A stretch of 64,000 bases of DNA, taken from a virus. Every line of letters starts with the position of its first letter. Position 1 is the stretch's first letter. This document shows positions 1-64,000 of this stretch, in pieces. Below the pieces are notes generated by a model. It saw nothing but the letters and a program-made list of their open reading frames with translations, did no database searches and was not told where the DNA came from. The stretch lies in IMG/VR virus record IMGVR_UViG_3300046477_000387, positions 1-64,000 of that record; one strand, written 5' to 3'. The position numbers and the translations under genes were made by a program.

Positions 1-116
1 TCCGAAAGAATGTCAGTGGTTACTGAGTGCAGCAACGTTGCTGCGATATGTGAATATTAAAGATAACCGCTTGGGAAAGCTACTCAGTTTTTACTGTTCC
101 AAAGCGGCAAGCTGAT
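1..116. other. Intergenic segment at the window edge
   Basis: No gene is seen here. The segment follows the stop of the CobT-like gene. It holds an operator variant at 82-95, a poorer palindrome (TGTCAGTGGTTACTGA) at 11-26, and ATTAAAGATAA at 55-65. A partner gene, possibly a CobS-like AAA+ ATPase, may lie just outside the window; that is expectation from other phages, not observation. Confidence 0.4.
82..95. promoter_or_regulatory. Operator palindrome, variant copy
   Basis: ACTCAGTTTTTACT matches AGTCAGTTTTGACT at 12 of 14 positions. It lies downstream of the CobT-like gene and could control a leftward gene outside the window. Confidence 0.55.
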
Positions 117-2129
117 TTAGCCGATCAGCAGCGCGCGCAGCTCCTTCATGACCCGCGACGGCAGCTCCGACACATCGTTAATGATCATGTGGCGCTTGTA
201 GAACTGCTTGACGGCTTCGGACTGGATACCGATGCCCACCACGCGCACGCCCGCCTTCTCGATATTCACCACCGTGTCCTTCAGGTGCTGGAACACCGAC
301 GCCCCACCGCCGTCACAGGCGGGCGCGCCATCGGACAGGACGATCATGATCTTGCCGGCCTCGCGCCGCTGCATCAGGCGTCGTGCGGCGATCTCGATGC
401 ACTCGCCATCGACGTTATTGCGCAGCGTGTTGCAGTGAGGCAGCCAGCCAAAGCGGTTACGCACTTCGGTGGACTGCATGCGCTCGTTAAAGGACTTGAG
501 CACCGGCATGTAGAGGCTCTCGGTGCGGCTGAACCGCTTGCCCAGGCGCCTTTCCTCCTTCTCGATCTTCGCCTCGTCCTGGATCTCGCCAGTAGTAAAG
601 CAGATGGTCTCGGACTTGATGTTCAGGCGGTCGAGGACGGAGGCGAGTGCATACGCAGCCTTCGCCGCGGTGTGGATCTTGCCACCCCACATCGAGCCCG
701 ACATGTCGACCACCAGCTCCACTGCGACGTCCTTGCTGGTCGATTCGTGCTTCTTGCGGAACACGCGCCCGTCACCCACCGCGAGCCGCGACAGGTTGCC
801 GCTGTGCAGGCGACCCGAGCGCCGGCCGTTCTCCCAGACCGAGAGCGAACGTGCGCTGATGGCGCGCTCCAGATCCTTCTGCAGCGGCGCGACCATGTGG
901 TCGACCTCGTCGCCCATCTGCTTGGTCATTTCCGACTTGAAGCCCGAGCCCACATGCAGCGGCTCGACCACGTCGTGATCCTTCGTGTAGATCAGATAGT
1001 CCGCGCCTTTCGCTGCTTCGGTTGCCTCGTTGGTGATGAGCCGCGACATGGTTTCGTCGAAGCCGTTGGCCGTCTCCTTGTCCAGCGCGTCGAGAAAGCC
1101 GCTCGAATCGCCGGTGTTGGTGTCTTCCTCATCCTCACCCTCCGACTCATCTTTCTCGTCCTCGCCTTCGGCTTCAGCTTCTTCCTCGCCTTTCTCGTCG
1201 GACTCGCTGTCCTCGCCTTCGTCACCCTCGCCAGCACCGGCCCCTTTCTCACCTTCTTCCTCGCCCGCGCCTTCCTCGCCTTCTTCCTCACCGGCCCCGG
1301 AGCCTGACGCACCGCCCGGCAGGCCCGAGCTTTCTTCCTCGTCCTTTTCTTCCTCCTCATCTTCGGCGTCCGGTTCGTCTTTGGGGCCGCTCTTGCCGGG
1401 CATCGGTTTGCCCGACGACGCTTTCGGCTTTGCCTTCGCTTTCTTCGGCTTCGGTGCAGCGGCACCGCCTCCTGCGCCGCCCCCGGTTGCACGACCGAGT
1501 GCAGTCATGACTTCCTGCGCGAGCGTCACCGCGTCGGCGGTGGTCGGGCAGTTCTCGATCTTGCTGGCGAGGTGCTCGATCTTGGCGACCTCGTCGGCGA
1601 TCGCCGTCTTCATGTCGGGGTGACTGTCGAGCCACTCCTTGAAGATGTGCTGGCCGGCCATCGCACGCAGCGCGGGCACCATCACCAGCGCCTTCACACC
1701 GTTCACGTCGCCCTTCTTGGCGGCTTCGCGAATCTGCGGCTTGACGTATTTGTCGAGGAAGAACTGGCCGGTCACGCTGATGTTGTGGGCCGAGCCCTGG
1801 AAGCGCTTGCCCATTTCCCGCTCGATGCGGGTGTCCTCGATGATGTTGACCATGTTGTGCAGGCTCTGGTCATGGATCGCGTTCATCGCCTTGAAGTCGG
1901 TGAACAGGATGTGTGCGACCTCATGGTCGAGAAAGCCCTGGATCGCCGCGCACAGCTCGTCGCTGGCGTTATCGGGGAGATACGGCAGGTTCACGTGAGC
2001 GGGCTCACCGTCAGCGCCGGGCTGAACGTAAGCGCTGATCCCGCGCTGCGTGACCTTGATGCCCTTGCCCGCCAGCATCTGTGTGATGGTGACGACCGCC
2101 TCGCGCAGGACAAATACCCGTTCGTTCAT
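117..2129 (-). CDS. CobT-like protein: zinc-metallopeptidase motif plus VWA domain
   Basis: A 670-residue protein whose architecture resembles phage proteins labelled cobaltochelatase CobT. The N-terminal half carries HEVAH at about residues 69-73, a zincin-type HExxH motif. The middle (about 230-350) is a low-complexity Lys/Pro and then Glu/Asp/Gly-rich linker. The C-terminal third is a von Willebrand A domain with a MIDAS motif, VVDMSGSMWGG. In bacteria CobT works with the AAA+ protein CobS; phage relatives more likely form a MoxR/VWA-type remodelling pair than a cobalamin enzyme, and no other cobalamin gene is seen. I chose the ATG at 2129 because AGCGAGGTG lies 6 bases upstream; a GTG at 2138 is the alternative. 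The promoter region is flanked by two operators (2150-2163 and 2204-2217), with TTGCGC, 17 bp, TATGAT between them. Confidence 0.8.
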   Translation of the reverse strand: MNERVFVLREAVVTITQMLAGKGIKVTQRGISAYVQPGADGEPAHVNLPYLPDNASDELCAAIQGFLDHEVAHILFTDFKAMNAIHDQSLHNMVNIIEDTRIEREMGKRFQGSAHNISVTGQFFLDKYVKPQIREAAKKGDVNGVKALVMVPALRAMAGQHIFKEWLDSHPDMKTAIADEVAKIEHLASKIENCPTTADAVTLAQEVMTALGRATGGGAGGGAAAPKPKKAKAKPKASSGKPMPGKSGPKDEPDAEDEEEEKDEEESSGLPGGASGSGAGEEEGEEGAGEEEGEKGAGAGEGDEGEDSESDEKGEEEAEAEGEDEKDESEGEDEEDTNTGDSSGFLDALDKETANGFDETMSRLITNEATEAAKGADYLIYTKDHDVVEPLHVGSGFKSEMTKQMGDEVDHMVAPLQKDLERAISARSLSVWENGRRSGRLHSGNLSRLAVGDGRVFRKKHESTSKDVAVELVVDMSGSMWGGKIHTAAKAAYALASVLDRLNIKSETICFTTGEIQDEAKIEKEERRLGKRFSRTESLYMPVLKSFNERMQSTEVRNRFGWLPHCNTLRNNVDGECIEIAARRLMQRREAGKIMIVLSDGAPACDGGGASVFQHLKDTVVNIEKAGVRVVGIGIQSEAVKQFYKRHMIINDVSELPSRVMKELRALLIG

Positions 2130-2149
2130 TTCTAGCACCTCGCTGATGT

Positions 2150-2163
2150 AGTCAAAATTGACT
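2150..2163. promoter_or_regulatory. Operator palindrome before the CobT-like gene
   Basis: AGTCAAAATTGACT is a perfect 5-bp inverted repeat with a 4-bp centre. It lies in the leader of the CobT-like gene, downstream of a TATGAT -10 candidate. Confidence 0.8.
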
Positions 2164-2203
2164 GAATAACTGAATCATACGCACGCGCTTTCGGGAGCGC
2201 AAT

Positions 2204-2217
2204 AGTCAATTTTGACT
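2204..2217. promoter_or_regulatory. Operator palindrome, distal copy for the CobT-like gene
   Basis: AGTCAATTTTGACT lies between the terminator at 2232-2258 and the putative leftward promoter (TTGCGC, 17 bp, TATGAT). With the copy at 2150 it brackets that promoter. Confidence 0.8.
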
Positions 2218-2231
2218 TACTAGACGCTTAT

Positions 2232-2258
2232 AAAAAAGGGCGACCGAAGCCGCCCTTT
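2232..2258 (-). terminator. Intrinsic terminator
   Basis: On the minus strand AAAGGGCGGC and GTCGCCCTTT pair around a TTCG tetraloop and are followed by TTTTTTA. It ends the unit containing the 91-residue gene at 2277-2552. Confidence 0.85.
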
Positions 2259-2276
2259 CAAGTCAGGAGTGGGTGG

Positions 2277-2552
2277 TTATGACCCCACGCCCGCCGCAAT
2301 CATCGCAGCCATTCCACCGTCAGTATTGACCAGCAGGATTACCCCAAGCAGCGGGTGAACTACCTTGCTAATCAACGTCGATCCGAGATCCAGATTACCC
2401 ACCGCCTCGCTCTCGCCCATCACTTCCGCATACCGGTCAAGGTCAATCAAGCTGCCGATTTGCTGTGCCACTGCATTGTTGTTTGCCGAACCCGCCGTCA
2501 CCATCTGATTCTCCGAAAACGTGATATACATTATGTCGTCTTGCTCACTCAT
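2277..2552 (-). CDS. Small protein of unknown function
   Basis: A 91-residue acidic protein with a hydrophobic C-terminal half (VHPLLGVILLVNTDGGM, then an AAMIAAG stretch) that could associate with a membrane. I recognise no family. Its ATG sits only 3 bases from operator 2556-2569 and overlaps a perfect TATAAT, so there is no room for a ribosome-binding site. Either the transcript is leaderless or translation begins at the internal ATG, MYITF, seven codons later. It is followed by a strong terminator and so forms a one-gene unit divergent from the XRE regulator. Confidence 0.6.
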   Translation of the reverse strand: MSEQDDIMYITFSENQMVTAGSANNNAVAQQIGSLIDLDRYAEVMGESEAVGNLDLGSTLISKVVHPLLGVILLVNTDGGMAAMIAAGVGS

Positions 2553-2555
2553 TAT

Positions 2556-2569
2556 AGTCAGTGTTGACT
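2556..2569. promoter_or_regulatory. Operator palindrome overlapping a -10
   Basis: AGTCAGTGTTGACT. Read on the minus strand, its last base begins a perfect TATAAT hexamer, so a bound protein should block this promoter. Confidence 0.8.
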
Positions 2570-2659
2570 ATCGCACGCAACTTCCCTGAGTGCCTGACGT
2601 CCCGCGCCCGGTCCGGGCAGATCGTCAGTCACCGAATAAATGGCCCTCGAGGACTTTAT

Positions 2660-2673
2660 TGTCAAAATTGACT
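2660..2673. promoter_or_regulatory. Operator palindrome, variant
   Basis: TGTCAAAATTGACT matches the palindrome except for its first base. It lies upstream of the XRE regulator promoter. Confidence 0.7.
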
Positions 2674-2705
2674 GTCACCCAATAACTTGGTAGTCTGCAA
2701 GTAAC

Positions 2706-2719
2706 AGTCAACAGTTACT
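2706..2719. promoter_or_regulatory. Operator palindrome near the -35 of the XRE promoter
   Basis: AGTCAACAGTTACT ends 10 bases before the TATAAT at 2730-2735, so it covers the -35 position of the rightward promoter. The TTACT half-site recurs at 82, 4132 and 61206. Confidence 0.7.
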
Positions 2720-2729
2720 GGTAGGCGTC

Positions 2730-2735
2730 TATAAT
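2730..2735 (+). promoter_or_regulatory. -10 hexamer of the XRE regulator promoter
   Basis: A perfect TATAAT lies about 58 bases before the ATG at 2793. No good -35 is visible at the usual spacing; that position is taken by the operator at 2706-2719. Confidence 0.55.
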
Positions 2736-2792
2736 CGACGCAACAGAACAATCTGCGGGACGTCCCGCACTACCAACAGATGGAGGTTCAAG

Positions 2793-3200
2793 ATGGTAAA
2801 GAAGGACAACGCCATTTCAGTGGCGGATTACTTTTCGAATCAGGTCGCCGCCAACCAGAAAACCCTTGCAGGTCTGAGCCACGATATCGGCGAAGCGCTG
2901 CGGCCGAATGTGCTGTCGATGATTGCAAACGGTCGCGTGAAGCTGCCGCTCAAGCACGTGGGCAAGATTGCGCGGGCGCTGAACATCGACCCCGGCTTCT
3001 TCATGCGCATGTGCCTGCGGGAATACCAGCCCGATATGTGGCTTGCGGTGGAGGAGACGCTGGGCAGCCAGACGATCCTGACCGCGAACGAGCGCCGTCT
3101 CATTGAGGAGCTGCGTGCAGCGCGCGACGATGATCCCGCGATGACCGAGCAGGACCGGCGTGAATTCCGCAAATTCGCAGCGGGGCTGCGTCAATCCTGA
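2793..3200 (+). CDS. XRE-family helix-turn-helix regulator
   Basis: A 135-residue DNA-binding protein. Residues about 20-75 form a Cro/CI-type helix-turn-helix (NVLSMIANGRVKLPLKHVGK, then ARALNIDPGFFM). The C-terminal part is charged and helical with no recognisable enzymatic or peptidase domain. Its start is well supported by GGAGGTTCAAG before the ATG. It stands alone between a control region with three operators and a strong terminator at 3233-3259. It could be the Cro-like partner of the HTH-PAS protein and may bind either the AGTCA palindrome or the separate GCGGGACGTCCCGC palindrome in its own leader. Confidence 0.8.
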   Translation: MVKKDNAISVADYFSNQVAANQKTLAGLSHDIGEALRPNVLSMIANGRVKLPLKHVGKIARALNIDPGFFMRMCLREYQPDMWLAVEETLGSQTILTANERRLIEELRAARDDDPAMTEQDRREFRKFAAGLRQS

Positions 3201-3232
3201 AAAACGCACAGCAAACATTTCATCCTCGACTA

Positions 3233-3259
3233 GGGCGCTCAAATGAGCGCCCTTTCTTT
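3233..3259 (+). terminator. Intrinsic terminator after the XRE regulator
   Basis: GGGCGCTCA and TGAGCGCCC form a 9-bp stem with a 2-base loop, followed by TTTCTTTTT. Confidence 0.9.
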
Positions 3260-3285
3260 TTGTCTGTCAACCCTTTACCGTTACC

Positions 3286-3311
3286 CTTTCGACGGCTAAC
3301 GCCGTCGAAAG
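3286..3311. repeat. Perfect inverted repeat between converging genes
   Basis: CTTTCGACGGC and GCCGTCGAAAG form an 11-bp stem with the loop TAAC. There is no T-run on either side, so this may help factor-dependent termination of the two convergent regulator genes. Confidence 0.5.
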
Positions 3312-3434
3312 AGTGACGAAATTCTAATGACAGCGCAGACGAAAAACAACCGGCGGTTGAGGATTTTGTTAAATAGTGTATCGTCCGTTTAAAATTGTGG
3401 TGTCGAGGAAAGAACCGCACCCAGCGGCGGTCTT

Positions 3435-4088
3435 TCAAGGTTGTTTTTCCTCAGTTAGGTTGCGCCGCTTCAAAACGCCCATCATTCGGACCGGTCGGCC
3501 TGCGTCATCGCGTTCGATCACTGTATGGCCATACAGTATTTCGGTAGGAAATGCCGTTACCCGAAAAGTGAAAATCACACGATTTTCCGATCCAAGCAAG
3601 ATCGAAGAATGTAAGGCATCAACTGCTGGTTGATCTTCTTCAAGCACCAGTGCGCGGAAGTTTTCGTGCGTAGCCTCCAGCTCCGGCGGCGCACCAAGCA
3701 GGCGCCGGGTGATCGGCGACCAGTAGGCGGTCCCGGTGATCGGGTTCTCGTCAAAGACGCCCAGCTCAAGCATCTGGAATATCCTCTGGTGCCGCTGCTC
3801 GTTATCCATGACTTCGGTGAGATAGTCGCGGCGCAGCAGTTCGACCGAGGCGGTGGCCTCACTCTCCTTCTGCAACGCCTCCAGCGCCATCGGCCCGTAG
3901 CGCAGCCATACCCAGTTCACGCCCAGGTGTGATGCCATTCTCACCAGCGTTTCGTAGCCCACGTCCCCGCCCCTTAGCCATTTGCTCACTGCCTGGGGCG
4001 TCACATCAATGGCGCGAGCGAGCGAGGCGTTGGTCTCGCCACGCTCGGCCAGCACTGACTTCAGGCGATCCGGGAAGTTTCTATTCAT
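3435..4088 (-). CDS. HTH-PAS regulator, candidate prophage repressor
   Basis: A 217-residue protein. Residues about 8-60 are an XRE helix-turn-helix (ETNASLARAIDVTPQAVSKW, then LRGG, then MASHLGVN). Residues about 95-210 read as a PAS_3-type sensor fold, with LGVFDENPITGTAYWSP, then LLGAPPEL, and a PAC-like end, IERDDAGRPVRMMGVLKRR. No LexA/S24 self-cleavage domain is present. The gene faces the excisionase-like gene across a 75-bp gap with an operator at 4132-4145. A second variant operator (4083-4096) overlaps its own start codon, which suggests autoregulation. Its position next to integrase is where lysogeny repressors usually lie. The role as repressor and as reader of the genome-wide palindrome is my inference. 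Confidence 0.75.
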   Translation of the reverse strand: MNRNFPDRLKSVLAERGETNASLARAIDVTPQAVSKWLRGGDVGYETLVRMASHLGVNWVWLRYGPMALEALQKESEATASVELLRRDYLTEVMDNEQRHQRIFQMLELGVFDENPITGTAYWSPITRRLLGAPPELEATHENFRALVLEEDQPAVDALHSSILLGSENRVIFTFRVTAFPTEILYGHTVIERDDAGRPVRMMGVLKRRNLTEEKQP

Positions 4089-4096
4089 TTTTGACT
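4083..4096. promoter_or_regulatory. Operator variant over the regulator start codon
   Basis: ATTCATTTTTGACT matches the palindrome at 12 of 14 positions and includes the ATG of the HTH-PAS gene. It fits autoregulation by blocking initiation or elongation. Confidence 0.55.
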
Positions 4097-4131
4097 TGCC
4101 TCTGCCCGCATACCCTGGTTAAGATTCCGAC

Positions 4132-4145
4132 ACTCAGTTCTTACT
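4132..4145. promoter_or_regulatory. Operator in the lysogeny switch region
   Basis: ACTCAGTTCTTACT lies between the divergent HTH-PAS and excisionase-like genes, 18 bases before the start codon of the latter. Confidence 0.65.
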
Positions 4146-4163
4146 GTTATGTGGTGAATCATC

Positions 4164-4511
4164 GTGGCTCGAACGTTTGATATAGATGAGTGTGCCGACT
4201 TCCTGAAGGTCGATCGGAATACGGCATTGAAGCTCGCGCAGCAGGGCGACCTGCCCGGTGCCCGGATTGGTCGCGCGTGGGTTTTTCTGGAGGATGACAT
4301 TGTCGAGTATCTGCGTGTGCGCGTGAGGCAACAGATGGCCGCACGCATCAGCGACAATGTAATTGAGACCGGGCTGCAAGCATCGCTGGAAAAGACGCCG
4401 CCGACCCCCTCTCCTCTGCTGCTCAAACGCAAGGCCCAGCGTAGCCGCACGCGTGAGCTTCCCGAGCTGCCAGCCCTACCAGAGCATATCGGCCAGCTCG
4501 CTCGCGCGTAG
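4164..4511 (+). CDS. Excisionase-like helix-turn-helix protein
   Basis: A 115-residue protein. Residues about 1-50 match the MerR/excisionase-type winged helix (FDIDECADFLKVDRNTALKL, then GDLPGARIGRAWVFLEDDIV). The C-terminal half is Lys/Arg/Pro-rich and probably disordered. The start is a GTG with only a weak ribosome-binding site. Its 3' end overlaps the convergent integrase gene by 36 bp. Likely roles are recombination directionality factor or a regulator of integration. Confidence 0.7.
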   Translation: MARTFDIDECADFLKVDRNTALKLAQQGDLPGARIGRAWVFLEDDIVEYLRVRVRQQMAARISDNVIETGLQASLEKTPPTPSPLLLKRKAQRSRTRELPELPALPEHIGQLARA

Positions 4512-5732
4512 GTTGGCGTAGCGCGCGAGCATGCGCATGTCCTTGTGTCCGGTGATCTTGGCGATCTCGGTGTCCCTGAGCCGGGTGCGAATGAACAGGC
4601 GGGCCGTCGCCTCGTGTCGCAGATCATGGAAGTGCAGGTCTTCGGCCCCCGCCGCCTCAAAGAGGTTGCCCCACATGACCGAGAGGCGTGAACTGATCTT
4701 CCTGAAGGCGAGCCGGTCCATCTCCGGGCGCTGCTGCGGGTCCGGGGTCCAGAACGGGAACAGCATGCCCCCGTCAAACGTGAAGCCGCCCATCGAGGGG
4801 TCATTGGCTGTCACTGCCTCGTAGTATCGGTTCAGGGCCGCGATCGCTACCGTGGTGAGCGGCACCTGCCGTTTTGATCCATTCTTCGTCTTCTCCAGGA
4901 AGATTGTGCGGCTGCCAATATCCACCTGGTCGACGCCCAGCGAATACATCTCCTTCATGCGCATCGCCGACTCCAGCGCCAGATCAAACATGCACTGGTG
5001 CGCCGGGCGGTATTCCGCGGCGAGCGCGCGCTCCCTGTAGCCCCCGTCCCGATGCCGCGGCCGGCCTCCCTCGAGCAGCCTGCGGATCTCCTTTTCTTCT
5101 TCTGCCGCGAGACGCCGGTCGCGCTCGTTCTCTCGGGGAATCGCGCGCCCCGCTCCCCCGGCTTTTCTCGCCTCCGCATTGCGCGTCTCAAGCTGGCGGC
5201 GGTCCGCCTCGGTGTAGGTCGCATAGCGCTTGGGCAGCAGCCGGATCGGATTGATCACCAGCCCCGCGATCTTCTTGCGGCTCGCCCAGTCAAAGCACCG
5301 CGCGAGCGCCCCCACATGATGCCGGATCGTTGAAGGCGCGAGGTTGTGGAACTGCTTCATTGAATCGATCCACGTTTCAACCCACGCATAATCGACGTTT
5401 CTTAATGCGATTGTCCCGATACGTGCATAAAGGACATTCAAGCATGCCACATCGCTTGAAGGAACATAACCTGATTTCAGGAATCCACCAATCACATCAC
5501 CAATGAAAGTGAATTTCTTGAGTTGCTCGTGAAATTCCTCGGGCACCTGTCCCAGACGCACGAGTGCCTCGAGGTGCTCGACATAGGCATCCATCTCCGC
5601 TTCGCGCTGCGCCCACCGGTCCGGCTGCGTTTCCTTTTCCAGATTCAGGGTGATGAAGATGGGCTTGGCGAGGTGTTCCTTACTCTTGACCGTCCACTCG
5701 ATGATGTGGTCGCGACGACGCTTGTAGGCCAT
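4476..5732 (-). CDS. int: Tyrosine recombinase (phage integrase)
   Basis: A 418-residue site-specific recombinase. The N-terminal region (about 80-180) is the SAM-like core-binding domain. The catalytic domain shows the first Arg in ALESAMRMKEMYSLGV, then HDLRHEATARLF (HxxR), then ITGHKDMRMLARYANL, with the box-II GH and the nucleophile Tyr near the C-terminus. The ATG at 5732 is preceded by CCGGAG at good spacing; an upstream in-frame extension of 32 codons is low-complexity and probably untranslated. The gene lies about 260 bp from a tRNA-Cys 3' end that is the likely attP, as is usual for integrases. Confidence 0.95.
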   Translation of the reverse strand: MAYKRRRDHIIEWTVKSKEHLAKPIFITLNLEKETQPDRWAQREAEMDAYVEHLEALVRLGQVPEEFHEQLKKFTFIGDVIGGFLKSGYVPSSDVACLNVLYARIGTIALRNVDYAWVETWIDSMKQFHNLAPSTIRHHVGALARCFDWASRKKIAGLVINPIRLLPKRYATYTEADRRQLETRNAEARKAGGAGRAIPRENERDRRLAAEEEKEIRRLLEGGRPRHRDGGYRERALAAEYRPAHQCMFDLALESAMRMKEMYSLGVDQVDIGSRTIFLEKTKNGSKRQVPLTTVAIAALNRYYEAVTANDPSMGGFTFDGGMLFPFWTPDPQQRPEMDRLAFRKISSRLSVMWGNLFEAAGAEDLHFHDLRHEATARLFIRTRLRDTEIAKITGHKDMRMLARYANLRASELADMLW

Positions 5733-5943
5733 GACGGTGTGCTCCGGTGGTCTGGACGTGCGCATGCGACACGCGCGAGGACACTCGGGGACGCCGCGCA
5801 GCCAGAGGAAAAGGGAAGGTGCCGGCACGCATGAACGGAGGGTGTCCAGGCGGGCGGTAGACTCATCTTAACGCACAACCCGACTATCTGCCGGTCGGTA
5901 AACCGGGCGGGTGCGGGCGGGTGAAGTGGTTTCTGGAGGGTTT

Positions 5944-5985
5944 CAGGCCACTTAGCTGCGGTGCAGCATGCAGCTAAGTGCCTGA
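5944..5985. repeat. Hairpin next to attP
   Basis: CACTTAGCTGC (5949-5959) and GCAGCTAAGTG (5970-5980) are perfect inverted repeats around a 10-base centre. The pairing extends outward to CAGG/CCTG with one bulged C. There is no strong T-run. It could be an integrase/Xis binding structure or a terminator. Confidence 0.6.
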
Positions 5986-5991
5986 TTTTAC

Positions 5992-6040
5992 TGGAGGCGC
6001 GAGCCGGAGTCGAACCGGCCTAAACGGCTTTGCAGGCCGC
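5992..6040 (-). other. attP: Probable attP: 3' part of a tRNA-Cys gene
   Basis: Read on the minus strand this is the anticodon arm, T arm and acceptor 3' strand of a tRNA. It has GCGGC-CTGCAAA-GCCGT with anticodon GCA, then GCCGG-TTCGACT-CCGGC, then TCGCGCC, discriminator T and encoded CCA. The matching 5' half (acceptor 5' strand and D arm) is absent, so it is not a complete tRNA. This is the classic att core that restores a host tRNA gene after integration. Confidence 0.88.
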
Positions 6041-6135
6041 TGCAACAGTAATGAAATCAATGACTTGCAGAGGCGCTCGCTTTTTCATCCGATTGTGCAT
6101 CGCACCAATTCGCGCCATGCGGACGAATGATCGCG

Positions 6136-6762
6136 CTACTCGAACCAGTGCGCGCGCTCCATGTCGAGGTCAATTCCGGCGACCGTTTTATAGGCCCGGC
6201 GCAACTGCGGCCACTCTACATCGAAGATCGCCGCGAGTTCAAGCGAGAGACCAAAGAGCGGGGCCGGCGCACCGTTCAGCTCCTGCCAGAACACATACGG
6301 CGTGCCCAGACGGCGCGGTGCGAGCCGCAGCAGCTCACGGGCGATGCTGGAGAGCTGGCCTTCCCGTAGCGCCTTTGCCTTGTCCCACGTGAGCGTGATG
6401 ACCTGGTCGATTTCCAGATCGGCTTCGAGACCGAACAGAACCGCAGCCGGCCGGGGCCGCTCTAGCTGCTCCAGACCTTTTCTGAGATCGCCAAGCGTCA
6501 TGCGCTCTAGCGGTATCGAGAACGACAGCGCTGGCACGCGTGGTATCTCGCCGCGTGCATGTGCGCTCGCAAGCTCCGCCATGACCGTTTCGAGAATGAC
6601 CTTCGCTTCGGCGCCGTAGTCGTCAAACGCCATGCGCGTCTGGAAGGCGAGGAACTGGGCCGGATGGATCGTATCGACCGGCTGGTTCCAGAGGGAAGAT
6701 TGTGAGATGGGCGAATTGCCCAGTAGGAGGGAAAGATCCCCGATTTCTTTGAGCGCCTGCAT
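6136..6762 (-). CDS. Protein of unknown function
   Basis: A 208-residue soluble protein with no family that I recognise. It has mixed helix/strand composition and a repeated Leu/Arg/Glu pattern around residues 95-150. GGAG lies 8 bases before the ATG. It is the last gene of the leftward unit before attP. Confidence 0.65.
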   Translation of the reverse strand: MQALKEIGDLSLLLGNSPISQSSLWNQPVDTIHPAQFLAFQTRMAFDDYGAEAKVILETVMAELASAHARGEIPRVPALSFSIPLERMTLGDLRKGLEQLERPRPAAVLFGLEADLEIDQVITLTWDKAKALREGQLSSIARELLRLAPRRLGTPYVFWQELNGAPAPLFGLSLELAAIFDVEWPQLRRAYKTVAGIDLDMERAHWFE

Positions 6763-6805
6763 GCTGTTCTCCAGAGGCGCTCAAAGATACCACACCGGGT
6801 TACTG

Positions 6806-7063
6806 CTAGTCTTGCCTGACCTTCTCCTTCAGGTCTTTGAGGGTGGCGATGCGATCGGCCGATTGGGAGGTCAGCAGTTCCAGTTTGCCGCGCAACTCCT
6901 GGAACCTGAGCGTCATGAACCGGGTGATGGTGATGAAGACGCCGCACGTGCTCATGATGGATAGCCCGATGATGGTCAGCGCCTGATCCGCCGTCAGGGC
7001 GCTGTGCAGTAGCGCGTAGACCATCACTCCGAAGGCGGCGATTGAGAGGTAGAGCCAGCTCAT
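6806..7063 (-). CDS. Small membrane protein with cytoplasmic coiled tail
   Basis: An 85-residue protein. Residues about 3-20 and 27-50 are hydrophobic helices (MSWLYLSIAAFGVMVYALL; LTIIGLSIMSTCGVFIT), followed by a charged helical tail. It overlaps the guanylate-kinase-like gene by 4 bp (ATGA), suggesting translational coupling. The function is not recognisable. Confidence 0.65.
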   Translation of the reverse strand: MSWLYLSIAAFGVMVYALLHSALTADQALTIIGLSIMSTCGVFITITRFMTLRFQELRGKLELLTSQSADRIATLKDLKEKVRQD

Positions 7064-7731
7064 GCCGCCACCTGGCGGATCGGGCGCAGCTTGCGCATGT
7101 CGGCGTAACCCGTGACATGCGCCTTGATATGCTCGACCGCCGATGCCTGGGTCTGCTCATTGAACGCGGGCAGATAGACGTCGATCTCCTCGGTCCTGAT
7201 AAGCCTCGCCCACGACTGCTCGGTCGAAAGCATTTCAGCGAGCCGGCCCGCGTAACCCTTCAGCACCTTTGCCGCGTCGCCGGGGCTCTTGTGAATCATC
7301 GCTTCGGCGACGTCGATGCCAGCGCGCTTCATGAAGCGAGCCGCGATGACTTCGGTGGGGTTGTCCACGTAGACGGCGACGTGGTGCGCGCCCTGGGTCT
7401 TTGACCACGCCGCGATCTGACGTAACCCTTCCGGCTCGCATACCAGCACGACGTCCTTGCCTGCTTCAAATGCCCGTCGCACCTCGCTCACCATCAGGCC
7501 ATAGTGATTGCCGCCAAAGCGCACATGCTCGATGAAGGCTTCCTGAGCGACGAGGCGCCGGAACATGCTCTCGTCAACGAAGTGATAGTTGATGCCCATC
7601 GCCTCACCCTCGCGCATCGGCCGGGTTGTGGTGCTGATGAGGTTGACGAACCCCTCGGCCTTGAGCAGACACTCGAGGGTCGTCTTGCCGGCGCATGAAG
7701 GGCCGGTCAGGGTCACGATCGTCTTACGCAT
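7060..7731 (-). CDS. Guanylate-kinase-like nucleotide kinase
   Basis: A 223-residue P-loop kinase. It has Walker A GPSCAGKTT at residues 10-18 and the guanylate-kinase GMP-binding region STTTRPMREGEAMGINYHFV, then FIEHVRFGGNHYG. It probably phosphorylates (d)GMP or a related phage nucleotide to the diphosphate for DNA synthesis. It lies just downstream of the DNA ligase operon. GGAGAGCACCA precedes the ATG. The C-terminal about 60 residues do not resemble bacterial Gmk, so substrate specificity is uncertain. Confidence 0.8.
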   Translation of the reverse strand: MRKTIVTLTGPSCAGKTTLECLLKAEGFVNLISTTTRPMREGEAMGINYHFVDESMFRRLVAQEAFIEHVRFGGNHYGLMVSEVRRAFEAGKDVVLVCEPEGLRQIAAWSKTQGAHHVAVYVDNPTEVIAARFMKRAGIDVAEAMIHKSPGDAAKVLKGYAGRLAEMLSTEQSWARLIRTEEIDVYLPAFNEQTQASAVEHIKAHVTGYADMRKLRPIRQVAA

Positions 7732-7930
7732 TGGTGCTCTCCTCTGCCGGCTTCAGCGCCAGCTTCCCAGTGATCACTTCCAGGAAGCGGCACATCGTGA
7801 TCAGGTCCACTTCCTGGTTGTGCTTGTTGATGACTTTGATCTGGCCGCCGATCATGCCGCGCACCGCGGGAAACACCACGTGCCGCCAGGGCATCGTTGC
7901 CTGAAGCGCCTTGAATTCTTTCTCATCCAT
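7724..7930 (-). CDS. Small protein of unknown function
   Basis: A 68-residue protein between the 137-residue gene and the nucleotide kinase, overlapping the kinase by 8 bp. It has a basic central segment (GGQIKVINKHNQEVDL) and no recognisable motif. Its position in the replication and nucleotide-metabolism operon is the only clue. Confidence 0.6.
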   Translation of the reverse strand: MDEKEFKALQATMPWRHVVFPAVRGMIGGQIKVINKHNQEVDLITMCRFLEVITGKLALKPAEESTNA

Positions 7931-8343
7931 CAGATCACCATCTCGTCCAGGTTCAGTTTCAGGGGTGAATCCGGCCCCGACAGTTCAATCCCGCGAAACG
8001 CGAGCGCTCGCATGTCTGCGAGGTGCGCGCGTGTCGCTTCCAGTTCCCGCTTGTGATTCTCGACACTCTCCCCGCTCGATGGACGCAATCCCGCGCGATA
8101 CATTGCGTCGAACAGGACTTGCGCGTTCTGGTTCCAGATGCGGAACGCAGGTGCGTCGTCATAAATCTCGCCGCGTTTCAGCGTCTGGTAGGTCGGCTCG
8201 GAGATCGGGCGCATGATCCCGACCTCGCCCGTCGAATCGTTCCACCAGTTGATGATGTGGAAGTCCCACGTGCCATGCGCCGGATTCAGTCTTACGTCTG
8301 CCTTGCCGACAACCAGACTCGGCACCGTTACGGGCGTCGTCAC
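7930..8343 (-). CDS. Protein of unknown function
   Basis: A 137-residue protein. The N-terminal half is beta-rich and aromatic (HGTWDFHIINWWND) and the C-terminal half is helical and charged. No family is recognised. It overlaps the ligase gene by 4 bp and the 68-residue gene by one base, so it is translated within that operon. Confidence 0.6.
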   Translation of the reverse strand: MTTPVTVPSLVVGKADVRLNPAHGTWDFHIINWWNDSTGEVGIMRPISEPTYQTLKRGEIYDDAPAFRIWNQNAQVLFDAMYRAGLRPSSGESVENHKRELEATRAHLADMRALAFRGIELSGPDSPLKLNLDEMVI

Positions 8344-9743
8344 GCGGCCTCCGCGAGTTCGGGCGCCTTCTCACCGCGCACGGCTGCGTCACGCTGGGCA
8401 TAGACTTCTTCCAGCGAGTCGGGCAAGTCCTTGTCCGTGCGGAACCAGTCCTCGACCATGCGCGGCAGGAACAGCGAGTGCAGCGGGTTGCTGTCGGACG
8501 GCTCCATGATTTCGTTGAAGCGCACGGCCCACACGCGTTCCAGGAACGAGACCGGGTCAGCCTCGATGGCGTCGCGCAGCTTTTCATTCTTCACGGCCAC
8601 GTTTACGCTCAGCAGCCCGTCGAGCGTTTCCATGCGAATGCGACCCGGTCGGCCCTCATTCTTCGTGCCGTCTTCGCCGTCGAGGATTCCCTTCGTGATG
8701 AGGTCGACGTCCACTTCGAGCTTGAGCTTGACCACGTCGGGGTTGCCGCCGCTCGTGTCCTTCCAGAAGCCCGCGCCGTTCTTCAGCACCGTGCCTTCCT
8801 TGCCGTCACCCTGAAGGCTGGTGCAATGCGCGTAGGCTTCCTTGAGCGAATAGACGATCTTGGTCGGGATGAGTTTGATGGAGCTCGCCATCGGATACCG
8901 TATCAGTTGCGCCAGCAGACTCCTGAAGCGCTCGCGATACGGCACGTCATGCTTGCCCTTCGGCTGCACGGCCGCCAATGGAATCTGGTCCCATGCGAAG
9001 AACACCGGCACCTCGTTCTCGGCGAAGCTGCCGCCCGCCAGCACACTGTTCAGGATGCCGTTGCCGGTTGCCCGGTCAGCAATCTTGCCGTCGACCATCA
9101 CGACGATCTCGCCGTGCGTCTGTGTGCCTTTCGGGAACACTTCCGCAATCTCGATGATCATCTTGCCGAACTGTTCGATCGGCAACTCGTTACCCTGGCG
9201 CGTGGTAAGCCGAACCACGCCTGCGTCGTCGTGGTCGACGTTCGTGAACGCGCCGTCCGCTTTCTGCTGGCTGAACGCCCCCGCGGTCCAATCCCACTCG
9301 TCGAACTTGGCTTTCGCTGGCAGCACGCAGCGCATGTAGGGGAACGTGCGGATCACGCCCTTCTTAGCCTTGTTGACGGTCTCGCCCGAGAAGCCTGCAC
9401 GCAGGTCTTTCTTGATGATGCGCCAGAACAGTTCGCTCGACGCGGGCTCAAGGCGCTCCATCTCGCCGCGAACCGTGTCGATGGCGTTGTTGCCGGTCAG
9501 GCGTCGCGCCGCGAGGTCGTCGATGATCTGCCAGGTGGATGCATCGAACATTCCGCCTTCCACCATCGTGTCAGTTTCCGGGCGTTTGCTGATGCCGTAG
9601 CTCACCAGTGGATCGAGCGCGGCGACGAGCGTGCGCCGAAAGTCCGCGTCGGCGATGTTGGCGGCGACGAGCGCCTGCTTTTCGTTCTTGCTGGACGTCG
9701 CCGCGATCATGTCGATCGCGAGGAAGATTTCTTTCGAGTTCAT
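8340..9743 (-). CDS. ATP-dependent DNA ligase
   Basis: A 467-residue nucleotidyltransferase resembling T4-type ligase. The adenylation motif KADG starts at Lys161, close to the position of the active-site Lys in T4 ligase. The N-terminal helical domain (about 1-145) includes the adenylation-proximal LFWRIIKKDLRAGFS segment typical of phage ligases. Motifs III to V follow (HGEIVV, FFAWDQI, EGTVLKN, and VKLKLE near residue 350). It would seal nicks in replicating phage DNA. GGAG lies just before the ATG. Confidence 0.92.
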   Translation of the reverse strand: MNSKEIFLAIDMIAATSSKNEKQALVAANIADADFRRTLVAALDPLVSYGISKRPETDTMVEGGMFDASTWQIIDDLAARRLTGNNAIDTVRGEMERLEPASSELFWRIIKKDLRAGFSGETVNKAKKGVIRTFPYMRCVLPAKAKFDEWDWTAGAFSQQKADGAFTNVDHDDAGVVRLTTRQGNELPIEQFGKMIIEIAEVFPKGTQTHGEIVVMVDGKIADRATGNGILNSVLAGGSFAENEVPVFFAWDQIPLAAVQPKGKHDVPYRERFRSLLAQLIRYPMASSIKLIPTKIVYSLKEAYAHCTSLQGDGKEGTVLKNGAGFWKDTSGGNPDVVKLKLEVDVDLITKGILDGEDGTKNEGRPGRIRMETLDGLLSVNVAVKNEKLRDAIEADPVSFLERVWAVRFNEIMEPSDSNPLHSLFLPRMVEDWFRTDKDLPDSLEEVYAQRDAAVRGEKAPELAEAA

Positions 9744-9763
9744 GGTTCTCCTTTGTGTGTTGG

Positions 9764-10741
9764 TTATGCCGTTGCGCGGGCTTCACGCATGCGTTTTGCG
9801 AATTCCAGCATCGACTCGCCGGGCAGCGGCTTGATCGTCGGTGCGGAGCCAGTCGGCTTGAGCGGCTCGCCGATGGCGGCGGCCGTCTTCATGGCGCCCT
9901 TGAGCGCGTCGTTGGCGGCCGGCGGGTTGTCTAGCGCCTTTTCGAAGCGCTCCGACTGCTCCTTGTCGAGCTTGATCGGCTCGGGCTTCCCAGCGACGGT
10001 CTCGGCCATTGCCGCGTTGATCGCCGCCGCATAGCCGCCTTCCATCGACGCGACGAGCGGTGCTGGTTGAGGCTTCACCGGCTCGGTGCGCTTGGCGGCG
10101 ACCTTTGCACGGCTCGCGTTACCGGCCTCCTTCAGCTCGGTCAGGAAGGTCGACTGGACCGGCTGCCGGTTCAGCTCTGCGATGTGCTCGTTCAGCCTGG
10201 AGCGGCTGATGTAGTAGAGCGCGCGACCCTCGAGGCGCTCCTTGTCGCGCAGATGGAATGCGGGGCAGGTGCGGCCGGTGATTGCTGTCTCGCAGCCGCC
10301 GAGCAGACCTTCGAGACGGCGCTCCTCAACCGCCCTGATCTTGTTCAGGCACACCGCATAGCCCGGACGATGACCGCCGGCTTCGCAGTAGTCGAGGTAG
10401 TGCGCGTTGTCGCCCCGCGCCGATGCTTCCGGCGGGTAGAGGGTGTCATCCTTGAATACGTGTTTTGTGTCGGGCATAGCCCTCTCCTTACCAAGAGCCC
10501 CACTCGGGGCGGATTTCTTCGAATGCCTGCTGCGCAACATGTTGGCGAATGTGTTGATGACCGCCTTCTTCTCGGCGGCCTGGCGGATCACGCTGCCCAG
10601 GCGGAACTTCGCGTCGAACTCGACCAGCCTGCGAACGTCGGGCGACATGCCGGCGAGTAGCGCTTCGGCGCCTTCCTCCCTGCCGATTCGGCGACCTTCG
10701 CGCTTACCGTTGAAATAGACTTCAGTCACCACGACCCCCAC
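9764..10741 (-). CDS. Conserved phage protein with a possible internal start
   Basis: A 325-residue reading frame. The first about 89 codons are basic and helical. An internal ATG (MPDTKHVFKDD, near 10477) is preceded by AAGGAGAGGGCT, a much better ribosome-binding site than any at the upstream ATG. The segment after it has Cys and His residues (HYLDYCEAGGHRPGYAVCLN, GGCETAITGRTCPAFH) that might bind metal. The C-terminal third is Ala/Pro/Lys-rich. There may therefore be two products in one frame. Function unknown. Confidence 0.6.
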   Translation of the reverse strand: MGVVVTEVYFNGKREGRRIGREEGAEALLAGMSPDVRRLVEFDAKFRLGSVIRQAAEKKAVINTFANMLRSRHSKKSAPSGALGKERAMPDTKHVFKDDTLYPPEASARGDNAHYLDYCEAGGHRPGYAVCLNKIRAVEERRLEGLLGGCETAITGRTCPAFHLRDKERLEGRALYYISRSRLNEHIAELNRQPVQSTFLTELKEAGNASRAKVAAKRTEPVKPQPAPLVASMEGGYAAAINAAMAETVAGKPEPIKLDKEQSERFEKALDNPPAANDALKGAMKTAAAIGEPLKPTGSAPTIKPLPGESMLEFAKRMREARATA

Positions 10742-11187
10742 TGCTCGCCGCGGTCGGGTTCCGGTTGCGCCACTTTTGGCGGCTCCGGCTCAACAGAGCC
10801 GATCGACGCGGCTGCCGCACTGGTCGCTACGCGAAGCTGGTCAACCAGCTCAGGGTCCGCGTAGTGCTCGCCGATGCAGCGATATGCGGCGCTGAGCGTC
10901 TGACTTCCCGTATGCACGTGAACGCCAAATCCACCTGTTTTATCCACGTAGTCCTTGCGGCGCTTGGCGCTCAGTTGCTTCCTGACCGATTCGAGCGCCT
11001 GCGCCGCGGTGTCGTGTTCAATCGTTTGGGTCTGACCGCCACCGCTCTTTGCGGTAGCCATCGCACCCCAGCGCCGGACCTCAATGAACTTCTTCGCCTC
11101 CTCGTTCAGGAAGGTGACGATCTCGTAATACTTAGTCCCGCCGCTGTGGACGAGATATTCGGCTCCGATAGTGAGCGTTGAACGCAT
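10726..11187 (-). CDS. WGR-like domain protein
   Basis: A 153-residue protein. Residues about 10-55 (HSGGTKYYEIVTFL, then KKFIEVRRWGAMATAKSGG) resemble the WGR domain, a nucleic-acid-binding module of PARPs and some bacterial ligase-associated proteins, with Ala in place of Arg in the W-G-R signature. Its position two genes upstream of the ligase fits a DNA-end or nick function. The C-terminus is Pro/Glu-rich. I chose the ATG at 11187 after GAGAGGGG rather than the preceding TTG. An operator lies about 75 bp upstream. Confidence 0.6.
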   Translation of the reverse strand: MRSTLTIGAEYLVHSGGTKYYEIVTFLNEEAKKFIEVRRWGAMATAKSGGGQTQTIEHDTAAQALESVRKQLSAKRRKDYVDKTGGFGVHVHTGSQTLSAAYRCIGEHYADPELVDQLRVATSAAAASIGSVEPEPPKVAQPEPDRGEQWGSW

Positions 11188-11260
11188 CAAATTCCCCTCT
11201 CGCGCTTGACTGTCGCGCTTTCAATACAAAACATTCTACGGTTCGATCTCAGGGAAGTAT

Positions 11261-11274
11261 AGTCAGTTTCGACT
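11261..11274. promoter_or_regulatory. Operator palindrome between primase and WGR-like gene
   Basis: AGTCAGTTTCGACT has one base changed in the right half. It separates the primase from the ligase/kinase unit. Confidence 0.75.
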
Positions 11275-11291
11275 ATCTTTCTCAGGCAGAA

Positions 11292-12383
11292 TCAACGGCC
11301 TTTGGTGAGCTTCATGCGCGTGGCCGTCATCGGATTGATCACCGTCGCCCGCCAGAAGGCATCCCGCACCACCGATGGCGCGACTTCGTTGGGGTCGCGG
11401 TCCTTCGGCAGCACCGCCACCCGAGCAACGAGGCCGTGCCCCTTCATCATCAGTGCCGCCTCGATCGCTGCATCGATGGCCTTGTCTTCGCCATCCCACA
11501 TCACAGTGACCTGCTCCAGACCCTTCTCGCGCAACTCGACGAGTCGCGCCATCTGTGACTGGTCGTCGCCGTTTGACAGGTGCTTGCCGAAGCTGCCGAT
11601 CGGCACCACGTCGCGCAGGTGCATGTCGCCGTCGAGCGCGATCTTGGTGGCGGCCACGTCGAACACGCCCTCGCCGATACACACCCGCTTCGCACCGATG
11701 GCGTTCTGCCCGTTGTAGAGGACCGAGCCCGTCGAGGCGAACCCCGGCGGGAACAGATACTTCTTGTCGGCCTCGCCGGTAATATCGCGGCCCTGGAACG
11801 TGACGAGGTCGCCCTCGAGGTCAAAGACCGGAATGATCACCCGGTTGGCGTAGTCCTGCGCGCGGCGGCGGCCCTCGTCGGTGTAGAAGAACTTGCCCTT
11901 CTGCGAGAAGCGCAGGCTGAAATACGAGGCGATCGTGCCGGTGATGTTGCGCCGGTCCAGATATTTCAGGTTCCGGCCGGCGTGCGGCAAGGCGATCGAC
12001 TCCGGCAGCTTCAGTTCGGTGTCGAGATTGACCGCCACCGCCTTCTTCTTCGCCGGCCGCCAGCCCTGCTGCTTGGCGAACTGCTTGATATGGTCGACCA
12101 CATCACGGTTGCTGGTCGCGTTCAGCGATGCCTTGATGAAGCTCCACTTGTTGAATGTGGTCTCGCAGTCCCCACTAAAGCAGTTCCCAAATCCGGTCTC
12201 GAGGCCGATGTAGACCTTCCAGTTCGAGTTGCCGCAGCACGGGCATTCCTTCACGTTCGCCTGCCTGCCGCGTGCGCCGCGCGCCTGCTTGTAGACCACG
12301 CCCTGATCATCGAGCCAGGACTCGATATCGATCTGGTCGAGCGCTTCCTGGAGTTCCGCGTTATCGCTCACATCCGTCCCCAT
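11292..12383 (-). CDS. DNA primase with zinc-finger and TOPRIM domains
   Basis: A 363-residue primase. The zinc ribbon has Cys47 and Cys50 (CPCCGN) and Cys68 and Cys73 (CFSGDC). The TOPRIM domain has its conserved Glu in VCIGEGVFDVAATK and the acidic pair in VMWDGEDKA. This matches T7 gp4-type primase halves, but there is no fused helicase; a DnaB-type helicase gene lies about 300 bp upstream. It would make RNA primers for lagging-strand synthesis. The start overlaps a possible 48-residue gene. Confidence 0.88.
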   Translation of the reverse strand: MGTDVSDNAELQEALDQIDIESWLDDQGVVYKQARGARGRQANVKECPCCGNSNWKVYIGLETGFGNCFSGDCETTFNKWSFIKASLNATSNRDVVDHIKQFAKQQGWRPAKKKAVAVNLDTELKLPESIALPHAGRNLKYLDRRNITGTIASYFSLRFSQKGKFFYTDEGRRRAQDYANRVIIPVFDLEGDLVTFQGRDITGEADKKYLFPPGFASTGSVLYNGQNAIGAKRVCIGEGVFDVAATKIALDGDMHLRDVVPIGSFGKHLSNGDDQSQMARLVELREKGLEQVTVMWDGEDKAIDAAIEAALMMKGHGLVARVAVLPKDRDPNEVAPSVVRDAFWRATVINPMTATRMKLTKGR

Positions 12384-12514
12384 CTGAAACTACCAACCCA
12401 CACCCGGTCCAGCCTTCCACGCTTGATCGCAAAGTGAAGACGAAGCCATCGCACGCTGAACCACGTGCGCTTGCCTACCGGACAGTAATGACGTTTGAAC
12501 ATTTGACGAGACAT
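12368..12514 (-). CDS. Possible 48-residue basic protein
   Basis: A short frame encoding an Arg/Trp/His-rich peptide that starts MSRQMFKRHYCPVGKRTW. It ends inside the first codons of the primase gene with an out-of-frame TGA. Only a weak purine stretch (GAAAGAA) precedes the ATG. It fills the gap between helicase and primase, but coding status is uncertain. Confidence 0.35.
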   Translation of the reverse strand: MSRQMFKRHYCPVGKRTWFSVRWLRLHFAIKRGRLDRVWVGSFRWGRM

Positions 12515-12549
12515 ATTCTTTCAGTTGCGCGCACGATACGCGCGAGAAA

Positions 12550-12571
12550 CAGGGGGTAGTGAGCCCCCTGT
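12550..12571 (-). terminator. GC-rich hairpin, possible weak terminator
   Basis: ACAGGGGG and CCCCCTGT form an 8-bp stem with a 7-base loop. On the minus strand only TTT follows, so it may attenuate rather than stop transcription from helicase into primase. Confidence 0.5.
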
Positions 12572-12579
12572 GAGGTTGC

Positions 12580-12681
12580 CTAGCTACACGCCAAAGCGAG
12601 TAGGGTCACGAGCGCAGGCAGCCCGATCCGGCCGCCCGAAAAGACGACCATCAGCAGAAAGAAAACCCAGGGGTGCGCCAT
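12580..12681 (-). CDS. 33-residue membrane micropeptide coupled to the helicase
   Basis: The start codon overlaps the helicase stop codon as TAATG, so translation would be by re-initiation. The peptide is strongly hydrophobic (MAHPWVFFLLMVVF, then a GLPALVTLLALA segment) with a Cys near its C-terminus, as in a single membrane-spanning peptide. It is followed directly by a hairpin. No homologue is known to me. Confidence 0.45.
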   Translation of the reverse strand: MAHPWVFFLLMVVFSGGRIGLPALVTLLALACS

Positions 12682-14090
12682 TACTCGACCCTTATGATGG
12701 ATTTGATGAACGTCATCCTTTGCATATCCTGCTGGATGAATACGGTGAATCCAGACTCCTGATTCCGGGAAGCCGCGAAATACAGACGTGCCTCATTTTT
12801 GGACCGTTCTTCATCCGTGATATTGATCGAAATGACAAGATCGGCAATTCTGATTCGATTAAAATCCTCGGCCACGTGTTCCGCTTTCGCCACCGTTGAC
12901 TTGAAGCCCTCGCGGTTGGTCTGCGTCGCCGACAGCATCGCAAAACCTTCCATCAGCGCGATTGCCCGCATATCCGTGTAGATGGACTTCGAGTTCTCCA
13001 CCGAGTCCTGCGTGCGGAAGTTCGGCGCCATAATGTCGAGGTAGTCGATCACCACCAGGTCGAAGACGATGCCCTTCGCCTTGTAGCGGTCGATCAGCGC
13101 CTGCATCGAGTTCGGCGTGAACTTCGATGAGGCAAACTCATGCACCCGCAGCAGGCCCGCGCGCTTGCTCAGCGCCTCGACCTTGGTGCGCACATCGTGA
13201 ATGTTCTTGCCGAGCTCCTTGATGATGTTCTCGGAGATCGACGCGTCCAGACGCTCGGAGATAATCCGGGCCGCCAGTTCGAGCGTCACATACAGGACGT
13301 TCTTGCCGACCATCGAGGCGGCTTTCGCAAAGTTGATGAGGGCGGTCGACTTACCCGCCTTCGCCCCGCCCATCAGCAGCGTGAGTTCCTTGCGGCCCCA
13401 GCCCTTGTGCATCAGCAGTTCATCGAGCTTCGGCAGCCCCGACGAGATACCCTTCGGCGGTGTCTTGCCGCTCGCTTCGTCGAGGCGTTCTTCGGTGCGC
13501 GCCTCGATCATGTTCCAGTAGTCGTAGCCCTCGTCGGCCTCGTTCAGCCCGACGTCATACGCCTCCTTGATCGCCTTGAGGATCGGATCGAACTTCTTCT
13601 TTTCCAGCAGGCTCACCGAGGACAGGATGGCCTGTCCGACCGCCTGGTGACGGGCGAATTCGGCTACCTTCTCAGCGACATATTCGCGGTCGCCGACCGA
13701 GCCGTCCTTCATGATCTTGAATGCGCGCACCACTTCGGCCGCAACGTCCTTCTTCATGCGGGCGCTCGTCACGGCGTCGCGGATCAGGGTCGGGACAACC
13801 GACGCATCAGGAACGCGTTTATACCGCTCGTAATAGCGCAGCACGAGGTCCATCAGCCCTGCTTCACCCGTTGACTCGAAGTAGTCGGGTTTCAGCAGGT
13901 GCGCGGCCCGGCGCATGAATTCCGTGTCACGCAGCGCGAGCGTGGCGATGGTGGTCTGGAACTGCTCGTCAAATTCAAACTTCTCGATCTCGACAGCCTC
14001 TTCCGGCGCCGCGGTGGTAGCGCCGGCATATGCGGCACCCACCATCTTCGCGACCGAGTCCTCGACAGCGTCAATGGTGGCCGCGCTCAT
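12681..14090 (-). CDS. DnaB-type replicative helicase
   Basis: A 469-residue RecA-fold helicase. It has Walker A GGAKAGKST at 241-249, Walker B FDLVVIDYLDIMAP, and the Gln/Arg switch region FAMLSATQTNREG. The N-terminal about 200 residues are helical, as in DnaB N-domains. It would unwind DNA at the phage fork together with the separate primase. The start overlaps the Hfq-like gene by 4 bp, indicating coupled expression. Confidence 0.9.
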   Translation of the reverse strand: MSAATIDAVEDSVAKMVGAAYAGATTAAPEEAVEIEKFEFDEQFQTTIATLALRDTEFMRRAAHLLKPDYFESTGEAGLMDLVLRYYERYKRVPDASVVPTLIRDAVTSARMKKDVAAEVVRAFKIMKDGSVGDREYVAEKVAEFARHQAVGQAILSSVSLLEKKKFDPILKAIKEAYDVGLNEADEGYDYWNMIEARTEERLDEASGKTPPKGISSGLPKLDELLMHKGWGRKELTLLMGGAKAGKSTALINFAKAASMVGKNVLYVTLELAARIISERLDASISENIIKELGKNIHDVRTKVEALSKRAGLLRVHEFASSKFTPNSMQALIDRYKAKGIVFDLVVIDYLDIMAPNFRTQDSVENSKSIYTDMRAIALMEGFAMLSATQTNREGFKSTVAKAEHVAEDFNRIRIADLVISINITDEERSKNEARLYFAASRNQESGFTVFIQQDMQRMTFIKSIIRVE

Positions 14091-14518
14091 GCCGCAAGAC
14101 CTGCGTTTTCGTCAGCCGGCACCAGCGTCACGCGCGGGCGCGGCAGCGGGGAGAAGCGCTGGATCGCGTGTTTGAAGATCACTTCGGTCGTGCCCTTCAC
14201 GTCCAGCGAGATCGTGTATTTGTCGGTTGCGCGAATCTTTCCCTGCAGCGGCTCCACGACGTCGAGCAGGTAGACGCGGATTTCGGCGCCGGATTCGTGC
14301 AGCGCCTTCAGGAAGGCTTCGTGACCTTTAGGTGCGGTGGCAGGCTTGGCGCGGGTCGACGAGCGGCCCAGCGGGGCGCTGGCGCGGCTGGCGGTTGCTT
14401 CGTAGTCGCGACGGGTGCCCAGGCGCGGGCGGAAGGTGGGAACCGCGTCGCTCTCATCGCGGGCCAGGCGCAAGCCTTCGCGGAGTTGTTCGGCGCGTTC
14501 TTGATCGGGATTCATCAT
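14087..14518 (-). CDS. Hfq-like (Sm-fold) RNA-binding protein
   Basis: A 143-residue protein. Residues about 66-124 match the Hfq core. Sm1 reads as AEIRVYLLDVVEPLQGKIRA, then TDKYTISL, corresponding to the Hfq segment with the FDxF loop. Sm2 reads as VIFKHAIQRFSP, against YKHAI in Hfq, retaining the Lys-His that contacts RNA U-tracts. The first 60 residues are an Arg/Ser/Ala-rich, probably disordered extension not found in bacterial Hfq. The start at 14518 follows GGAGAG. It is encoded just upstream of the helicase and overlaps it. It may redirect host or phage small-RNA regulation or mRNA decay; that is inference. Confidence 0.8.
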   Translation of the reverse strand: MMNPDQERAEQLREGLRLARDESDAVPTFRPRLGTRRDYEATASRASAPLGRSSTRAKPATAPKGHEAFLKALHESGAEIRVYLLDVVEPLQGKIRATDKYTISLDVKGTTEVIFKHAIQRFSPLPRPRVTLVPADENAGLAA

Positions 14519-14575
14519 GCAGCTCTCCAACATTGGGAAAATGGGTCAGTCGAAACGTCTTGCAGCGACACACTA

Positions 14576-14581
14576 AGTATA
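14576..14581 (-). promoter_or_regulatory. -10 hexamer of the Hfq-helicase-primase operon
   Basis: TATACT on the minus strand, sharing its first T with the operator at 14581-14594. It lies about 60 bases before the Hfq-like start. Confidence 0.5.
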
Positions 14582-14594
14582 GTCAGTTTTGACT
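14581..14594. promoter_or_regulatory. Operator palindrome of the replication operon
   Basis: A perfect AGTCAGTTTTGACT touching the -10 (TATACT) of the leftward unit that carries the Hfq-like protein, helicase and primase. Confidence 0.88.
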
Positions 14595-14598
14595 ATCG

Positions 14599-15330
14599 CT
14601 AGACGGCAAGCGAGACCGCAGCATCGACGAGTCCCGGTGGAAACTCCCTGAGTGCGGCCTCGATCCGCAGCACGCCGTAGGTGTAGAGCGCCGCGCTCAG
14701 CGAATGCTGCTTGTGGATGCGCTGCCTGATCTGGCCGATGAGGAAGTTCTCATAGGCGATCTGGTCCGCGTGGCCGAACCAGTTCTTCGCCAGATACCGG
14801 TCGTCCTTGCAGATTTGCAGGCTGTTGTGGCACTCCTCTTCCCAGGCCAGGCCCACGTCGACCAGCAGCTCCTCGTTGGCGTTGATGTGCGAGGGGCGCG
14901 GCGCGTGGTGCCAGTTGTGGGCCACCTTCCAGGTCATCGCCTGACGGAGAAAAAATTCATATCGCATGCCGGCCGCATCTGCCGTTTGCCGCAGTTGCCA
15001 GAGCGCCTTGCGTTCTTTCGCGTCCATGAAGTCGTCGGTTGTGCCCTTGAACGGTCGCATGTATTGACCGCGCACATGATCGAACGTCATGCGCATGAAG
15101 TCCTTGTAGGCCCGGTCGTAGCACTTCGCAAACAGGTAGGTCGCCTTCGTCGGGTGCATCCGGCGGTAGTCGAACCACTTGGTGCCGAGCAGCTCCGGTT
15201 CCTTCTTGAGAATCTTGGCGTCGATGTGCTGGATTGCCTTGATCTCGCAGTGCAGGAACGACAGATCATGGCCGTAGAAGTCCCCAAACCATTCCGCGAG
15301 CTTGGGTTCAGTGACGTTTGTTTGGGTCAT
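14599..15330 (-). CDS. Protein of unknown function
   Basis: A 243-residue soluble protein rich in His, Trp and Tyr (WKVAHNWHHAPRPSHINAN). No family is recognised. The His cluster could bind metal. I chose the ATG at 15330 (MTQTNVTEP) because GAGGCGAAAAGG precedes it. Its AT-rich upstream region has the 24-base element at 15397-15420 instead of the AGTCA operator, so it is probably regulated differently from its neighbours. Confidence 0.65.
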   Translation of the reverse strand: MTQTNVTEPKLAEWFGDFYGHDLSFLHCEIKAIQHIDAKILKKEPELLGTKWFDYRRMHPTKATYLFAKCYDRAYKDFMRMTFDHVRGQYMRPFKGTTDDFMDAKERKALWQLRQTADAAGMRYEFFLRQAMTWKVAHNWHHAPRPSHINANEELLVDVGLAWEEECHNSLQICKDDRYLAKNWFGHADQIAYENFLIGQIRQRIHKQHSLSAALYTYGVLRIEAALREFPPGLVDAAVSLAV

Positions 15331-15396
15331 CCTTTTCGCCTCGAAAATACTTAATAAGAGATACTTGAATGTAGTTTTATTATTCTTTAATACTGA

Positions 15397-15420
15397 CGGG
15401 AACAGCACGGGAGCCCAAGT
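15397..15420 (-). promoter_or_regulatory. Second conserved upstream element, copy 1
   Basis: On the minus strand ACTTGGGCTCCCGT is followed by TTCCCG and then, a few bases on, TATTAAAGA. A near copy is found before the genes starting at 49623 and 63746. It lies about 70 bases before the 243-residue gene. Confidence 0.5.
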
Positions 15421-15446
15421 GGGAGACCAAGTTACCCAAGTGAGAC

Positions 15447-15471
15447 AGCGGCCCCGAACGGAGCCGCTTTT
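15447..15471. terminator. Hairpin after the Acb2-like gene
   Basis: AGCGGC and GCCGCT enclose a further CCG/CGG pairing; TTTT follows on the plus strand. Orientation is unclear because the minus-strand side lacks a T-run. Confidence 0.4.
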
Positions 15472-15493
15472 CTTCAGCTAATGACCGCGGGCC

Positions 15494-15718
15494 CTAAAAG
15501 GTTGTCGGCTGAGCCACACCTCGCACCAGAGCCATGAACCCGGTCTGGAGGTCGGTGCAGCCCATCGAGACCCAGCGCTGGTCGAGTCCTTCCGCCGCGC
15601 GCAGCTTCGCCACCAGCTCGCCGCACTCCGAGGCTTTCGCCTTGATCTCGTTCATGAGCGCGATTTCTTCCGGCGACAGGTCGCGATACCCCTTGATGTG
15701 CTTGTGCTGGTCTTTCAT
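15494..15718 (-). CDS. acb2: Acb2-like anti-CBASS cyclic-nucleotide sponge
   Basis: A 74-residue protein matching the Acb2 family (DUF7681) along its whole length: HIKGYRDLSPEEIALMNEIK, then RWVSMGCTDLQTGFMALVR, then PTTF at the end. Acb2 proteins form small helical oligomers that sequester cyclic di- and trinucleotides made by CBASS cyclases, so the effector stays inactive. Tyr11 and Lys26, which I recall as ligand-contacting in characterised Acb2, are present at the same positions. The gene overlaps the upstream exonuclease by 4 bp. No nuclease or membrane motif is seen. Confidence 0.88.
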   Translation of the reverse strand: MKDQHKHIKGYRDLSPEEIALMNEIKAKASECGELVAKLRAAEGLDQRWVSMGCTDLQTGFMALVRGVAQPTTF

Positions 15719-16134
15719 GCGGCTTCCTTTTTCAATTGGTGGTCCCGGATCGCCCGCGCGTCAGCAAGGGCGTTATGAGGTAGATCGGAGACGGCATCGA
15801 GATCGCGCCGGATCTCCATCGTCAGCGGCGGCGTATTCAGGCGCATGCCCGGCCCCGTAATCAGTGCGTTGCAGAAATGCGCAATATCCTCGGGCCAGTC
15901 TGCGATCAGATGGATCGTGTCGTAGCGGGCGAGGAACTGCTGCAGCCGCGTCTGGAACAGGTTGAGCGACACCGGGCGCAGTCCAATGATCGGCATCACG
16001 TTCTTCGCCACCCAGGGGCCGGGGTTTTCGCAGCCGAGCGACTCGTAGAACTCGTGACCGTTCTCGGCCACGAGCGCCATCGAGATCAGCGCGCCCTTGA
16101 ACTCGTTGAACTCCGTGTCGATCCAGACTCTCAT
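15715..16134 (-). CDS. DEDD-family 3'-5' exonuclease
   Basis: A 139-residue protein with RNase T/Rv2179c-like signature residues: WIDTEFNEF (Asp and Glu of ExoI), IADWPEDI (ExoII Asp), and HNALADARAI (ExoIII His and Asp). It is small, as in the DUF5051 exoribonuclease group. It may trim RNA or single-stranded DNA. It is translationally coupled to PhoH upstream and the Acb2-like gene downstream. Confidence 0.8.
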   Translation of the reverse strand: MRVWIDTEFNEFKGALISMALVAENGHEFYESLGCENPGPWVAKNVMPIIGLRPVSLNLFQTRLQQFLARYDTIHLIADWPEDIAHFCNALITGPGMRLNTPPLTMEIRRDLDAVSDLPHNALADARAIRDHQLKKEAA

Positions 16135-16889
16135 GCGGCTTCCTTTTCGTAGCTTGCGACGATTTCGGCGACCAGCCCGGAACGGACGATGTCAGCCTTG
16201 GTGAATTGCACGTGACCCACTGCCGGAATCCAGGTCACGCGCTTGACTGCATCCTCGAGCCCGGAAGGCCCATGAATGTCCTTCTGCGCGATATCGCCGT
16301 TGACGACGACCTTGCAGTCCTCGCCGATGCGGGTCAGGAACATCTTCATCTGGACCGGCGTCGTGTTTTGTGCCTCGTCGAGGATGACGAATGCCCGGCG
16401 GAAGGTGCGGCCGCGCATGTAGGCAAGCGGTGCCGCTTCGATATTACCCATGCGCAGGTGATATTCGTAGGCGCCGGTGCCGAGGCGTTCGATGAAAATC
16501 TCCCGCAGCGGCGCAATGTAAGGGTCGAACTTCTCGTCCAGCTCGCCTGGCAGGAAGCCCAGGTTCTCGCCCGCCTCCACCGCCGGTCGCGTCACAATGA
16601 TCTTGTCGATCCGCTTCTCACGCAGGGCATCTGCAGCAAGGGACGCGCACAGATAGCTTTTGCCGGTGCCGGCCGGGCCGGTTGCAAAGGTGAGCGTCTT
16701 GCCCTTGATGGACGCGATGTAGCGCCCCTGAGCGCTCGTCTGAGCTTCGATCGGCTCGAAGTTCGGGCGCACGATCTTGCGCTGCTCATGTTCCGCTGCG
16801 GCGTTGTGAAGTGCGGCGTGATCCTCATTACGCCGACGGTCGGCACGTTGCTTCTGGCGGGTCTGGTGTTGCTGCTTCTGGCGGGGCAT
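16131..16889 (-). CDS. PhoH-family ATPase
   Basis: A 252-residue P-loop protein. It has Walker A GPAGTGKS at 71-78 and Walker B FVILDEAQN near 170, followed by TTPVQMKMFLTRIGEDCKVV and NGDIAQKD, the PhoH-specific region. The first 40 residues are Gln/Arg/His-rich. PhoH proteins are linked to RNA metabolism and are frequent in phages. It heads the leftward unit with the exonuclease and Acb2-like genes. A TATGAT -10 and an operator lie just upstream. Confidence 0.9.
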   Translation of the reverse strand: MPRQKQQHQTRQKQRADRRRNEDHAALHNAAAEHEQRKIVRPNFEPIEAQTSAQGRYIASIKGKTLTFATGPAGTGKSYLCASLAADALREKRIDKIIVTRPAVEAGENLGFLPGELDEKFDPYIAPLREIFIERLGTGAYEYHLRMGNIEAAPLAYMRGRTFRRAFVILDEAQNTTPVQMKMFLTRIGEDCKVVVNGDIAQKDIHGPSGLEDAVKRVTWIPAVGHVQFTKADIVRSGLVAEIVASYEKEAA

Positions 16890-16926
16890 GAGGGCGTCCT
16901 AGGGATGGCTAAGAGCCCTCATCATA

Positions 16927-16940
16927 AGTCAGTTTTGACT
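16927..16940. promoter_or_regulatory. Operator palindrome before phoH
   Basis: A perfect AGTCAGTTTTGACT; on the minus strand it is directly followed by TATGAT, a good -10. Confidence 0.88.
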
Positions 16941-16964
16941 GTGTTTCTATAAGCGAGCGACGAT

Positions 16965-18266
16965 TTAGTGGATCAGCGCCTTGACCACCGAGTGATCCAC
17001 TTCAGCCAGGTTCCGGTGATACCACTTGCCGCCCGAGACCGCGAAGTCCGTCACCGCCACGTAGTCGAAGTTGGTCGAGCGGGTCTCGGTATCCACATTG
17101 ACGAGCGCGAAGCCATTGTGCCAGCGCTCACCCTCGCAGTAGGAGGCGCTGCGCCGGTGGCCACTGCCGAGCTGGTGCCATTCGTAGGCGCCGTAGATCG
17201 GGCTGAAGTGGCTCCAGACCTGGTGCTTGTGATGATGCCCGTTCACGCCCGGCAGACCCATGTTGCGGGCGTGCGGAAAGTGGTGGCACAGCACCGTGTC
17301 GAAGTAGACCTTGTAGTTGTTGCCGAGCTCCTTCTCGAAGTCGCGCTTCGTGAAGGCGGCCAGATCCGCCTTGGCGATGTAGTTGATCTCATACCGATCT
17401 AGCCCCAGCAGCTTGCTCACGGTCATCCCGTGCAGGTCCGAGAGCACTGAGCGCAGTGCCGGCGTCGCGTCGGCCATGTGCCGCAGCAGGCGTGCTTCGT
17501 GGTTGCCTTCGATGAAGTCCATCTGGGCGTTGGGGCAAGCCTTGCGCATCGGCGCAAAGATATGGTCGAGCACAAAGCGAATCCGGCCCGTCACGTCCCA
17601 CTCACGCGGGTCGACGCCATACTTCCCGAATTCTGGAAGATCGTAGCAATCCCCATTGAAGACGATCACGTCCGGCTGCACCCGTTTGGCGGTGTCGATC
17701 AGCACGCGCAGGTAGAACAGGTCGATCTCCTTGTCGTGCAGGTCCGAGCACACGAGGATCGTCTTGAAGCGGTTGCTGTTGGCGCGCACGTAGCGCTCGG
17801 CCCAATCCCGTCGGTCCACGTTCAGGCGCCGGTAGTGGTCGACCGAGACGTGCTTGGCGACGTTGCGTTCATGCTGGTGCTGCTGGCGCGACAGCTCGAG
17901 CTGGGCCTGGCGCCGGAACTCGTGGAAGCTGCCGAAATGCTGGTTCCATGCGCTCTCGGCAAGCGGACCCTCGCGGCGGAACCTGTCGCGCGTGACCTGA
18001 CACTCCGGGTTGAGCAGCGCGAACGTGCGCAGCGCTTCGATGCACTCCTCGGCCGTCGCTTCGGTGATCCGGCTCACGTTCTCGGACAGGGGCAGCTCGA
18101 CGCCGTTACGGTTGACGATCTTGCCCGCGTATTCCTTCGTGCGCCGCAGCGCGACCGCCCTGTTCTTCACCGTCTGCACCGAGAGGCCAAGCTCCCTCGC
18201 GACGTCCTGCATGGTGGGGTAGTTCTTCCTGTCGTTGAACGTGCGAGCGAATTGGTCGTTGAGCAT
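16965..18266 (-). CDS. Calcineurin-like metallophosphoesterase with N-terminal HTH
   Basis: A 433-residue protein. Residues about 15-45 look like a helix-turn-helix (MQDVARELGLSVQTVKNRAV). From about 165 the metallophosphoesterase signatures appear in order: VCSDLHDKE, VFNGDCYD, FIEGNHEARL, LCHHFPH and NGHHHKHQ. These form a two-metal centre that hydrolyses phosphodiesters; the natural substrate is unknown. The HTH suggests action on DNA. It lies between the lysis genes and PhoH. Confidence 0.85.
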   Translation of the reverse strand: MLNDQFARTFNDRKNYPTMQDVARELGLSVQTVKNRAVALRRTKEYAGKIVNRNGVELPLSENVSRITEATAEECIEALRTFALLNPECQVTRDRFRREGPLAESAWNQHFGSFHEFRRQAQLELSRQQHQHERNVAKHVSVDHYRRLNVDRRDWAERYVRANSNRFKTILVCSDLHDKEIDLFYLRVLIDTAKRVQPDVIVFNGDCYDLPEFGKYGVDPREWDVTGRIRFVLDHIFAPMRKACPNAQMDFIEGNHEARLLRHMADATPALRSVLSDLHGMTVSKLLGLDRYEINYIAKADLAAFTKRDFEKELGNNYKVYFDTVLCHHFPHARNMGLPGVNGHHHKHQVWSHFSPIYGAYEWHQLGSGHRRSASYCEGERWHNGFALVNVDTETRSTNFDYVAVTDFAVSGGKWYHRNLAEVDHSVVKALIH

Positions 18267-18293
18267 TCGATCTTCCTGGAGCGGATGGTGAAA

Positions 18294-18311
18294 CGGCCCA
18301 TCACTGGGCCG
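18294..18311 (-). terminator. Hairpin between lysis cassette and phosphoesterase
   Basis: CGGCCCA and TGGGCCG pair around a 4-base loop. On the minus strand GTTT follows, so termination would be partial. Confidence 0.45.
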
Positions 18312-18326
18312 GTTGTAAAGGCGGGA

Positions 18327-18635
18327 CTACTGCTGGGCCTGGCCGTCGAGCACCGACTGCACCCAGTCCACGAGCGCGTCGTGGTAGGTCGCAAGCGCGT
18401 GATACATGCCGACGATCTCGAGGTCGCTGTCCACGAACTCAGTGACTGTCGGGACGCGGTCCTCGGGCAGCAGCGGGAGCGCCTGCGACTTCTGCATCGC
18501 TGACGCCGGCGGGAGCAACAGCGATTCCCTTACGGGCGGCGTTGAGCAGCCGCACAGTATCGAGATCGAAAGGCATAGGCTGATCGCCAGCAGAGAGGCT
18601 CTGGACTTCACTTGCGGCGGCTTCAGAAGTGGCAT
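18327..18635 (-). CDS. Rz1: Outer-membrane spanin (Rz1-like lipoprotein)
   Basis: A 102-residue protein starting MPLLKPPQVKSRASLL. It has a hydrophobic signal sequence and a lipobox ending LCGCS, so it should be processed and lipidated at Cys. It overlaps the inner-membrane spanin gene in another frame for about 200 bp, the usual embedded Rz/Rz1 arrangement. It is longer than lambda Rz1 (60 residues), with a helical C-terminal periplasmic part. With Rz it fuses inner and outer membranes in the last step of lysis. Confidence 0.82.
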   Translation of the reverse strand: MPLLKPPQVKSRASLLAISLCLSISILCGCSTPPVRESLLLPPASAMQKSQALPLLPEDRVPTVTEFVDSDLEIVGMYHALATYHDALVDWVQSVLDGQAQQ

Positions 18636-18900
18636 GGTTGACCTTCGGGGGTTGGGCGAGCCGCGCGTTGACGGCTTGAGTGACGCTCGCGACCGCAGCC
18701 TGTTGCGTATTGGCCTGGGTCTGGATCTGGTTGCTGGCGGCGATCGACTTCGGGATCTCGGCGGCCGTCGCCTTGATTTCCTTCTGCTCGACCTTGACCT
18801 CGGCGGCCACGTTGAACTTGTGCTCGGTGTAGAAGCCCGCGCCGAAGGCGGCCGCGCAGGCGAGCGCGAGGATGCCGATCCTGGCAAGTAGTGGGTTCAT
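18439..18900 (-). CDS. Rz: Inner-membrane spanin (Rz-like)
   Basis: A 153-residue type II membrane protein. It has one N-terminal transmembrane helix (IGILALACAAAFGAGFY) followed by a helical, Gln/Ala-rich periplasmic domain. It lies between the holin and the overlapping Rz1 frame. It pairs with the Rz1-like lipoprotein across the periplasm. Confidence 0.82.
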   Translation of the reverse strand: MNPLLARIGILALACAAAFGAGFYTEHKFNVAAEVKVEQKEIKATAAEIPKSIAASNQIQTQANTQQAAVASVTQAVNARLAQPPKVNHATSEAAASEVQSLSAGDQPMPFDLDTVRLLNAARKGIAVAPAGVSDAEVAGAPAAARGPRPDSH

Positions 18901-18904
18901 TGCG

Positions 18905-19138
18905 TCACTCCTGTTTTGGCTTGGGCTCGGTGAGCGCCTTGCCGGCGATCGTGACGCCGGCCGCGGTCAGAAACTCCGTCCACGAGCGCGTCATGACGCC
19001 GAAGTCGAAGTTGATGCCCTTGTAGGCGGTCCATCCCGATGCGCCAAGCAGCACGATGAATACGAGGAACCACCAGATGCGCAGCGGACAGGGTGTCGCG
19101 TTATCGCGCTCGGTGAGGAATCGGGGGAAAAGCGTCAT
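18905..19138 (-). CDS. Putative holin
   Basis: A 77-residue protein. It has a clear transmembrane helix at about 20-40 (RIWWFLVFIVLLGASGWTAY), a second weakly hydrophobic stretch near 55-66, and a Lys/Glu-rich C-terminal tail. It overlaps the endolysin gene by 4 bp and precedes the spanins, the normal holin position. It would time lysis by forming pores in the inner membrane. Confidence 0.7.
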   Translation of the reverse strand: MTLFPRFLTERDNATPCPLRIWWFLVFIVLLGASGWTAYKGINFDFGVMTRSWTEFLTAAGVTIAGKALTEPKPKQE

Positions 19139-19665
19139 GCTGGAACTCCCTTGAATTCGGCCGCTTCGGCAAGCCGCCGGCGCAACAGCCCCGCGATGTG
19201 CTGGCCTTTAGCCATGTCCCATTTCTGGAACTCGTCGGCGGCCGCTGCGTGCTTGCCCGCGTTGAGCAGCCGCAGCATCGTTGAGCCCGCAAAGTTGCCG
19301 ACGCCCAGGTTGAACACGAAGTCAACCAGCGCGTCGAACTCGGCCTGCATAAGCGGCGTCGTGACCAGTCGGTTGACGGCGGCCACCGCACCCGCGACGT
19401 CAGCGCAGAGTTGAGCGTCTGCCTGGTTCTGCGTCCATGCGACGCCGTAGCGGACCTCGGGGCCGGTGTGTCCGACGCCGATCGTCCAGGGTGCGCCCGA
19501 GAGCTTGAGCAGCGCCGACGCAATCACGCCCGTATTCAGTGCGCTCTGCCACATGCCGAGACGCTGCAGTTCTTTTGCAAGCGGGGATGCGGGGTCGGGA
19601 TAGGCGTGCAGATAGCAGCCTTCGAAGTGTTCGGTCAGAGCAAGGCCGGTCTTGGAATATTGCAT
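19135..19665 (-). CDS. Endolysin, GH24 lysozyme
   Basis: A 176-residue muramidase of the T4 lysozyme family. The catalytic Glu is in TEHFEGCYLHAYPDP, followed by TIGVGHTG and the C-terminal lobe DALVDFVFNLGVGNFAGST. No signal peptide or SAR helix is seen, so release depends on the holin. The ATG is directly adjacent to the operator at 19666-19679, leaving no space for a normal ribosome-binding site; the nearest GGAG is about 15 bases away. Confidence 0.92.
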   Translation of the reverse strand: MQYSKTGLALTEHFEGCYLHAYPDPASPLAKELQRLGMWQSALNTGVIASALLKLSGAPWTIGVGHTGPEVRYGVAWTQNQADAQLCADVAGAVAAVNRLVTTPLMQAEFDALVDFVFNLGVGNFAGSTMLRLLNAGKHAAAADEFQKWDMAKGQHIAGLLRRRLAEAAEFKGVPA

Positions 19666-19679
19666 AGTCAGTTTTGACT
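19666..19679. promoter_or_regulatory. Operator palindrome abutting the endolysin start codon
   Basis: A perfect AGTCAGTTTTGACT ending at the base before the minus-strand ATG. In RNA it could also form a weak 5-bp stem beside the start. Confidence 0.88.
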
Positions 19680-19685
19680 ACTCCG

Positions 19686-20033
19686 TCAGACAAACTGATG
19701 AACCAGCTTCGCGCCGATAGCAAGCACGCCCGCGCCGATGATCGTCCAGACAACCTTGATCGTGCGCTTGACACCCTCGGCCATCGCTTCGTGCTTGATG
19801 TTGGATTTTTCGAGTTCGGCGGTTTTCTTCACGGCGTCGTCGAGCTGGAGCTCAAGACGGTCCACGCGCCGCTGCGTGGTCAGGTGTCGTTCTTCGATGA
19901 CGGCCAGCTTGACGAGTGCGTCAGCGACCTTGGTCATGCTTGTGCGGATTTCGCGGACGTCTTCCTGCACGTCGTTGATCTGGCTTTCAAGAGCAGCGAA
20001 TTCGGACACGCGGGCCTCGTTTTCTTCGTTCAT
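19686..20033 (-). CDS. XhlA-like coiled-coil, tail-anchored membrane protein
   Basis: A 115-residue protein. Residues 1-85 are a long amphipathic coiled coil and a single C-terminal transmembrane segment follows (IKVVWTIIGAGVLAIGAKLV). This is the layout of the haemolysin XhlA family, which assists holins. Its place upstream of the endolysin supports a lysis role. Confidence 0.7.
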   Translation of the reverse strand: MNEENEARVSEFAALESQINDVQEDVREIRTSMTKVADALVKLAVIEERHLTTQRRVDRLELQLDDAVKKTAELEKSNIKHEAMAEGVKRTIKVVWTIIGAGVLAIGAKLVHQFV

Positions 20034-20102
20034 ACCGATTTCCTTCGTCGCTCTCTTGCAAAGGTCCAGCCAGGATGATAGGCCAAAATGAAAACAGCGG
20101 CA

Positions 20103-20116
20103 AGTCAGTTTTGACT
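20103..20116. promoter_or_regulatory. Operator palindrome of the lysis operon
   Basis: A perfect AGTCAGTTTTGACT. On the minus strand it overlaps TTGCCG, which is 17 bp from TATCAT, a plausible promoter for the XhlA-like gene and lysis cassette. Confidence 0.88.
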
Positions 20117-20146
20117 GTCACCACCGTGGGTGGAAGATCGGACTGG

Positions 20147-20464
20147 TTAGGCTACGATCGTGCCGCCTGAAAAGAGATAACGGTTTCTACCTGCGCCGCT
20201 TATATCCGCTGGCGCCGCGACAACCAGTGCGGCTTCAACGAAGTCGAGCGGCTCCTGCCCCTTGTCGGGCAGTCCATCAAGCGGAACCGGGATCATTTCA
20301 AAGGATGCAGGCTGCTTGCCGGCGACATGCGCCTCTGCGGACACGTAGCTCATGACCACCGCCGAAGTTGCCTTTGCCACATAGTCAAGGTTGATGCTTC
20401 GGACGATGTGATAGCTGGCTTCGCCGCCGGTCGCTTCGAGGGTGAGGGTCTTGTTGATAGGCAT
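20147..20464 (-). CDS. Small protein downstream of the fibre genes
   Basis: A 105-residue, mostly beta-strand protein ending RNRYLFSGGTIVA. No family is recognised. Its position between fibre genes and lysis suggests an accessory virion or fibre-related role. Confidence 0.55.
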   Translation of the reverse strand: MPINKTLTLEATGGEASYHIVRSINLDYVAKATSAVVMSYVSAEAHVAGKQPASFEMIPVPLDGLPDKGQEPLDFVEAALVVAAPADISGAGRNRYLFSGGTIVA

Positions 20465-20474
20465 GACATGTCCT

Positions 20475-20741
20475 TTAGTCTGCGCGGCTGCCCGCGTCGG
20501 TTTCGATACTGATCTGACAGTGCCCCGGCTGAATCCAGTTCAGCACACCGCATATGACCTTGCAGCCCTTGCATGAGCCATCGCGCACGTTCTTGCCGAA
20601 CACCGACGAGAGCGTCTCGGTAGGGTCGCCGAAGCGCGCGGCTGGCTCAGGACGCAGGACCAGGTTCAGCAGCGGCCCGAGAGCCGTGTTGGTGCCCTGG
20701 TCCAGAATCAGCAGCAGATTCCAGAAATAGCGGCTCATCAT
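20475..20741 (-). CDS. Conserved small phage protein
   Basis: An 88-residue protein (MMSRYFWNLLLILDQGTNTA). It has a hydrophobic N-terminal helix and a Cys pair in GSCKGCKVICGVLNWIQPGH. Proteins of this pattern occur near lysis or fibre genes in proteobacterial phages; the function is unknown to me. The start overlaps the preceding gene in an ATGATGA arrangement. Confidence 0.6.
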   Translation of the reverse strand: MMSRYFWNLLLILDQGTNTALGPLLNLVLRPEPAARFGDPTETLSSVFGKNVRDGSCKGCKVICGVLNWIQPGHCQISIETDAGSRAD

Positions 20742-21289
20742 GCCGGCCACGTAAGACTCGGCAGTTCGGGCTCGATATCCGCATACCCGGTCGGCGTCGC
20801 GCGCGTGCCCGCTGTCACCTCCGCCAGGATCGAATACAGCGTGTTCCATGTCGTGTCGCGTGCTGACACCGCATAGTTGCCCTCCTTTGCAAACTGGGGA
20901 ACCGATGACGGTGCGTAAGTGCAGGCACTCAGGATGCCGTCATAGTTGCGCGTCTTGGCGAAGTCATCCAGACGCTGCTGGGTCTGCTGGATCACGGAGC
21001 TTTTCAGCTGCTCCTGCGCGAGCGCTTGAGCGGCTGCGATCTGGTCTGCCGTCATGTCGGTCACGACCCACGCCGTCACCCAGTTGCCCCCAGCGTCCTG
21101 CGTCACGCCATTGCGCGCAACCGTCTGCGTGGCAGTGATGGTCGGAGCTGGTGCTTCGAGAACCGGATCAGCGCCCGCAAATTCGAGCGCATCGGCCGTC
21201 AATGGCGACGGCAGCACACTATCCGGATGCGCCGCGCGCAGTTCCGCTTCAGATACGACTGCGCCAGTGGCGCGGATTCTGTATTCCAT
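20738..21289 (-). CDS. Tail-fibre assembly-like protein
   Basis: A 183-residue protein. The N-terminal part is strand-rich and Pro-containing. The C-terminal part has the helical segment TQQRLDDFAKTRNYDGILSA and then AKEGNYAVSARDTTWNTLY, which resembles the tail-fibre assembly and DUF4376-type proteins encoded after fibres. It probably chaperones fibre trimerisation. Confidence 0.65.
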   Translation of the reverse strand: MEYRIRATGAVVSEAELRAAHPDSVLPSPLTADALEFAGADPVLEAPAPTITATQTVARNGVTQDAGGNWVTAWVVTDMTADQIAAAQALAQEQLKSSVIQQTQQRLDDFAKTRNYDGILSACTYAPSSVPQFAKEGNYAVSARDTTWNTLYSILAEVTAGTRATPTGYADIEPELPSLTWPA

Positions 21290-21297
21290 GATGGTCC

Positions 21298-23193
21298 CTA
21301 TGCGATGGCGAGAAATGCGTAAGTCGCACCCACAGCGTTGACTGCAGTGTTGGCTGTTGAGGCGATTCCAAACCCGACCGACTGCGGCGCAAGAAAGTCA
21401 ATAGTCGTCGCTTCGGCTTGCGTCGTGTCAATAAGTAAGGTCGGATCGTTTCCGACAACGATCCCTCTTACAGAATCGAATACAAGCCAGTGGTCTGTGG
21501 TCGCATCCGTTCTATGTATCAGGACAAACCGTGCGCCGTTCGTGAAGCCGCAGTTGATCGTCTGTGCTGCACCCGTCCCAATGTAATTGCCGATTTTCGA
21601 CACACCGGCAAGTTCACCGAACAGGTAGGCGACGTAATTGTCACCCGACGTGTTGGTCTTGGCATCCGAGCCAACGGTGAAGTTGGCCGCTGTCGGCGCG
21701 GTGTTATTAAGATAGGCGGTGTTCGCTGCAGCGCCAGCCTGCGAATCAAGCAAGAGGATCTGTCCAGCTCCAAGCGGCTGGTGATACACCGCCCAATCAT
21801 TCGCCGTCGTCCGATCCTTGATCCACATCATCTTCGGCGCGACGCCGAGGTTATGCGCGAGCGTGTGGTTCGCTCCGGTGCCCGTGTAGCAGACGGTGTC
21901 GAAGAAGCCGGGGGCACGAGCGAAAAGCCAAAGCATTTCCGATGCAGAACTACCGTTGAGTGTTGTGTTCTGATTCGCCCCAAGAGAAACTCCGTTGGGG
22001 TCAAAAGAAACGACATCTGTGGTTGCAGCACTTTGACCCTGATCGGCAACATTTAGACTTGGACACAGCGCTACTGATCGGCCTCGCAATTTGTCAACAA
22101 CGTAGGAGTTACTCCCCGTTCGCACTTGCCCCATCACCAAATCCGGCGCAAACCCCACGCCCGTCACCGTAGCAGCCGCTCCCGTTCCCGTTCGCGCAAT
22201 CGCGTTATACACACTCGCCCCGCTCGTCGGCGTGCGCATCGGGCCGCGTCGGATGGCGAGGTAGATGAAGGTGTTGCTTGGAGAAAGGAGACCACCTAAT
22301 ACCTGGAACCCTGTAGCAGTAGGGTGCAGAAGGTCGCTCGACAATGAATTTTCCGAACCGCTACTGTCGGCGAATAGACGAGGAACTGCGCTGTAATTGA
22401 ATCCCCGGCTTGAGTCGAGCAGAGCCCAGTTGGTGACGGCAGACGCTCCTTTATAAAACAGGAACTGCGGCTCCCATCCCAGATTCACCGTCGCATTGCC
22501 GCTTCCGTCCGTCGTGAACGCCCCACACTGCACGATCCCATTGACAGTATCCGGGTCATGCGCCCACGCGTAGGCGACATAGGTCGCGTTCAGGATGTTC
22601 GCGTTGCCCGACACAGAGAACGTCGTCGCGCTCGCTGCCGTGATCTGCGTGAACGAGCCGGTCTGCGCCGCGGTCGTGTCGAGATACAGGTCGCCCGTTG
22701 CCGAGCGGTGCCATACGGCCCAATCGCCGTTTGCGTCACGCCGTTTCGCAGTCACCATGCCGGGTGCGATGCCAAGCGCGTGCGGAATCTGCCGGTTGCT
22801 CGTGCCGTCTCCGGTCCAGGTGATGATGTCGAAGAAACGGGCGGATTTTCTGAATGTCCATGAGGCGAGGCTTTCAGCTGAGCCATTCGCTCCAGAGAAG
22901 GAGGCAAGAGAAAACCCATTACTATTGAACGAAGTTACATACGACCCTGGACCCTCGCTGAAGTTGTTTTGCGTGGCTAAAACGTTAGCCACGCCTCGCG
23001 TCGAGTCCTGCAGTAGATGTCCATAACTTGCGCTGGCTCGGTCTTTTATCCAAACCATGCCGCCCTTCGTCAGATCGACCCCATTGGTGATCGTCTGCGT
23101 CGAGCCATTGCCGACATATGGATACGCCGAAAAAACATCCTCGACATACAGTTTGCCCTGCCCCGCAGCGGCCAAAAGTGCGCGATGGCTCAT
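21298..23193 (-). CDS. Tail fibre protein with repeated beta domains
   Basis: A 631-residue protein. A unit of about 150-200 residues recurs three times, each with an LGIAPGMV or LGVAPKMMWIKDR segment, a DW(A)VWH or DWAVYHQ segment, and VAYLF or VAYAW. It begins with a unit carrying GGMVWIKDRASASYGHLL. Such repeats form trimeric, receptor-binding fibre segments. It is the last of three fibre genes and overlaps the one before it. Confidence 0.75.
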   Translation of the reverse strand: MSHRALLAAAGQGKLYVEDVFSAYPYVGNGSTQTITNGVDLTKGGMVWIKDRASASYGHLLQDSTRGVANVLATQNNFSEGPGSYVTSFNSNGFSLASFSGANGSAESLASWTFRKSARFFDIITWTGDGTSNRQIPHALGIAPGMVTAKRRDANGDWAVWHRSATGDLYLDTTAAQTGSFTQITAASATTFSVSGNANILNATYVAYAWAHDPDTVNGIVQCGAFTTDGSGNATVNLGWEPQFLFYKGASAVTNWALLDSSRGFNYSAVPRLFADSSGSENSLSSDLLHPTATGFQVLGGLLSPSNTFIYLAIRRGPMRTPTSGASVYNAIARTGTGAAATVTGVGFAPDLVMGQVRTGSNSYVVDKLRGRSVALCPSLNVADQGQSAATTDVVSFDPNGVSLGANQNTTLNGSSASEMLWLFARAPGFFDTVCYTGTGANHTLAHNLGVAPKMMWIKDRTTANDWAVYHQPLGAGQILLLDSQAGAAANTAYLNNTAPTAANFTVGSDAKTNTSGDNYVAYLFGELAGVSKIGNYIGTGAAQTINCGFTNGARFVLIHRTDATTDHWLVFDSVRGIVVGNDPTLLIDTTQAEATTIDFLAPQSVGFGIASTANTAVNAVGATYAFLAIA

Positions 23194-24899
23194 GCGACCG
23201 CCTTACCGAGAACGAACACGACCCACGCCGACAGGCCAGCATCATACGCCACGCCGAGCCAGTCCACGCCCGAGGACGTGAGCGTGCCGAGCGACCCGCC
23301 TGGATACTTGGTGCCCGCCGGAAACGACAGCGTGAATGCGCCGCCGTTCGTGACCTTGAGCAGGATCACTTGCGACGTGTTCGCCGCTGGCGGATTGGTG
23401 AAGCTCAGCGTGACAGCGGCGGTCGGCGTGAACGAGTAAGCTTGGGCGGCCGAGCAGTCGATCGATACGGCGCCCGTCACATTGCCGAGTGCGGTCGAAG
23501 CACTGTCCGTCGCTGTGAAGTGCATCTTGCCGGTTGCGGTGTCACCAACCTTGGCGAGCCTTGTTGAATCAGCAACCGTGATAGGACCGGAGCCGTCAAA
23601 GTTCACGCCATTGATTGCGACCGGTGCTGCCAGCTTTGTTGCAGTTCCCGCATTACCCGACACCGAAGTCTGCAACGGGTGGACGTGATCCGACCGGGCT
23701 GCAGTATTCGCCGTGCCTGCTGCCGCCACTCCAGGAGCCTGTCCAGACGAATTGCCCACAACGGCCGCGCCCACATCAGCAGCAGTGAGCGTCGGAGTTC
23801 CTATCATGCCGTTGATCGACTGGACTGGAGCGGCTGCCGCAGCACGCGCCGCTGTGAAATACTTGTTCGTCGCGCCTTCGGGCACCGCATCGGTGCTGCC
23901 AGGCGAAGGGTTGATCTCGGCGTAGGTCGAACCGCCCCAGCGATAGACGCGCTCCGTATCGAGCGCGATGTAGATCGTCTGCGCGGCGCCCGAAGTCGGG
24001 AATGCTGCCAAGCTCGCATACTCGACAACGAGGTCCATGTAGCTCGGCAGATAGGCAGCTGGCACCCTCTGGTCTGCACCAAGCGGTGCCACGCCATTCG
24101 CTGCGCCTACAGAAGTTGCAGCGATGAGCGTGTCGTTCGTCAGGTCACTCGTCTTCGCTGGAATCGCCGGTTTTCCAGTCAGATCGGAATAGCTGCCGCT
24201 CATCGCAACCGGCGCGAGCGACGAGGCGTCAGCCTTCAGGGCGAGGTCCGCTACGGTCGGTGCGCCAACATCTGCAGCCGTCAGCGTCACTGCCGGCTGC
24301 GAGTAGCCGTTGACGCTCTGGACAACGCCGGGGACACCTTGGACACCTTGGACGCCCTGGTCTCCTTGGTCACCCTTTTCGCCCTGGATACCTTGAAGGC
24401 CCTGGATACCTTGAATGCCTTGCTCGGTGAGCAGCATCCAATAGCTGTTGTTCGCTCCGATAGTCGGTGCCTCGCCGGTATTCGGCTGGATCGCGAGATA
24501 TGAGCCGCCACCAAAGTTGACGGCATCGTTGGTCTGGTAGGCGGCAATGGCCGAATACTCACCACGGCCGTTAAAGCCGGCCGTGACAGGTGTCGCCGTC
24601 GCGACATAGACCGAGCGCAGTGCCGTCAGCGCGGCGGCGGTCGCCGCCGATACTGAGAGGGTGTCACCTGCCTGAATATCAATCGGCTTGGGCAATGTCC
24701 ATTGATCGTTGGCCCGCACGTTGACCTGCACCGAGTTTGTCTGCCCGGAAGCATTGTTCAGGAAGGATATCGTCGCGGTGACATCGGCGGCCGTGTTGTT
24801 GAACAGGACCATACCGTGAATCGCACCTGAAAGCGTGGCAGGGCACTGGTAGACCTGCGTCGGGGCTGTGCCAATCGGGATGAGGTTGCCATCAAACAT
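23190..24899 (-). CDS. Tail fibre with collagen-like segment
   Basis: A 569-residue protein. Near residues 185-220 it has Gly-X-Y repeats (GIQGIQGLQGIQGEKGDQGD), as in collagen-like phage fibres. Downstream parts are Ala/Thr/Ser-rich, with a segment GVAAAGTANTAARSDHVHPL that is common in fibre shafts. I chose the ATG MFDGNLIPIG, which follows AAGGA, instead of an upstream TTG. It is likely to assemble as a trimer on the tail tip. Confidence 0.75.
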   Translation of the reverse strand: MFDGNLIPIGTAPTQVYQCPATLSGAIHGMVLFNNTAADVTATISFLNNASGQTNSVQVNVRANDQWTLPKPIDIQAGDTLSVSAATAAALTALRSVYVATATPVTAGFNGRGEYSAIAAYQTNDAVNFGGGSYLAIQPNTGEAPTIGANNSYWMLLTEQGIQGIQGLQGIQGEKGDQGDQGVQGVQGVPGVVQSVNGYSQPAVTLTAADVGAPTVADLALKADASSLAPVAMSGSYSDLTGKPAIPAKTSDLTNDTLIAATSVGAANGVAPLGADQRVPAAYLPSYMDLVVEYASLAAFPTSGAAQTIYIALDTERVYRWGGSTYAEINPSPGSTDAVPEGATNKYFTAARAAAAAPVQSINGMIGTPTLTAADVGAAVVGNSSGQAPGVAAAGTANTAARSDHVHPLQTSVSGNAGTATKLAAPVAINGVNFDGSGPITVADSTRLAKVGDTATGKMHFTATDSASTALGNVTGAVSIDCSAAQAYSFTPTAAVTLSFTNPPAANTSQVILLKVTNGGAFTLSFPAGTKYPGGSLGTLTSSGVDWLGVAYDAGLSAWVVFVLGKAVA

Positions 24900-24912
24900 C
24901 TGGAAGTAGTCC

Positions 24913-26532
24913 TTAGCTGAAAAGCATTGCGGCAACGATCGGGTCCATGATCTTTGCGATGCTGTTTTGTAGGTCTGTCTGTGTCGCGTAGTCGGCGTCG
25001 TTGGCGAATGTCGCTACACCCGGCGGTGTGCCGGCCAGCCCGGCCCACTCCACGTTTACGATCGCTTTTGCCTGCGCCGCCCAATACTTGGCCGAGTAGT
25101 CGGTGCCATCTACGGTGCCATCAGTCTTTGTCGCCCATGCCTGCGCCAGCGTGCGGCTGGTTGCGGCGGCGCTTGCGCTCGCGCTCGCGTTGGTCGCATT
25201 GGTCGTGGAGGTCGACACACTCGTGGTCATTGACGCGGCACTGTTTGCTGCGGCGGTTGCAGAGCCGGCGGCCGATGTGGCGCTGTTTGCGGCGCTTGAT
25301 GCGCTCGTGGCCGCGGCAGACTGACTGCTCGATGCGGCTGTCGCGCTATTCAATGCGGACTGCGCGCTATTGGTGGCACTCGTCTGGCTGGCCGCGACAG
25401 ACGCCTGCATGGTCGCTGCTTGCGATGCGCTCGCAGAAGCCGAACTCGCGCTGGTCGCAGCGTTCGATGCGCTGGTGGCCGCGCTTGACGCGCTGTTTGC
25501 CGACGTGGCTGCGCTTGAAGCGGCATTCGATGCGCTCGTGGCGGCAGCAGAGGCGTTAGAAGTCGAGGTCGTTGCAGAATTCAGCGCGGTTGAGGCACTG
25601 GCGCCCGCATTATTTGCGGCATCGGCTGTCGCAGCAGCCTTAACCGTTGCGGTAGCGGCTGCACTCGCTGCACTCGCCGCACTGGCATCCGCGGCCTGCG
25701 CAGATGTAGCGGCAGCAGCAGCGGAGCTCGCCGCATTCGCGGCGCTGGTCGTGGCGTTGACCGACGCACTAGCGGAGTCGGCGTTCTGATTCTGCCAGGC
25801 GCCGTTGTGAAAAATGCGGATTGAGCCTGTCGTGGTGTTTTCGTATTCAGCGCCTTCGCCGACCGGGTTTCCATTGCCGTCTAACGTCGGGTCGGCTGGC
25901 AATGAGCCGAGCCATGCCGCGCGGAAAGAAGCCAGCAATGCCGCGGTCCCTGTTTGTGCCGTTTGTGCCGCTGTAGCCGATGTTGCAGCGGCTGTGGCAC
26001 TCCCTGCAGCGGCTGCCGCACTGTTGCTCGCCGCCGTTGCGCTTGCTGTGACCGCGCCTGCGCTCGCCGCTGCTGCTACCGCCGAATCAGCAGACTGTGC
26101 TGCCGACGCTTGTGCCGCGTTGGCTGATGTCTGCGCGCTACTCACGCCACCTTGGACCAGATCGGCCTGGGCGCTAAAGCCGCCGGGATTGACCGACCCG
26201 ATCATGTTCTGAAGACCATACATGGCCTTCGTGAAGATCGCCGCCGTGCCGACGTCGCCCTGCGAGATGAGCGGGAGGTTGTCCGGGTAGGTGAAATCCG
26301 TGACGAACACACATTGCGCCGACTCGCTCGTGATGCCCTGGTATGCGCCGGTGAGCGCGATGACCGTGTTGGTGCCGTCGAATTCCGAATCGGCCGCCAC
26401 GGTATAAGGCACAAGCTCGCCCTGCACCATGAAGATCGAGCGCGCGCGGATACGGTAGGCGACATTGACGCCATACAGCGTCACCGTCTGACTGCCGTTC
26501 GTAACCGCACCGACCTGCTTGAGCTGCGCCAT
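24913..26532 (-). CDS. Ala/Ser-rich tail fibre or tail-tip shaft protein
   Basis: A 539-residue protein. The first about 110 residues form a compact attachment domain. The next about 350 are almost only Ala, Ser, Thr and Asn in short repeats (for example ASNAASSAATSANSASSAA), predicted to form a long fibrous shaft. The C-terminus returns to normal composition. The internal repeats could recombine and change fibre length. It has its own promoter-like TAGAAT beside operator 26573. Confidence 0.75.
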   Translation of the reverse strand: MAQLKQVGAVTNGSQTVTLYGVNVAYRIRARSIFMVQGELVPYTVAADSEFDGTNTVIALTGAYQGITSESAQCVFVTDFTYPDNLPLISQGDVGTAAIFTKAMYGLQNMIGSVNPGGFSAQADLVQGGVSSAQTSANAAQASAAQSADSAVAAAASAGAVTASATAASNSAAAAAGSATAAATSATAAQTAQTGTAALLASFRAAWLGSLPADPTLDGNGNPVGEGAEYENTTTGSIRIFHNGAWQNQNADSASASVNATTSAANAASSAAAAATSAQAADASAASAASAAATATVKAAATADAANNAGASASTALNSATTSTSNASAAATSASNAASSAATSANSASSAATSASNAATSASSASASASQAATMQASVAASQTSATNSAQSALNSATAASSSQSAAATSASSAANSATSAAGSATAAANSAASMTTSVSTSTTNATNASASASAAATSRTLAQAWATKTDGTVDGTDYSAKYWAAQAKAIVNVEWAGLAGTPPGVATFANDADYATQTDLQNSIAKIMDPIVAAMLFS

Positions 26533-26564
26533 GTGACCCTGTCCGTGGACTGCTGATTCGGGCC

Positions 26565-26570
26565 ATTCTA
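26565..26570 (-). promoter_or_regulatory. -10 hexamer before the first fibre gene
   Basis: TAGAAT on the minus strand, two bases after the operator palindrome. It lies about 33 bases before the ATG at 26532. Confidence 0.5.
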
Positions 26571-26572
26571 AC

Positions 26573-26586
26573 AGTCAAAACTGACT
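26573..26586. promoter_or_regulatory. Operator palindrome before the fibre genes
   Basis: AGTCAAAACTGACT, a perfect copy in the opposite orientation to the other perfect copies; TAGAAT follows on the minus strand. Confidence 0.88.
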
Positions 26587-26598
26587 GTTGCAACAAAC

Positions 26599-26802
26599 CT
26601 AGGGAGCGGCCGTATCGTGTTTTTTATACGTGCTCTTGACGCGCTCGCAATGCTCCATCCAGTCGAGCGTCTCGGCCGGCAGGGTGATGCCCGCATCCCG
26701 GATCGCCCGGAAGCCCTTCAGGATTGCGTCGATCTGGTCGCCGGTGGGCATGTAGTCCTTCGCGCGCAGCGGGCGCGGATCAGTGCTGTGATTGATCTTC
26801 AT
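26599..26802 (-). CDS. Small tail-region protein
   Basis: A 67-residue charged protein (MKINHSTDPRPLRAKDYMPT) with an ATGA overlap with its upstream neighbour and AGGTGA before its start. It is similar in size and position to small tail-fibre assembly factors. Unproven. Confidence 0.6.
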   Translation of the reverse strand: MKINHSTDPRPLRAKDYMPTGDQIDAILKGFRAIRDAGITLPAETLDWMEHCERVKSTYKKHDTAAP

Positions 26803-27188
26803 GTCTGTGTCACCTGAAAAGTCGCGACCTGCATCGGCCAGCATTTGACGGTCACGATATAGCTGCCCGGCTGATCAAAATGCAGATCGGCCGTGCCGTC
26901 ATCGCACGCGTAGTCAGTTCCCGCGATCGTGATCGCGGAGCCCACAGGGACCGCCGTGAGCGTCATGCCGCTGAGTTGCGTCGGGTTCTGCGGGCGCTCG
27001 ACCACCTGCCCGTCAAGCACATAGTGGGTGTCGCCTGATGGCGGGCTATCGACCAGCAGATAACCCAGGCTCTCGATCTTCGCGGTAATGGCGGCATTGT
27101 CGTCACTACAAACCGTGTGACCCACAATCTCGCCGCTCGCCCGGTAAAGGAGAAACGTTTCGTGACTATCCATGATGGTGTCTGCCAT
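26799..27188 (-). CDS. Tail-tip-associated beta-sandwich protein
   Basis: A 129-residue protein starting MADTIMDSHETFLLY, with GAGGTAAGC before the ATG; an upstream in-frame extension overlaps the J-like gene and looks like shadow sequence. The second half is strand-rich and Ig-like (SAITIAGTDYACDDGTADLH, then PGSYIVTV). It is probably a small accessory of the tail tip. Confidence 0.6.
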   Translation of the reverse strand: MADTIMDSHETFLLYRASGEIVGHTVCSDDNAAITAKIESLGYLLVDSPPSGDTHYVLDGQVVERPQNPTQLSGMTLTAVPVGSAITIAGTDYACDDGTADLHFDQPGSYIVTVKCWPMQVATFQVTQT

Positions 27189-27190
27189 GC

Positions 27191-30100
27191 TTACCTCTTG
27201 CAGCCAATAGACATGATCGAGCGCGCGTTCAGGGATGAGCTTGCGCCCGCCGCGCCCCAGTAGAGCTCCGCCGTGTAGGTGCCGGGTCCAAGCGTTCCGC
27301 CCCACGCCAGCGTGAAGGTGTCCTGCCAGTAATAGCCTGACACCCCGTTCTGCGTGACGCCGTTCAGCCGCAACTCGGCCGCCCATACCGTGCTGTTGGT
27401 ATCGAGCGCACCATTACCCTGCGTGGCAAAGATGAGGATCTGTGTCACCGCATTGGCGTCCGTGACAGAAAACGTCAGGCCGCCACCGTAGTTCAGACTG
27501 CCCGAGTAGCTGCCGCCGCTGCGTGAGATATTGTTGCCACCCACGGCGTCACCACGCGTGGTCGAGGCAGGCACCGTGACCGCATTGCCGCCGATCTTGA
27601 ACGTGTTCACCTGCGCGTCGCCGATCTTTGCAGTGTTGATCGCGGCATCGCCGATGATCGCGCTTGACATAATCGTCTGAACGACGCCATTCACCGTGCC
27701 AATCGTGAAGGGATAGCTCTTGGGGGCGCCTGGAATAATGACTGAGAACTTGTTGGCATTGACGATGAACTCACTGACGATCCCGCTATTCACCGGGTAG
27801 GACGCGAGGCCAAAGCCCGACACGGTGCCGTTGTTGTCGATCTTGACCGTGTATTGCGCCGACAGCCCGTTCGTGACCGTCTGCTGCGTCTGGATGGCCG
27901 CGGTGTTGCTGTTTGCCTGCGAGACGACCGTCGTGATCTGGCTCGACAGCGAACTATCGGCAGAAGCGCGGGCGTTCGTCTCGGTAGTCACCGCGGCCAG
28001 CGCGTTGCTGGCGCTGGCGCTCACCGTATCGATGCGGCTCGACAGCGCGCTATCTGCGGACGTGCGCGCGCTGGTCTCGGTCTGGATCGCCGCCAGATTG
28101 GAGGCGGTATTGGCCGCCACCGTGCTGATCTGCGTGCTCAGTGAGCCGTCGGCGTTCACGCGCGCGGTGGTTTCAGTCTGGATGGCGGCGGCGTTGGTGT
28201 CCACCTTCGCACTCACCGTATCCACCCGGCTCGACACCGCACTGGTAGCCGACTGCGCGATGTTCTGCGTCGTCGTGATGTCGGTGCCGACCTGATCCAA
28301 GATATCGGTCTGCACCGAGCTCAGGCGAGCGTTGACGCTTCCGACTATGCTGTCGGGTCCGTCGATCAGGTTCAGACGGGCCTGCAGCGCGGGCACCAGC
28401 AGCGAGTCCGAGAGGACGCCTGCCGCAATCGCATTGACGTCCATGTAGGTCGTGCGGAAGTGAATCTCCGCCGACGGCAGCAGCTCATCCTCGCCGAATG
28501 CGTCATACGCGGCGATGCGCAGGTAATAGTCGGCGTTGAACATCAGGTTTGACAGCAGGATGGACATATCCGGGCCGTCGAACACCTTGTAGCCGTCCGT
28601 CATCGGCACGTTCGGGTCCTGGTCCATCCAGATGATCGCGCCGGCAAAATCGGGATCATCGCTGTGCTGATAGGCGACTGTCGCGCGGTCATAGGACGCG
28701 TTCACGCCGGCCGCTACCACCTGCGGCGGCGGGTTATACGCATCGAGCGTCGCCCACTTGCCCACGTTGCCGAACTTGTCGCGCATTGCGATCTCGAAAT
28801 GCAGATAGCGGTGCAGCCCGTCGGCGACGTTCTTGTCGTAGGAATAGACGTATGAGTTGTCGGTCGTGTGCTCGGTGCGCAGCAGGTGCTGCTTGTCCTT
28901 GTCGTAGACGCGGATTTCGTAGTCCATGAACTGCGGGTCGAGCGTGCCCTGGTCGGCACCATTGGGCTCAGAGCCGAACTCGAACGCGGCGGTCGTCGCG
29001 TTGTAGCGCCAGGTGATCTTGCAGTCGCGCCCCGACCAGTAGTAGTCCGCGCCCGAGACTTGTCCGACCTCGATGCTGCCGATCTGGCCGACCACCGTGT
29101 AGGTGGCGACCGGCGACTGGTCATAGCTCGTGTATTTGCCCCAGATGTCGAACGCGACCACGCGCACTGTCAGCACGTCGCCCTTGTTGGCGTTGAGCGT
29201 ATAGCGGCTTGCAGATTGGACCGTAGCAACCTTCTGGTTCGGCCCGCTGTTGACCTGCAGGTAGACATCGGCGCCGGCATAGCTGCCGATCATCGGTGCA
29301 TACCAGTTGACCGCCACATCTGACCGAATCTGCGAGCCCGAAACGTAGGTTTCCTCGTAGACCGTCAGGTCGCGCACGACGCTGATCGCCGCCTGCTTCG
29401 GATCGAGCATGGGCGGCGCAAGCGTGCCGAGCACGCCGTTGTAGCTCGTCAGGTCATAGACCTCGGGGCGGTATTCGATTGCCGTCACGAGACGCGTCAG
29501 GTCGCTGCTGCCGAGTGTGATCGCCTTCACCCGGTAGGGTTTCTTCACGCGCGTGATATCGCCGAACATGTAGTTCGCGAGCTGCGACGGCGTGTAGGTG
29601 AGCGGCGTCGCAAGCGTTATCGTATCGGTCTCGCCCGGCTGGGTCACGACGTCGGCCTCCTCCACCACGTCGGTGTCGATGAGGCGCGCGCCCCAGCCCT
29701 GCGCAATACCGTCCGTGCGATCGACGAACACGCCCGCGTCGGACACGCCGGTGATCGCCACGTCCGTGCCGTTGTCGCTGATAAGCCGCATGACGCGCGA
29801 GGCGGTCGGCATCCCTTCAGCGAAAGCGACGTAGTTGCCGGTGATCGACGCGACCGTCACGCGGGCGCGCTCAACGAAGTCCTGAAGTGTGAGCAGCTTG
29901 TATTGCGTGCCCACTTCCATCGTCACGATCTTGTCGAGCTTGATGGTCGAGCTGGTGCAGCCGGCGGCAAGCCGGCCGCTCGCGGCCCACGCCGGCATGT
30001 CGTGCTGCACGAGCACCACATCGCCCACGGTGCAGCCCAGCGCCTCGAGCGGCGCCTGGAACTCGACCGTCTGCTGGATGTATTTGTTCAGGTTCAGCGC

Positions 30101-32335
30101 AAATGCGCCTTCCTTGAACGCCTTCGTGATCTCGTCGACTCCGTAGAGCGTGATGGCGCTGACGTTCTGCATCGTGCCGTCCGAGGCAACCGATGCGTCG
30201 GCCACCTTGACGGTCTTCTGTTTGTAGTTGTCGTCCTTGTCGTAGAACGTCACGTCGATTTCGGTTGCCCGGTCGGCCTTGCCAATCCACGTCTGCTTGA
30301 ACGTGTCCTGGACGATATTGCCCATGCCGAACATCATGACCGGGTCGGCCGGCGCCTCGAGCGCGATGAAGAACTTCGTGCCGACGTTGACGGTCTGCGC
30401 GTGACCCACCCGCAGCACAAGCTGCGAGGCGTCCCAGAAATTCATCGTCGAGTCGATCGGGCCGTTCCAGGTCAGGTCGTTCGCGGTGCAGTAATCTGCC
30501 CAGGTGAGGACCGATTGCAGATCAATGCGCGATTCGTTGATGCCGGCGCCATAGCGGGTGTTGGTCGCCATGTCGAACCAGATCCACGCGGGGTTGCGTG
30601 ACGGCTCCATCGTCTGCACGGTCTTTGCGCCAGAGCGATAGAGCACGCGCACCATCTTGCCGCCGTGCCTGAAGGTGACGTTCGGCACACCGGAGAGCTG
30701 ATCGTCCAGCTTGACCTTGAGTGCCAGCAGTGCCGTGTTGTTGTAGGCCACGCCGCCGACCGTGATCTCGTTCAGGTCGGTCAGGTAGATATCGCTCGCC
30801 GCAGAGTCGGTGACATCGGCAACGAGATTGGTGATGGTGTGCCCGGAGCTGTCCAGCAGTTGCGCAGAGCCATTGGGGTCTTTGCGAACGCGGATCTCAT
30901 ACCGGCCGTTGGTCAGCTTCGGAGACAGATACGTTCGACGCACCGCGGAGCGGCTGTTGTCGAGAATCGTCAGCGCCGAGCTCGGGGCATCCTCGAACAC
31001 CGAGTCCTGAAAGGGCAGGACATCGACGTCCGAAAACACGTCGTCGCGCGAGCGCATTGCCTGAGACGGCCAGGAAATCGACGGCTTACCAATCAGGTAG
31101 CCGTATTTGCTCATGATCTGGTCAACCGCATATTGCGCGATCGGGTTCTGCGGATTGACCGCATCGGTCACCACAATGCCGGTAATCGTCGCAACGTTCT
31201 CCTGCCCGAGATCGCCGTTGCTGTAGCCATACGAGTCGCGAACGCTGGGCACGTCATGGCTGAGCACGGGTGTGACAGTCACGTAGTGATAGAGCCGCTG
31301 GACGGCCTTCAGCGGCGTCCAGGCGCCATCACCGCCAACCATGCGATAGTCAATCAGCAGGACGATCGTGTTCTGCGTCAGGTTGCCAGTCGTTTTGTCG
31401 ACGGAGAACAGCCCTGTTGGGCAGTTAAAGTCGAGCCGGAACTGATCGACCACGTCGGACGTGGTGAGCGTCACATAATCGCTTCCCGTGATGTGCAGGC
31501 TCTCACTGATCGGCGTGATGTTCTGGGAGAACCAGTCGATCACGCCCTGCGTCGGATAGCCGAGCCGCTCCTGATGCTCGACCTCGGCATAGTCGGCAAT
31601 CGGCTGGTCATTGATCTTGATGTTGCCGATCGACGCGATCGGACCCTCGCCCGCGTTGATCAGCATGTAGAGGATCTGGCTGTTTGCGTCCGAGCCATTC
31701 ACGTCGGTGTAGAGGCCGATCACGTTGCCAGCCAGCTGGAATTCCCCGTAGTTGACGGGAACAGGCAGACCCTCGGTGCTGGTGTTCTTGGCCCCGTCCG
31801 CGCCGTAGCTCGAACTGGACGTCATCCCCGTGTTCAGCGAAGCCGACGCGGTCGGCATCGGCAGCAGCGCATTCACAAGCAGAGAGCCTGCGACCATGAC
31901 CGCAGCGGCGGTCACGGCAGATACGACGGCAAACGTCGTGCTTGCCGCGGCGGCCGCGCTACCTGCGGCGAGGCCGGTATAGGCCGATGCCGCGGCCCCG
32001 CCCGTATAGACCGACGCGACCGCAATCACCACCATGGCGATGGCACGGAGGATCATCTTCCCGCCACCGCCGCCACCGCCGCGCACGACCGGGCAAAGCA
32101 CCACGAAGTCGTCCGGGTCCAGGTAGGTCTTGCTGAACTCTTCGGACACAATGATGCGGCCGTTCTTGGAGACGACGTATTCGTCGCTCATCCCGATCGG
32201 CAGATAGTCAATCAGCGTGCGGCCGCGATACCACTTCCACGTCTCGGTGCGGATGTTCATCAGCGGCTCGAACGGGTTGGTCACCCAGCGCGCGTTGATA
32301 GTCTTGCTTTTTTTCTTCGGCTCAGACGTATTCAT
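27191..32335 (-). CDS. Central tail tip (host specificity) protein, lambda J-like
   Basis: A 1,714-residue protein, the second largest in the window. The N-terminus is followed by a hydrophobic, Gly-rich segment (about 85-175), as in many J-type proteins. The middle has fibronectin-III-like domains (around 980-1260). The C-terminal about 450 residues contain long heptad-like repeats (ALAAVTTETNARASADSSLS) forming a trimeric stalk, then a tip domain. It closes the tail and recognises the host surface. The start at 32335 overlaps the NlpC/P60 gene by 14 bp. Confidence 0.85.
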   Translation of the reverse strand: MNTSEPKKKSKTINARWVTNPFEPLMNIRTETWKWYRGRTLIDYLPIGMSDEYVVSKNGRIIVSEEFSKTYLDPDDFVVLCPVVRGGGGGGGKMILRAIAMVVIAVASVYTGGAAASAYTGLAAGSAAAAASTTFAVVSAVTAAAVMVAGSLLVNALLPMPTASASLNTGMTSSSSYGADGAKNTSTEGLPVPVNYGEFQLAGNVIGLYTDVNGSDANSQILYMLINAGEGPIASIGNIKINDQPIADYAEVEHQERLGYPTQGVIDWFSQNITPISESLHITGSDYVTLTTSDVVDQFRLDFNCPTGLFSVDKTTGNLTQNTIVLLIDYRMVGGDGAWTPLKAVQRLYHYVTVTPVLSHDVPSVRDSYGYSNGDLGQENVATITGIVVTDAVNPQNPIAQYAVDQIMSKYGYLIGKPSISWPSQAMRSRDDVFSDVDVLPFQDSVFEDAPSSALTILDNSRSAVRRTYLSPKLTNGRYEIRVRKDPNGSAQLLDSSGHTITNLVADVTDSAASDIYLTDLNEITVGGVAYNNTALLALKVKLDDQLSGVPNVTFRHGGKMVRVLYRSGAKTVQTMEPSRNPAWIWFDMATNTRYGAGINESRIDLQSVLTWADYCTANDLTWNGPIDSTMNFWDASQLVLRVGHAQTVNVGTKFFIALEAPADPVMMFGMGNIVQDTFKQTWIGKADRATEIDVTFYDKDDNYKQKTVKVADASVASDGTMQNVSAITLYGVDEITKAFKEGAFALNLNKYIQQTVEFQAPLEALGCTVGDVVLVQHDMPAWAASGRLAAGCTSSTIKLDKIVTMEVGTQYKLLTLQDFVERARVTVASITGNYVAFAEGMPTASRVMRLISDNGTDVAITGVSDAGVFVDRTDGIAQGWGARLIDTDVVEEADVVTQPGETDTITLATPLTYTPSQLANYMFGDITRVKKPYRVKAITLGSSDLTRLVTAIEYRPEVYDLTSYNGVLGTLAPPMLDPKQAAISVVRDLTVYEETYVSGSQIRSDVAVNWYAPMIGSYAGADVYLQVNSGPNQKVATVQSASRYTLNANKGDVLTVRVVAFDIWGKYTSYDQSPVATYTVVGQIGSIEVGQVSGADYYWSGRDCKITWRYNATTAAFEFGSEPNGADQGTLDPQFMDYEIRVYDKDKQHLLRTEHTTDNSYVYSYDKNVADGLHRYLHFEIAMRDKFGNVGKWATLDAYNPPPQVVAAGVNASYDRATVAYQHSDDPDFAGAIIWMDQDPNVPMTDGYKVFDGPDMSILLSNLMFNADYYLRIAAYDAFGEDELLPSAEIHFRTTYMDVNAIAAGVLSDSLLVPALQARLNLIDGPDSIVGSVNARLSSVQTDILDQVGTDITTTQNIAQSATSAVSSRVDTVSAKVDTNAAAIQTETTARVNADGSLSTQISTVAANTASNLAAIQTETSARTSADSALSSRIDTVSASASNALAAVTTETNARASADSSLSSQITTVVSQANSNTAAIQTQQTVTNGLSAQYTVKIDNNGTVSGFGLASYPVNSGIVSEFIVNANKFSVIIPGAPKSYPFTIGTVNGVVQTIMSSAIIGDAAINTAKIGDAQVNTFKIGGNAVTVPASTTRGDAVGGNNISRSGGSYSGSLNYGGGLTFSVTDANAVTQILIFATQGNGALDTNSTVWAAELRLNGVTQNGVSGYYWQDTFTLAWGGTLGPGTYTAELYWGAAGASSSLNARSIMSIGCKR

Positions 32336-32702
32336 AGAATCCAACAATGCGATGTTTCCACTGGTCGAGCCGCTCGATCGTCACGCCGCCCGTCCTGTCC
32401 CACGCGTGAATCAGGTGCGTGTAACTGATGAGGGCCGCGCAGTGACAGACCGTGCGACCGATACGAATGAGCGCGACCGCACCGGGGCGCGGGCCGTCGA
32501 GCTGCTTCCAGAACAGGGCCTGCCCGGTCATCATTGCGTGCAGGACATTGGGGTCTTCCGCGCTCTGAAGGGTGGGCGGCGTGCGCCCGGTATCGCGCTC
32601 GACGATGTAGCGCACCAGCCCATAGCAGTCGAAGACGTCAGGTCCGCGGCCGCCGTAGGCGAATGGGATACCGATCAGTTCGGCGTTGCTGAGATGTGTC
32701 AT
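32322..32702 (-). CDS. NlpC/P60-family tail peptidase, lambda K-like
   Basis: A 126-residue protein with the NlpC/P60 active site: Cys in IPFAYGGRGPDVFDCYGLVR and His in SYTHLIHAWDR. These tail proteins cleave peptidoglycan cross-links during DNA entry. It lies between the L-like and J-like genes, as in lambda. A perfect TATAAT sits 6 bases before the ATG, so the mRNA would begin at or next to the start codon. Confidence 0.85.
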   Translation of the reverse strand: MTHLSNAELIGIPFAYGGRGPDVFDCYGLVRYIVERDTGRTPPTLQSAEDPNVLHAMMTGQALFWKQLDGPRPGAVALIRIGRTVCHCAALISYTHLIHAWDRTGGVTIERLDQWKHRIVGFYEYV

Positions 32703-32708
32703 GGCTCG

Positions 32709-32714
32709 ATTATA
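32709..32714 (-). promoter_or_regulatory. Perfect -10 placed for a leaderless mRNA
   Basis: TATAAT on the minus strand, two bases beyond operator 32717-32730 and six bases before the NlpC/P60 ATG. Confidence 0.6.
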
Positions 32715-32716
32715 AC

Positions 32717-32730
32717 AGTCAGTTTTGACT
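32717..32730. promoter_or_regulatory. Operator palindrome before the NlpC/P60 and J-like genes
   Basis: A perfect AGTCAGTTTTGACT within an extended AACAGTCA...TGACTGTT palindrome. It occupies the spacer just upstream of the TATAAT at 32709-32714. Confidence 0.9.
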
Positions 32731-32731
32731 G

Positions 32732-33367
32732 TTACCTATAGACTGAGTTGGCAGACGTCAGGCTCGGAAAACCACCGAAATTGACCACGTTGTTGTGCTT
32801 GCTGCACCCCATCGCGCCATTGAGCGAGCGGTCGCACGCCGTCAGTTGGCCGGTGTAGCGGCAGGTATCGAGATCCTTGTAGACCCACTGGCAGAAGTCG
32901 CGTCGCTGCGTGCGACGCGGGAACTGGCGCGCGAGCGCGTTCTCGGCGCCCAGCGTGAAGCTGACCACGTAGTTCGAGGCGTCAGCGTTGAGCACCTCGA
33001 AGAACTCCGTGACCTCGGGCGGGCGGTCGAGGGTATCCGAGTTGAATACCGACACCTTGACGTTAAAGCCCACCCCGCCGCCGTTGTTGTTCAGCTTCTC
33101 CAGCAGCGCGCGCGAATAGTCCGTCACCGTCAGGGTGATCTGTGGCATGGCGCCCGACTCCTGCTTCAGCTCGATGGAGAACGGCATCTTCAGATACGTC
33201 ACCCCCTGAAGCACGATGTCCTCGGTGTTGTTCACGAGGTGCATCGTTTCGAGAACCGCGCCCGTTACCGGATCGGGAATATCGACGTCCAGACAGACCA
33301 GATACGGGACACTGCTGCCCAGGCGGTTCTTCTCGACGACGCTTGCGACTGAAATATGGTTCGGCAT
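32732..33367 (-). CDS. Minor tail protein, lambda L-like, with four-cysteine C-terminus
   Basis: A 211-residue distal tail protein. The N-terminal domain is beta-rich. The C-terminal domain has Cys159, Cys169, Cys178 and Cys188 (RRDFCQWVYKDLDTCRYTG, then LTACDRSLNGAMGCSKHNN). Lambda gpL-type proteins bind an iron-sulphur cluster through four such cysteines, so the same is likely here. It overlaps the M-like gene and is followed by NlpC/P60 and J, the lambda order. Confidence 0.82.
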   Translation of the reverse strand: MPNHISVASVVEKNRLGSSVPYLVCLDVDIPDPVTGAVLETMHLVNNTEDIVLQGVTYLKMPFSIELKQESGAMPQITLTVTDYSRALLEKLNNNGGGVGFNVKVSVFNSDTLDRPPEVTEFFEVLNADASNYVVSFTLGAENALARQFPRRTQRRDFCQWVYKDLDTCRYTGQLTACDRSLNGAMGCSKHNNVVNFGGFPSLTSANSVYR

Positions 33368-33756
33368 CAGACCTCCTCAACCTTGAATATGACGTCCCAC
33401 AAATGAGTGCCACCAGCACCCGAGTATTTCCACGCCAGAGTGGTGTCGGTTGTGAATCGCACCAGCAGCCATGACGCGTCGGCGGGGTTCCACCAATAGA
33501 ACATGTCGGAGCCGCCATGCATCTGATCGAAGAAATCGGACACCTGCTTCTTCTGGTCGTCGGTGAATGAGGTGTAGCCCGACGAGAAAGTGCGGCGCGG
33601 GCGTCGCGTATGCCGCGGGCGCGTCACCACGTAGCCGCCGTCCATCTTCGAGGCGAGCACCGGGTTCTCCCTCTGCACCGCGTGCTGCGCGGAATCCTGC
33701 AGGTCCGGCAGCGGCATCGCGGCGTAATCGGTCGGCGCTGTTGTCACATCACTCAT
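33367..33756 (-). CDS. Minor tail protein, lambda M-like
   Basis: A 129-residue protein between tape measure and L-like genes. It has FSSGYTSFTDDQKKQVSDFF and an aromatic C-terminus (DMFYWWNPADASWLLVRF), typical of small distal-tail proteins. It is assigned mainly by position and size. Confidence 0.7.
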   Translation of the reverse strand: MSDVTTAPTDYAAMPLPDLQDSAQHAVQRENPVLASKMDGGYVVTRPRHTRRPRRTFSSGYTSFTDDQKKQVSDFFDQMHGGSDMFYWWNPADASWLLVRFTTDTTLAWKYSGAGGTHLWDVIFKVEEV

Positions 33757-36700
33757 GTTTTCAGGGCTCCCTTCATCTGGTCACGGTAGGGGCCAGGCGT
33801 CGAGACAGCCTGCAACACCACATCCATGATGAGTTTCGTTCCGTCAAAGCGCGGCTGGCTTTGTTGGGCGTTGACCTGCTGGTTGGTGGAGTTGATGACG
33901 TTCACCGTTACCGATGGCATCGCGGCCCCGCCCTTACCGTTGTCGCCGTTGTTAGCGCCGCCGCTGAGCGTGACCGGGATCGAACGGCCGTCAGGCAGCG
34001 GCACGTAGGCTTCAGGCATCGAGCCCTCGCCATACATGGCAAGCTGCGGGCTGTTCGCGATGCCACCATTTGCATACTTTCGAAGCTGCATGGAACCCAT
34101 GCTCGTCATGATCCCGCCGTTGGCGAACAGGGCCGTTTCCGTCGGCATGGACATATCCATTGCGCCACCCACCTGGACCCCATCAGCGGCCGTGCCACCA
34201 CCCGCGCCGAACAGAGAGCCCAACGAGCCTGCGAGGCCACCAACACCGGCGCCACCGCCCGACGAGCCAGAAATCGAGGCAAGTGCCTGGGCGGCAACCA
34301 TTGCGGCATTGGCGAGCCCTCCAAGCGAGGTCGTCGCCGCGCCCTGGACGTTGCCGGTCGCCACCATCTGCGTGACCTGCGTGCCGAGCGCCTGCGTTGC
34401 CTGCTGCACGCCCTGCTGCGTGAAGGTTTGAAGCCCCTTTGTCGCGACGGCCGTTGCCTGACCGAGCGCGGCACTGCCGACCCCCGCCGACTGGTCGAGT
34501 GCGGCGCCTGCGGCCTGGTTGCCCGCTGCCGTCGAGGCGTTCGGAAACAACTTGCTGTTGATCAGACCCGTGAGCGCGTCCAGACCCGTCTTGAGCGGCG
34601 TTGCGAAGGTTTCCTGCAGCTTGATCTTCAGCACGTCGAGCGCCATGCTCTCGGCGAGTTTCGTGATGTTGAGCTTGCCCGTCTGGACGAAGTCCATGAT
34701 CATGCTGATCGCGCCATTCGCCCACGACGCCTCCGCGTCCTGCATGGACTTGAAGGTGTCGCCCCATGTCAGCACGAGGCTGTCCATCGGCGAGCGCAGG
34801 ATCTGCGCGCGTTCTGCGGCGACCACCTTCAGGTGCTGGTTGAATGCCTGCTCTGCCTGCATCTGCAGGTCCAGCCCCTTCTTCTGCTCGGCAGCCCGTG
34901 CCTCGGGCGTCGTGGCGGAGGCGACGGCGGCGTCGGTCGACTGCTGCAGCGTCTTCATGTCGAGCTGATACTGCGCCTGGTCCTTGGACGCCTTAGTGTC
35001 GAAGGCGGCCGTCTTGCGCTGGCTGTTAAACGGCAGCAGCGACTGCAGCGTCTGGTCGTCCTTGCTCTTGAAGCTGGAGGTGAAGTTGAGCAGGTCGGCG
35101 CCCGCGCGGTTCTGCAACGCCTCATTCTTGCGCGCGTTCCACTCCTTCCATGCCTTTGTGCCGGTGCCCAGGCGTTCTTCGGCGCGCGCCAGTTCCCGCT
35201 CGAGCGCCGTCATTTCGCGGGTCTGCTTCGCGGAGCCGTTCTCGGCCGCGTTGCTCATCGCCTCTTTCAGGTCGTTCTCGGTCGAAGCGAGCCGCTCGTT
35301 GGCGAACGTGATCGCCTTCTTCTGCTCCTCGACCTGCTTGAGCTGCGCCATCTGGTTGATGGTCGCCTGCACCGTCGCGTTAGACGCGTCAAGCGAGCCG
35401 TCAGCATTCTTCCACTGACGGTTGCGCGGGTCGTGCGCCTTGTCGAAGTCGCCGCCCTGCCACTTCGCGGTGAACTCCTCTGTCGCATCCTTGCGCAGCG
35501 CATCCATGCCCTTGGGCTGGCGCGTGAGCAGTGCGCCGAGGCTGGACTGGTCGATCTTCAGCTTGGCGGCGATCTGGTCCTTAAACTTGACGAAGGGGTC
35601 TTCGAACTCGCGCTTGGGCCGTGCAGTGCCCGCAGCGAGCTTCTTCGCGTCGGAGTCATCGAGCTCCAGACCGCCATGCTTCGGCTCAACCTTTTTCGGC
35701 TGGTTCTGGGCAGCGAGGCCCGCGTTGCGGTTCGCTTCGCGCTGGTCACTTGTCGGATCGTTAAAGGCGGCTTCGCGGGCGCGACGTGCTGCGTCCGCCG
35801 CCTGAACGCGTGCTGCGTCCGCTGACGCGCGCGCGTTGGGGGCGCCCGAGGTCGAGCCGTGCGCGTTCGAATCCGTGCGGCTGACGAAGTGCGAGCCGCC
35901 CTGCGCAGCGGGTGCGCCGCCCGTGCTGGCATTGGCGTCGTCGAACAGCTTCCAGCTCTTGATATCGGCGAACTTGGTCTTCAGGTCCGTCCAGAACGTG
36001 GTCGCCTTGCTCTGCAGTGAGTCGAACCAGTGCTGGAACCAGTCCTCGACCTTGTGGCCGCCAACTTCGAGACCGCCGATCAGTTTGGCCAAGTCCCACG
36101 CGAGCAGCAGCCAGCCCACGTAAGGGATCGCGCGCATGAACAGCTTGCCCGCGGTCGAGACAAAGAGGCCGATCCCTTCGAGCAGGCCCGTCAGCGCACC
36201 CGTGGTCGTAGCGGCTGCGGTCGTCGTAGCGGCTGCCAGCTCTGCCGGCCCAGTCAGACCCGCGAGTGCCCGGATGGTCGTGATGACGCCACCCACGATG
36301 CCGGTGAGCTTGGTGAAGCCGGAGAACGCCAGGATGACGCCACCCGCCGCGGCTGCGAGCGTGCTGAGCTGGACGAGCATCGGGTTGTCGCGCCCGACCG
36401 ACTTGAACAGCGCAAACAGGTTGTTGATGCCCTGGATCAGCGACGTCACCATCGGCAGCACCGAACTGCCGATCATCGTGCCGAGGTCGCTCAGGTTCGC
36501 CTTGAACTCCTGCACGGCGCCTGAATACTGCTTCATCACCTGATCGTTGACCTGATCGACGGTTTTGGAGCCCTTGATCGTCTCGCGCTGGGCGTTGATG
36601 CGATTGGCCGAGGCGGGGTCCATTGCCGTCGACATGGCCTGCGACGCGGTCGTCGTGACGCCCAGACCCACCAGCACCTTAGCGATCGCAACGCCTTGCG

Positions 36701-38528
36701 CCTGCGGGTCGTTAATGTCCTTGCCCTGGTAATACTTGGACTGGTTCTGCTTCTTCTGCGTGAAGGATAGCAGCTCGTCGTAGTGCTTCTGCAGCCACTT
36801 GACCGGGTCTTCAGCCGCCAGGTCGCCGTCGACGAGACCCGCGTGCTTCGCCTGGAAGCGCACCTGTTTCGGGTCAGCGCCGAAGTCGATCGCGCCCGTG
36901 TTCAGCAGCCCCGAGCCGGCGAAAATCTGCACCGCCGAGTCCGTCATCTGCTTGCCCAGCGCGTATTGCTGGAACATCTTGTAGGCCGTGCCCACACGCG
37001 ACACACCAGCGCCACCGCCGCCCTCACCGCCGGCGACCTTGAACTGGTCGACCACTGCCATGAGGTTGGTCAGGCCGTCATCAGACAGGCGTGCCGCACC
37101 GGTGCCCATCTGGCGCAGCACGGTTTCCGCGTCCTGGATCTGGACCTTGCCGCCGGTGGCCGTCGAGATCTGCTGGAGCAGGTTGAAGGTGCGCTTGGCG
37201 GCCTCGGGGTCGTTGACCTGCTGGCGCGTCTCGACCACGCCGTAGAGGTTGCGGATCGTCGATTGCATGTCGCCGTGGGCCATGCCCATCGACTGCAGAT
37301 TGTTGGCCGCGCGCACCGCCGTCTGGAGCGTCGCGTCGATCACCCCGACGTTGTTCTCGCCGACCGAGGCGATCGCCGACATGCGCGACTTCACCGCGTC
37401 CAGTTGCGACAAAAACTTGTTCGTCTTGGTCAGATCGAACGCCTTGTCGAAGAACTCCTGAGTCTGCCCGCCCGGCAGGTTCAGCGACTCCACGACCGTG
37501 CGCTGCTGCTGCATCGCGGCTGCGTCACCGACGCTTGCCTTCAGACCGTTCTCGATCTTCAGGGCGGCCCACATCTGCGCCATGCCCTTGAGCGAGTCCG
37601 TCAGTGCGTCGGCCTGGCCGCGCACGGTGGACATGTTGCGCCCCGCTGCGCTGATCGCGTTGCTCTGGGCAGCCGTGACGCTGGTATTGGCCTGGGTGAC
37701 GCGGCTGAGCGCTTCGGTGGCGACCGTGTTCTTGTCGGTGGATACGGCGAGATTGTTGTTCGCCTTGACGAGCTGGATGACCGTGCCCGCGAGCTTGGCG
37801 ATCGTCGTCTCAAGCGACGTGATGGCCTTCGTGAGCGCGGCGTTCGACTGCGTCGCCCTGGTGGCGGCAGCCGACTGGTTGTTCTTTGCGCCGGCGGCCT
37901 TGTTCGCCGAGGCGGCAAGCTGGTTGTTGGCGAGCGCCGCCTTCATCGCGGCATTGGGCGCCTGCAGGAGGGCTGCGACCGCCTTGGTGCCCGACGCCGT
38001 CATCGAGCTATTCGCGGCGTTCAGCTCTGCCGCAGACCTGGCGGCGGCAGCGCCGGCTTCAGTTAGACCCGTGCGTGCGCGCAGCAGCGCGGGCACAGTC
38101 TTGTCGTAGCTGGCGGCAAGCGTGCTTGCTGCGGCAGCCGCGGCTTCAGTGCTCTTTGCAGCGGGCGCGGCAGCTTCACCGACGCCCTGCAGGGACTTCT
38201 GAGCCTGCGTGGCGGTGCTGGCGGCCTGCGAGAGACCCTGGGAAAGATTCGAAATCGCTTCGGCAGCAGCGCTAACGCTTTTGCCAAGCGGGCTGACAGA
38301 GGCGTCAGCCGCCTTGGTGGTCTTGGCGAAGTCGCCCAGCGATGAGGCGATGCCTTCCATCGTCTTGGCGAGATCCTGCATCGGCGCCTCAACGCCGGCC
38401 GCTGTGGACTGAAGACCCTTCAGACCCGCACCGAGCGCATCGGATTGCTCCTTGGCCCGTTGCGTCTTGAGGGTAAAGCCACTGTCGTCCAGCGTGAGGA
38501 CAACCTTGATCTCGCCACCGATGCTCAT
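33753..38528 (-). CDS. Tail tape measure protein
   Basis: A 1,591-residue protein, Ala/Gln/Lys-rich and largely coiled coil, with a hydrophobic patch around residues 745-810 (LAAAAGGVILAFSGFTKLTG, then FMRAIPYVGWLLLAWDLAKL). Length and composition match tape measures, which set tail length and are ejected with the DNA. At roughly 1.5 angstrom per residue, a tail near 240 nm would be expected. It follows the frameshifted chaperone genes, as in lambda. Confidence 0.92.
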   Translation of the reverse strand: MSIGGEIKVVLTLDDSGFTLKTQRAKEQSDALGAGLKGLQSTAAGVEAPMQDLAKTMEGIASSLGDFAKTTKAADASVSPLGKSVSAAAEAISNLSQGLSQAASTATQAQKSLQGVGEAAAPAAKSTEAAAAAASTLAASYDKTVPALLRARTGLTEAGAAAARSAAELNAANSSMTASGTKAVAALLQAPNAAMKAALANNQLAASANKAAGAKNNQSAAATRATQSNAALTKAITSLETTIAKLAGTVIQLVKANNNLAVSTDKNTVATEALSRVTQANTSVTAAQSNAISAAGRNMSTVRGQADALTDSLKGMAQMWAALKIENGLKASVGDAAAMQQQRTVVESLNLPGGQTQEFFDKAFDLTKTNKFLSQLDAVKSRMSAIASVGENNVGVIDATLQTAVRAANNLQSMGMAHGDMQSTIRNLYGVVETRQQVNDPEAAKRTFNLLQQISTATGGKVQIQDAETVLRQMGTGAARLSDDGLTNLMAVVDQFKVAGGEGGGGAGVSRVGTAYKMFQQYALGKQMTDSAVQIFAGSGLLNTGAIDFGADPKQVRFQAKHAGLVDGDLAAEDPVKWLQKHYDELLSFTQKKQNQSKYYQGKDINDPQAQGVAIAKVLVGLGVTTTASQAMSTAMDPASANRINAQRETIKGSKTVDQVNDQVMKQYSGAVQEFKANLSDLGTMIGSSVLPMVTSLIQGINNLFALFKSVGRDNPMLVQLSTLAAAAGGVILAFSGFTKLTGIVGGVITTIRALAGLTGPAELAAATTTAAATTTGALTGLLEGIGLFVSTAGKLFMRAIPYVGWLLLAWDLAKLIGGLEVGGHKVEDWFQHWFDSLQSKATTFWTDLKTKFADIKSWKLFDDANASTGGAPAAQGGSHFVSRTDSNAHGSTSGAPNARASADAARVQAADAARRAREAAFNDPTSDQREANRNAGLAAQNQPKKVEPKHGGLELDDSDAKKLAAGTARPKREFEDPFVKFKDQIAAKLKIDQSSLGALLTRQPKGMDALRKDATEEFTAKWQGGDFDKAHDPRNRQWKNADGSLDASNATVQATINQMAQLKQVEEQKKAITFANERLASTENDLKEAMSNAAENGSAKQTREMTALERELARAEERLGTGTKAWKEWNARKNEALQNRAGADLLNFTSSFKSKDDQTLQSLLPFNSQRKTAAFDTKASKDQAQYQLDMKTLQQSTDAAVASATTPEARAAEQKKGLDLQMQAEQAFNQHLKVVAAERAQILRSPMDSLVLTWGDTFKSMQDAEASWANGAISMIMDFVQTGKLNITKLAESMALDVLKIKLQETFATPLKTGLDALTGLINSKLFPNASTAAGNQAAGAALDQSAGVGSAALGQATAVATKGLQTFTQQGVQQATQALGTQVTQMVATGNVQGAATTSLGGLANAAMVAAQALASISGSSGGGAGVGGLAGSLGSLFGAGGGTAADGVQVGGAMDMSMPTETALFANGGIMTSMGSMQLRKYANGGIANSPQLAMYGEGSMPEAYVPLPDGRSIPVTLSGGANNGDNGKGGAAMPSVTVNVINSTNQQVNAQQSQPRFDGTKLIMDVVLQAVSTPGPYRDQMKGALKT

Positions 38529-38530
38529 CT

Positions 38531-38884
38531 TTAAATCCTCGACCCTATGGTTTGTCCGGCCATCTGCTTGAGTAGATTGATGCCTCCCTCATCCCGCTCT
38601 GCACTCTGGGCCGCCATCGCCGAGGCGCTCATCTTCGCGATGTTTCCAATCTCGACAATGAGCTGCTTGCGGTAGGCGGTCGCACCTTCAGAACTCTGGG
38701 AGCTGGCCGACACCGTCAGGGTCCGCATATCCTTTTGCGCCGAGATTCGATCCACATTCTCGTGAAACAGCCAGAAGCGCTGCATCGTCCAGCCGAGAAT
38801 CCGCTCGTCGTCGTAGCCGTAGAAGTGCGCGACCCGGCAAAAGAGGAACCCGAAATCGAGCTCCTCAAGTGCCGGCGGTGTCAG
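38531..38884 (-). CDS. Tail assembly chaperone, frameshift (GT-like) extension
   Basis: This frame has no start of its own at the needed place. It is open from the slippery site at 38884-38890 through to its stop. After a -1 shift the ribosome reads on with LTPPALEELDFGFLFCRVAH and then the segment ending QMAGQTIGSRI, adding 117 residues to the upstream G-like protein. In lambda the minor GT product bridges tail tube subunits and the tape measure. The frame relation (shift of -1) was checked from the coordinates. Confidence 0.85.
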   Translation of the reverse strand: MTPPALEELDFGFLFCRVAHFYGYDDERILGWTMQRFWLFHENVDRISAQKDMRTLTVSASSQSSEGATAYRKQLIVEIGNIAKMSASAMAAQSAERDEGGINLLKQMAGQTIGSRI

Positions 38885-39231
38885 TTTCCCGCGGCGCCCT
38901 CGCCGGTTTCGCTGGCGGCAGTTGCGGCCGCTTCAGCTTTTTCCACGTCGTCGCCCCGGATGAAGGCGGTGATCGTGTTCAGTTGCTCCAGCGAGCAGGC
39001 CGTAAGCGTCTCGCGCGCGACCTTCGGCACGCTGCGCACGATCATGTCCACCGCGGCGTCCACCTGGTCAGCGACAGTGGCGTTCGGGTCGTCCGCGAGC
39101 TTCTGCGCGATGCGCGCCGTCTCGATGAAGTTGGCAACCGTCAGGGCCGGCACTTCATACTTCTTGCCACCCAGAACCAGTTCGCGCTTTTCCGCGCCAC
39201 TCAGTGCATCCAGATTCAGAATCTTTGCCAT
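38881..39231 (-). CDS. Tail assembly chaperone (lambda G-like)
   Basis: A 116-residue acidic, helical protein (MAKILNLDALSGAEKRELVL). I chose the third codon of the longer frame because GGAG lies 7 bases before it. It ends with Gly-Asn followed at once by TGA, and the last codons form the slippery heptamer. It should bind the tape measure during tail assembly and be absent from the virion. Confidence 0.85.
   Translation of the reverse strand: MAKILNLDALSGAEKRELVLGGKKYEVPALTVANFIETARIAQKLADDPNATVADQVDAAVDMIVRSVPKVARETLTACSLEQLNTITAFIRGDDVEKAEAAATAASETGEGAAGN
38884..38890 (-). other. Programmed -1 frameshift site
   Basis: GGGAAAC in the correct phase (G GGA AAC) immediately before the TGA of the G-like gene. 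It follows the X XXY YYZ rule and resembles GGGAAAG of lambda G/GT. Confidence 0.88.
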
Positions 39232-39255
39232 GTGCATACTCCTTGGGAGTGAGAC

Positions 39256-39279
39256 AGCCCCGCTTGAGGCAGCGGGGCT
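39256..39279 (-). terminator. Strong hairpin between tail tube and chaperone genes
   Basis: AGCCCCGCT and AGCGGGGCT form a 9-bp stem with a 6-base loop. No T-run follows on either strand. It lies just downstream of operator 39285 in the direction of transcription. Confidence 0.5.
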
Positions 39280-39284
39280 TGGGT

Positions 39285-39298
39285 AGTCAGTTTTGACT
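39285..39298. promoter_or_regulatory. Operator palindrome after the tail tube gene
   Basis: A perfect AGTCAGTTTTGACT, only 10 bases past the tail tube stop codon. It has no clear -10 and so behaves more like a stoperator. Confidence 0.85.
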
Positions 39299-39308
39299 AT
39301 ATCAGCAG

Positions 39309-40160
39309 TTACGCAGGAGCGGTGCCGACCGAGAACAGCTTCTTCGTGGTCGGATCGGGGTAGCCCGTGAAGTCCACGTCGTAGATCCGTTCCTTCTCGA
39401 CTTCGTAGACGAAGTTCAACGCGCCCGACGTTGCCGCCAGCGGAATCACGAAGTCTTCCGAGTAGTCGTTGATGGCCTTCGACACCGGGTGCAGACGCAG
39501 CTCCTTCGCGATCGAGAGCAGGTCGGTGCCCACGCCGGTCGTCACGTCCACGTGCTTGTCGGTCGGATCAGCGCCGCCCGAGAGCTTCACGCCCGAGACA
39601 GTCAGCTTCGCCGGGACCGAGGTCGCCAGCGAGAAGTTGTTGCCCGCTGTTGCCTTCGTGCCGTAGGTGATGTTCACAGCGGCGGCGGCGGCAACATAGT
39701 TCGCCACCGAGACGGCCGGCGAGATCACGCTCGCCAGTGCCGCGGCGATCGCCGTTGCCTGCGCATCCACATCAGCTTCGATGGCAATGTCGGTTTCGAA
39801 CTGCGGCACTGCGCGGAACGTGAAGACCGCGCCGTTGACCGTCAGCGTGTCGCCGTCGACCGGCAGCGATGCAACCGTCACCGAGCCCGTTGCGACCGAG
39901 CCGCCGATGTTCACGAGCGTAGCGCCCGGCATCACCGACACCAGGTTTTCCAGCGTCGTTTCTGCCAGCGGAGTCTTCACTGTCACGTCGCGCTGCATGA
40001 TCAGTTCGTTGATGGTCGTCTTGCCGAACTGGTCAACGTTGACCGGGTGGGTGTTGGTTTTCACCGTCACGGTCACGCCGCCCTGCGTATAGCCGAGGTC
40101 GACGCCGCCGTAATACACGGTGCAGACCCCCAGCTTTACGTTTTTTGTATCGCTTGCCAT
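39309..40160 (-). CDS. Major tail tube protein with an inserted domain
   Basis: A 283-residue protein. Residues 1-95 and 210-283 form the tail tube fold (VKLGVCTVYYGGVDLGYTQG; EKERIYDVDFTGYPDPTTKK). Residues about 96-205 are an inserted module (LPVDGDTLTVNGAVFTFRAV, then LTVSGVKLSGGAD) like those decorating other phage tail tubes and sheaths. AAAGGAG precedes the ATG. Confidence 0.85.
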   Translation of the reverse strand: MASDTKNVKLGVCTVYYGGVDLGYTQGGVTVTVKTNTHPVNVDQFGKTTINELIMQRDVTVKTPLAETTLENLVSVMPGATLVNIGGSVATGSVTVASLPVDGDTLTVNGAVFTFRAVPQFETDIAIEADVDAQATAIAAALASVISPAVSVANYVAAAAAVNITYGTKATAGNNFSLATSVPAKLTVSGVKLSGGADPTDKHVDVTTGVGTDLLSIAKELRLHPVSKAINDYSEDFVIPLAATSGALNFVYEVEKERIYDVDFTGYPDPTTKKLFSVGTAPA

Positions 40161-40188
40161 TGAAACTCCTTTGCAAAGAGGTTTTGAT

Positions 40189-40202
40189 AGTCAGTTTTGA
40201 CT
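40189..40202. promoter_or_regulatory. Operator palindrome before the tail tube gene
   Basis: A perfect AGTCAGTTTTGACT; TATCAA, a weak -10, follows on the minus strand. Confidence 0.88.
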
Positions 40203-40238
40203 GTCGCGCGACTATACCACAGGCGTCCTGCAGAGTCA

Positions 40239-40706
40239 CTAGGCGCCCGCCTTGAGGGCCGCGTCGGTGAGCGAGGCGAGAATTTCTGCCGCCACCGCAT
40301 CGCCCGCGCGCTCCATGTATTTGCCCCCGACCTGCCCGGAGCCCGCGTTCTTCGCTTCGGACTTCGGACCAAGTTGCAGGGGACCGGCCGGGGTCAGGTG
40401 TTCGTGCATCTCGTAGGCGTAGTCACCCACCGTCTTGCCGGGACGCTCAGGCACAGGCATTTCGCCGTCGACATAGACCTCGACGCTCTTGCGCGCGAAC
40501 TGCCCCAGTTCGTTGCGTCCGCCGCCGGCCTCGCGCACCTTGATCGCCTGTTCGAGGTTGCCGTGATCGACGGGGGCGAACTCGCGCGCCTTCTGCGCGA
40601 CCTTCTCCGCCTCGACTTTCATCTGCGCAAAGACGCCGCGCGTGACCTTCTCGCCCATCTGCTGAAGCAGCAAGCCGAGATTCGTGCCTTCGACAGTCAC
40701 GCTCAT
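40239..40706 (-). CDS. HK97 gp10-like tail/neck protein
   Basis: A 155-residue protein with the pattern of HK97 gp10 proteins: a helical N-terminal segment (FAQMKVEAEKVAQKAREFAP) then VDHGNLEQAIKV and a Gly-rich strand region. It acts at the head-tail joint or as a tail completion factor. It overlaps the next upstream gene by 4 bp. Confidence 0.75.
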   Translation of the reverse strand: MSVTVEGTNLGLLLQQMGEKVTRGVFAQMKVEAEKVAQKAREFAPVDHGNLEQAIKVREAGGGRNELGQFARKSVEVYVDGEMPVPERPGKTVGDYAYEMHEHLTPAGPLQLGPKSEAKNAGSGQVGGKYMERAGDAVAAEILASLTDAALKAGA

Positions 40707-41098
40707 GCCAGCTCCTCATCGCTCACGAAGCATAGTTCGAAGATGACGTTCCACTCGATCAGGTTCGCGCTCGATAGCGGATAGGCGACCGGCAGCGCCA
40801 CCGGACGGCAGAAATTCACCTTCATCGTGCCGATCATGGTCTCCGCCGGCACGCGCAGCGTCGCTATCGCCTGGCGCACCAGTGCCTGTCCGGCGTCGTA
40901 GGTCGGCGCGCGTGCGATCACCTGGAACCGGGCCCGGTAGAAGCCCGGCAGGTAGTTGTCGATCGGCACGCCGCTGATCGGGTTGCGCAGCATCAGCGCC
41001 GTCGTCACCGTCATCGGCATCTGGTCGACGAAAATCGACTGGCCCTGCACGCCGAGACCAGCGTCCTCGAGGCGTTGCGCAAAAGGCAGCAGGTTCAT
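40703..41098 (-). CDS. Tail terminator-like protein
   Basis: A 131-residue protein with the mixed alpha/beta pattern of phage tail terminators (YRARFQVIARAPTYDAGQAL, then VRQAIATL). Position between the stopper-like protein and gp10-like protein supports the call. It would cap the assembled tail before head joining. Confidence 0.7.
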   Translation of the reverse strand: MNLLPFAQRLEDAGLGVQGQSIFVDQMPMTVTTALMLRNPISGVPIDNYLPGFYRARFQVIARAPTYDAGQALVRQAIATLRVPAETMIGTMKVNFCRPVALPVAYPLSSANLIEWNVIFELCFVSDEELA

Positions 41099-41442
41099 GG
41101 TGCGCTCCAGACGTTCAGACGCAGCTCGTGGTGATCGAGCCGGCCGTTCAGATCAAACTGGGGAGACTTCGAGACCACCCGCAGCTTCAGGCTCGCGACC
41201 TCGACGATGTCGTCAATCTGCGCCTTCGTGGTGGGCGAAAAGAGCAGCATCGCATCCTCATCGATTTCGAACGCCGAGCCATGCGTCGCCGAGCCGGACC
41301 CTGCAGTGGTTCTGTTCGACTTGATCTTGATCCTCACCACGCTAACCTTCTCGCTGACGGTCGCCCCCGGCAGCGGCTCGCCATGCACGTTGGTCTTGCT
41401 CTGGGTCAGGTGAATCACGCAGGGCGTGCCTGGATTAAACAT
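41095..41442 (-). CDS. Head closure (stopper)-like protein
   Basis: A 115-residue beta-rich protein starting MFNPGTPCVIHLTQSKTNVH and ending DHHELRLNVWSAP. The start is set by the overlap with the upstream gene; a longer in-frame extension looks like shadow sequence. Assigned by size and position in the head-completion series. Confidence 0.6.
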   Translation of the reverse strand: MFNPGTPCVIHLTQSKTNVHGEPLPGATVSEKVSVVRIKIKSNRTTAGSGSATHGSAFEIDEDAMLLFSPTTKAQIDDIVEVASLKLRVVSKSPQFDLNGRLDHHELRLNVWSAP

Positions 41443-42088
41443 GGAGCACCGCCTTGGTGTTGGGATGAAAGACGCGCTTTCGGGCTTCCTCGAGCGACAG
41501 GTAGCCACGCTTGCCCGCGATCGACACTTCTTCAGGACTTGCGTCGGCCCGCTCGATGAACACGACGTCCTGGCTGCGGCCCGCGGCTTCGAGCACCACC
41601 GCGTCAACGGCCGTCTGCACGGCGAACTGGCGGATTGTGGTGCGCATGATGGTGTTGGCCTCGAACATGCGCCCACCGGCATCGCTCGCGCGGAAGTCCA
41701 GCGCGCCGAGCCTGCTCTGCACCAGCAGCCCCATGCCGCCGGTGGCGTTCTTCAGCATCGCCGCGGGGCTTGTGCCGGCGCCGCGCAGCCGCTTCATGAC
41801 GGTCTTGATGTTCTGCGCGACCGTGACATGCACCCCGGAGAGTGCAGTCGCGAACCACGCGCTCGTGAGCGGGTCCACACCGAGCGCTGCTGCGTAGCGC
41901 GTCATCTCGCTTTCGGCACGCGCGATGAACGTCTTCGCGAGTGCGTGAGCGCTTGTCGAGACGCTTGCAAGGGTCTGCGGGGTGACGGTTGCGCCCGGCG
42001 TCGTCACACCAAGGTAGAGCCCGGTGAGCGCCGATAGAAACGAGCGGTAATCGCCCATCACCGTCTGGGTCAGGTCGTCATAGCTCAT
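41435..42088 (-). CDS. Head morphogenesis protein of unknown type
   Basis: A 217-residue, mainly helical protein (MSYDDLTQTVMGDYRSFLSA). It lies between two head-completion genes, overlapping both. It contains a long Ala/Thr-rich helix pattern and no enzymatic motif. Possibly a minor capsid protein. Confidence 0.55.
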   Translation of the reverse strand: MSYDDLTQTVMGDYRSFLSALTGLYLGVTTPGATVTPQTLASVSTSAHALAKTFIARAESEMTRYAAALGVDPLTSAWFATALSGVHVTVAQNIKTVMKRLRGAGTSPAAMLKNATGGMGLLVQSRLGALDFRASDAGGRMFEANTIMRTTIRQFAVQTAVDAVVLEAAGRSQDVVFIERADASPEEVSIAGKRGYLSLEEARKRVFHPNTKAVLHV

Positions 42089-42948
42089 GTGCGCGCGAGC
42101 CTCTTGGCGTTGGTGACGAAGTAGCTCACGTAGGACATGGCGCGCTTGCACACCGGCATGTCCAGCGGCTTGGTGGAGCGGAACGTCTGCCTGGTCACGC
42201 CGACCGAGTCCGAGACCAGGCCCATGTCACGCTTGAGCGCAATCGGGTCGTCCGCGAGGATCGCTTCGGCTTCCGCGACCTGGGCCTTTCTGAGTGCGCC
42301 CTTGAAGCGCTCGGGCAGTGAGTCGAACTGCTGCGCGTTCAGGAGCTCGAGATTGCCGTCGAACATGAACAGGCTGTCGGTGGCCGCATATTTGGAGATA
42401 TACGTGCCTTCCGGGACGAAGTTCATGCTGTCCTGGCCGAAGTTCAGGTTCGAGTTGAGCAGGTAGTAGCTGAGCTTGCACAGATGCCAGCGGGCCTCGA
42501 TCATGGCCGCGTAGCGATCCTCGTCGCTTGCCGCGTCCCAGGCCGGCGTGTTCGGAATGTCGATCGCCGTGATCTGGGCCTGCGCGTAGGTCTGGAAGCT
42601 GTTCATACCCGGCACCAGCGTATCCACCGGCTCCAGGCCGTAGACATACGTCAGCCCGACGCTGTTGCCGTCGGCGAGCGTCAGGAACAGCTCAACGATG
42701 CGACCCTCGCGAGTCGGCACCGTGTGTTCGGTGGGCGCGGCGCCCAGTGCGTTCAGACCCGCCGGAACCGTGACCTGCGCGCTGGAGGCGCCGGGCGTGT
42801 AGCTGTCGAGCGTGACGCGTGCGGCCAGCTCCGTGTTCGCCTGGTCGACGATGCGGTAGTCCACCGAGGCGACGTTCAGGGGTGCGCCGCTGCGGTCGAG
42901 CAGCGGAATCACGCACAGGACATTGGTTCCAGCGAGAAAGACCTGCAT
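42085..42948 (-). CDS. Head-completion or minor structural protein
   Basis: A 287-residue protein. The first about 120 residues are beta-rich (VFLAGTNVLCVIPLLDRSGA) and the rest helical (DEDRYAAMIEARWHLCKLSY). The adaptor position (after the capsid-side genes) suggests a connector or head-fibre role. Confidence 0.55.
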   Translation of the reverse strand: MQVFLAGTNVLCVIPLLDRSGAPLNVASVDYRIVDQANTELAARVTLDSYTPGASSAQVTVPAGLNALGAAPTEHTVPTREGRIVELFLTLADGNSVGLTYVYGLEPVDTLVPGMNSFQTYAQAQITAIDIPNTPAWDAASDEDRYAAMIEARWHLCKLSYYLLNSNLNFGQDSMNFVPEGTYISKYAATDSLFMFDGNLELLNAQQFDSLPERFKGALRKAQVAEAEAILADDPIALKRDMGLVSDSVGVTRQTFRSTKPLDMPVCKRAMSYVSYFVTNAKRLART

Positions 42949-42952
42949 CGCG

Positions 42953-43393
42953 TTACTCGCCCTTTTCTTCGAAGACGCCGCCCGTTGCCTTGACGATCGC
43001 GTCGATCAGGCCACGGATGGAGTTGTTCTTGATACCCATTTCGTCCGCAATCTCGCGCAGGCCACCGATACCCTTCTCGTCGGCGATCGCAGCCAGATCC
43101 TTCTCGTCCCACACCTTCGCGGCGGGGCTGGCCGGGGCGACCGGTTCGGGCGCAGTGGGTTGCGTCACCACGGTTGTCGCACTGGTCGAGACCGCCGGCG
43201 CGTGCATCTGGTCAAGCAGGAACTGCGAGACGCTCGGATTGGTGCCGTCCTCGTATTCGCACGCGTAGACGGCAGCGATGCGCGTGGCGTCCTTATGCGA
43301 GACGTCAGCGGTCGAGACACCGTCCTCGAAGAACACGGCGCCCAGTTGTGCGGTGTAACGCTCCATCCCCGCCGTCAAAAGTCGAAGTTTCAT
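42953..43393 (-). CDS. Small head protein with SAP-like C-terminus
   Basis: A 146-residue protein. The first about 65 residues are a compact domain, then an Ala/Pro/Thr linker, then DLAAIADEKGIGGLREIADE and GIKNNSIRGLIDAIVKA, which resembles a SAP/LEM-type helix-extended-helix. It could decorate the capsid or bind DNA. It follows a terminator that closes the capsid unit. Confidence 0.55.
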   Translation of the reverse strand: MKLRLLTAGMERYTAQLGAVFFEDGVSTADVSHKDATRIAAVYACEYEDGTNPSVSQFLLDQMHAPAVSTSATTVVTQPTAPEPVAPASPAAKVWDEKDLAAIADEKGIGGLREIADEMGIKNNSIRGLIDAIVKATGGVFEEKGE

Positions 43394-43410
43394 TTGTGAT
43401 CCCTGATGTG

Positions 43411-43435
43411 AAAAAGGGCGAGCCCTTCGGCCCGC
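43411..43435 (-). terminator. Intrinsic terminator after the capsid gene
   Basis: On the minus strand GGGCGGGCC and GGCTCGCCC pair (one G-T) around GAAG, followed by TTTTT. It lies after operator 43446 and before the gene starting at 43393. Confidence 0.85.
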
Positions 43436-43445
43436 CCCTTATGAT

Positions 43446-43459
43446 AGTCAGTTTTGACT
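43446..43459. promoter_or_regulatory. Operator palindrome after the capsid gene
   Basis: A perfect AGTCAGTTTTGACT; on the minus strand its end merges with TATCAT. A terminator follows 11 bases later. Confidence 0.88.
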
Positions 43460-43469
43460 ATCGCGACAA

Positions 43470-44381
43470 TCAAACGTTGGAGACGCCTTGCAGACGTGCG
43501 ATCGAACGCGTGGACTTCAGCGCGAGGCCCGTATACCACTTCAGGCGGATACGCGTTGCGTCCTTGTTCTGCACCGTGCCGATGTTCTCGACCACGATAC
43601 CTGCATCGCCGCCACCGTAGATGCCGTGCAAGCCATCCAGCTCGTTCAGGCGCAGTGCGTAGACCGAGCACAGGCTGTTGCCCGTGCCGAGGCTTTCATT
43701 CGCGCCGAGAAACTCGTTCATGATGATCGGCACGCCGTTGTGCGTGAGCATCGGGCGACCGAAGTTTTCCAACTGCTGCATCACAGCGTCGGTGCCGTAG
43801 GTCGCGCGCAGCAGACCGCGGAATGCGCGGATCGTGCCACGACGCATCACGATCACGTCAGCGCCGTTCGGCACTGCGTCGAGCAGCTCGTCCAGCATCG
43901 TCAGCGTGAGGGCGTTGCCGTTCGCGCCAGCGGCGATCGTCTGCGTGCCGCCAGCCTGCACAGACAGGTTCGGCAGACCGTCAAACGACTTCGGGTTGGC
44001 GGTTGCGTCGCCCGTTGCCAGCGTCTGGTGGAACACGCGCGCCACACCCTTCGCCTTCTTGGCGATCTGGATCGCCATCTGGTCGTTGGTGTCGCTGTCG
44101 GTCGACTGCAGGAACTTGTCGACGTCCACGTCGCCCGCCAGGATGCGCAGCTTCGTCACGACTTCTTCGACGGTCGATGCACTTTCGTTCACCGTGTCGT
44201 TCGGGTCGAGGAAGTCAGCGCCAGCCAGCGTGTCTTCGCGGTTATACACATACGCCTTACCGTTCACGCCGGTGAAGGGCAGAACCGAGAACAGGTCGTC
44301 CCGGTCGATGATTTCGTCAATGACGCCTGCGACGAGCTGGTTGTTACTCAGCGATTCGGCCACAGTTTGCAAAAGAGGCAT
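43470..44381 (-). CDS. Major capsid protein
   Basis: A 303-residue protein downstream of the scaffold gene. Its pattern suits an HK97-fold coat: N-terminal arm, a domain with AYVYNREDTLAGADFLDPND, a spine-helix region (QMAIQIAKKAKGVARVFHQT), and the C-terminal A-domain strands (TRIRLKWYTGLALKSTRSIA). The gene is bounded by an operator at each end and a terminator after it, as expected for a very highly expressed gene. Confidence 0.85.
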   Translation of the reverse strand: MPLLQTVAESLSNNQLVAGVIDEIIDRDDLFSVLPFTGVNGKAYVYNREDTLAGADFLDPNDTVNESASTVEEVVTKLRILAGDVDVDKFLQSTDSDTNDQMAIQIAKKAKGVARVFHQTLATGDATANPKSFDGLPNLSVQAGGTQTIAAGANGNALTLTMLDELLDAVPNGADVIVMRRGTIRAFRGLLRATYGTDAVMQQLENFGRPMLTHNGVPIIMNEFLGANESLGTGNSLCSVYALRLNELDGLHGIYGGGDAGIVVENIGTVQNKDATRIRLKWYTGLALKSTRSIARLQGVSNV

Positions 44382-44482
44382 GTCTTTTCCTTTCCAAATT
44401 GATTGAAACAGCTTCGTTTCGGGCCTAGGTCGCTTTAGTCACCGATAGGACGCCACAATATCACAAAATGGCTATTTTGAAC

Positions 44483-44496
44483 AGTCAGTTTTGACT
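44483..44496. promoter_or_regulatory. Operator palindrome before the capsid gene
   Basis: A perfect AGTCAGTTTTGACT within AACAGTCA...TGACTGTT; CAAAAT, a weak -10, follows on the minus strand. Confidence 0.88.
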
Positions 44497-44514
44497 GTTT
44501 AGTGTCCGCAAAAC

Positions 44515-45444
44515 TTAGCCGTTGAACTTCACATTCAGACCCTTCAGGCCCGCCGAGATGCGCGACAGACCCTTCGCTTCCGAGTGTTCCTTGACGGGTG
44601 CGGTGATCTTGCCGTTCGCGAGGCGCGAATCCGAACCGGCGCCTGGCTTCACCTTGCTCTTGAGCAGGTGATCCTTCTCAGGGTCAGCCTCGACAATCTT
44701 GCGCAGCGCTTCGTCGAAACTGACTGCCGAACCAGCGCCGTTGACGATCATCGTGCGCTCAGCCGCGCCCTTCGGTTTGTCGTATGCCACCACCTTGCCG
44801 TCGACCAGCTCGAAGTGATCGCCATAGATGACGCGCGCCTTGGCGGGCGTCAGCGCCAGCTCCGCGCTGATGAACTGCGACTGCGAGAACTGCGTGCCGA
44901 CTGTGAGTTCGTTGATCACGCCGTCGCGCTTGCCGAGTTCGCCCTTGAGCGAGTCGATCTGTTCCTGCAGGGTCTTCTTTTCCTTGCCGTGTTCTTCGGC
45001 CATGCGCTCTTTCAGGCGCGACCACTCGCCCTTCGCTTCAAGCGCAGCGGTTTCGGCGTCCTGCTTTTCCTTGATGAGCGCGCGCACCGCTTCGGGGTCG
45101 ATGCCCTCAAACTTCTTCAGTTGCTCCTGGGCTGCCGTGAGCGCCGCATTGGCCTCGTCGAGCTTGCCCTTTTTCTGCATCACTTCCTTCAGCAGCTTGG
45201 CTTCCTCGTCGGTCGGCTTGCGCTCGCCGGTGCCCGCGCCCTGCTTTGCTTTTTCGGCGGCGGCTGCGGCGGCTGCGGCTTCCGCGTCGGCGGATTCGGC
45301 GGCCGCTTTCTCGGCGGCTGCCTTGGCTGCTTCGGCTGCGAGGCCCGCGGCGATTGCCGCTGCACCGCCCGATTTCGAGCCTTCTTCACCCGCCGCGTCC
45401 ATGTAGCGTTGGGAGAGCATCAGTTTGCGCAAAAGTGCATTCAT
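44515..45444 (-). CDS. Capsid scaffolding protein
   Basis: A 309-residue protein. Residues about 25-65 are Ala/Glu/Lys repeats, followed by a long coiled coil (about 75-180) and a basic C-terminus (SKVKPGAGSDSRLANGKITA) suited to binding coat subunits. It lies between portal and capsid genes, the normal scaffold position. Confidence 0.8.
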   Translation of the reverse strand: MNALLRKLMLSQRYMDAAGEEGSKSGGAAAIAAGLAAEAAKAAAEKAAAESADAEAAAAAAAAEKAKQGAGTGERKPTDEEAKLLKEVMQKKGKLDEANAALTAAQEQLKKFEGIDPEAVRALIKEKQDAETAALEAKGEWSRLKERMAEEHGKEKKTLQEQIDSLKGELGKRDGVINELTVGTQFSQSQFISAELALTPAKARVIYGDHFELVDGKVVAYDKPKGAAERTMIVNGAGSAVSFDEALRKIVEADPEKDHLLKSKVKPGAGSDSRLANGKITAPVKEHSEAKGLSRISAGLKGLNVKFNG

Positions 45445-45484
45445 GTTTCGTCGTTCCTTGACCAGTCTCTAGGTCGTAGTTGTG

Positions 45485-45511
45485 AAAATGCCGGCGCATC
45501 ACTTGGCCGGC
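45485..45511 (-). terminator. Probable terminator after the portal gene
   Basis: Two GCCGGC arms pair around a 10-base loop and are followed on the minus strand by ATTTT. Confidence 0.6.
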
Positions 45512-45517
45512 GTGGGG

Positions 45518-47140
45518 TTAGCCTTCGGACTTCGTCGTCAGCGATTCAGTCGCCACCGCGCGGTCCGAGTATTTCTGGAGCTGCTGCTGGCTTTGCTGCT
45601 GGGCCTGAAGCTCCAGCGGCCCGGCCGGCGGCCAGTCCTTGAGGTCGGCGAGGATCTTGCTCTTGATATCCTTCGAAAGCTGCGGGAACAGCTTCTCGAT
45701 CACCGCCTTCATCTGCTCCTGGCGCAATGAGTCAGGAGCTTCGATGAGAGCAAGACGTGCGGCAATGTCGAACTCGTCGTAGAGTCCGCGCGTGTCGAAG
45801 TCATCCGGGTAGGTGACAAACTGCTGATCGTCGGCGAGTTCTTCGCCGTTCCAGAGTGCGACCAGCGCCGCAATCTTGTTCTCGATCGACTGCAGGGAGT
45901 CTGCCTTGGCCGCCAACAGAGCATTCACTCGCTCGAAGTCGTAGGCTTTAGCGACGCCTGAACTGTTGTCGATCCCAAGCGAGTTGTCCTGTTTGGTGCG
46001 CTCGCCAGCGAGACCAACGGTGTGGTAGATCTCGTTGATGATCTTGTGAATCACCGCGAGGATCATCTGGGCCTGCTTAGGGTCCGGGGAAATGTATTTG
46101 GGCTCGCCGCCCTCGCCGTCGTAGAGGAAGATGCGCTTGGTGCCCATCTCCATCATCTTCGTGTAGTTGTCGTCGCCCGGCATCATGCCCTGCGCCGGCA
46201 TCGCGAGCTGGCTGAACGTCTGGTCCTGGATGATGGCGTCCAGGTTCGACAGGTAGTTCGCCACGGCCCGGTCCAGGTAGGCAATGTCGTCAATCATCGA
46301 CGGCGCCACATACAGCTCGTCGGTAATCACGTGGTCAGCGAGGATCACCGGCACCACGCCCAGATTGTGGTTGCCGTTACCGATCTCGACCACCTTCTGC
46401 TTCTTGCCCTTGCCCTGGAGTTCGAACAGGTGCCAGTCCTGCTTCGTCCACAGACGGAAGCGCTGGAGGATCGCGCCGCTTGAGGTGAGCGGGTCGGAGT
46501 CGTCGCGCGCAGTCTCCTGGATCAGTGCCCAGTTCAGCGCGCCCATGCCGTCGTAGCTGTAGTCCAGCAACTGCTCGGGGCCAACCAGATACGCGTAGGT
46601 CATGACGCCAGCCTGACGCTCCTCGGCGACAGTCTCCACCGCGTCCGTCTTGGTGTTGTCGATCACGATGCCGATGCGGCCCTGGCGGGAGGTGCGCGAG
46701 GCGATCTGGCGAGCGAAGTCCTGAATGCCCAGACCGTTGCGGGTGCTTCTGAGCCAGAACTGCTTCACACAATCGGGCGCGTCGGTGTCGTTGCGGGTGA
46801 TGGCCTGCTTGAACAGATACTTGTTCAGCAGGTCGACCACTTCTTTCGTGTGATTGAAGCGGTAGGCACGCGCGAGGCGGTCGTTATATTCCCGGTCGCC
46901 TTCCTTGATGTAGCGGAAGACGTTGTCGTTGAACCACTCGCGGCCGCCCTCATACGTCTCCTCGATGAAGTGCCAGTGATTGACGTGGTCTTCGTATTCG
47001 GGGTGACGGCGCGCGACCAGCGCGCGGAGCTTTTTCTGCTCGTCGTCAGCGACAGGGGCGATGCCCATAGCGGCAGCCGAATCGACGTCATTCGGGTCGA
47101 TTGAGAACTGCTCGCCGGCGGTAAAGTGCTTGATTTCCAT
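45518..47140 (-). CDS. Portal protein
   Basis: A 540-residue protein in the terminase-portal-scaffold order. It has the mixed N-terminal clip/stem region, a long helix with AKAYDFERVNALLAAKADSL, and a Gln-rich C-terminus (LQAQQQSQQQLQK). This pattern resembles DUF4055-type portals. The portal ring is the DNA channel and terminase docking site. The ATG lies 8 bases after an AATACT -10 candidate with no ribosome-binding site, so the mRNA may be nearly leaderless. Confidence 0.85.
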   Translation of the reverse strand: MEIKHFTAGEQFSIDPNDVDSAAAMGIAPVADDEQKKLRALVARRHPEYEDHVNHWHFIEETYEGGREWFNDNVFRYIKEGDREYNDRLARAYRFNHTKEVVDLLNKYLFKQAITRNDTDAPDCVKQFWLRSTRNGLGIQDFARQIASRTSRQGRIGIVIDNTKTDAVETVAEERQAGVMTYAYLVGPEQLLDYSYDGMGALNWALIQETARDDSDPLTSSGAILQRFRLWTKQDWHLFELQGKGKKQKVVEIGNGNHNLGVVPVILADHVITDELYVAPSMIDDIAYLDRAVANYLSNLDAIIQDQTFSQLAMPAQGMMPGDDNYTKMMEMGTKRIFLYDGEGGEPKYISPDPKQAQMILAVIHKIINEIYHTVGLAGERTKQDNSLGIDNSSGVAKAYDFERVNALLAAKADSLQSIENKIAALVALWNGEELADDQQFVTYPDDFDTRGLYDEFDIAARLALIEAPDSLRQEQMKAVIEKLFPQLSKDIKSKILADLKDWPPAGPLELQAQQQSQQQLQKYSDRAVATESLTTKSEG

Positions 47141-47148
47141 TGGTCGTG

Positions 47149-47177
47149 AGTATTCGTGAGGTGCGGCGCTTTGTCAA
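47149..47177 (-). promoter_or_regulatory. Promoter of the portal gene
   Basis: TTGACA (47172-47177) is separated by exactly 17 bp from AATACT (47149-47154). Operator 47179-47192 lies directly upstream. Confidence 0.6.
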
Positions 47178-47178
47178 C

Positions 47179-47192
47179 AGTCAGTTTTGACT
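47179..47192. promoter_or_regulatory. Operator palindrome before the portal gene
   Basis: A perfect AGTCAGTTTTGACT one base from the -35 TTGACA. Confidence 0.9.
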
Positions 47193-47202
47193 ATCCGCAG
47201 GG

Positions 47203-48471
47203 TTAGACAGAAAGCCCGCCAAGTTCCAGACGGCGAACCGGGAATTCGAGGTCGATGCAGTAGCCGGCGGCGTCGGCCGAGTGTTCAGTGCCGGTCTTCT
47301 TGTCGACATCGCGCGAGCCAGGAACGTAGATCGTCTGTTCCAGCGACTTGATGAAGTGCTTGCAGGACGGGTCGATGCGCAGGCGCACCTGGCCGTCGGC
47401 CGAGCGCAGCATCCGGTTCACCGAGTTCACCCGGTCGGCCACGAGCGGGGACTTGCGGCGAAACTTGATGCGCTTGAACCCCTTCTCGCGAAGAATGTCC
47501 AGGTCCGTCTCGCCGCGCGCGTGCTGCCGCTGACCGCCCGCCGGGTCGGGGTAGACCGTCATCTGCTTCTGGTAGCGCCAGTATTTCTTCTCGAGCGCGT
47601 CAGCCGTCTCCTCGGTGTTCGAGCCAAACTGCACGATCTCGTCCACCGCCCACAGCTCGCCGTTCTCCTGCGGCTGGAAGATCACGGTGGACATGGGGTC
47701 GATGTTAAAGTCCATGCCCACCCAGATCGGCAGCCGCGGATTGAACTCCAGCTTCGAGACATGGATCGCGCGGTCAAACGGGTAGTAGACGCGCCCGCTC
47801 ATCGTCTCGAAGCTCGCCTCGAACTCCTGCTTGTAGGACTTCGGGTCCATGTCGCGCTTGGCGGCCTCGAGCTCCGAGCGCGGGATGAAGGGCGACGTGA
47901 AGGTCGGGAACTGCCAGCTTGCCCAGTCGTTCAGGCGCATGCGGCCGTTCGTGTCCAGATACTCGTCGCCGCGCTGGCCGAGCATGTAGACGGTGTGCAG
48001 GTAGTTGTAGGCTTTGGGCGTGCCAATAAACATGGCGTGGCCACCGGTGTCAGCGAGCGTCGGGCGCAGCACCTTGGTCCACGTCTCCTCGCTCATGTCC
48101 TGGAATTCATCGAGCACGAGAAAGTGGATACCCACGCCGCGCAGCGAGTCGGCCTTGTCGGCGCCCTTGAGTTCGATGCGGCTGCCGTTGCGCAGGTAGA
48201 TGGTGAGCGAGGTCTCGTTGACCTTCCTGACCCACTTCTTCGGGATCGCCTCGAGCAGATCGGTCCACATGATCTGTTTGGCCATCTTGTAGGTCGGGGC
48301 GACATACCAGATTTTGCGGCGCTTGATCTGGGCGAACTTGATCAGCAAGACTTTTGAAAGCGCGGTCTTGCCCCAGCGGCGCCCGGCCACCACCACCCGG
48401 AAGCGGCGGCGGTCCTGAAAGACCATCATCTGTTTGGGGTGCAGCGAGAGGGCCGCGGTCTTACGCGCCAT
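47203..48471 (-). CDS. terL: Terminase large subunit
   Basis: A 422-residue packaging motor. The ATPase domain has Walker A VVVAGRRWGKTALSK (about 26-40) and Walker B FLVLDEFQDMSEE (about 113). The RNase H-fold nuclease has its first Asp in VGMDFNIDPMST near residue 256 and a later acidic residue in the C-terminal part. It translocates DNA into the prohead and cuts concatemers. It overlaps the small subunit by 11 bp. Confidence 0.93.
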   Translation of the reverse strand: MARKTAALSLHPKQMMVFQDRRRFRVVVAGRRWGKTALSKVLLIKFAQIKRRKIWYVAPTYKMAKQIMWTDLLEAIPKKWVRKVNETSLTIYLRNGSRIELKGADKADSLRGVGIHFLVLDEFQDMSEETWTKVLRPTLADTGGHAMFIGTPKAYNYLHTVYMLGQRGDEYLDTNGRMRLNDWASWQFPTFTSPFIPRSELEAAKRDMDPKSYKQEFEASFETMSGRVYYPFDRAIHVSKLEFNPRLPIWVGMDFNIDPMSTVIFQPQENGELWAVDEIVQFGSNTEETADALEKKYWRYQKQMTVYPDPAGGQRQHARGETDLDILREKGFKRIKFRRKSPLVADRVNSVNRMLRSADGQVRLRIDPSCKHFIKSLEQTIYVPGSRDVDKKTGTEHSADAAGYCIDLEFPVRRLELGGLSV

Positions 48472-49102
48472 CGTCGTCCTCGCCTTCTTCGACCACGTCG
48501 TCGAGCTCCTCGACGTCGCCCTCGCCCGGCAGGTCGTCCAGCTCGCTTTCGTCGCGCTCGCGCAGCGCCTGGATCTGTTCGGCCGTCAGTTCGCTGATGA
48601 CGAGTTCAGGCAGGCCGTCTTCATCCATGCCGTCATCCTTGTCCAGACCCAGCACTGCCCAGCGCTCCTCACGTGCCTTCTTGAGCACCGTCATCGCCGA
48701 ATCGAGCGCCTTGAGGTTGTTGAGCACGGTGGAAAATGCGTGGCCGGCTGCTTTCGCCTGCAGGATCTCATTCCAGGAGAGCTTGGCGAGACCCGAGGCC
48801 ATCTTGTAGTGCTCCTCCTTGGTCTCCTTGATGCGCGCAGCGAGCACTGTGGCGTCATCGATCGACGCCTTTTTCACTTCTTCCTTCACCGCGGCCGCGT
48901 GTTCTTCCTTGCGGCTCGCGCGCACGATGCCCTTGGCCTTGAAGTGCGCGGAGAAGGCGGATTTGTGTTTGCCAAAACGGTTGGCGAGATCGACGAGCGT
49001 GACTTCGCCCGACTCCCATAGCGCCTCGGCCTCGGCCCACTGCTTCGGGGTGAGACGGGCATGCTTGCTCTTGGGTGCTGCTGGTGCCGGTGCCTTCGTC
49101 AC
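48461..49102 (-). CDS. terS: Terminase small subunit
   Basis: A 213-residue DNA-binding protein. The N-terminal helix-turn-helix is KQWAEAEALWESGEVTLVDL with ANRFGKHKSAFSAHF; a central helical oligomerisation region follows, then a strongly acidic C-terminus (DELPGEG-like Asp/Glu runs). It recognises the packaging site and recruits the large subunit, which it overlaps. Confidence 0.85.
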   Translation of the reverse strand: MTKAPAPAAPKSKHARLTPKQWAEAEALWESGEVTLVDLANRFGKHKSAFSAHFKAKGIVRASRKEEHAAAVKEEVKKASIDDATVLAARIKETKEEHYKMASGLAKLSWNEILQAKAAGHAFSTVLNNLKALDSAMTVLKKAREERWAVLGLDKDDGMDEDGLPELVISELTAEQIQALRERDESELDDLPGEGDVEELDDVVEEGEDDDGA

Positions 49103-49128
49103 TGCCAGTCCTTCTGTTTCGTCTTTTC

Positions 49129-49157
49129 AAAAAAAAAGGGCGCGGAGGTTGGCGCCC
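49129..49157 (-). terminator. Intrinsic terminator in the leader of the terminase operon
   Basis: On the minus strand GGGCGC and GCGCCC pair around an 8-base loop and are followed by nine or more T residues. It lies between the promoter at 49190-49218 and the terS start at 49102. Confidence 0.85.
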
Positions 49158-49189
49158 ATTCGGAGACATAAAAAACGAATCAGGGCTCC

Positions 49190-49218
49190 AATGTAGCCGC
49201 GGCCGCGGCATTTGTCAA
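49190..49218 (-). promoter_or_regulatory. Promoter of the terminase operon
   Basis: TTGACA (49213-49218), 17 bp, TACATT (49190-49195). Operator 49220-49233 is directly upstream and a strong terminator directly downstream. Confidence 0.6.
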
Positions 49219-49219
49219 C

Positions 49220-49233
49220 AGTCAGTTTTGACT
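49220..49233. promoter_or_regulatory. Operator palindrome before the terminase operon
   Basis: A perfect AGTCAGTTTTGACT, one base from TTGACA. It overlaps the last codons of the 133-residue gene. Confidence 0.9.
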
Positions 49234-49623
49234 GTCCTTATCAGCGCAGATCAGATGATGCAGGCCGAGCGCGAGCGCACGTCCCTCGTCGGGCTGATTA
49301 GACGTGCGCAGAAGCTCGCCATCGAGCTCGAACACGCATACCCACCCACCGGTGTCTGCGGGAAGCAAGAAGAACTGAATCCCGCGCTTCTCGAACGCTT
49401 CTGCGCACAGTGTTTCGTGCAGCACGAAGTCAATCGCGGGAACCCAGTTGGTTTCATCCGGCACACCGGCTTCCGGTCGCCAGCATTTGACCAGGTCGTC
49501 CTGGATCTCGACGATGAAGCCGAGGGCGGACGCGATCGCCGCGTTCAGCAGGGTTGGGCTTGGGGCGCCCGTGCCGATTACCCGTGCCGCCGAGCATTGA
49601 TCTATGTGTTCTTCATTCTTCAT
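49222..49623 (-). CDS. Protein of unknown function
   Basis: A 133-residue acidic protein with Trp and His scattered through it (FFLLPADTGGWVCVFELDGE). No family is recognised. Its upstream region has the second conserved element (49658-49681) and an AT-rich stretch, not the AGTCA operator, so it may be expressed at a different time from the packaging genes that follow. Confidence 0.6.
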   Translation of the reverse strand: MKNEEHIDQCSAARVIGTGAPSPTLLNAAIASALGFIVEIQDDLVKCWRPEAGVPDETNWVPAIDFVLHETLCAEAFEKRGIQFFLLPADTGGWVCVFELDGELLRTSNQPDEGRALALGLHHLICADKDSQN

Positions 49624-49657
49624 TACTCTTATCTTTAATGTTTATATGTTTTATATA

Positions 49658-49681
49658 CGGGAAAGCGACGGGAGCCCAAGT
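49658..49681 (-). promoter_or_regulatory. Second conserved upstream element, copy 2
   Basis: ACTTGGGCTCCCGTCGCTTT followed by CCCG on the minus strand, then ATTAAAGATAA nearer the gene. It is closely similar to 15397-15420. Confidence 0.5.
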
Positions 49682-49712
49682 CACTTGGAGAGAACCCATC
49701 GCGGTCCCGGAA

Positions 49713-50039
49713 TCAGGTTTCGAAGATTTCTTCCAGCAGCAATTCTTCTTCGGAAGCGATGAATGCCGGACCCGGAGAGGCTGCAACCGGAGCGAGGACA
49801 TAACCGCGGCCTTCTTTCGTGATCGAGATGAGCACCCGCTTGCGGCCCCGCCGCTTCTCGGCTCCAGACTTCTCGATGAGCCCGTGGCTGATGAGCGCGC
49901 GGATTGAGAACTGGATCGACGCCTTGGTGGTTTCGTAGTTGATCCGCTCGATGACCTGGTCGAGGTCGCACGCGGTGCCGTCCGGGTTCGCCGTGGCGAT
50001 CACGCGCAGCAGTTCGATCTGCTTCGTCGTCAGGTGCAT
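49713..50039 (-). CDS. Winged-helix (MarR-like) DNA-binding protein
   Basis: A 108-residue protein: LTTKQIELLRVIATANPDGT at the N-terminus, then recognition-helix and wing regions KASIQFSIRALISHGLIEKS and RRGRKRVLISITKEGRGYV. It probably regulates the adjoining GNAT/ABC-ATPase gene group. It begins exactly at the GNAT stop codon. Confidence 0.75.
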   Translation of the reverse strand: MHLTTKQIELLRVIATANPDGTACDLDQVIERINYETTKASIQFSIRALISHGLIEKSGAEKRRGRKRVLISITKEGRGYVLAPVAASPGPAFIASEEELLLEEIFET

Positions 50040-50963
50040 TTAAAGGGCTCCCGAGAGTCTGGAGAGGTCAAGCGGCGCATCCACCGGCTGGTTGTCATAT
50101 GCGAGCAGCGGAATCCGTGCGGGCAGCTCACGCGGCGCGCGGGCATCGACGTCATAGTCGGGGTTCAGGTAGACCCCATAGAGCGGGCTCGCGAAGACGA
50201 GTTGCTGAAGCTGCTTGAGCAGCCAGCTCACTTCCATCCCCTCGATGCGCGCGGCGGCGTCAAAGCGCTTGTTGCCCGACTTCTCGCGGCTCGAATTGCG
50301 GAAGTAGTAGGCCCGCAGCTCCGCGACGCACTTCTCGCGGATTGGCGCCGGCATTCGCTCGATTTCTTCCATCACGCCGACGTAGTCCGACGGCACGGAT
50401 TCGAACCAGCGCCGGAACAGCTCGAGGCCCGACCTGTATTTGGCGCTCGGCCGCGGGCGCACGAAGCGCACCCCTGCCTTGGCCGCGAACGGGTTGAACT
50501 TCGACATGGACGACTGGAACTCCACGATGCTCGAGCCGGACAGGCGCATCATGAGGTTCTGCATCCGGTAGGCGATGCCGGCGCCGCGATACATCGTGTC
50601 GAGCACCAGGCGGCTGTTCGTGCAGGCGTTGTCGTTCAGCCAGTTCATCCGATACTTGTTGATGAGCTTGGTGTCCATGCCGTTCTGATTCGGGCGCAGG
50701 TGCTTGAAGACCTCGTTGCGGCCCGAGGATAGTGCGGAGGACACCGTCATGACGCCCACACCGATCGTCTGCTCACGCAGCACGCACCGGTAGAAGATCG
50801 GCCCGAACGGCAGGTTCTCCGCCTTGTAGTGGAGCTCGTGCAGCAGATCCCAGTCGGCCTTGGTGCCGCGCTCGACGTAAATCTCGGGCAGCAGCGACAG
50901 GCGCACGCGGGAGACCGCGCGGCGCTCGATCAGCACATCGGGGTTGTCAACGACGATGGTCAT
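50040..50963 (-). CDS. GNAT-fold acyltransferase, Mom- or COG2401-like
   Basis: A 307-residue protein. Residues about 30-190 have the GNAT core: strand FYRCVLREQTIGVGVMTVSS, an acyl-CoA-site-like segment RLVLDTMYRGAGIAYRMQNL, then IVEFQSSMSKFNPFAAKAGV. The last segment recalls the acetyltransferase half of COG2401 proteins, in which it is fused to an ABC ATPase, and the fold also recalls phage Mu Mom, which modifies adenine in DNA. The matching ABC ATPase is encoded about 1.3 kb upstream. The C-terminal about 110 residues are helical. A role in DNA base modification or anti-restriction is inference. Confidence 0.65.
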   Translation of the reverse strand: MTIVVDNPDVLIERRAVSRVRLSLLPEIYVERGTKADWDLLHELHYKAENLPFGPIFYRCVLREQTIGVGVMTVSSALSSGRNEVFKHLRPNQNGMDTKLINKYRMNWLNDNACTNSRLVLDTMYRGAGIAYRMQNLMMRLSGSSIVEFQSSMSKFNPFAAKAGVRFVRPRPSAKYRSGLELFRRWFESVPSDYVGVMEEIERMPAPIREKCVAELRAYYFRNSSREKSGNKRFDAAARIEGMEVSWLLKQLQQLVFASPLYGVYLNPDYDVDARAPRELPARIPLLAYDNQPVDAPLDLSRLSGAL

Positions 50964-51109
50964 CTTGCGGGCGGCACCTTGGGGCGACGCGGCGAACCCT
51001 CGAGCGGCGTCTTCGTCTTCGACAGATCGAGCGGCTTGCCCGTGGTCTGGTTGATCTTGTCCGCGATCTCTTTCAGCGGATTGGGCCTCTTAGGCGCTTT
51101 GAGCGGCAT
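50960..51109 (-). CDS. Small basic protein
   Basis: A 49-residue Lys/Pro-rich peptide (MPLKAPKRPNPLKEIADKIN) ending in PPAR. It overlaps the membrane-protein gene upstream and the GNAT gene downstream by 4 bp. Function unknown; the composition suggests nucleic-acid contact. Confidence 0.5.
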   Translation of the reverse strand: MPLKAPKRPNPLKEIADKINQTTGKPLDLSKTKTPLEGSPRRPKVPPAR

Positions 51110-51371
51110 TGCGCTTTTTCTCCATGAATCGTTGATAGAACCAGATGCTCGTCGCGATCCCACAGCACCCGCCGGCCGCGCTCGCGAAGAACGCATAGAG
51201 CGATCCTGACGCGGCCGCGTGCGCAAAGGTGAACTGACCCACGCTGATACCGAAGGACGTCACCACGGACGCGATATAGCGCCCCTGATTGACGTTTTTC
51301 GACTGCACCCTGAGCAGAAACACCGACCCGTATGAGGCGGCGAACAGGATGAGCAGGGTTAGCCAGTTCAT
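51090..51371 (-). CDS. Small integral membrane protein
   Basis: A 93-residue protein with an N-terminal transmembrane helix (WLTLLILFAASYGSVFLL) and one or two more (ASVVTSFGISVGQFTFA; LYAFFASAAGGCCGIATSIW). No known family. It is transcribed with the ABC ATPase/GNAT group. Confidence 0.6.
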   Translation of the reverse strand: MNWLTLLILFAASYGSVFLLRVQSKNVNQGRYIASVVTSFGISVGQFTFAHAAASGSLYAFFASAAGGCCGIATSIWFYQRFMEKKRNAAQSA

Positions 51372-51769
51372 TCGCAGGCTCGCGCGGCTGCACTGAGAGT
51401 CGTCACGGCCGAAGCGGAGTTCAGTGCAGACTCGGCCGAGTTCACCGCGTTCGTGCAGACGGTCATCGAGTGCGGATCGACCAGCCCCAGCGTGTGCGCT
51501 GAGCCAACCAGACCACCCGAGTGCCAGCCACCTATCGGCCCGGCCGCACCAGGCAAGCCAGGTGCGGCGATACCAATACCCTTGAGGTAGCGGTCTTGGA
51601 TGCTCGCCGATTCTTGCACCGTCTTCGGCTTGTCAGCCGCCGGCTGCGCCTTCACCGTCGAGCCAATCGCCTGCATCTTTTCGCGAATCTGGCAGCGCAC
51701 GTCGAGGTCCATGTCGGCGCCGCCGTCGAGGAACCCTTCGAGCCAGAAGCAGAACTGTTCGTGCGTCAT
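51368..51769 (-). CDS. Phage protein with a conserved FWLEGFLDG start
   Basis: A 133-residue protein. The N-terminal segment MTHEQFCFWLEGFLDGGAD is one I associate with small conserved phage proteins of unknown role; the rest is a Gly/Ser/Ala-rich linker and tail. Start chosen by the ATGA overlap with the preceding membrane-protein gene. Confidence 0.6.
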   Translation of the reverse strand: MTHEQFCFWLEGFLDGGADMDLDVRCQIREKMQAIGSTVKAQPAADKPKTVQESASIQDRYLKGIGIAAPGLPGAAGPIGGWHSGGLVGSAHTLGLVDPHSMTVCTNAVNSAESALNSASAVTTLSAAARACE

Positions 51770-51963
51770 GCGCTCACCATTGCGGCTGCCGAGCATGCGA
51801 TCACGGTCCCATTGATGATGTTCATATCGCTTGCGCTCACACCGCCAGTCGGCGGCAGGTCGTCATCGTCGCGCCGGCCCTTGTCGTTGACCATTTTGAC
51901 GACCAGCGCCCAGAGGGCAACCAGCACGATCAGGACGACGGGCAGAACGAGAAAGAGATCCAT
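51766..51963 (-). CDS. Small membrane-anchored protein
   Basis: A 65-residue protein. The N-terminal transmembrane helix (MDLFLVLPVVLIVLVALWAL) is followed by a charged RRDDDD stretch and a hydrophobic C-terminal segment. It directly follows the thioredoxin gene. Function unknown. Confidence 0.55.
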   Translation of the reverse strand: MDLFLVLPVVLIVLVALWALVVKMVNDKGRRDDDDLPPTGGVSASDMNIINGTVIACSAAAMVSA

Positions 51964-51964
51964 C

Positions 51965-52315
51965 TCAGAACTCCAGCTTCACGGTTGACTGGTTCATGCC
52001 GAGCGAGCCGAAGTAGTCTTCGAGCGCGGCGTCGGTGCGGTCGCCCGAAAAGCGGCCCTTGGGCGCACCGGCTTCGAGCGTAATGACGGTCGGCACCGCG
52101 CGCACGCCGAACAGTGCGGCGAGCTCCGGCTGATCACCCGCGTCGACCACTGCGACGGTGAAGCCCCACTTGTCGGACAGCGCCGCGAGTTTCGGCTTGA
52201 GCGACTTGCACGGGCCGCACCATGAGGCGGTGAAAACAACGACCACCGGCTCGTCCTTCGACTTCTCCGTGACGAAGTGGTCGAACGTGTTCTTGGTCGG
52301 GTTAATGACTGGCAT
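51965..52315 (-). CDS. Thioredoxin-like protein
   Basis: A 116-residue protein with the redox motif WCGPC (Cys33 and Cys36) in a normal thioredoxin fold (VVVVFTASWCGPCKSLKPKL; VRAVPTVITLEAG, with the cis-Pro). GAAGGA precedes the ATG. It may serve phage nucleotide reduction, or reduce partners in the neighbouring ABC-ATPase/peptidase group, which has several cysteines. Confidence 0.88.
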   Translation of the reverse strand: MPVINPTKNTFDHFVTEKSKDEPVVVVFTASWCGPCKSLKPKLAALSDKWGFTVAVVDAGDQPELAALFGVRAVPTVITLEAGAPKGRFSGDRTDAALEDYFGSLGMNQSTVKLEF

Positions 52316-52964
52316 CTTTGTATCCTTCAGGGGTGTAGGCGATCTCGATCTTTTCGCGGTAGCGCTTCTCGATGTAGACGGAAGGCGCCAGGTCCGCGCG
52401 CAGGTCGAGGTGTGTGGTGGCAACGATCAGCGTCGCGCCGGCGGCCCGCGCAACCTTCTGCATGTTGAAGGCGATGACTTTTGCGGTATCCCGATCGACC
52501 ACCGCGAGAAACTCGTCGGCGACCCACACGCGGGCGTTCGCTTCGATCAGCTTGGCGAGGCGGAAGCGGTAGCGCTGACCGTCCGAGAGCTCGGCCGGCT
52601 TGCGAATGAACAGGTAGGCGTCGTTCAGCCCGGCGATCGACAGATACCTGAGCGCGTCGTTGGTGTCGGTGCCGATCTGGTTGATGAGCGGGCAGTCCTG
52701 GAACTGGATCTCGTCGATATCGCAGACGGCGTCGCCGGCGGCCTTCATCTGCGCCTTCAGCTCGCGCAGCACGGTCGACTTGCCCGAGCCGGACTGGCCC
52801 GTCACATAGACCACGTCGCCCTGCTCAATGTCGATCGGCTGGTTGTCGAAGACCACGAACTCCTTGTCGTCCAGACCGAGGCCGAACGCTTCAGCGATCT
52901 CCAGCACGCGATCGGTGCGCTCCACGGTCGCCGTGAAGCGCTTGTTGACGATGTATTGCGTCAT
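52302..52964 (-). CDS. Stand-alone ABC ATPase, COG2401-like
   Basis: A 220-residue ABC-type ATPase with no membrane domain. It has Walker A GQSGSGKST at 56-64, signature LSDGQ at 126-130, Walker B VWVADE at 146-151, and H-switch His185 in VATTHLD. The sequence around the signature (KPAELSDGQRYRFRLAKLIE) resembles ABC ATPases fused to acetyltransferase domains in COG2401. Here the GNAT is a separate gene in the same leftward group, so the two probably form a complex. The ATG at 52964 overlaps the metallopeptidase stop. Confidence 0.8.
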   Translation of the reverse strand: MTQYIVNKRFTATVERTDRVLEIAEAFGLGLDDKEFVVFDNQPIDIEQGDVVYVTGQSGSGKSTVLRELKAQMKAAGDAVCDIDEIQFQDCPLINQIGTDTNDALRYLSIAGLNDAYLFIRKPAELSDGQRYRFRLAKLIEANARVWVADEFLAVVDRDTAKVIAFNMQKVARAAGATLIVATTHLDLRADLAPSVYIEKRYREKIEIAYTPEGYKDASH

Positions 52965-53500
52965 GCCGCAGCCTGCCGGTTGATCGACATCCACCAGGCC
53001 ATCGCCTTCGGGTTGTCCTGCCACAGCAAACAGAGCCCGCGGGCGCCGAACAGCGTGAAGTCCTCTTCGCCGTTCTCGTCGCCAAGATCGAAGTAGTAGT
53101 GGATCGCGTGGATGGCCTCGTGCAGAAACGTGTCCGCGAGGTTCTGTGCGGTCTGGTCAGGCGCCACACGGATCTTGTGATTCATCGGGTTCATGTGCCC
53201 GAACGAGCGGGAGGCGCTCGAGTCGCCGGCGTCCTCGACCTCCACCGCAAAGCGGAAGTGGCCGATCTTTAGCGATTTGGGGATGCCCCGGTAGGGGTCG
53301 CCCGCGCGGCTCAGTCGTCGCTCGTGATTTGCAGGACGAGCAGCAGCGCCAGCAGTTCGTCGGGCGACAGGGACACTGGCTCGCGACGCAGCGCCCACAC
53401 CGCGCCCAGCGCCACGAGAACCAGCAGGAAGATCAGCAGTATCGGAAGCAGCATCGAGTGCATGGTCATCCTCGCGTTTCGTTTGGGTGAAGGTTTTCAT
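52961..53500 (-). CDS. Zinc metallopeptidase (HExxH), start uncertain
   Basis: The reading frame is open for 179 codons. The C-terminal about 115 residues contain the domain IPKSLKIGHFRFAVEVEDAG, then KIRVAPDQTAQNLADTFLHE with AIHAIHYYF, i.e. HEAIH, a SprT/ImmA-like minigluzincin site. The first about 60 codons have Arg/Ala-rich, low-information composition and lie over a better-looking membrane-protein frame (53311-53463), so translation may start near 53314 at a non-ATG codon. An ATGA overlap with the ParB-like gene supports the long form. Targets are unknown. Confidence 0.6.
   Translation of the reverse strand: MKTFTQTKREDDHALDAASDTADLPAGSRGAGRGVGAASRASVPVARRTAGAAARPANHERRLSRAGDPYRGIPKSLKIGHFRFAVEVEDAGDSSASRSFGHMNPMNHKIRVAPDQTAQNLADTFLHEAIHAIHYYFDLGDENGEEDFTLFGARGLCLLWQDNPKAMAWWMSINRQAAA
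53311..53463 (-). CDS. 50-residue membrane protein overlapping the peptidase frame
   Basis: Frame encoding a strongly hydrophobic helix (SMLLPILLIFLLVLVALGAV) followed by RREPVSLSPDELLALLLVLQ. GAGG lies 6 bases before the ATG. Its composition looks genuine, whereas the overlapping peptidase N-terminus does not. Confidence 0.55.
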   Translation of the reverse strand: MHSMLLPILLIFLLVLVALGAVWALRREPVSLSPDELLALLLVLQITSDD

Positions 53501-54144
53501 GCGTTTGCGACCTCTTTTGCGTGGGCGACAAGCGCGTCGGCGCCCGTCAGTCCGGTTTGTGCTTCGATCGTTGCCATGAAGCGGGCGAGATGACGCTCGT
53601 CTCGGCCGGCGATGCTCTTGAAGCCCAGCACCTTGTCCAGGCGCACTTCGCGAGAGTCGGTTTCGTCGACTGCCTTGGTCGCCGAGAGCGCCTGTTCGCG
53701 CACCACCTCGTCCAGATCCTCGACGAAGGGCGCGTCGTTGATCTCGCCCAGGTCCGCGGTCATGAACTCGAGCTCCTTGGCGTCGAAGATGCCCTCGAGG
53801 CTCACTTCGAGCGAGGCGAGTTCTTCCTGCAGCAGGCGCGCGTCAATCTCGGAAATCGCAACCCGGTTATCCGCAAGGCGCAGCGCCTTCGCTTCGTCCT
53901 TCGTCAGGTCACCACGGATCACGACCGGAACGTGCGTTTCGCCGCGCTTGATCGCTGCCAGGCGCCGGCCGTGACCCGCGATGATCGTGCCGTCCGCTTC
54001 GGTGACGATCGCCGTTGTCCAGCCGAATTTCTGGATCGAGGCGGCGATCTTGTCGATCTGCGCCGCGTCGTGGATCTTCGCGTTCGTCTCGTAGGGCTTC
54101 AGGAAGTCAATCGGCTTCAGTTGGGGTTTGAATTCGCGGCTCAT
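53497..54144 (-). CDS. ParB/Srx-fold protein
   Basis: A 215-residue protein. Residues about 10-110 are the ParB N-terminal fold (IDKIAASIQKFGWTTAIVTE; then TIIAGHGRRLAAIKRG; then ALRLADNRVAISE). It resembles the ParB-like domains found next to DNA modification genes in phages and has no helix-turn-helix typical of segregation ParB. It overlaps both neighbours by 4 bp. Possibly a site-specific factor or nuclease for the DNA-modification module. Confidence 0.78.
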   Translation of the reverse strand: MSREFKPQLKPIDFLKPYETNAKIHDAAQIDKIAASIQKFGWTTAIVTEADGTIIAGHGRRLAAIKRGETHVPVVIRGDLTKDEAKALRLADNRVAISEIDARLLQEELASLEVSLEGIFDAKELEFMTADLGEINDAPFVEDLDEVVREQALSATKAVDETDSREVRLDKVLGFKSIAGRDERHLARFMATIEAQTGLTGADALVAHAKEVANA

Positions 54145-54332
54145 GCGGCGATGGGCTCCAGCCAGATGGTCTGTTCTTCGTCAGGCTTGTCGAGCGCCTG
54201 CAGCTTGCGCAGGTCTTCGTCGAAGCCGTCGTCCTCGCCGTTGTGCTCGTAGTTCGAGCCCTCGTCGCAGGTTCGGCACTGGAACGGGTCGTATTCCAGA
54301 TTCAGGCAGGTGCGGCAGAAAGCGAACTTCAT
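54141..54332 (-). CDS. Small zinc-ribbon-like protein
   Basis: A 63-residue acidic protein with two CxxC motifs (AFCRTCLNLEYDPFQCRTCD) likely to bind one zinc ion. It lies between the Tad2-like gene and ParB-like gene. Function unknown. Confidence 0.65.
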   Translation of the reverse strand: MKFAFCRTCLNLEYDPFQCRTCDEGSNYEHNGEDDGFDEDLRKLQALDKPDEEQTIWLEPIAA

Positions 54333-54333
54333 G

Positions 54334-54801
54334 TCAGAGCGTGACCCAGTCGTTGGTGAGCATGTCGGCTTGCGAAGGCGCCCACGGCATGAAGGTGTTC
54401 TCGGACGTCTTGATGGCGATCCATGCGCTCTCGGGCAGGTTGCAGTCGCCGTAGTCGCTCTCGATGGTGCCGCCGGCCGGATGGAACATTTCGAGGAACC
54501 AGTCGTTGCTGCCCCAACCCACGCGCGCGACGCGCATGCGAGCCTTCAGGGCTTCGAGCGCTGTGCCGAACGTCTGACCGACAGCGGGCTTGTAGGCGTT
54601 CTCGAAGACGTCCGTGGGCGACCAGCTCACATAGCCAGCGTGGCCCGCGACGTTCGCCTTGCCGCCGTCCAGATACTCGACGAGGAAGCCCTCGTCGGCG
54701 CCGTTCTCATCAGCCGGCAGAGTCCAGCCGCGGTAAGTGTTGTAGTCGGCGCGCGTCATCGGTTTCGCGAGGACGGCTTTAGTGCCAATGTATCGATCCA
54801 T
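54334..54801 (-). CDS. Tad2-like (DUF2829) anti-Thoeris protein fused to a phage N-terminal domain
   Basis: A 155-residue protein. Residues about 80-155 match the DUF2829/Tad2 family: TFGTALEALKARMRVARVGW, then AWIAIKTSENTFMPWAPSQA and DMLTNDWVTL. Tad2 proteins are tetrameric sponges that bind the cyclic ADP-ribose-type signals of Thoeris. Residues 1-75 (RYIGTKAVLAKPMTRADYNT, then YVSWSPTDVFENAY) are a separate small domain common in phages. The fusion may alter ligand range. An operator lies 12 bases before the ATG and there is no clear ribosome-binding site. Confidence 0.82.
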   Translation of the reverse strand: MDRYIGTKAVLAKPMTRADYNTYRGWTLPADENGADEGFLVEYLDGGKANVAGHAGYVSWSPTDVFENAYKPAVGQTFGTALEALKARMRVARVGWGSNDWFLEMFHPAGGTIESDYGDCNLPESAWIAIKTSENTFMPWAPSQADMLTNDWVTL

Positions 54802-54813
54802 GTTCGTTTGCAC

Positions 54814-54827
54814 AGTCAGTTTTGACT
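54814..54827. promoter_or_regulatory. Operator palindrome before the Tad2-like gene
   Basis: A perfect AGTCAGTTTTGACT. It separates the upstream ParB-like gene from the Tad2/ParB/ABC-ATPase group. Confidence 0.88.
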
Positions 54828-54830
54828 GGT

Positions 54831-55475
54831 TCAGTGGGTAAGCAGGTGAACCAGCGCGTTGCCGGCGTTGGTCAGGGAATCGTCTTCGGTGAAGCGCTGG
54901 GTCTTCATGGTGGACTCGATCAGGTCCGTGATGGTCGCAACGTCCTCGACCGGCACCTTGAAGCGCATGACCTGATGGGTCTGAACCGGCTTTTCCTTGG
55001 GCAGCACACTCGGGCTCCCGTCATCGTCCGGTATGTCTAAATCATCCAGCGCTATATTTACTGACGAGAAGATCGAAGCGAAATCTGCGTCCGTGTAGGG
55101 CATGAAGGTCGCGAGGTCATCGGGCGAGCCCAGACCGTCCAGAAGCTCCGCCAGACGTAGTGTGTCGTCGTTGCCGTAGCGGCCGTTGTCGACCAGGCTG
55201 ATCTCCTTCGCGCGCTTGTCGTCCACCTTGCCTAAATTGATGACAGGAACGGTCTTGTGACCCAAACGCTTCGCGCTTCTCCACCGATGCTCACCGCCAA
55301 GAATCTCAAGGGCGCCGTCGGCCAGTTCGCGAGCCAGCACCGGCTTGAAGAACCCGAAGCGCTTCAGGCTTTCGTCGATCTTCGCCTCATTTTCCGGAGA
55401 CACGACGTTGGTGTTGAAGCTGTTCGCTCGCAGAGCATCGGGCGACAGTTCGGTGATTTGGAGTTTTCCAGGCAT
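54831..55475 (-). CDS. ParB-like protein with CTP-site-like motif
   Basis: A 214-residue protein. The N-terminal ParB domain has NEAKIDESLKRFGFFKPVLA and ILGGEHRWRSAKRLG (60-72), close to the GERRxRA motif of segregation ParB. The C-terminal part is acidic and lacks a recognisable DNA-binding HTH. I start it at the ATG at 55475; a long upstream extension overlaps the divergent HNH gene. The start has no ribosome-binding site. Operator 55493 lies in the 52-bp divergent gap. Confidence 0.75.
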   Translation of the reverse strand: MPGKLQITELSPDALRANSFNTNVVSPENEAKIDESLKRFGFFKPVLARELADGALEILGGEHRWRSAKRLGHKTVPVINLGKVDDKRAKEISLVDNGRYGNDDTLRLAELLDGLGSPDDLATFMPYTDADFASIFSSVNIALDDLDIPDDDGSPSVLPKEKPVQTHQVMRFKVPVEDVATITDLIESTMKTQRFTEDDSLTNAGNALVHLLTH

Positions 55476-55492
55476 TGGGATATATTTTGGGT

Positions 55493-55506
55493 AGTCAGTT
55501 TCGACT
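55493..55506. promoter_or_regulatory. Operator in the divergent ParB-HNH gap
   Basis: AGTCAGTTTCGACT, with the same single change as the copy at 11261. TTGACA follows on the plus strand. Confidence 0.78.
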
Positions 55507-55527
55507 GTTGACACAAGGGTAAGCCAA

Positions 55528-56181
55528 TTGGATTGCAGCGTCAAGAAAAAGACTGGACCCGCGCCCATAGATATGACCGGCCGCGTATTTGGGCGGCTCG
55601 TGGCTCTGGAATATGTGGGCTTCGGCAAGTGGCTCTGTGAATGCGAATGCGGAAACGTTACGTCTCATGACGGGCCGGATCTGCGGCGCGGTCGTGTTCA
55701 GTCTTGCGGGTGCCTTCAGCTCGAAGTCGCAAAGACCGGCGACTGTCGTCGCACGCATGGGTTCGCCGGCACGCCGGAGTATCGGACCTGGGCGTCTATG
55801 ATCCGCCGATGCAGTGATCCAAGCGCGGCTGGCTATCATCGCTACGGCGGGCGCGGCATCGACGTGTGTGACCGCTGGCGCGGGAGCGTTGAAGACTTCG
55901 TAGCGGATATGGGGCCGCGGCCGCCCGGAACCACTCTGGATCGCTTCCCCGACCCTGACGGTAACTACGAGCCTGGCAATTGCAGATGGGCGACGCGCAC
56001 CGAGCAGGCGGCCAACACTTGCACCGCTGTTCTCGTAACCGCAAACGGCAAGACTCAAACTATGGACGCATGGGCTCGAGAGCTAGGCATCGCGGCAAAG
56101 ACAATCGCTTACCGCCTCAAGAAGGGCATGAGCCATCACGACGCCATCAATACTCCATTCCGCGCACACACCTGCTGGTAA
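55528..56181 (+). CDS. HNH-type (homing-like) endonuclease
   Basis: A 217-residue protein. The N-terminal region (TGRVFGRLVALEYVGFGKWL, then CECECGNVT and SCGCLQ) has Cys pairs for zinc. The nuclease core is RRCSDPSAAGYHRYGGRGID, then GTTLDRFPDPDGNYEPGNCR with WATRTEQAANT, typical of phage HNH homing enzymes. The C-terminus has an HTH-like end (MDAWARELGIAAKTIAYRLK). The start is probably TTG at 55528 after AAGGG; the next ATG is at 55573. It is probably a mobile gene inserted beside an operator. Confidence 0.8.
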   Translation: MDCSVKKKTGPAPIDMTGRVFGRLVALEYVGFGKWLCECECGNVTSHDGPDLRRGRVQSCGCLQLEVAKTGDCRRTHGFAGTPEYRTWASMIRRCSDPSAAGYHRYGGRGIDVCDRWRGSVEDFVADMGPRPPGTTLDRFPDPDGNYEPGNCRWATRTEQAANTCTAVLVTANGKTQTMDAWARELGIAAKTIAYRLKKGMSHHDAINTPFRAHTCW

Positions 56182-56188
56182 GAAAAAC

Positions 56189-57745
56189 ATGACCAAAGTC
56201 ACGATCGCATACAACGCCACCACCGCAAAACTGCATGAGCCGGATCGGGCGATCAAGCTCGAAGTCCAGCGTCTCATCAGCTACAGGGTGGCGGGAGCGG
56301 ACAACACCGATGCGTTCAAGCGCGGTGGCTGGGACGGCCGCAGCTCCTTCTTCGACTTCAGGAAGGGCACCTTCCCCGCCGGCTTCGTGCATCTGGTCAC
56401 GGCTGGGCTCCGGCGCGCGGGGCATGAAGTGGCCCACGTCACCAAGCCGGCACCCGAGCCGCTCGGCCCGGTCAAGCCGAAGATCGACAGCTTCCCCGAC
56501 GACCCGCGCTACGACTATCAGATGGAGACTGTGGAGAGATTGGTGAAGCATCGTCAGATAGTGGCGCAGCTCGCAACAGGAGCAGGAAAGTCGCGCGTTG
56601 CGCGTCTTGCCTTCGCACGCATCCGGCGCCCCACCCTCTTTCTCACGACGCGCTCGATTCTCATGTATCAGATGAAGGACGCGTTCGAGGAGATGGGCGT
56701 GAAGTGCTCGGTGCTCGGCGACGGTCAGTTCGGATCGGTCACGGTCGGGGCCGACGGTGTCGAGCGTCACTCGGTGAAGATGATGAGCGTCGGCATGGTT
56801 CAGACACTCGTCGCGCGCTTGCAAGAACCGTGTCCAGACGATGACGTCGAGAAACAGAATGAGCAGACCCGGATCAGGAACAAGACGATCGCGCTGCTGG
56901 AGAAATTCGAGTTCGTGATCGGCGAGGAGGCGCACGAGGCGTCGGGCAACAGCTACTACGACATTCTGAAGCACTGCCGGAACGCCCACTACCGGCTGGC
57001 ACTCACCGCGACGCCCTTCATGAAGGACGACGAGGAATCGAACATGCGCCTGATGGCCGCGTTCGGTCCGATCGGCATCCGAATCAGCGAAAAGATGCTG
57101 ATCGATCGCGGCATCCTCGCGAAACCCTATTTCAAATACGTCCAGCTCGAGCACAAGCCGGCGAAGCTGTTTCGCGGCACCACCTGGCAGGCGGCCTACC
57201 GGATTGGCATCGTCGATAACGTGGAGCGCAATGCGCACGTGGTCTATGAAGCCCGCCGAGGCAAGGCGCTGGGGCTGCCGGTGATGATTCTCGTGCAGCA
57301 GACGCGTCACGGTGAGCTTTTACGGGAAGCGCTCACCAATAAAGGCGTGCGGGTTGAGTTTCTGCAGGGCGAGAACAAGCCAAAAGAGCGGAAAGCCGCG
57401 CTCGCGAGGCTCCGGGACCGTGAGATCGATGTTCTCATTGGCACCACGATCCTCGACGTTGGTGTTGACGTGCCGGCCGTGGGTGTGGTGATCCTCGCTG
57501 GCGGTGGAAAAGCGGAAGTTGCACTGCGCCAGCGTGTCGGACGTGGTCTGCGGGCAAAAAAGAAAGGGCCGAACGTCGCGCTCGTCGTGGACTTCACTGA
57601 CCCCTGGAATTCCCACACGAAGGAGCACGCCCTTCAGCGCCGGTCGATCATTGATAGCACGCCAGGCTTCGCCGAGAACGTGCTGCCGGCGGGCGCCGAC
57701 TTCGATTTCGTCAAACTTGGACTTGCGACTCGCCGCGCCGCGTGA
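56189..57745 (+). CDS. SF2 DEAD/DEAH-type DNA helicase, UvsW-like
   Basis: A 518-residue helicase. It has motif I QLATGAGKSRVARLA near 131, motif II VIGEEAHEAS, motif III LALTATPF, motif V ILDVGVDVPAV, and motif VI RQRVGRGLRAKKKG. The N-terminal about 110 residues resemble the small DNA-binding domain of T4 UvsW. It is likely to act in recombination-dependent replication or branch migration. It follows the HNH gene with a 7-bp gap and is rightward, unlike the other replication genes. Confidence 0.9.
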   Translation: MTKVTIAYNATTAKLHEPDRAIKLEVQRLISYRVAGADNTDAFKRGGWDGRSSFFDFRKGTFPAGFVHLVTAGLRRAGHEVAHVTKPAPEPLGPVKPKIDSFPDDPRYDYQMETVERLVKHRQIVAQLATGAGKSRVARLAFARIRRPTLFLTTRSILMYQMKDAFEEMGVKCSVLGDGQFGSVTVGADGVERHSVKMMSVGMVQTLVARLQEPCPDDDVEKQNEQTRIRNKTIALLEKFEFVIGEEAHEASGNSYYDILKHCRNAHYRLALTATPFMKDDEESNMRLMAAFGPIGIRISEKMLIDRGILAKPYFKYVQLEHKPAKLFRGTTWQAAYRIGIVDNVERNAHVVYEARRGKALGLPVMILVQQTRHGELLREALTNKGVRVEFLQGENKPKERKAALARLRDREIDVLIGTTILDVGVDVPAVGVVILAGGGKAEVALRQRVGRGLRAKKKGPNVALVVDFTDPWNSHTKEHALQRRSIIDSTPGFAENVLPAGADFDFVKLGLATRRAA

Positions 57746-57761
57746 ATCGTGCTAATTTGTC

Positions 57762-57775
57762 AGTCACAACTGACT
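57762..57775. promoter_or_regulatory. Operator after the SF2 helicase
   Basis: AGTCACAACTGACT, a perfect 5-bp inverted repeat, 11 bases before the ATG at 57787 and overlapping the approach to its GGAG. Confidence 0.75.
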
Positions 57776-57786
57776 ATGGAGCCACC

Positions 57787-57972
57787 ATGAAGCACGCCCT
57801 GACCCTGAATCTGATGATCGTCGCTGCCGTTCTGCTGGCGATCGTCATTTCCCACAGTCCGGTGCCGCTTTTCGCACTGTTTATGCTTCGTGAACTCCCA
57901 TATGGGCTGCTGGTATCGCAAGCAGAGCCGGACGACGGTGAGCCGCGCATCGGATTTACCGCAGACGTGTAA
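57787..57972 (+). CDS. Small membrane protein
   Basis: A 61-residue protein with one N-terminal transmembrane helix (LTLNLMIVAAVLLAIVISHS) and a second hydrophobic stretch (VPLFALFMLRELPYGLLV), ending in an acidic tail. GGAG lies 6 bases before the ATG. Function unknown. Confidence 0.6.
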   Translation: MKHALTLNLMIVAAVLLAIVISHSPVPLFALFMLRELPYGLLVSQAEPDDGEPRIGFTADV

Positions 57973-58027
57973 GACCTGTAAGAGGCAGCAAGCCCGGCCA
58001 GCCGAAATGGCGCTTTCCCGTAAAATG

Positions 58028-58049
58028 GTGCCCCGTGTGGGCACTTTTT
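58028..58049 (+). terminator. Intrinsic terminator
   Basis: GTGCCC and GGGCAC pair around a 5-base loop and are followed by TTTTT on the plus strand. It closes the helicase/membrane protein unit. Confidence 0.85.
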
Positions 58050-58120
58050 GTTAGAAGAAAATTCTTCACGTCTAAACTTTACGTGCGAACTTTAATCACA
58101 CGTGCCGAGGAGCATTACAG

Positions 58121-58390
58121 ATGGAACCGGACAAGCAGACGCGCTACACCGTCGTTGTTGGCAAGCTCGCCCAGGCGCGGCTCGCTTCGATTGCCAAACA
58201 GTTCAAGATCAGTCAGGGCGCCGTGATGGAGGTCATGATCGAGAACGTGGACGTGCAGGCGCTTGAGGAGCAGTTCAAGGCCCGGCGCGAGCAGAAGGTC
58301 CAGAGTCGCGGCAGCAAGACGGAGCTGCTGGAGAAAATCAAGAAGCTCACCCCCGAGCAGCGCGCGTATCTGGAAAGCCTGGGCACGTAA
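58121..58390 (+). CDS. Ribbon-helix-helix-like DNA-binding protein
   Basis: An 89-residue protein. It has an N-terminal strand TRYTVVVGKLAQARLASIAK, then a helix QFKISQGAVMEVMIENV, consistent with a ribbon-helix-helix fold. The C-terminal half is Lys/Arg/Glu-rich helix. GAGGAG precedes the ATG at good distance. Its stop overlaps the SLOG start (TAATG), so it probably regulates or partners it. Confidence 0.68.
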   Translation: MEPDKQTRYTVVVGKLAQARLASIAKQFKISQGAVMEVMIENVDVQALEEQFKARREQKVQSRGSKTELLEKIKKLTPEQRAYLESLGT

Positions 58391-58818
58391 TGAGAGTCCT
58401 CGTTTGCGGCGGCCGCGACTTCGAAGACCAGTGCTTCACCGATTGGGCGCTCGATGCGATTCACGCACGGCGCCCAATTTCATTGGTGATCGAGGGAGGC
58501 GCACGCGGTGGCGACCGCTGCGCGCGTAACTGGGCAATCTCGCGCGGCATCCCATATCAGACCTACGAAGCAGACTGGAAGCGCTACAGGCACCGCGCCG
58601 GCCCGATCCGTAACCAGCAGATGCTCGATGAGGGCAAGCCCGACCTCACCGTCGCGCTGCCTGGCGGCAAGGGCACGACAGACATGGTGCTCAAGTCACG
58701 CGCGGGAGGTGTGCTCGTCAAGACACTGTGGCGCCTCCACGAACTCTACATGCGCTCCCGCACGAACTTGCGGAACAGGTTCTGCGGCACGCCCACCGCC
58801 ATCGCACACTGCGAGTAG
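58390..58818 (+). CDS. SLOG-family (YspA/DUF2493-like) nucleotide-binding protein
   Basis: A 142-residue Rossmann-like protein: MRVLVCGGRDFEDQ, then SLVIEGGARGGDRCARNWAI, then RNQQMLDEGKPDLTVALPGG with KGTTDM. This is the SLOG pattern; SLOG domains bind nucleotides or nucleotide-derived signals in several defence systems. No effector is fused to it. It could bind or process a signal nucleotide, which would fit the Acb2 and Tad2 sponges. The last 24 codons overlap the convergent lipoprotein gene. Confidence 0.78.
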   Translation: MRVLVCGGRDFEDQCFTDWALDAIHARRPISLVIEGGARGGDRCARNWAISRGIPYQTYEADWKRYRHRAGPIRNQQMLDEGKPDLTVALPGGKGTTDMVLKSRAGGVLVKTLWRLHELYMRSRTNLRNRFCGTPTAIAHCE

Positions 58819-59195
58819 TTCGGGCCCGGCTTGCCGTCCGTCCCATACATACCGCGGCACTGCCCGAACAGGCGGATCACCATCGTGTCGCCCACGGGCA
58901 TCTTCACTGCCTGGAAGCTCGCCAGCCCGTAGTCAACGGGTGCGAACGTGTCGATCGTCGTGTCATCGACCAGCCGCACCTTCATGCTGCTCTGCTGCTC
59001 GACATAGACCTTCGTGAGCGCCCACGCGCGGTCACAGACGTCTTTCCCTATGCACTTGACGGTGGCACGCTCCTGAGCCTGCTGCAGCTTGATCTCGAGG
59101 CTTTCATACGCGGCCCGGTCCTCGGCCTGCTGGGCCGCCGTCATGCAGCCGGTGAGTGCGAGCGCAGCGAGCCCGATGGCGATGGTGGTCTTCAT
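58746..59195 (-). CDS. Putative lipoprotein
   Basis: A 149-residue protein. Its signal peptide (MKTTIAIGLAALALTGCMTA) has a lipobox ALTGC, so the mature protein would start at Cys and be membrane-anchored. The mature part is helical, then mixed, with several Cys (VKCIGKDVCDRAW; FGQCRGMY). I start it at the ATG at 59195. It may be expressed from a prophage as a surface or superinfection-related protein; that is speculative. Confidence 0.7.
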   Translation of the reverse strand: MKTTIAIGLAALALTGCMTAAQQAEDRAAYESLEIKLQQAQERATVKCIGKDVCDRAWALTKVYVEQQSSMKVRLVDDTTIDTFAPVDYGLASFQAVKMPVGDTMVIRLFGQCRGMYGTDGKPGPNYSQCAMAVGVPQNLFRKFVRERM

Positions 59196-59326
59196 GGTGT
59201 CTTTCTCCCCGTTTTTTGACGGTCGGATTATAGACAGCCAGCGCGCCGAAATGTGTGATCTATAAGGAATGACCCACCAGCGACCCACCTATTGGGCGCG
59301 AGCGATTCGGGTGGCTGTCTATATTC

Positions 59327-59340
59327 AGTCAGTTATGACT
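59327..59340. promoter_or_regulatory. Operator before the NUMOD4/HNH gene
   Basis: AGTCAGTTATGACT, a perfect inverted repeat with a changed centre, ending 15 bases before the ATG at 59356. Confidence 0.75.
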
Positions 59341-59355
59341 GGATATGAGGGCGGC

Positions 59356-59871
59356 ATGATCGAAGAATGGCGGGATGTAGTGGGTTTTGAGGATCAGTAT
59401 CAGGTGTCCGACATGGGACGCTTAAAACGGGTGGCTCACGTGCGGGAAGGCAAACCTCTCACGGAAAAGCTGCTCAAGCTCACCCCTACAGGCGATGGAC
59501 ACCTTCAGGCCACGCTGAACGGGCGCAAGAGAACAGTGCATTCGCTCGTTCTTGAAGCGTTCGTCGGCCCTCGACCAGACGGCATGCAGGGGCGGCACCT
59601 GAACGATGTGCCGGGTGACAATTGGCTCGGTAATCTGGCATGGGGCACGCCGACCCAGAATGCGGCCGACCGTGATCGGAAGCACGGAGGCGCGAAGCGC
59701 GGCGACGTGCGCCGGAGGCTCGCGATAGCGGCAGAGCTCCGGGCTCGTGCAGATTGGACATACGCGGAGATGAGCGCGCTCGGTGAGCGGTTTGACGTGT
59801 GCGGCAAAACGGTGCGGCGGATTCGGCACGCTCTGCTCGACGGCAGATTGACGATTCCAGCGGCTGTATAA
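59356..59871 (+). CDS. NUMOD4/HNH homing endonuclease
   Basis: A 171-residue protein: the NUMOD4 start MIEEWRDVVGFEDQYQVSDM (then GRLKR), the HNH core TVHSLVLEAFVGPRPDGMQG (then RHLNDVPGDNWLGNLAWGTP), and a C-terminal helix-turn-helix. GAGGGCGGC precedes the ATG. A free-standing mobile gene, second of two HNH genes in this accessory segment. Confidence 0.88.
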   Translation: MIEEWRDVVGFEDQYQVSDMGRLKRVAHVREGKPLTEKLLKLTPTGDGHLQATLNGRKRTVHSLVLEAFVGPRPDGMQGRHLNDVPGDNWLGNLAWGTPTQNAADRDRKHGGAKRGDVRRRLAIAAELRARADWTYAEMSALGERFDVCGKTVRRIRHALLDGRLTIPAAV

Positions 59872-60010
59872 GGAGCCATGTCCCTGGCCGGCCTATTTCT
59901 ATAAGGATAGGTGTTGGCTGGTGGAAGTTAAGGAAGGCAGGGCCATCAGCAACATCGAAAATCTCTAGGATGTTGCACTCTCTCGTTAAACGAGAATCAC
60001 CCGCATTCAG
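59872..60010. other. Intergenic stretch between convergent genes
   Basis: No gene is seen. TCTCGT-TAA-ACGAGA at about 59981-59995 is a short hairpin that may help terminate one of the convergent genes. Nothing else stands out. Confidence 0.4.
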
Positions 60011-60175
60011 TCAGCGGCCAACCGCGCCCACAACCGCATTGCGTGTCGTGCGGTTCGCAATGCGTTGACAGTCACGCGAGACCGCCTGTAACGCGCTATC
60101 GCGTGCGTATGAGTAGAGACACAAGAGACCACATGCAATCAGCAACAGAGACACAATCAGCAACAGATGCAGCAT
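60011..60175 (-). CDS. Small membrane protein beside parS
   Basis: A 54-residue protein with a single N-terminal transmembrane helix containing Cys (MLHLLLIVSLLLIACGLLCL) and a basic tail (RDCQRIANRTTRNAVVGAVG). GAGGGGG precedes the ATG at good spacing. The parS/operator element lies immediately upstream, so its promoter may overlap that element. Function unknown. Confidence 0.55.
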   Translation of the reverse strand: MLHLLLIVSLLLIACGLLCLYSYARDSALQAVSRDCQRIANRTTRNAVVGAVGR

Positions 60176-60193
60176 ACCAACCCCCTCAAAGAG

Positions 60194-60223
60194 AACTGAC
60201 TGTTTCACGTGAAACAGTCAGTT
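60194..60223. other. parS: parS-type centromere palindrome
   Basis: The 16 bp TGTTTCACGTGAAACA at 60201-60216 are identical to the chromosomal ParB-binding consensus. The symmetry extends 7 bp on each side (AACTGAC and GTCAGTT) to a perfect 30-bp palindrome. The right arm is also the left half of the operator at 60216-60229. Neither ParB-like protein in the window has the HTH expected of a parS reader, so host ParB is the likely ligand. Confidence 0.85.
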
Positions 60224-60229
60224 TTGACT
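60216..60229. promoter_or_regulatory. Operator fused to parS
   Basis: A perfect AGTCAGTTTTGACT whose first bases are part of the extended parS palindrome. Confidence 0.88.
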
Positions 60230-60237
60230 ATCGCACG

Positions 60238-61164
60238 TTACACAGTAAAGAGCGCTTGAACCTTCTTAGCTGCGCTCGAATCAGTCAGCGTGATCGAGTC
60301 GTCTTTTCGACCTTTGATGACATTGCAAATATTCATAAAGCGCAACATCTGACGCGTGCTCGATGCTTGTGTGCTCGCGGTTGACGGTTCGCACATTTTG
60401 AAGCTGCGGACCGCTTCAGTTTGCATATCTTCGCTAAATACGACTTTGTTCGAAAGCGAGATCTGCGAACCGCGATTCGAGAGCGCTTGCAGCTTGACGA
60501 GATTACGCAGAATCGCGACCGTGTAACCGTCAAACACTGACGTCATACCGCAAGCGAGAGCAAAAACCGCTTTGCGGATTTTTTGCGCTGCATAAATCGC
60601 AACGTAGTCATGCGCGCGAGAATCGAAAATCGCATACTGTTTAGCGAGCGCTTCGAAGTCGACTTCGAGTTCAATACAGCGTTCGATAGCAATCAGCGCA
60701 TTACGACCGCTCAGCGCGCTAAGCTCTGCACTCATGTTCTTTTTGAAGTTTGCAGACGGTGCGTTATCAATGCGCGTTTTGATCGATTCGAGAATCAGCG
60801 CTTGCATGCGAACCGACTTGTCGCGGTTCGTTTCAGCGCTTTCGATTGTCGGTGCAGCGCTTTCGTTAGACGGTGCAGCGCTTTCGTTAGACGGTGCAGC
60901 GCTTTCGATTGTCGGTGCAGCGCTTTCGTTAGACGGTGCAGCGCTTTCGTTAGACGGTGCAGCGCTTTCGATTGTCGGTTCGACTGCGCAAAATTCATCA
61001 TACGCTGCTTTGTCTGCTGCTTCTTTCTCTGCTGCTGCTTTCTCTGCTGCTGCTGCGCGAACAGCGTCGTTAGCTTTGCGCGACGCTTTGCGCTTTGCTT
61101 CTTTCGACGCTGCTTTAGCTGCTGCGTTCAAGTCGTTCGTGAGTGCGTTCGTTTGTGCGTTCAT
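60238..61164 (-). CDS. Protein of unknown function with heptapeptide repeats
   Basis: A 308-residue protein. The first about 55 residues are Ala/Lys-rich coil. Then seven tandem 7-residue units of the form SNESAAP or TIESAAP follow, encoded by 21-bp DNA repeats between about 60836 and 60980. The C-terminal about 190 residues are a helical domain (IAIERCIELEVDFEALAKQY; DYVAIYAAQKIRKAVFALAC) that I do not recognise. Lys is mostly AAA and Glu GAA, and the gene is less GC-rich than its neighbours, suggesting recent transfer or selection for high expression. Operator 61206 lies upstream and parS downstream. Confidence 0.7.
   Translation of the reverse strand: MNAQTNALTNDLNAAAKAASKEAKRKASRKANDAVRAAAAEKAAAEKEAADKAAYDEFCAVEPTIESAAPSNESAAPSNESAAPTIESAAPSNESAAPSNESAAPTIESAETNRDKSVRMQALILESIKTRIDNAPSANFKKNMSAELSALSGRNALIAIERCIELEVDFEALAKQYAIFDSRAHDYVAIYAAQKIRKAVFALACGMTSVFDGYTVAILRNLVKLQALSNRGSQISLSNKVVFSEDMQTEAVRSFKMCEPSTASTQASSTRQMLRFMNICNVIKGRKDDSITLTDSSAAKKVQALFTV
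60836..60980. repeat. Tandem 21-bp coding repeats
   Basis: Units GCGCTTTCGTTAGACGGTGCA and GCGCTTTCGATTGTCGGTGCA differ by four bases and alternate in a 1-2-1-2-1 pattern over seven copies. Copy number is likely to vary by slippage. Confidence 0.85.
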
Positions 61165-61205
61165 TTTGTAGACTCGTATGTGTGCGTTGTGTTTCACGGT
61201 CAGAC

Positions 61206-61219
61206 AGTCAGTTCTTACT
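61206..61219. promoter_or_regulatory. Operator before the repeat-protein gene
   Basis: AGTCAGTTCTTACT inside a longer AGACAGT...ACTGTCT symmetry; a half parS sequence (TGTTTCACGG) lies a few bases away. Confidence 0.72.
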
Positions 61220-61383
61220 GTCTGTCTCGCTACAACGTTGCAGCGAGTAACGACAGTATGAACCGGGTCTGCAATGCGTGCAACAAGTTTTTACACGTAT
61301 TTTAGAATTACACGTTTTGTTGTTTTCATGCAAAACTGCTTGACACGTCTTTATTGACGTGATCGACAACGCTCAACGAGGGT

Positions 61384-61440
61384 GAGGATCATTCGCGCTT
61401 GAGGACGATTCGCATTTGCTTTTGAGGACGCTTCTCATTC
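61384..61440. repeat. Three iteron-like direct repeats
   Basis: GAGGATCATTCGCGCTT, GAGGACGATTCGCATTT and GAGGACGCTTCTCATTC follow one another at 17- and 23-base intervals, directly before the palindrome at 61449. Confidence 0.5.
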
Positions 61441-61448
61441 AGGGGCAG

Positions 61449-61467
61449 GATGAGAATCGTTCTCATC
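61449..61467. promoter_or_regulatory. Fur-box-like palindrome
   Basis: GATGAGAATCGTTCTCATC has perfect 8-bp arms. It resembles the 7-1-7 Fur consensus TGATAATNATTATCA, but with G/C changes. Binding by host Fur is only a possibility. Confidence 0.4.
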
Positions 61468-61505
61468 GGCGCTAGGCGCAGGGCGCGCAAGCGTAGCACG
61501 AACGC

Positions 61506-61567
61506 CCTAGGTGACTCCACGGGAACCGCCTTGAAAGTTCCAAGGGTGTGCCGGGCGCGGCTCCCGT
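61506..61567. repeat. Repeated structured element, copy 1
   Basis: Runs from CCTAGG to CTCCCGT. ACGGGAACCG and CGGCTCCCGT form a 10-bp stem (61519-61567) with one mismatch on the plus strand that becomes a G-U pair in minus-strand RNA. An inner CCTTG/CAAGG hairpin lies in its loop. Confidence 0.6.
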
Positions 61568-61580
61568 CCTAGGGCAGCGG

Positions 61581-61642
61581 CCTAGGCTTCAACCACGGCA
61601 CCGCCTTTAAAGCTCCATAAGTGTGTCGGCGACCTCTCCCGT
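61581..61642. repeat. Repeated structured element, copy 2
   Basis: Starts 75 bp after copy 1 and again runs CCTAGG, CCGCCTTTAAAGCTCCA, TAAGTGTGTCGGCGAC, CTCCCGT. Its right part makes a different 11-bp hairpin, GTGTCGGCGAC with GTTGCCGACAC (61623-61651). Confidence 0.6.
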
Positions 61643-61673
61643 TGCCGACACCCTCAAAACCTCTCACCCACCC

Positions 61674-61868
61674 TCAATACGCCTCCATCACTCCGAGCCG
61701 GCCGTGCGTGCGGATCTGGCTGCGCAGGTGGCGGATCTCGGCCTCCTCCTGCTGCATCTCCAGCCAGTCGATCAACTGGTGCGGGCGCATCGCCCTGTAT
61801 TGCGTGGTCGAAGGCTCAGCGGCTTCGGTGGTGACTTCGATGGGGCGGACGTTCAGGTTGGTGGTCAT
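61674..61868 (-). CDS. Small protein of unknown function
   Basis: A 64-residue charged, helical protein (PHQLIDWLEMQQEEAEIRHL). Its ATG directly abuts operator 61869-61882 with no room for a ribosome-binding site, as for the endolysin. Last gene of the small leftward cluster. Confidence 0.55.
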   Translation of the reverse strand: MTTNLNVRPIEVTTEAAEPSTTQYRAMRPHQLIDWLEMQQEEAEIRHLRSQIRTHGRLGVMEAY

Positions 61869-61882
61869 ATTCAGTTTTGACT
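61869..61882. promoter_or_regulatory. Operator abutting a start codon
   Basis: ATTCAGTTTTGACT (13 of 14 matches) ends at the base before the minus-strand ATG at 61868. Confidence 0.75.
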
Positions 61883-61901
61883 GTTGTGGTTGGAACGAAA
61901 A

Positions 61902-62039
61902 TTAACGGGTGGCCATGCGGTAGATGGAGCTCGCAGTCCGGTAGGCTTCACGGGGCTCGGCACCGGCCCGGCGGGCGCCAAGATACGCGTCGCGCTCAAT
62001 GGGTCGCAGGGCACGGAAGGCAGCGGCGAGGGCTCTCAT
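61902..62039 (-). CDS. Small basic protein
   Basis: A 45-residue Ala/Arg-rich peptide (MRALAAAFRALRPIERDAYL). It overlaps the upstream membrane-protein gene by 4 bp (ATGA), with GGAGAG before the ATG. Coding seems likely from this coupling; function unknown. Confidence 0.5.
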   Translation of the reverse strand: MRALAAAFRALRPIERDAYLGARRAGAEPREAYRTASSIYRMATR

Positions 62040-62185
62040 GCGTGCTCTCCCGGTGCGTTACCCTGCAGACGCTTGATGACCCAGAGCAGTCCGTCGATGG
62101 CCTTCACCCACGCGAAGACGATCAGGCCCGCGGTGACTGCGAGAAGAAGGATCGCGCAGATCCATTGCAGAAGTTCGGAGTTCAT
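62036..62185 (-). CDS. Small membrane protein
   Basis: A 49-residue protein with one long transmembrane helix (LLQWICAILLLAVTAGLIVF) and a basic C-terminus. It starts within two bases of the stop of the preceding gene, so it is probably co-translated with it. Confidence 0.55.
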   Translation of the reverse strand: MNSELLQWICAILLLAVTAGLIVFAWVKAIDGLLWVIKRLQGNAPGEHA

Positions 62186-62186
62186 G

Positions 62187-62522
62187 TCAGTTGGCGATGA
62201 ATTGGGGAGCGACGTGGGCTTCTTCGTCGAGGTGGTTGCAGTCGAAATACAGACCGCGCATGCAGGCGGCATTGCAGGGATCAACGTTTCCGCTTGGCTC
62301 GGAACGGGCGATCTCCCACACCGTGGCGGTGTCGGCGGAACCGAAGGTGCGTTGTTCGAGGGCGACGAACTGCTCGTGCGCTGCGTCGTAGACAACGGCG
62401 TAGTTGGCAAAACCGGACGACAGAAAGAGGAAGCACTGATCGTCGAACACGCAGGGCTTCTTGCGGGTCTCGGCGTAGAAGTCGGACAGGTTCGTGATCG
62501 GCAGCGTCGTCGGTGTTTTCAT
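62187..62522 (-). CDS. Protein of unknown function
   Basis: A 111-residue protein with several Cys and aromatic residues (YAETRKKPCVFDDQCFLFLS; CNAACMRGLYFDCNH). I start it at MKTPTTLPI; the longer form would run close to the operator. No family recognised. Confidence 0.55.
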   Translation of the reverse strand: MKTPTTLPITNLSDFYAETRKKPCVFDDQCFLFLSSGFANYAVVYDAAHEQFVALEQRTFGSADTATVWEIARSEPSGNVDPCNAACMRGLYFDCNHLDEEAHVAPQFIAN

Positions 62523-62562
62523 TTCGTTTCTCGGTGTCGCTGCACGTCGCAGCAATTACATT

Positions 62563-62576
62563 ATTCAGTTTTGACT
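62563..62576. promoter_or_regulatory. Operator before the 111-residue gene
   Basis: ATTCAGTTTTGACT, the same variant as at 61869. TAATGT-type -10 candidates follow on the minus strand. Confidence 0.72.
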
Positions 62577-62732
62577 GTGGCTTTATGCTGGGAATCGTCA
62601 CTTCCGCAGCGGTTTCCTCTCCTCACCCTCGGGGCCGCCTAGGCTTTTCTCCTACGCCGACCAGGCAACGGGAGTGGATTCTTCCCACGGGCTCTTTCCG
62701 ACCCGGCCTAGGGCTTATCCCTCGGCGTAACC

Positions 62733-62793
62733 CCTAGGGCGAAACGGGCAGCGGGCTTCAAAATTGGGTAAGTGTGTCGGCGACGGCGCCCGT
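62733..62793. repeat. Repeated structured element, copy 3
   Basis: CCTAGG, then ACGGGCAGCG, TAAGTGTGTCGGCGAC and CGGCGCCCGT. The outer stem pairs ACGGGC with GCCCGT, where copy 1 has ACGGGA with TCCCGT, a compensating change. Confidence 0.6.
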
Positions 62794-63061
62794 TTCAGTT
62801 ACAGCCTCACGCGCACGCACGCAGGGTTTTAAAGGTTTTGAATGATGGCTCCGATGAGGAACCCTGAGGAGAAGAATAAGCCCCCAAACCCCCACGCCCC
62901 TATACTTCAGGTGGGAGGTTTGAGGTCTCATTCCACTCATCAGGAAACCCACCGGAGCGTGTCCGCGTATGGCAACCCAACAGGCAAGAACAAGCCCCCA
63001 GAAAAGAAGCTACTCCCCGAACCGGTGGATTGGCACGGGCAAACAATATGGGGTGGATGAT

Positions 63062-63075
63062 AGTCAGTAGTGACT
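63062..63075. promoter_or_regulatory. Operator palindrome, variant centre
   Basis: AGTCAGTAGTGACT, perfect 5-bp arms. Nearest genes end on either side, so the controlled unit is unclear. Confidence 0.65.
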
Positions 63076-63207
63076 GAGTATGTCAAGGGAGTTTGGGAGG
63101 TGATGTGTAAGTGTTGGGTGGCGGGGCGACGTTTTGAAGCCTATATAGCCATCCCACACCTGGACCCGGTCCCGCTTCCCGCAACCTGCACTTCCCCGGC
63201 CTCCCAC

Positions 63208-63477
63208 CTACCAACCTCCTGATCCCGAATACCCCTTAGGCGTGTCGAGAGCCGGCTCCTTGTCTCCTTCCCTTATGAGCGATCTGTCGAACGGCTCGAA
63301 GGTGGTGCCGACGATCATCTCGTCCGTCCAGTCTCGGTCTTCCAGTCCCGTGTCTCTGCGGAAGTCTGCGTCTCTTACCCAGCCTGGGGTCCATCCTTTC
63401 CTGCCGGTGTGCCATTCGACGCGGAACCATTCGTCGTTGTGTCTGGCCGTTACCTTGATCGTCGCGTGCGTCACCAC
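63208..63477 (-). CDS. Small protein, paralogue of its upstream neighbour
   Basis: An 89-residue protein (ATIKVTARHNDEWFRVEWHT; GWVRDADFRRDTGL; MIVGTTFEPFDRSLIRE). It aligns along its length with the 63471-63746 product, so the two arose by tandem duplication. Start overlaps the neighbour. Function unknown. Confidence 0.6.
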   Translation of the reverse strand: MVTHATIKVTARHNDEWFRVEWHTGRKGWTPGWVRDADFRRDTGLEDRDWTDEMIVGTTFEPFDRSLIREGDKEPALDTPKGYSGSGGW

Positions 63478-63746
63478 GCGTCTCCATATCCCACAGGTGC
63501 GTCCCTCTCCGGGTTGACGATCCTCTTAGTGATGGCCCGCTCCTTGATCCTGTCTCGTGGGAAGCCACTCCGGTCCTCTCCCACAAGCCATTCAATCTTG
63601 GAGTGCGGACTCATCCCATACACGTCGCAAAAGTCTTGGATCAGCACGTAGCCTCGCTTGGCCGGCGCGCCAACGATTCCCGTCTCGCTGAACTCCACCG
63701 CAAGCCAGTCCTCGTCCAGAACCCGCTCGATCTTGATCCTTGCCAT
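63471..63746 (-). CDS. Small protein, paralogue of its downstream neighbour
   Basis: A 91-residue protein (ARIKIERVLDEDWLAVEFSE; GYVLIQDFCDVYGM; LVGEDRSGFPRDRIKE). The ATG at 63746 follows AGGAAACAGTA; a longer in-frame form is unlikely. Upstream lies a copy of the second conserved element with inverted TTGGGC motifs. Confidence 0.6.
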   Translation of the reverse strand: MARIKIERVLDEDWLAVEFSETGIVGAPAKRGYVLIQDFCDVYGMSPHSKIEWLVGEDRSGFPRDRIKERAITKRIVNPERDAPVGYGDAW

Positions 63747-63847
63747 TACTGTTTCCTGGGTTGGGCTCTTGGGTCCGAAGTTGGGCTCCCAAGCTGCTCC
63801 CGTATAGTCTTTAATAACTACTTCTCTTACATACTTCTCTTTCTTTA

Positions 63848-63872
63848 CCGGAAGCGGCTTGGGCGCCCAAGT
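63848..63872 (-). promoter_or_regulatory. Second conserved upstream element, copy 3
   Basis: ACTTGGGCGCCCAAGCCGCT followed by TCCGG on the minus strand; TTATTAAAGA follows (63808-63817). A partly inverted copy (GTTGGGCTCCCAAGC) lies at 63778-63792. Confidence 0.45.
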
Positions 63873-63879
63873 TGGGCTT

Positions 63880-64000
63880 TCAGAGCGCCTTTGCCTTGTC
63901 CAGCCTGTCAATCACGTCCTGGATCACGTCGAGGCGCTGCTGCAGCACTTCGGCGAGGAACTTGCGCTTGTCGTCGGTAATGGTTGGCCGTTCCAGTGCG
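63880..64000 (-). CDS. C-terminal end of a gene running off the window
   Basis: The last 39 or so residues of a helical, charged protein (ITDDKRKFLAEVLQQRLDVI; QDVIDRLDKAKAL) ending in TGA at 63880. The start lies beyond the window. Not identifiable. Confidence 0.55.
   Translation of the reverse strand, partial: ALERPTITDDKRKFLAEVLQQRLDVIQDVIDRLDKAKAL

Follow-up and report, generated by a model that had tools for sequence, protein, structure and literature searches.

The virus record analyzed here probably carries an orphan parS, that is, a chromosomal ParB-loading site which selection maintains on a phage that itself encodes no parS-recognizing ParB, and at which the ParB of the host is predicted to load. 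The record is a 68,357-base IMG/VR contig, a fragment, from which a stretch of 64 kb was analyzed (hereafter the window, labeled G000 in the comparisons). The 16-mer TGTTTCACGTGAAACA matches the 16-bp chromosomal parS consensus exactly and is the sole match in the 64-kb window with up to three mismatches allowed, when base composition predicts 4e-6 exact 16-mers. It forms the center of a 30-bp palindrome, which shares 8 bp with an operator-like dyad that itself overlaps parS by 1 bp. An earlier note on this DNA had claimed an exact chromosomal ParB site (60201-60216), a palindrome perfect to 30 bp (60194-60223) whose right arm runs into a phage operator, and a match very unlikely to arise by chance, and the analysis bears out each of these points. 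The elements concerned are as follows:

60201-60216, no strand assigned: canonical chromosomal-type parS, TGTTTCACGTGAAACA, an exact 16-mer match
60194-60223, no strand assigned: perfect 30-bp palindrome with arms of 15 nt (60194-60208 and 60209-60223) and no spacer
60216-60229, minus strand: operator-like dyad AGTCAGTTTTGACT, also listed as AGTCAAAACTGACT, abutting parS
60238-61164, minus strand: gene of the phrog_4202 family encoding P0001, a 308-aa protein with no assigned function; parS starts 22 nt 3′ of its stop
60011-60175, minus strand: short ORF of 54 aa with a membrane helix predicted by eye and a GAGGGGG ribosome-binding-like sequence

The site lies within the leader of the 54-aa ORF, of which a near-identical counterpart exists in the related phage G001. 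Used as a query, the upstream neighbor P0001 retrieved no more than three relatives from IMG/VR and none from genome contigs, and its AlphaFold2 model (mean pLDDT 56.9, pTM 0.42) was too poor for a fold search. Between 60829 and 60975, this gene contains 21-nt tandem repeats that form a variable-length linker of the protein and differ among relatives.

The phage itself could be placed with SSU5, nickie, and RHEph10 because of the kinship of its portal protein and large terminase:

45518-47140, minus strand: portal protein, used for phage placement, 55% to SSU5
47203-48471, minus strand: large terminase, about 61% to nickie-like phages

By this kinship, the record is assigned to an SSU5/nickie-like phage that belongs to the phage-plasmid type and of which it covers a fragment, and many of the portal relatives are recorded as plasmids, mostly from Klebsiella, Escherichia, and Acinetobacter. 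The window also has an integrase gene (phrog_1) at 4476-5828, its lineage being known otherwise for phage-plasmids.

The parS core was searched in 50 records collected as portal relatives, with G000, G002, and G003 being fragments and G001, G004, G005, and G015 measuring 110-114 kb. Besides the window, the 14-bp core GTTTCACGTGAAAC is exact in G001, G002, G004 (twice), G005 (twice), and G015, so that six phages share it unchanged at eight sites in all, and every positive phage has a core just 3′ of a phrog_4202 homolog, its conserved neighbor throughout. In G004 and G005, the second exact core lies 680-820 bp away, with different arms, before a small ORF; the sites precede an ORF of 54-177 aa by 12-32 nt. 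Between close clade members, the adjacent gene is only 52-65% identical at four-fold degenerate sites, and the core is conserved beyond neutral expectation across these eight copies, G003 being without it. The sole variable position of the 16-mer is 1/16, as seen in TGTTTCACGTGAAACG from G001 and CGTTTCACGTGAAACA from G015. In SPR measurements, the chromosomal ParBc1 of Burkholderia cenocepacia tolerated substitutions only at position 1/16, plus one transition at 5/12 (PMC5450999), and the variation observed in the phages fits this tolerance, which is best at 1/16. In the distant relative G015, parS is found 33 nt after the same phrog_4202 gene, outside its hairpin and without an operator; well-supported branches separate this phage from the window clade, and parS must have been gained or lost at least twice on the tree. 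On the other side of the balance, the five clade phages represent one common ancestry, which counts against an orphan parS kept by selection. Moreover, G003 lies inside the clade and has a hairpin with no parS core. Because a hairpin of other sequence stands at the same place in most relatives, and because G003 does without parS, the site is dispensable. No core within two mismatches was found in SSU5, pJN2-26, hairong, RHEph10, or RHph_N1_10.

Within the immediate clade, an operator-like dyad adjoins every one of the seven exact cores found in five phages, on one side or the other; a search of relatives for conserved parS-operator fusions had been proposed in the earlier note. An IMG/VR search with the fusion pattern matched these clade phages only, and none was found in genome_contigs. 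The record contains about 28 dyads of the AGTCA-N4-TGACT type, exact or with one mismatch. With few exceptions they share one orientation and closely precede minus-strand genes, in some cases next to TTGACA- or TATAAT-like hexamers; the 110 kb of G001 contain 36 such sites at up to one mismatch. Their distribution suggests dispersed operators for a single phage regulator. Dyads of this kind are found at promoters phage-wide and, at the same position, in several distant relatives as well. The leader of the phrog_4202 gene contains two further elements:

61206-61219, minus strand: operator-like dyad with one mismatch
61190-61199, no strand assigned: degenerate half parS, TGTTTCACGG, beside the 61206-61219 operator

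The half parS had been taken as a sign that the pairing with an operator evolved repeatedly. We found it to be a degenerate half site and not a second parS: its counterpart in two relatives reads CCGTGAAACA or CACGTGAAACA on the coding strand, and the right half is kept in G000-G002 only. Repeated evolution of the pairing is likewise not what the relatives indicate, the fusion having a single-clade origin, with a double occurrence in two members and an absence in one, and G015 having no operator at its site.

Beyond this lineage, exact parS sites were found in at least 120 IMG/VR stretches, forming at least 102 clusters without nucleotide kinship around the site. The controls consisted of TGTTTCACNGTGAAACA, in which one base is inserted in the middle of the site (four sequences), and of a scrambled palindrome; they matched 13 stretches and none, respectively, so that parS is over-represented in viral contigs at least 37-fold per sequence relative to the spaced control. 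Among the matches listed, and with a simple ORF call, 87 of 146 sites (60%) are intergenic, versus about 20% of bases. Similarly, 40 of the 45 longer parS contigs among the matches listed have no TIGR00180 match at an E-value of 1e-3, and none of the 45 has one above the cut-off. Phage status was checked for part of the contigs, 8 out of 10 large proteins sampled from them matching PHROGs. Several individual cases may be mentioned: a 201-kb viral contig (L069) with parS at 4944-4959 and 5819-5834, just upstream of ORFs and within near-identical leaders; an 18-kb contig (L094) with an exact parS (4945-4960) inside an ORF, and which encodes a phi29-like pre-neck appendage protein; and a cluster of 15 viral contigs (L007 and 14 other loci) with nucleotide similarity around parS. 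Among named phages, blastn of the 61-bp element yielded chance-level matches only (best E about 2-5), and the stretches it returned from the Arthrobacter phages Bennie and Atuin contain no exact parS; a Listeria phage record marked UNVERIFIED does hold one and was not counted as evidence.

Could the palindrome be explained by something other than parS? A perfect stem of 9-17 bp follows 19 of the 24 phrog_4202 homologs of the lineage, mostly with an unrelated sequence and mostly devoid of parS, so the hairpin extends more widely than parS. Changes in the outer stem are compensatory within the window clade, G001 keeping its hairpin through a G-U pair at the expense of the DNA palindrome, and the RNA fold is stable on the coding strand (z -3.5). 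On the minus-strand transcript of the window, the palindrome gives a 13-bp hairpin without a U-tract, and a scan of both strands for intrinsic terminators did not return this site, which has the stem but lacks a T-run on the coding strand. The long palindrome is hence not explained by parS: it is the hairpin that trails the same gene in most relatives. The stems of the relatives, the compensatory changes, and the stable fold would suit an mRNA hairpin that acts alone behind the phrog_4202 gene, at its 3′ end, in processing, stability, or weak termination, with parS letters that are accidental. We nevertheless consider this improbable, as it would leave unexplained why a 14-bp core stays invariant beside a variable outer stem, why G004 and G005 have second copies, and why the core of G015 is found outside the hairpin, in addition to the absence of the site from the terminator list. 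Since the core is invariant next to a divergent neighbor, since it lies outside the hairpin in G015, since at least two changes are required on the tree, and since variation is confined to position 1/16, the letters of parS appear to be selected as parS. The hairpin is a real, separate, and more general feature, to which parS, as far as comparative sequence analysis can tell, is an added sequence under selection.

As to the protein that reads the site, the phage encodes two ParB-like proteins:

54831-55628, minus strand: ParB_N (CTPase-fold) protein, phrog_723, with no ParB HTH domain and not a credible parS binder
53497-54144, minus strand: second ParB_N-like protein, phrog_930, with no ParB HTH domain

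The phrog_723 protein (P0002) matches solved ParB/Noc structures over the N-domain only; a protein with a Tad2-like (Thoeris anti-defence 2-like) domain is encoded beside a ParB_N gene, at 54334-54813. No match to HTH_ParB (PF17762) was found in G000-G005 or G015, where ParB_N-only proteins occur instead of a ParB with both CTPase and HTH domains, and the TIGR00180 matches of G001, G004, G005, and G015 cover the N-terminal part only, none being above the cut-off. It might be argued that the palindrome is recognized by a phage protein (a ParB_N protein, P0001, or the regulator that binds the dyads) and resembles parS by convergence, given that an operator adjoins parS at seven sites and that two ParB_N proteins are at hand. 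However, the latter lack an HTH and are also encoded by G003, which has no parS, relatives of P0001 without parS are common, and an accidental match to the 14 fixed bases of parS is unlikely, so that this convergence strikes us as highly improbable. Since the search of the parS-bearing records revealed no HTH_ParB domain, host ParB is the likeliest reader of the site, assuming that the host has a parS-reading ParB. The recruitment of host ParB put forward in the earlier note accordingly remains the best reading, as a prediction. As for ParA, none was found in G000, G001, G002, or G015 (PF13614; PF01656 above cut-off), and one is present in G004 and G005. We rejected the idea that parS substitutes for a lost ParA system, as both are present in G004 and G005 and neither in other relatives.

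If the phage does carry an orphan parS, the core would be loaded with host ParB once the phage DNA is in the cell; ParB would then spread over the neighboring leader and genes and link the phage DNA to the ParA/SMC machinery of the host. This could result either in the segregation and positioning of an extrachromosomal prophage or in a ParB-dependent control of the short operon behind parS, and both partition with positioning and gene control seem to fit the data. Since the operator abuts parS, competition with the phage regulator is suggested, in which case ParB loading would depend on regulator occupancy. It is conceivable, if doubtful, that the orphan parS acts as a host-ParB-dependent regulatory element and not as a centromere, repressing the downstream ORF and its neighbors in competition with the regulator. 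The proximity of the sites to the ORFs that follow them (12-32 nt ahead of 54-177 aa), the joint presence of ParA and parS in G004 and G005, and the position of both parS copies of the unrelated viral contig L069 immediately before ORFs are in line with such a role. So are the repression of adjacent genes by ParB after insertion of parS by a promoter in Pseudomonas aeruginosa (PMC7022226) and the reported contribution of the Sop partition system of the phage-plasmid N15 to late gene expression (a paper cited in PMC11652158). Against it, the downstream ORFs come from different families, and partition and regulation are not mutually exclusive. More speculatively, and rather unlikely as a whole, phages may widely carry orphan chromosomal parS sites that recruit host ParB, and the present clade may have fused one of them to an operator, creating in an operon leader a switch based on competition between regulator and ParB that would couple prophage behavior to host chromosome segregation.

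Centromere sites on phage-plasmids are known from N15 and P1. Each of these has a ParA/ParB pair (SopA/SopB) and centromere sequences of its own, whereas the window clade shows no cognate ParB. Compared with the parS of chromosomal ParABS systems, the 16-bp palindrome is identical, and the variation among phages is limited to position 1/16, which ParBc1 tolerates (PMC5450999). It differs from them in being located on a phage, in one or two copies, with no adjoining parAB operon, and in an operon leader where it is fused to a phage operator-like dyad. It differs as well from the SSU5-like phages, to which the portal and large terminase are related, in that the five reference phages searched have no such core. 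A parallel is SGI1, a mobile element with two sites that mimic the parS of IncC plasmids and hijack the plasmid ParABS (PMC10954446). There, the system belongs to a helper plasmid and binding has been shown (PMC10954446), while here the site matches the parS of the host chromosome and is predicted to bind host ParB. In the open-access literature, mostly at the level of titles and abstracts, we found no description of a phage that exploits the chromosomal ParB of its host by means of parS.

If host ParB does load on this phage, a virus would be using the chromosome segregation machine of its host at the cost of 14-16 bp and of no gene. Mimicry of parS, as shown for SGI1 and a plasmid system, would then extend to phages and the host chromosome, and the over-representation of parS in viral contigs is suggestive of a wider phenomenon.
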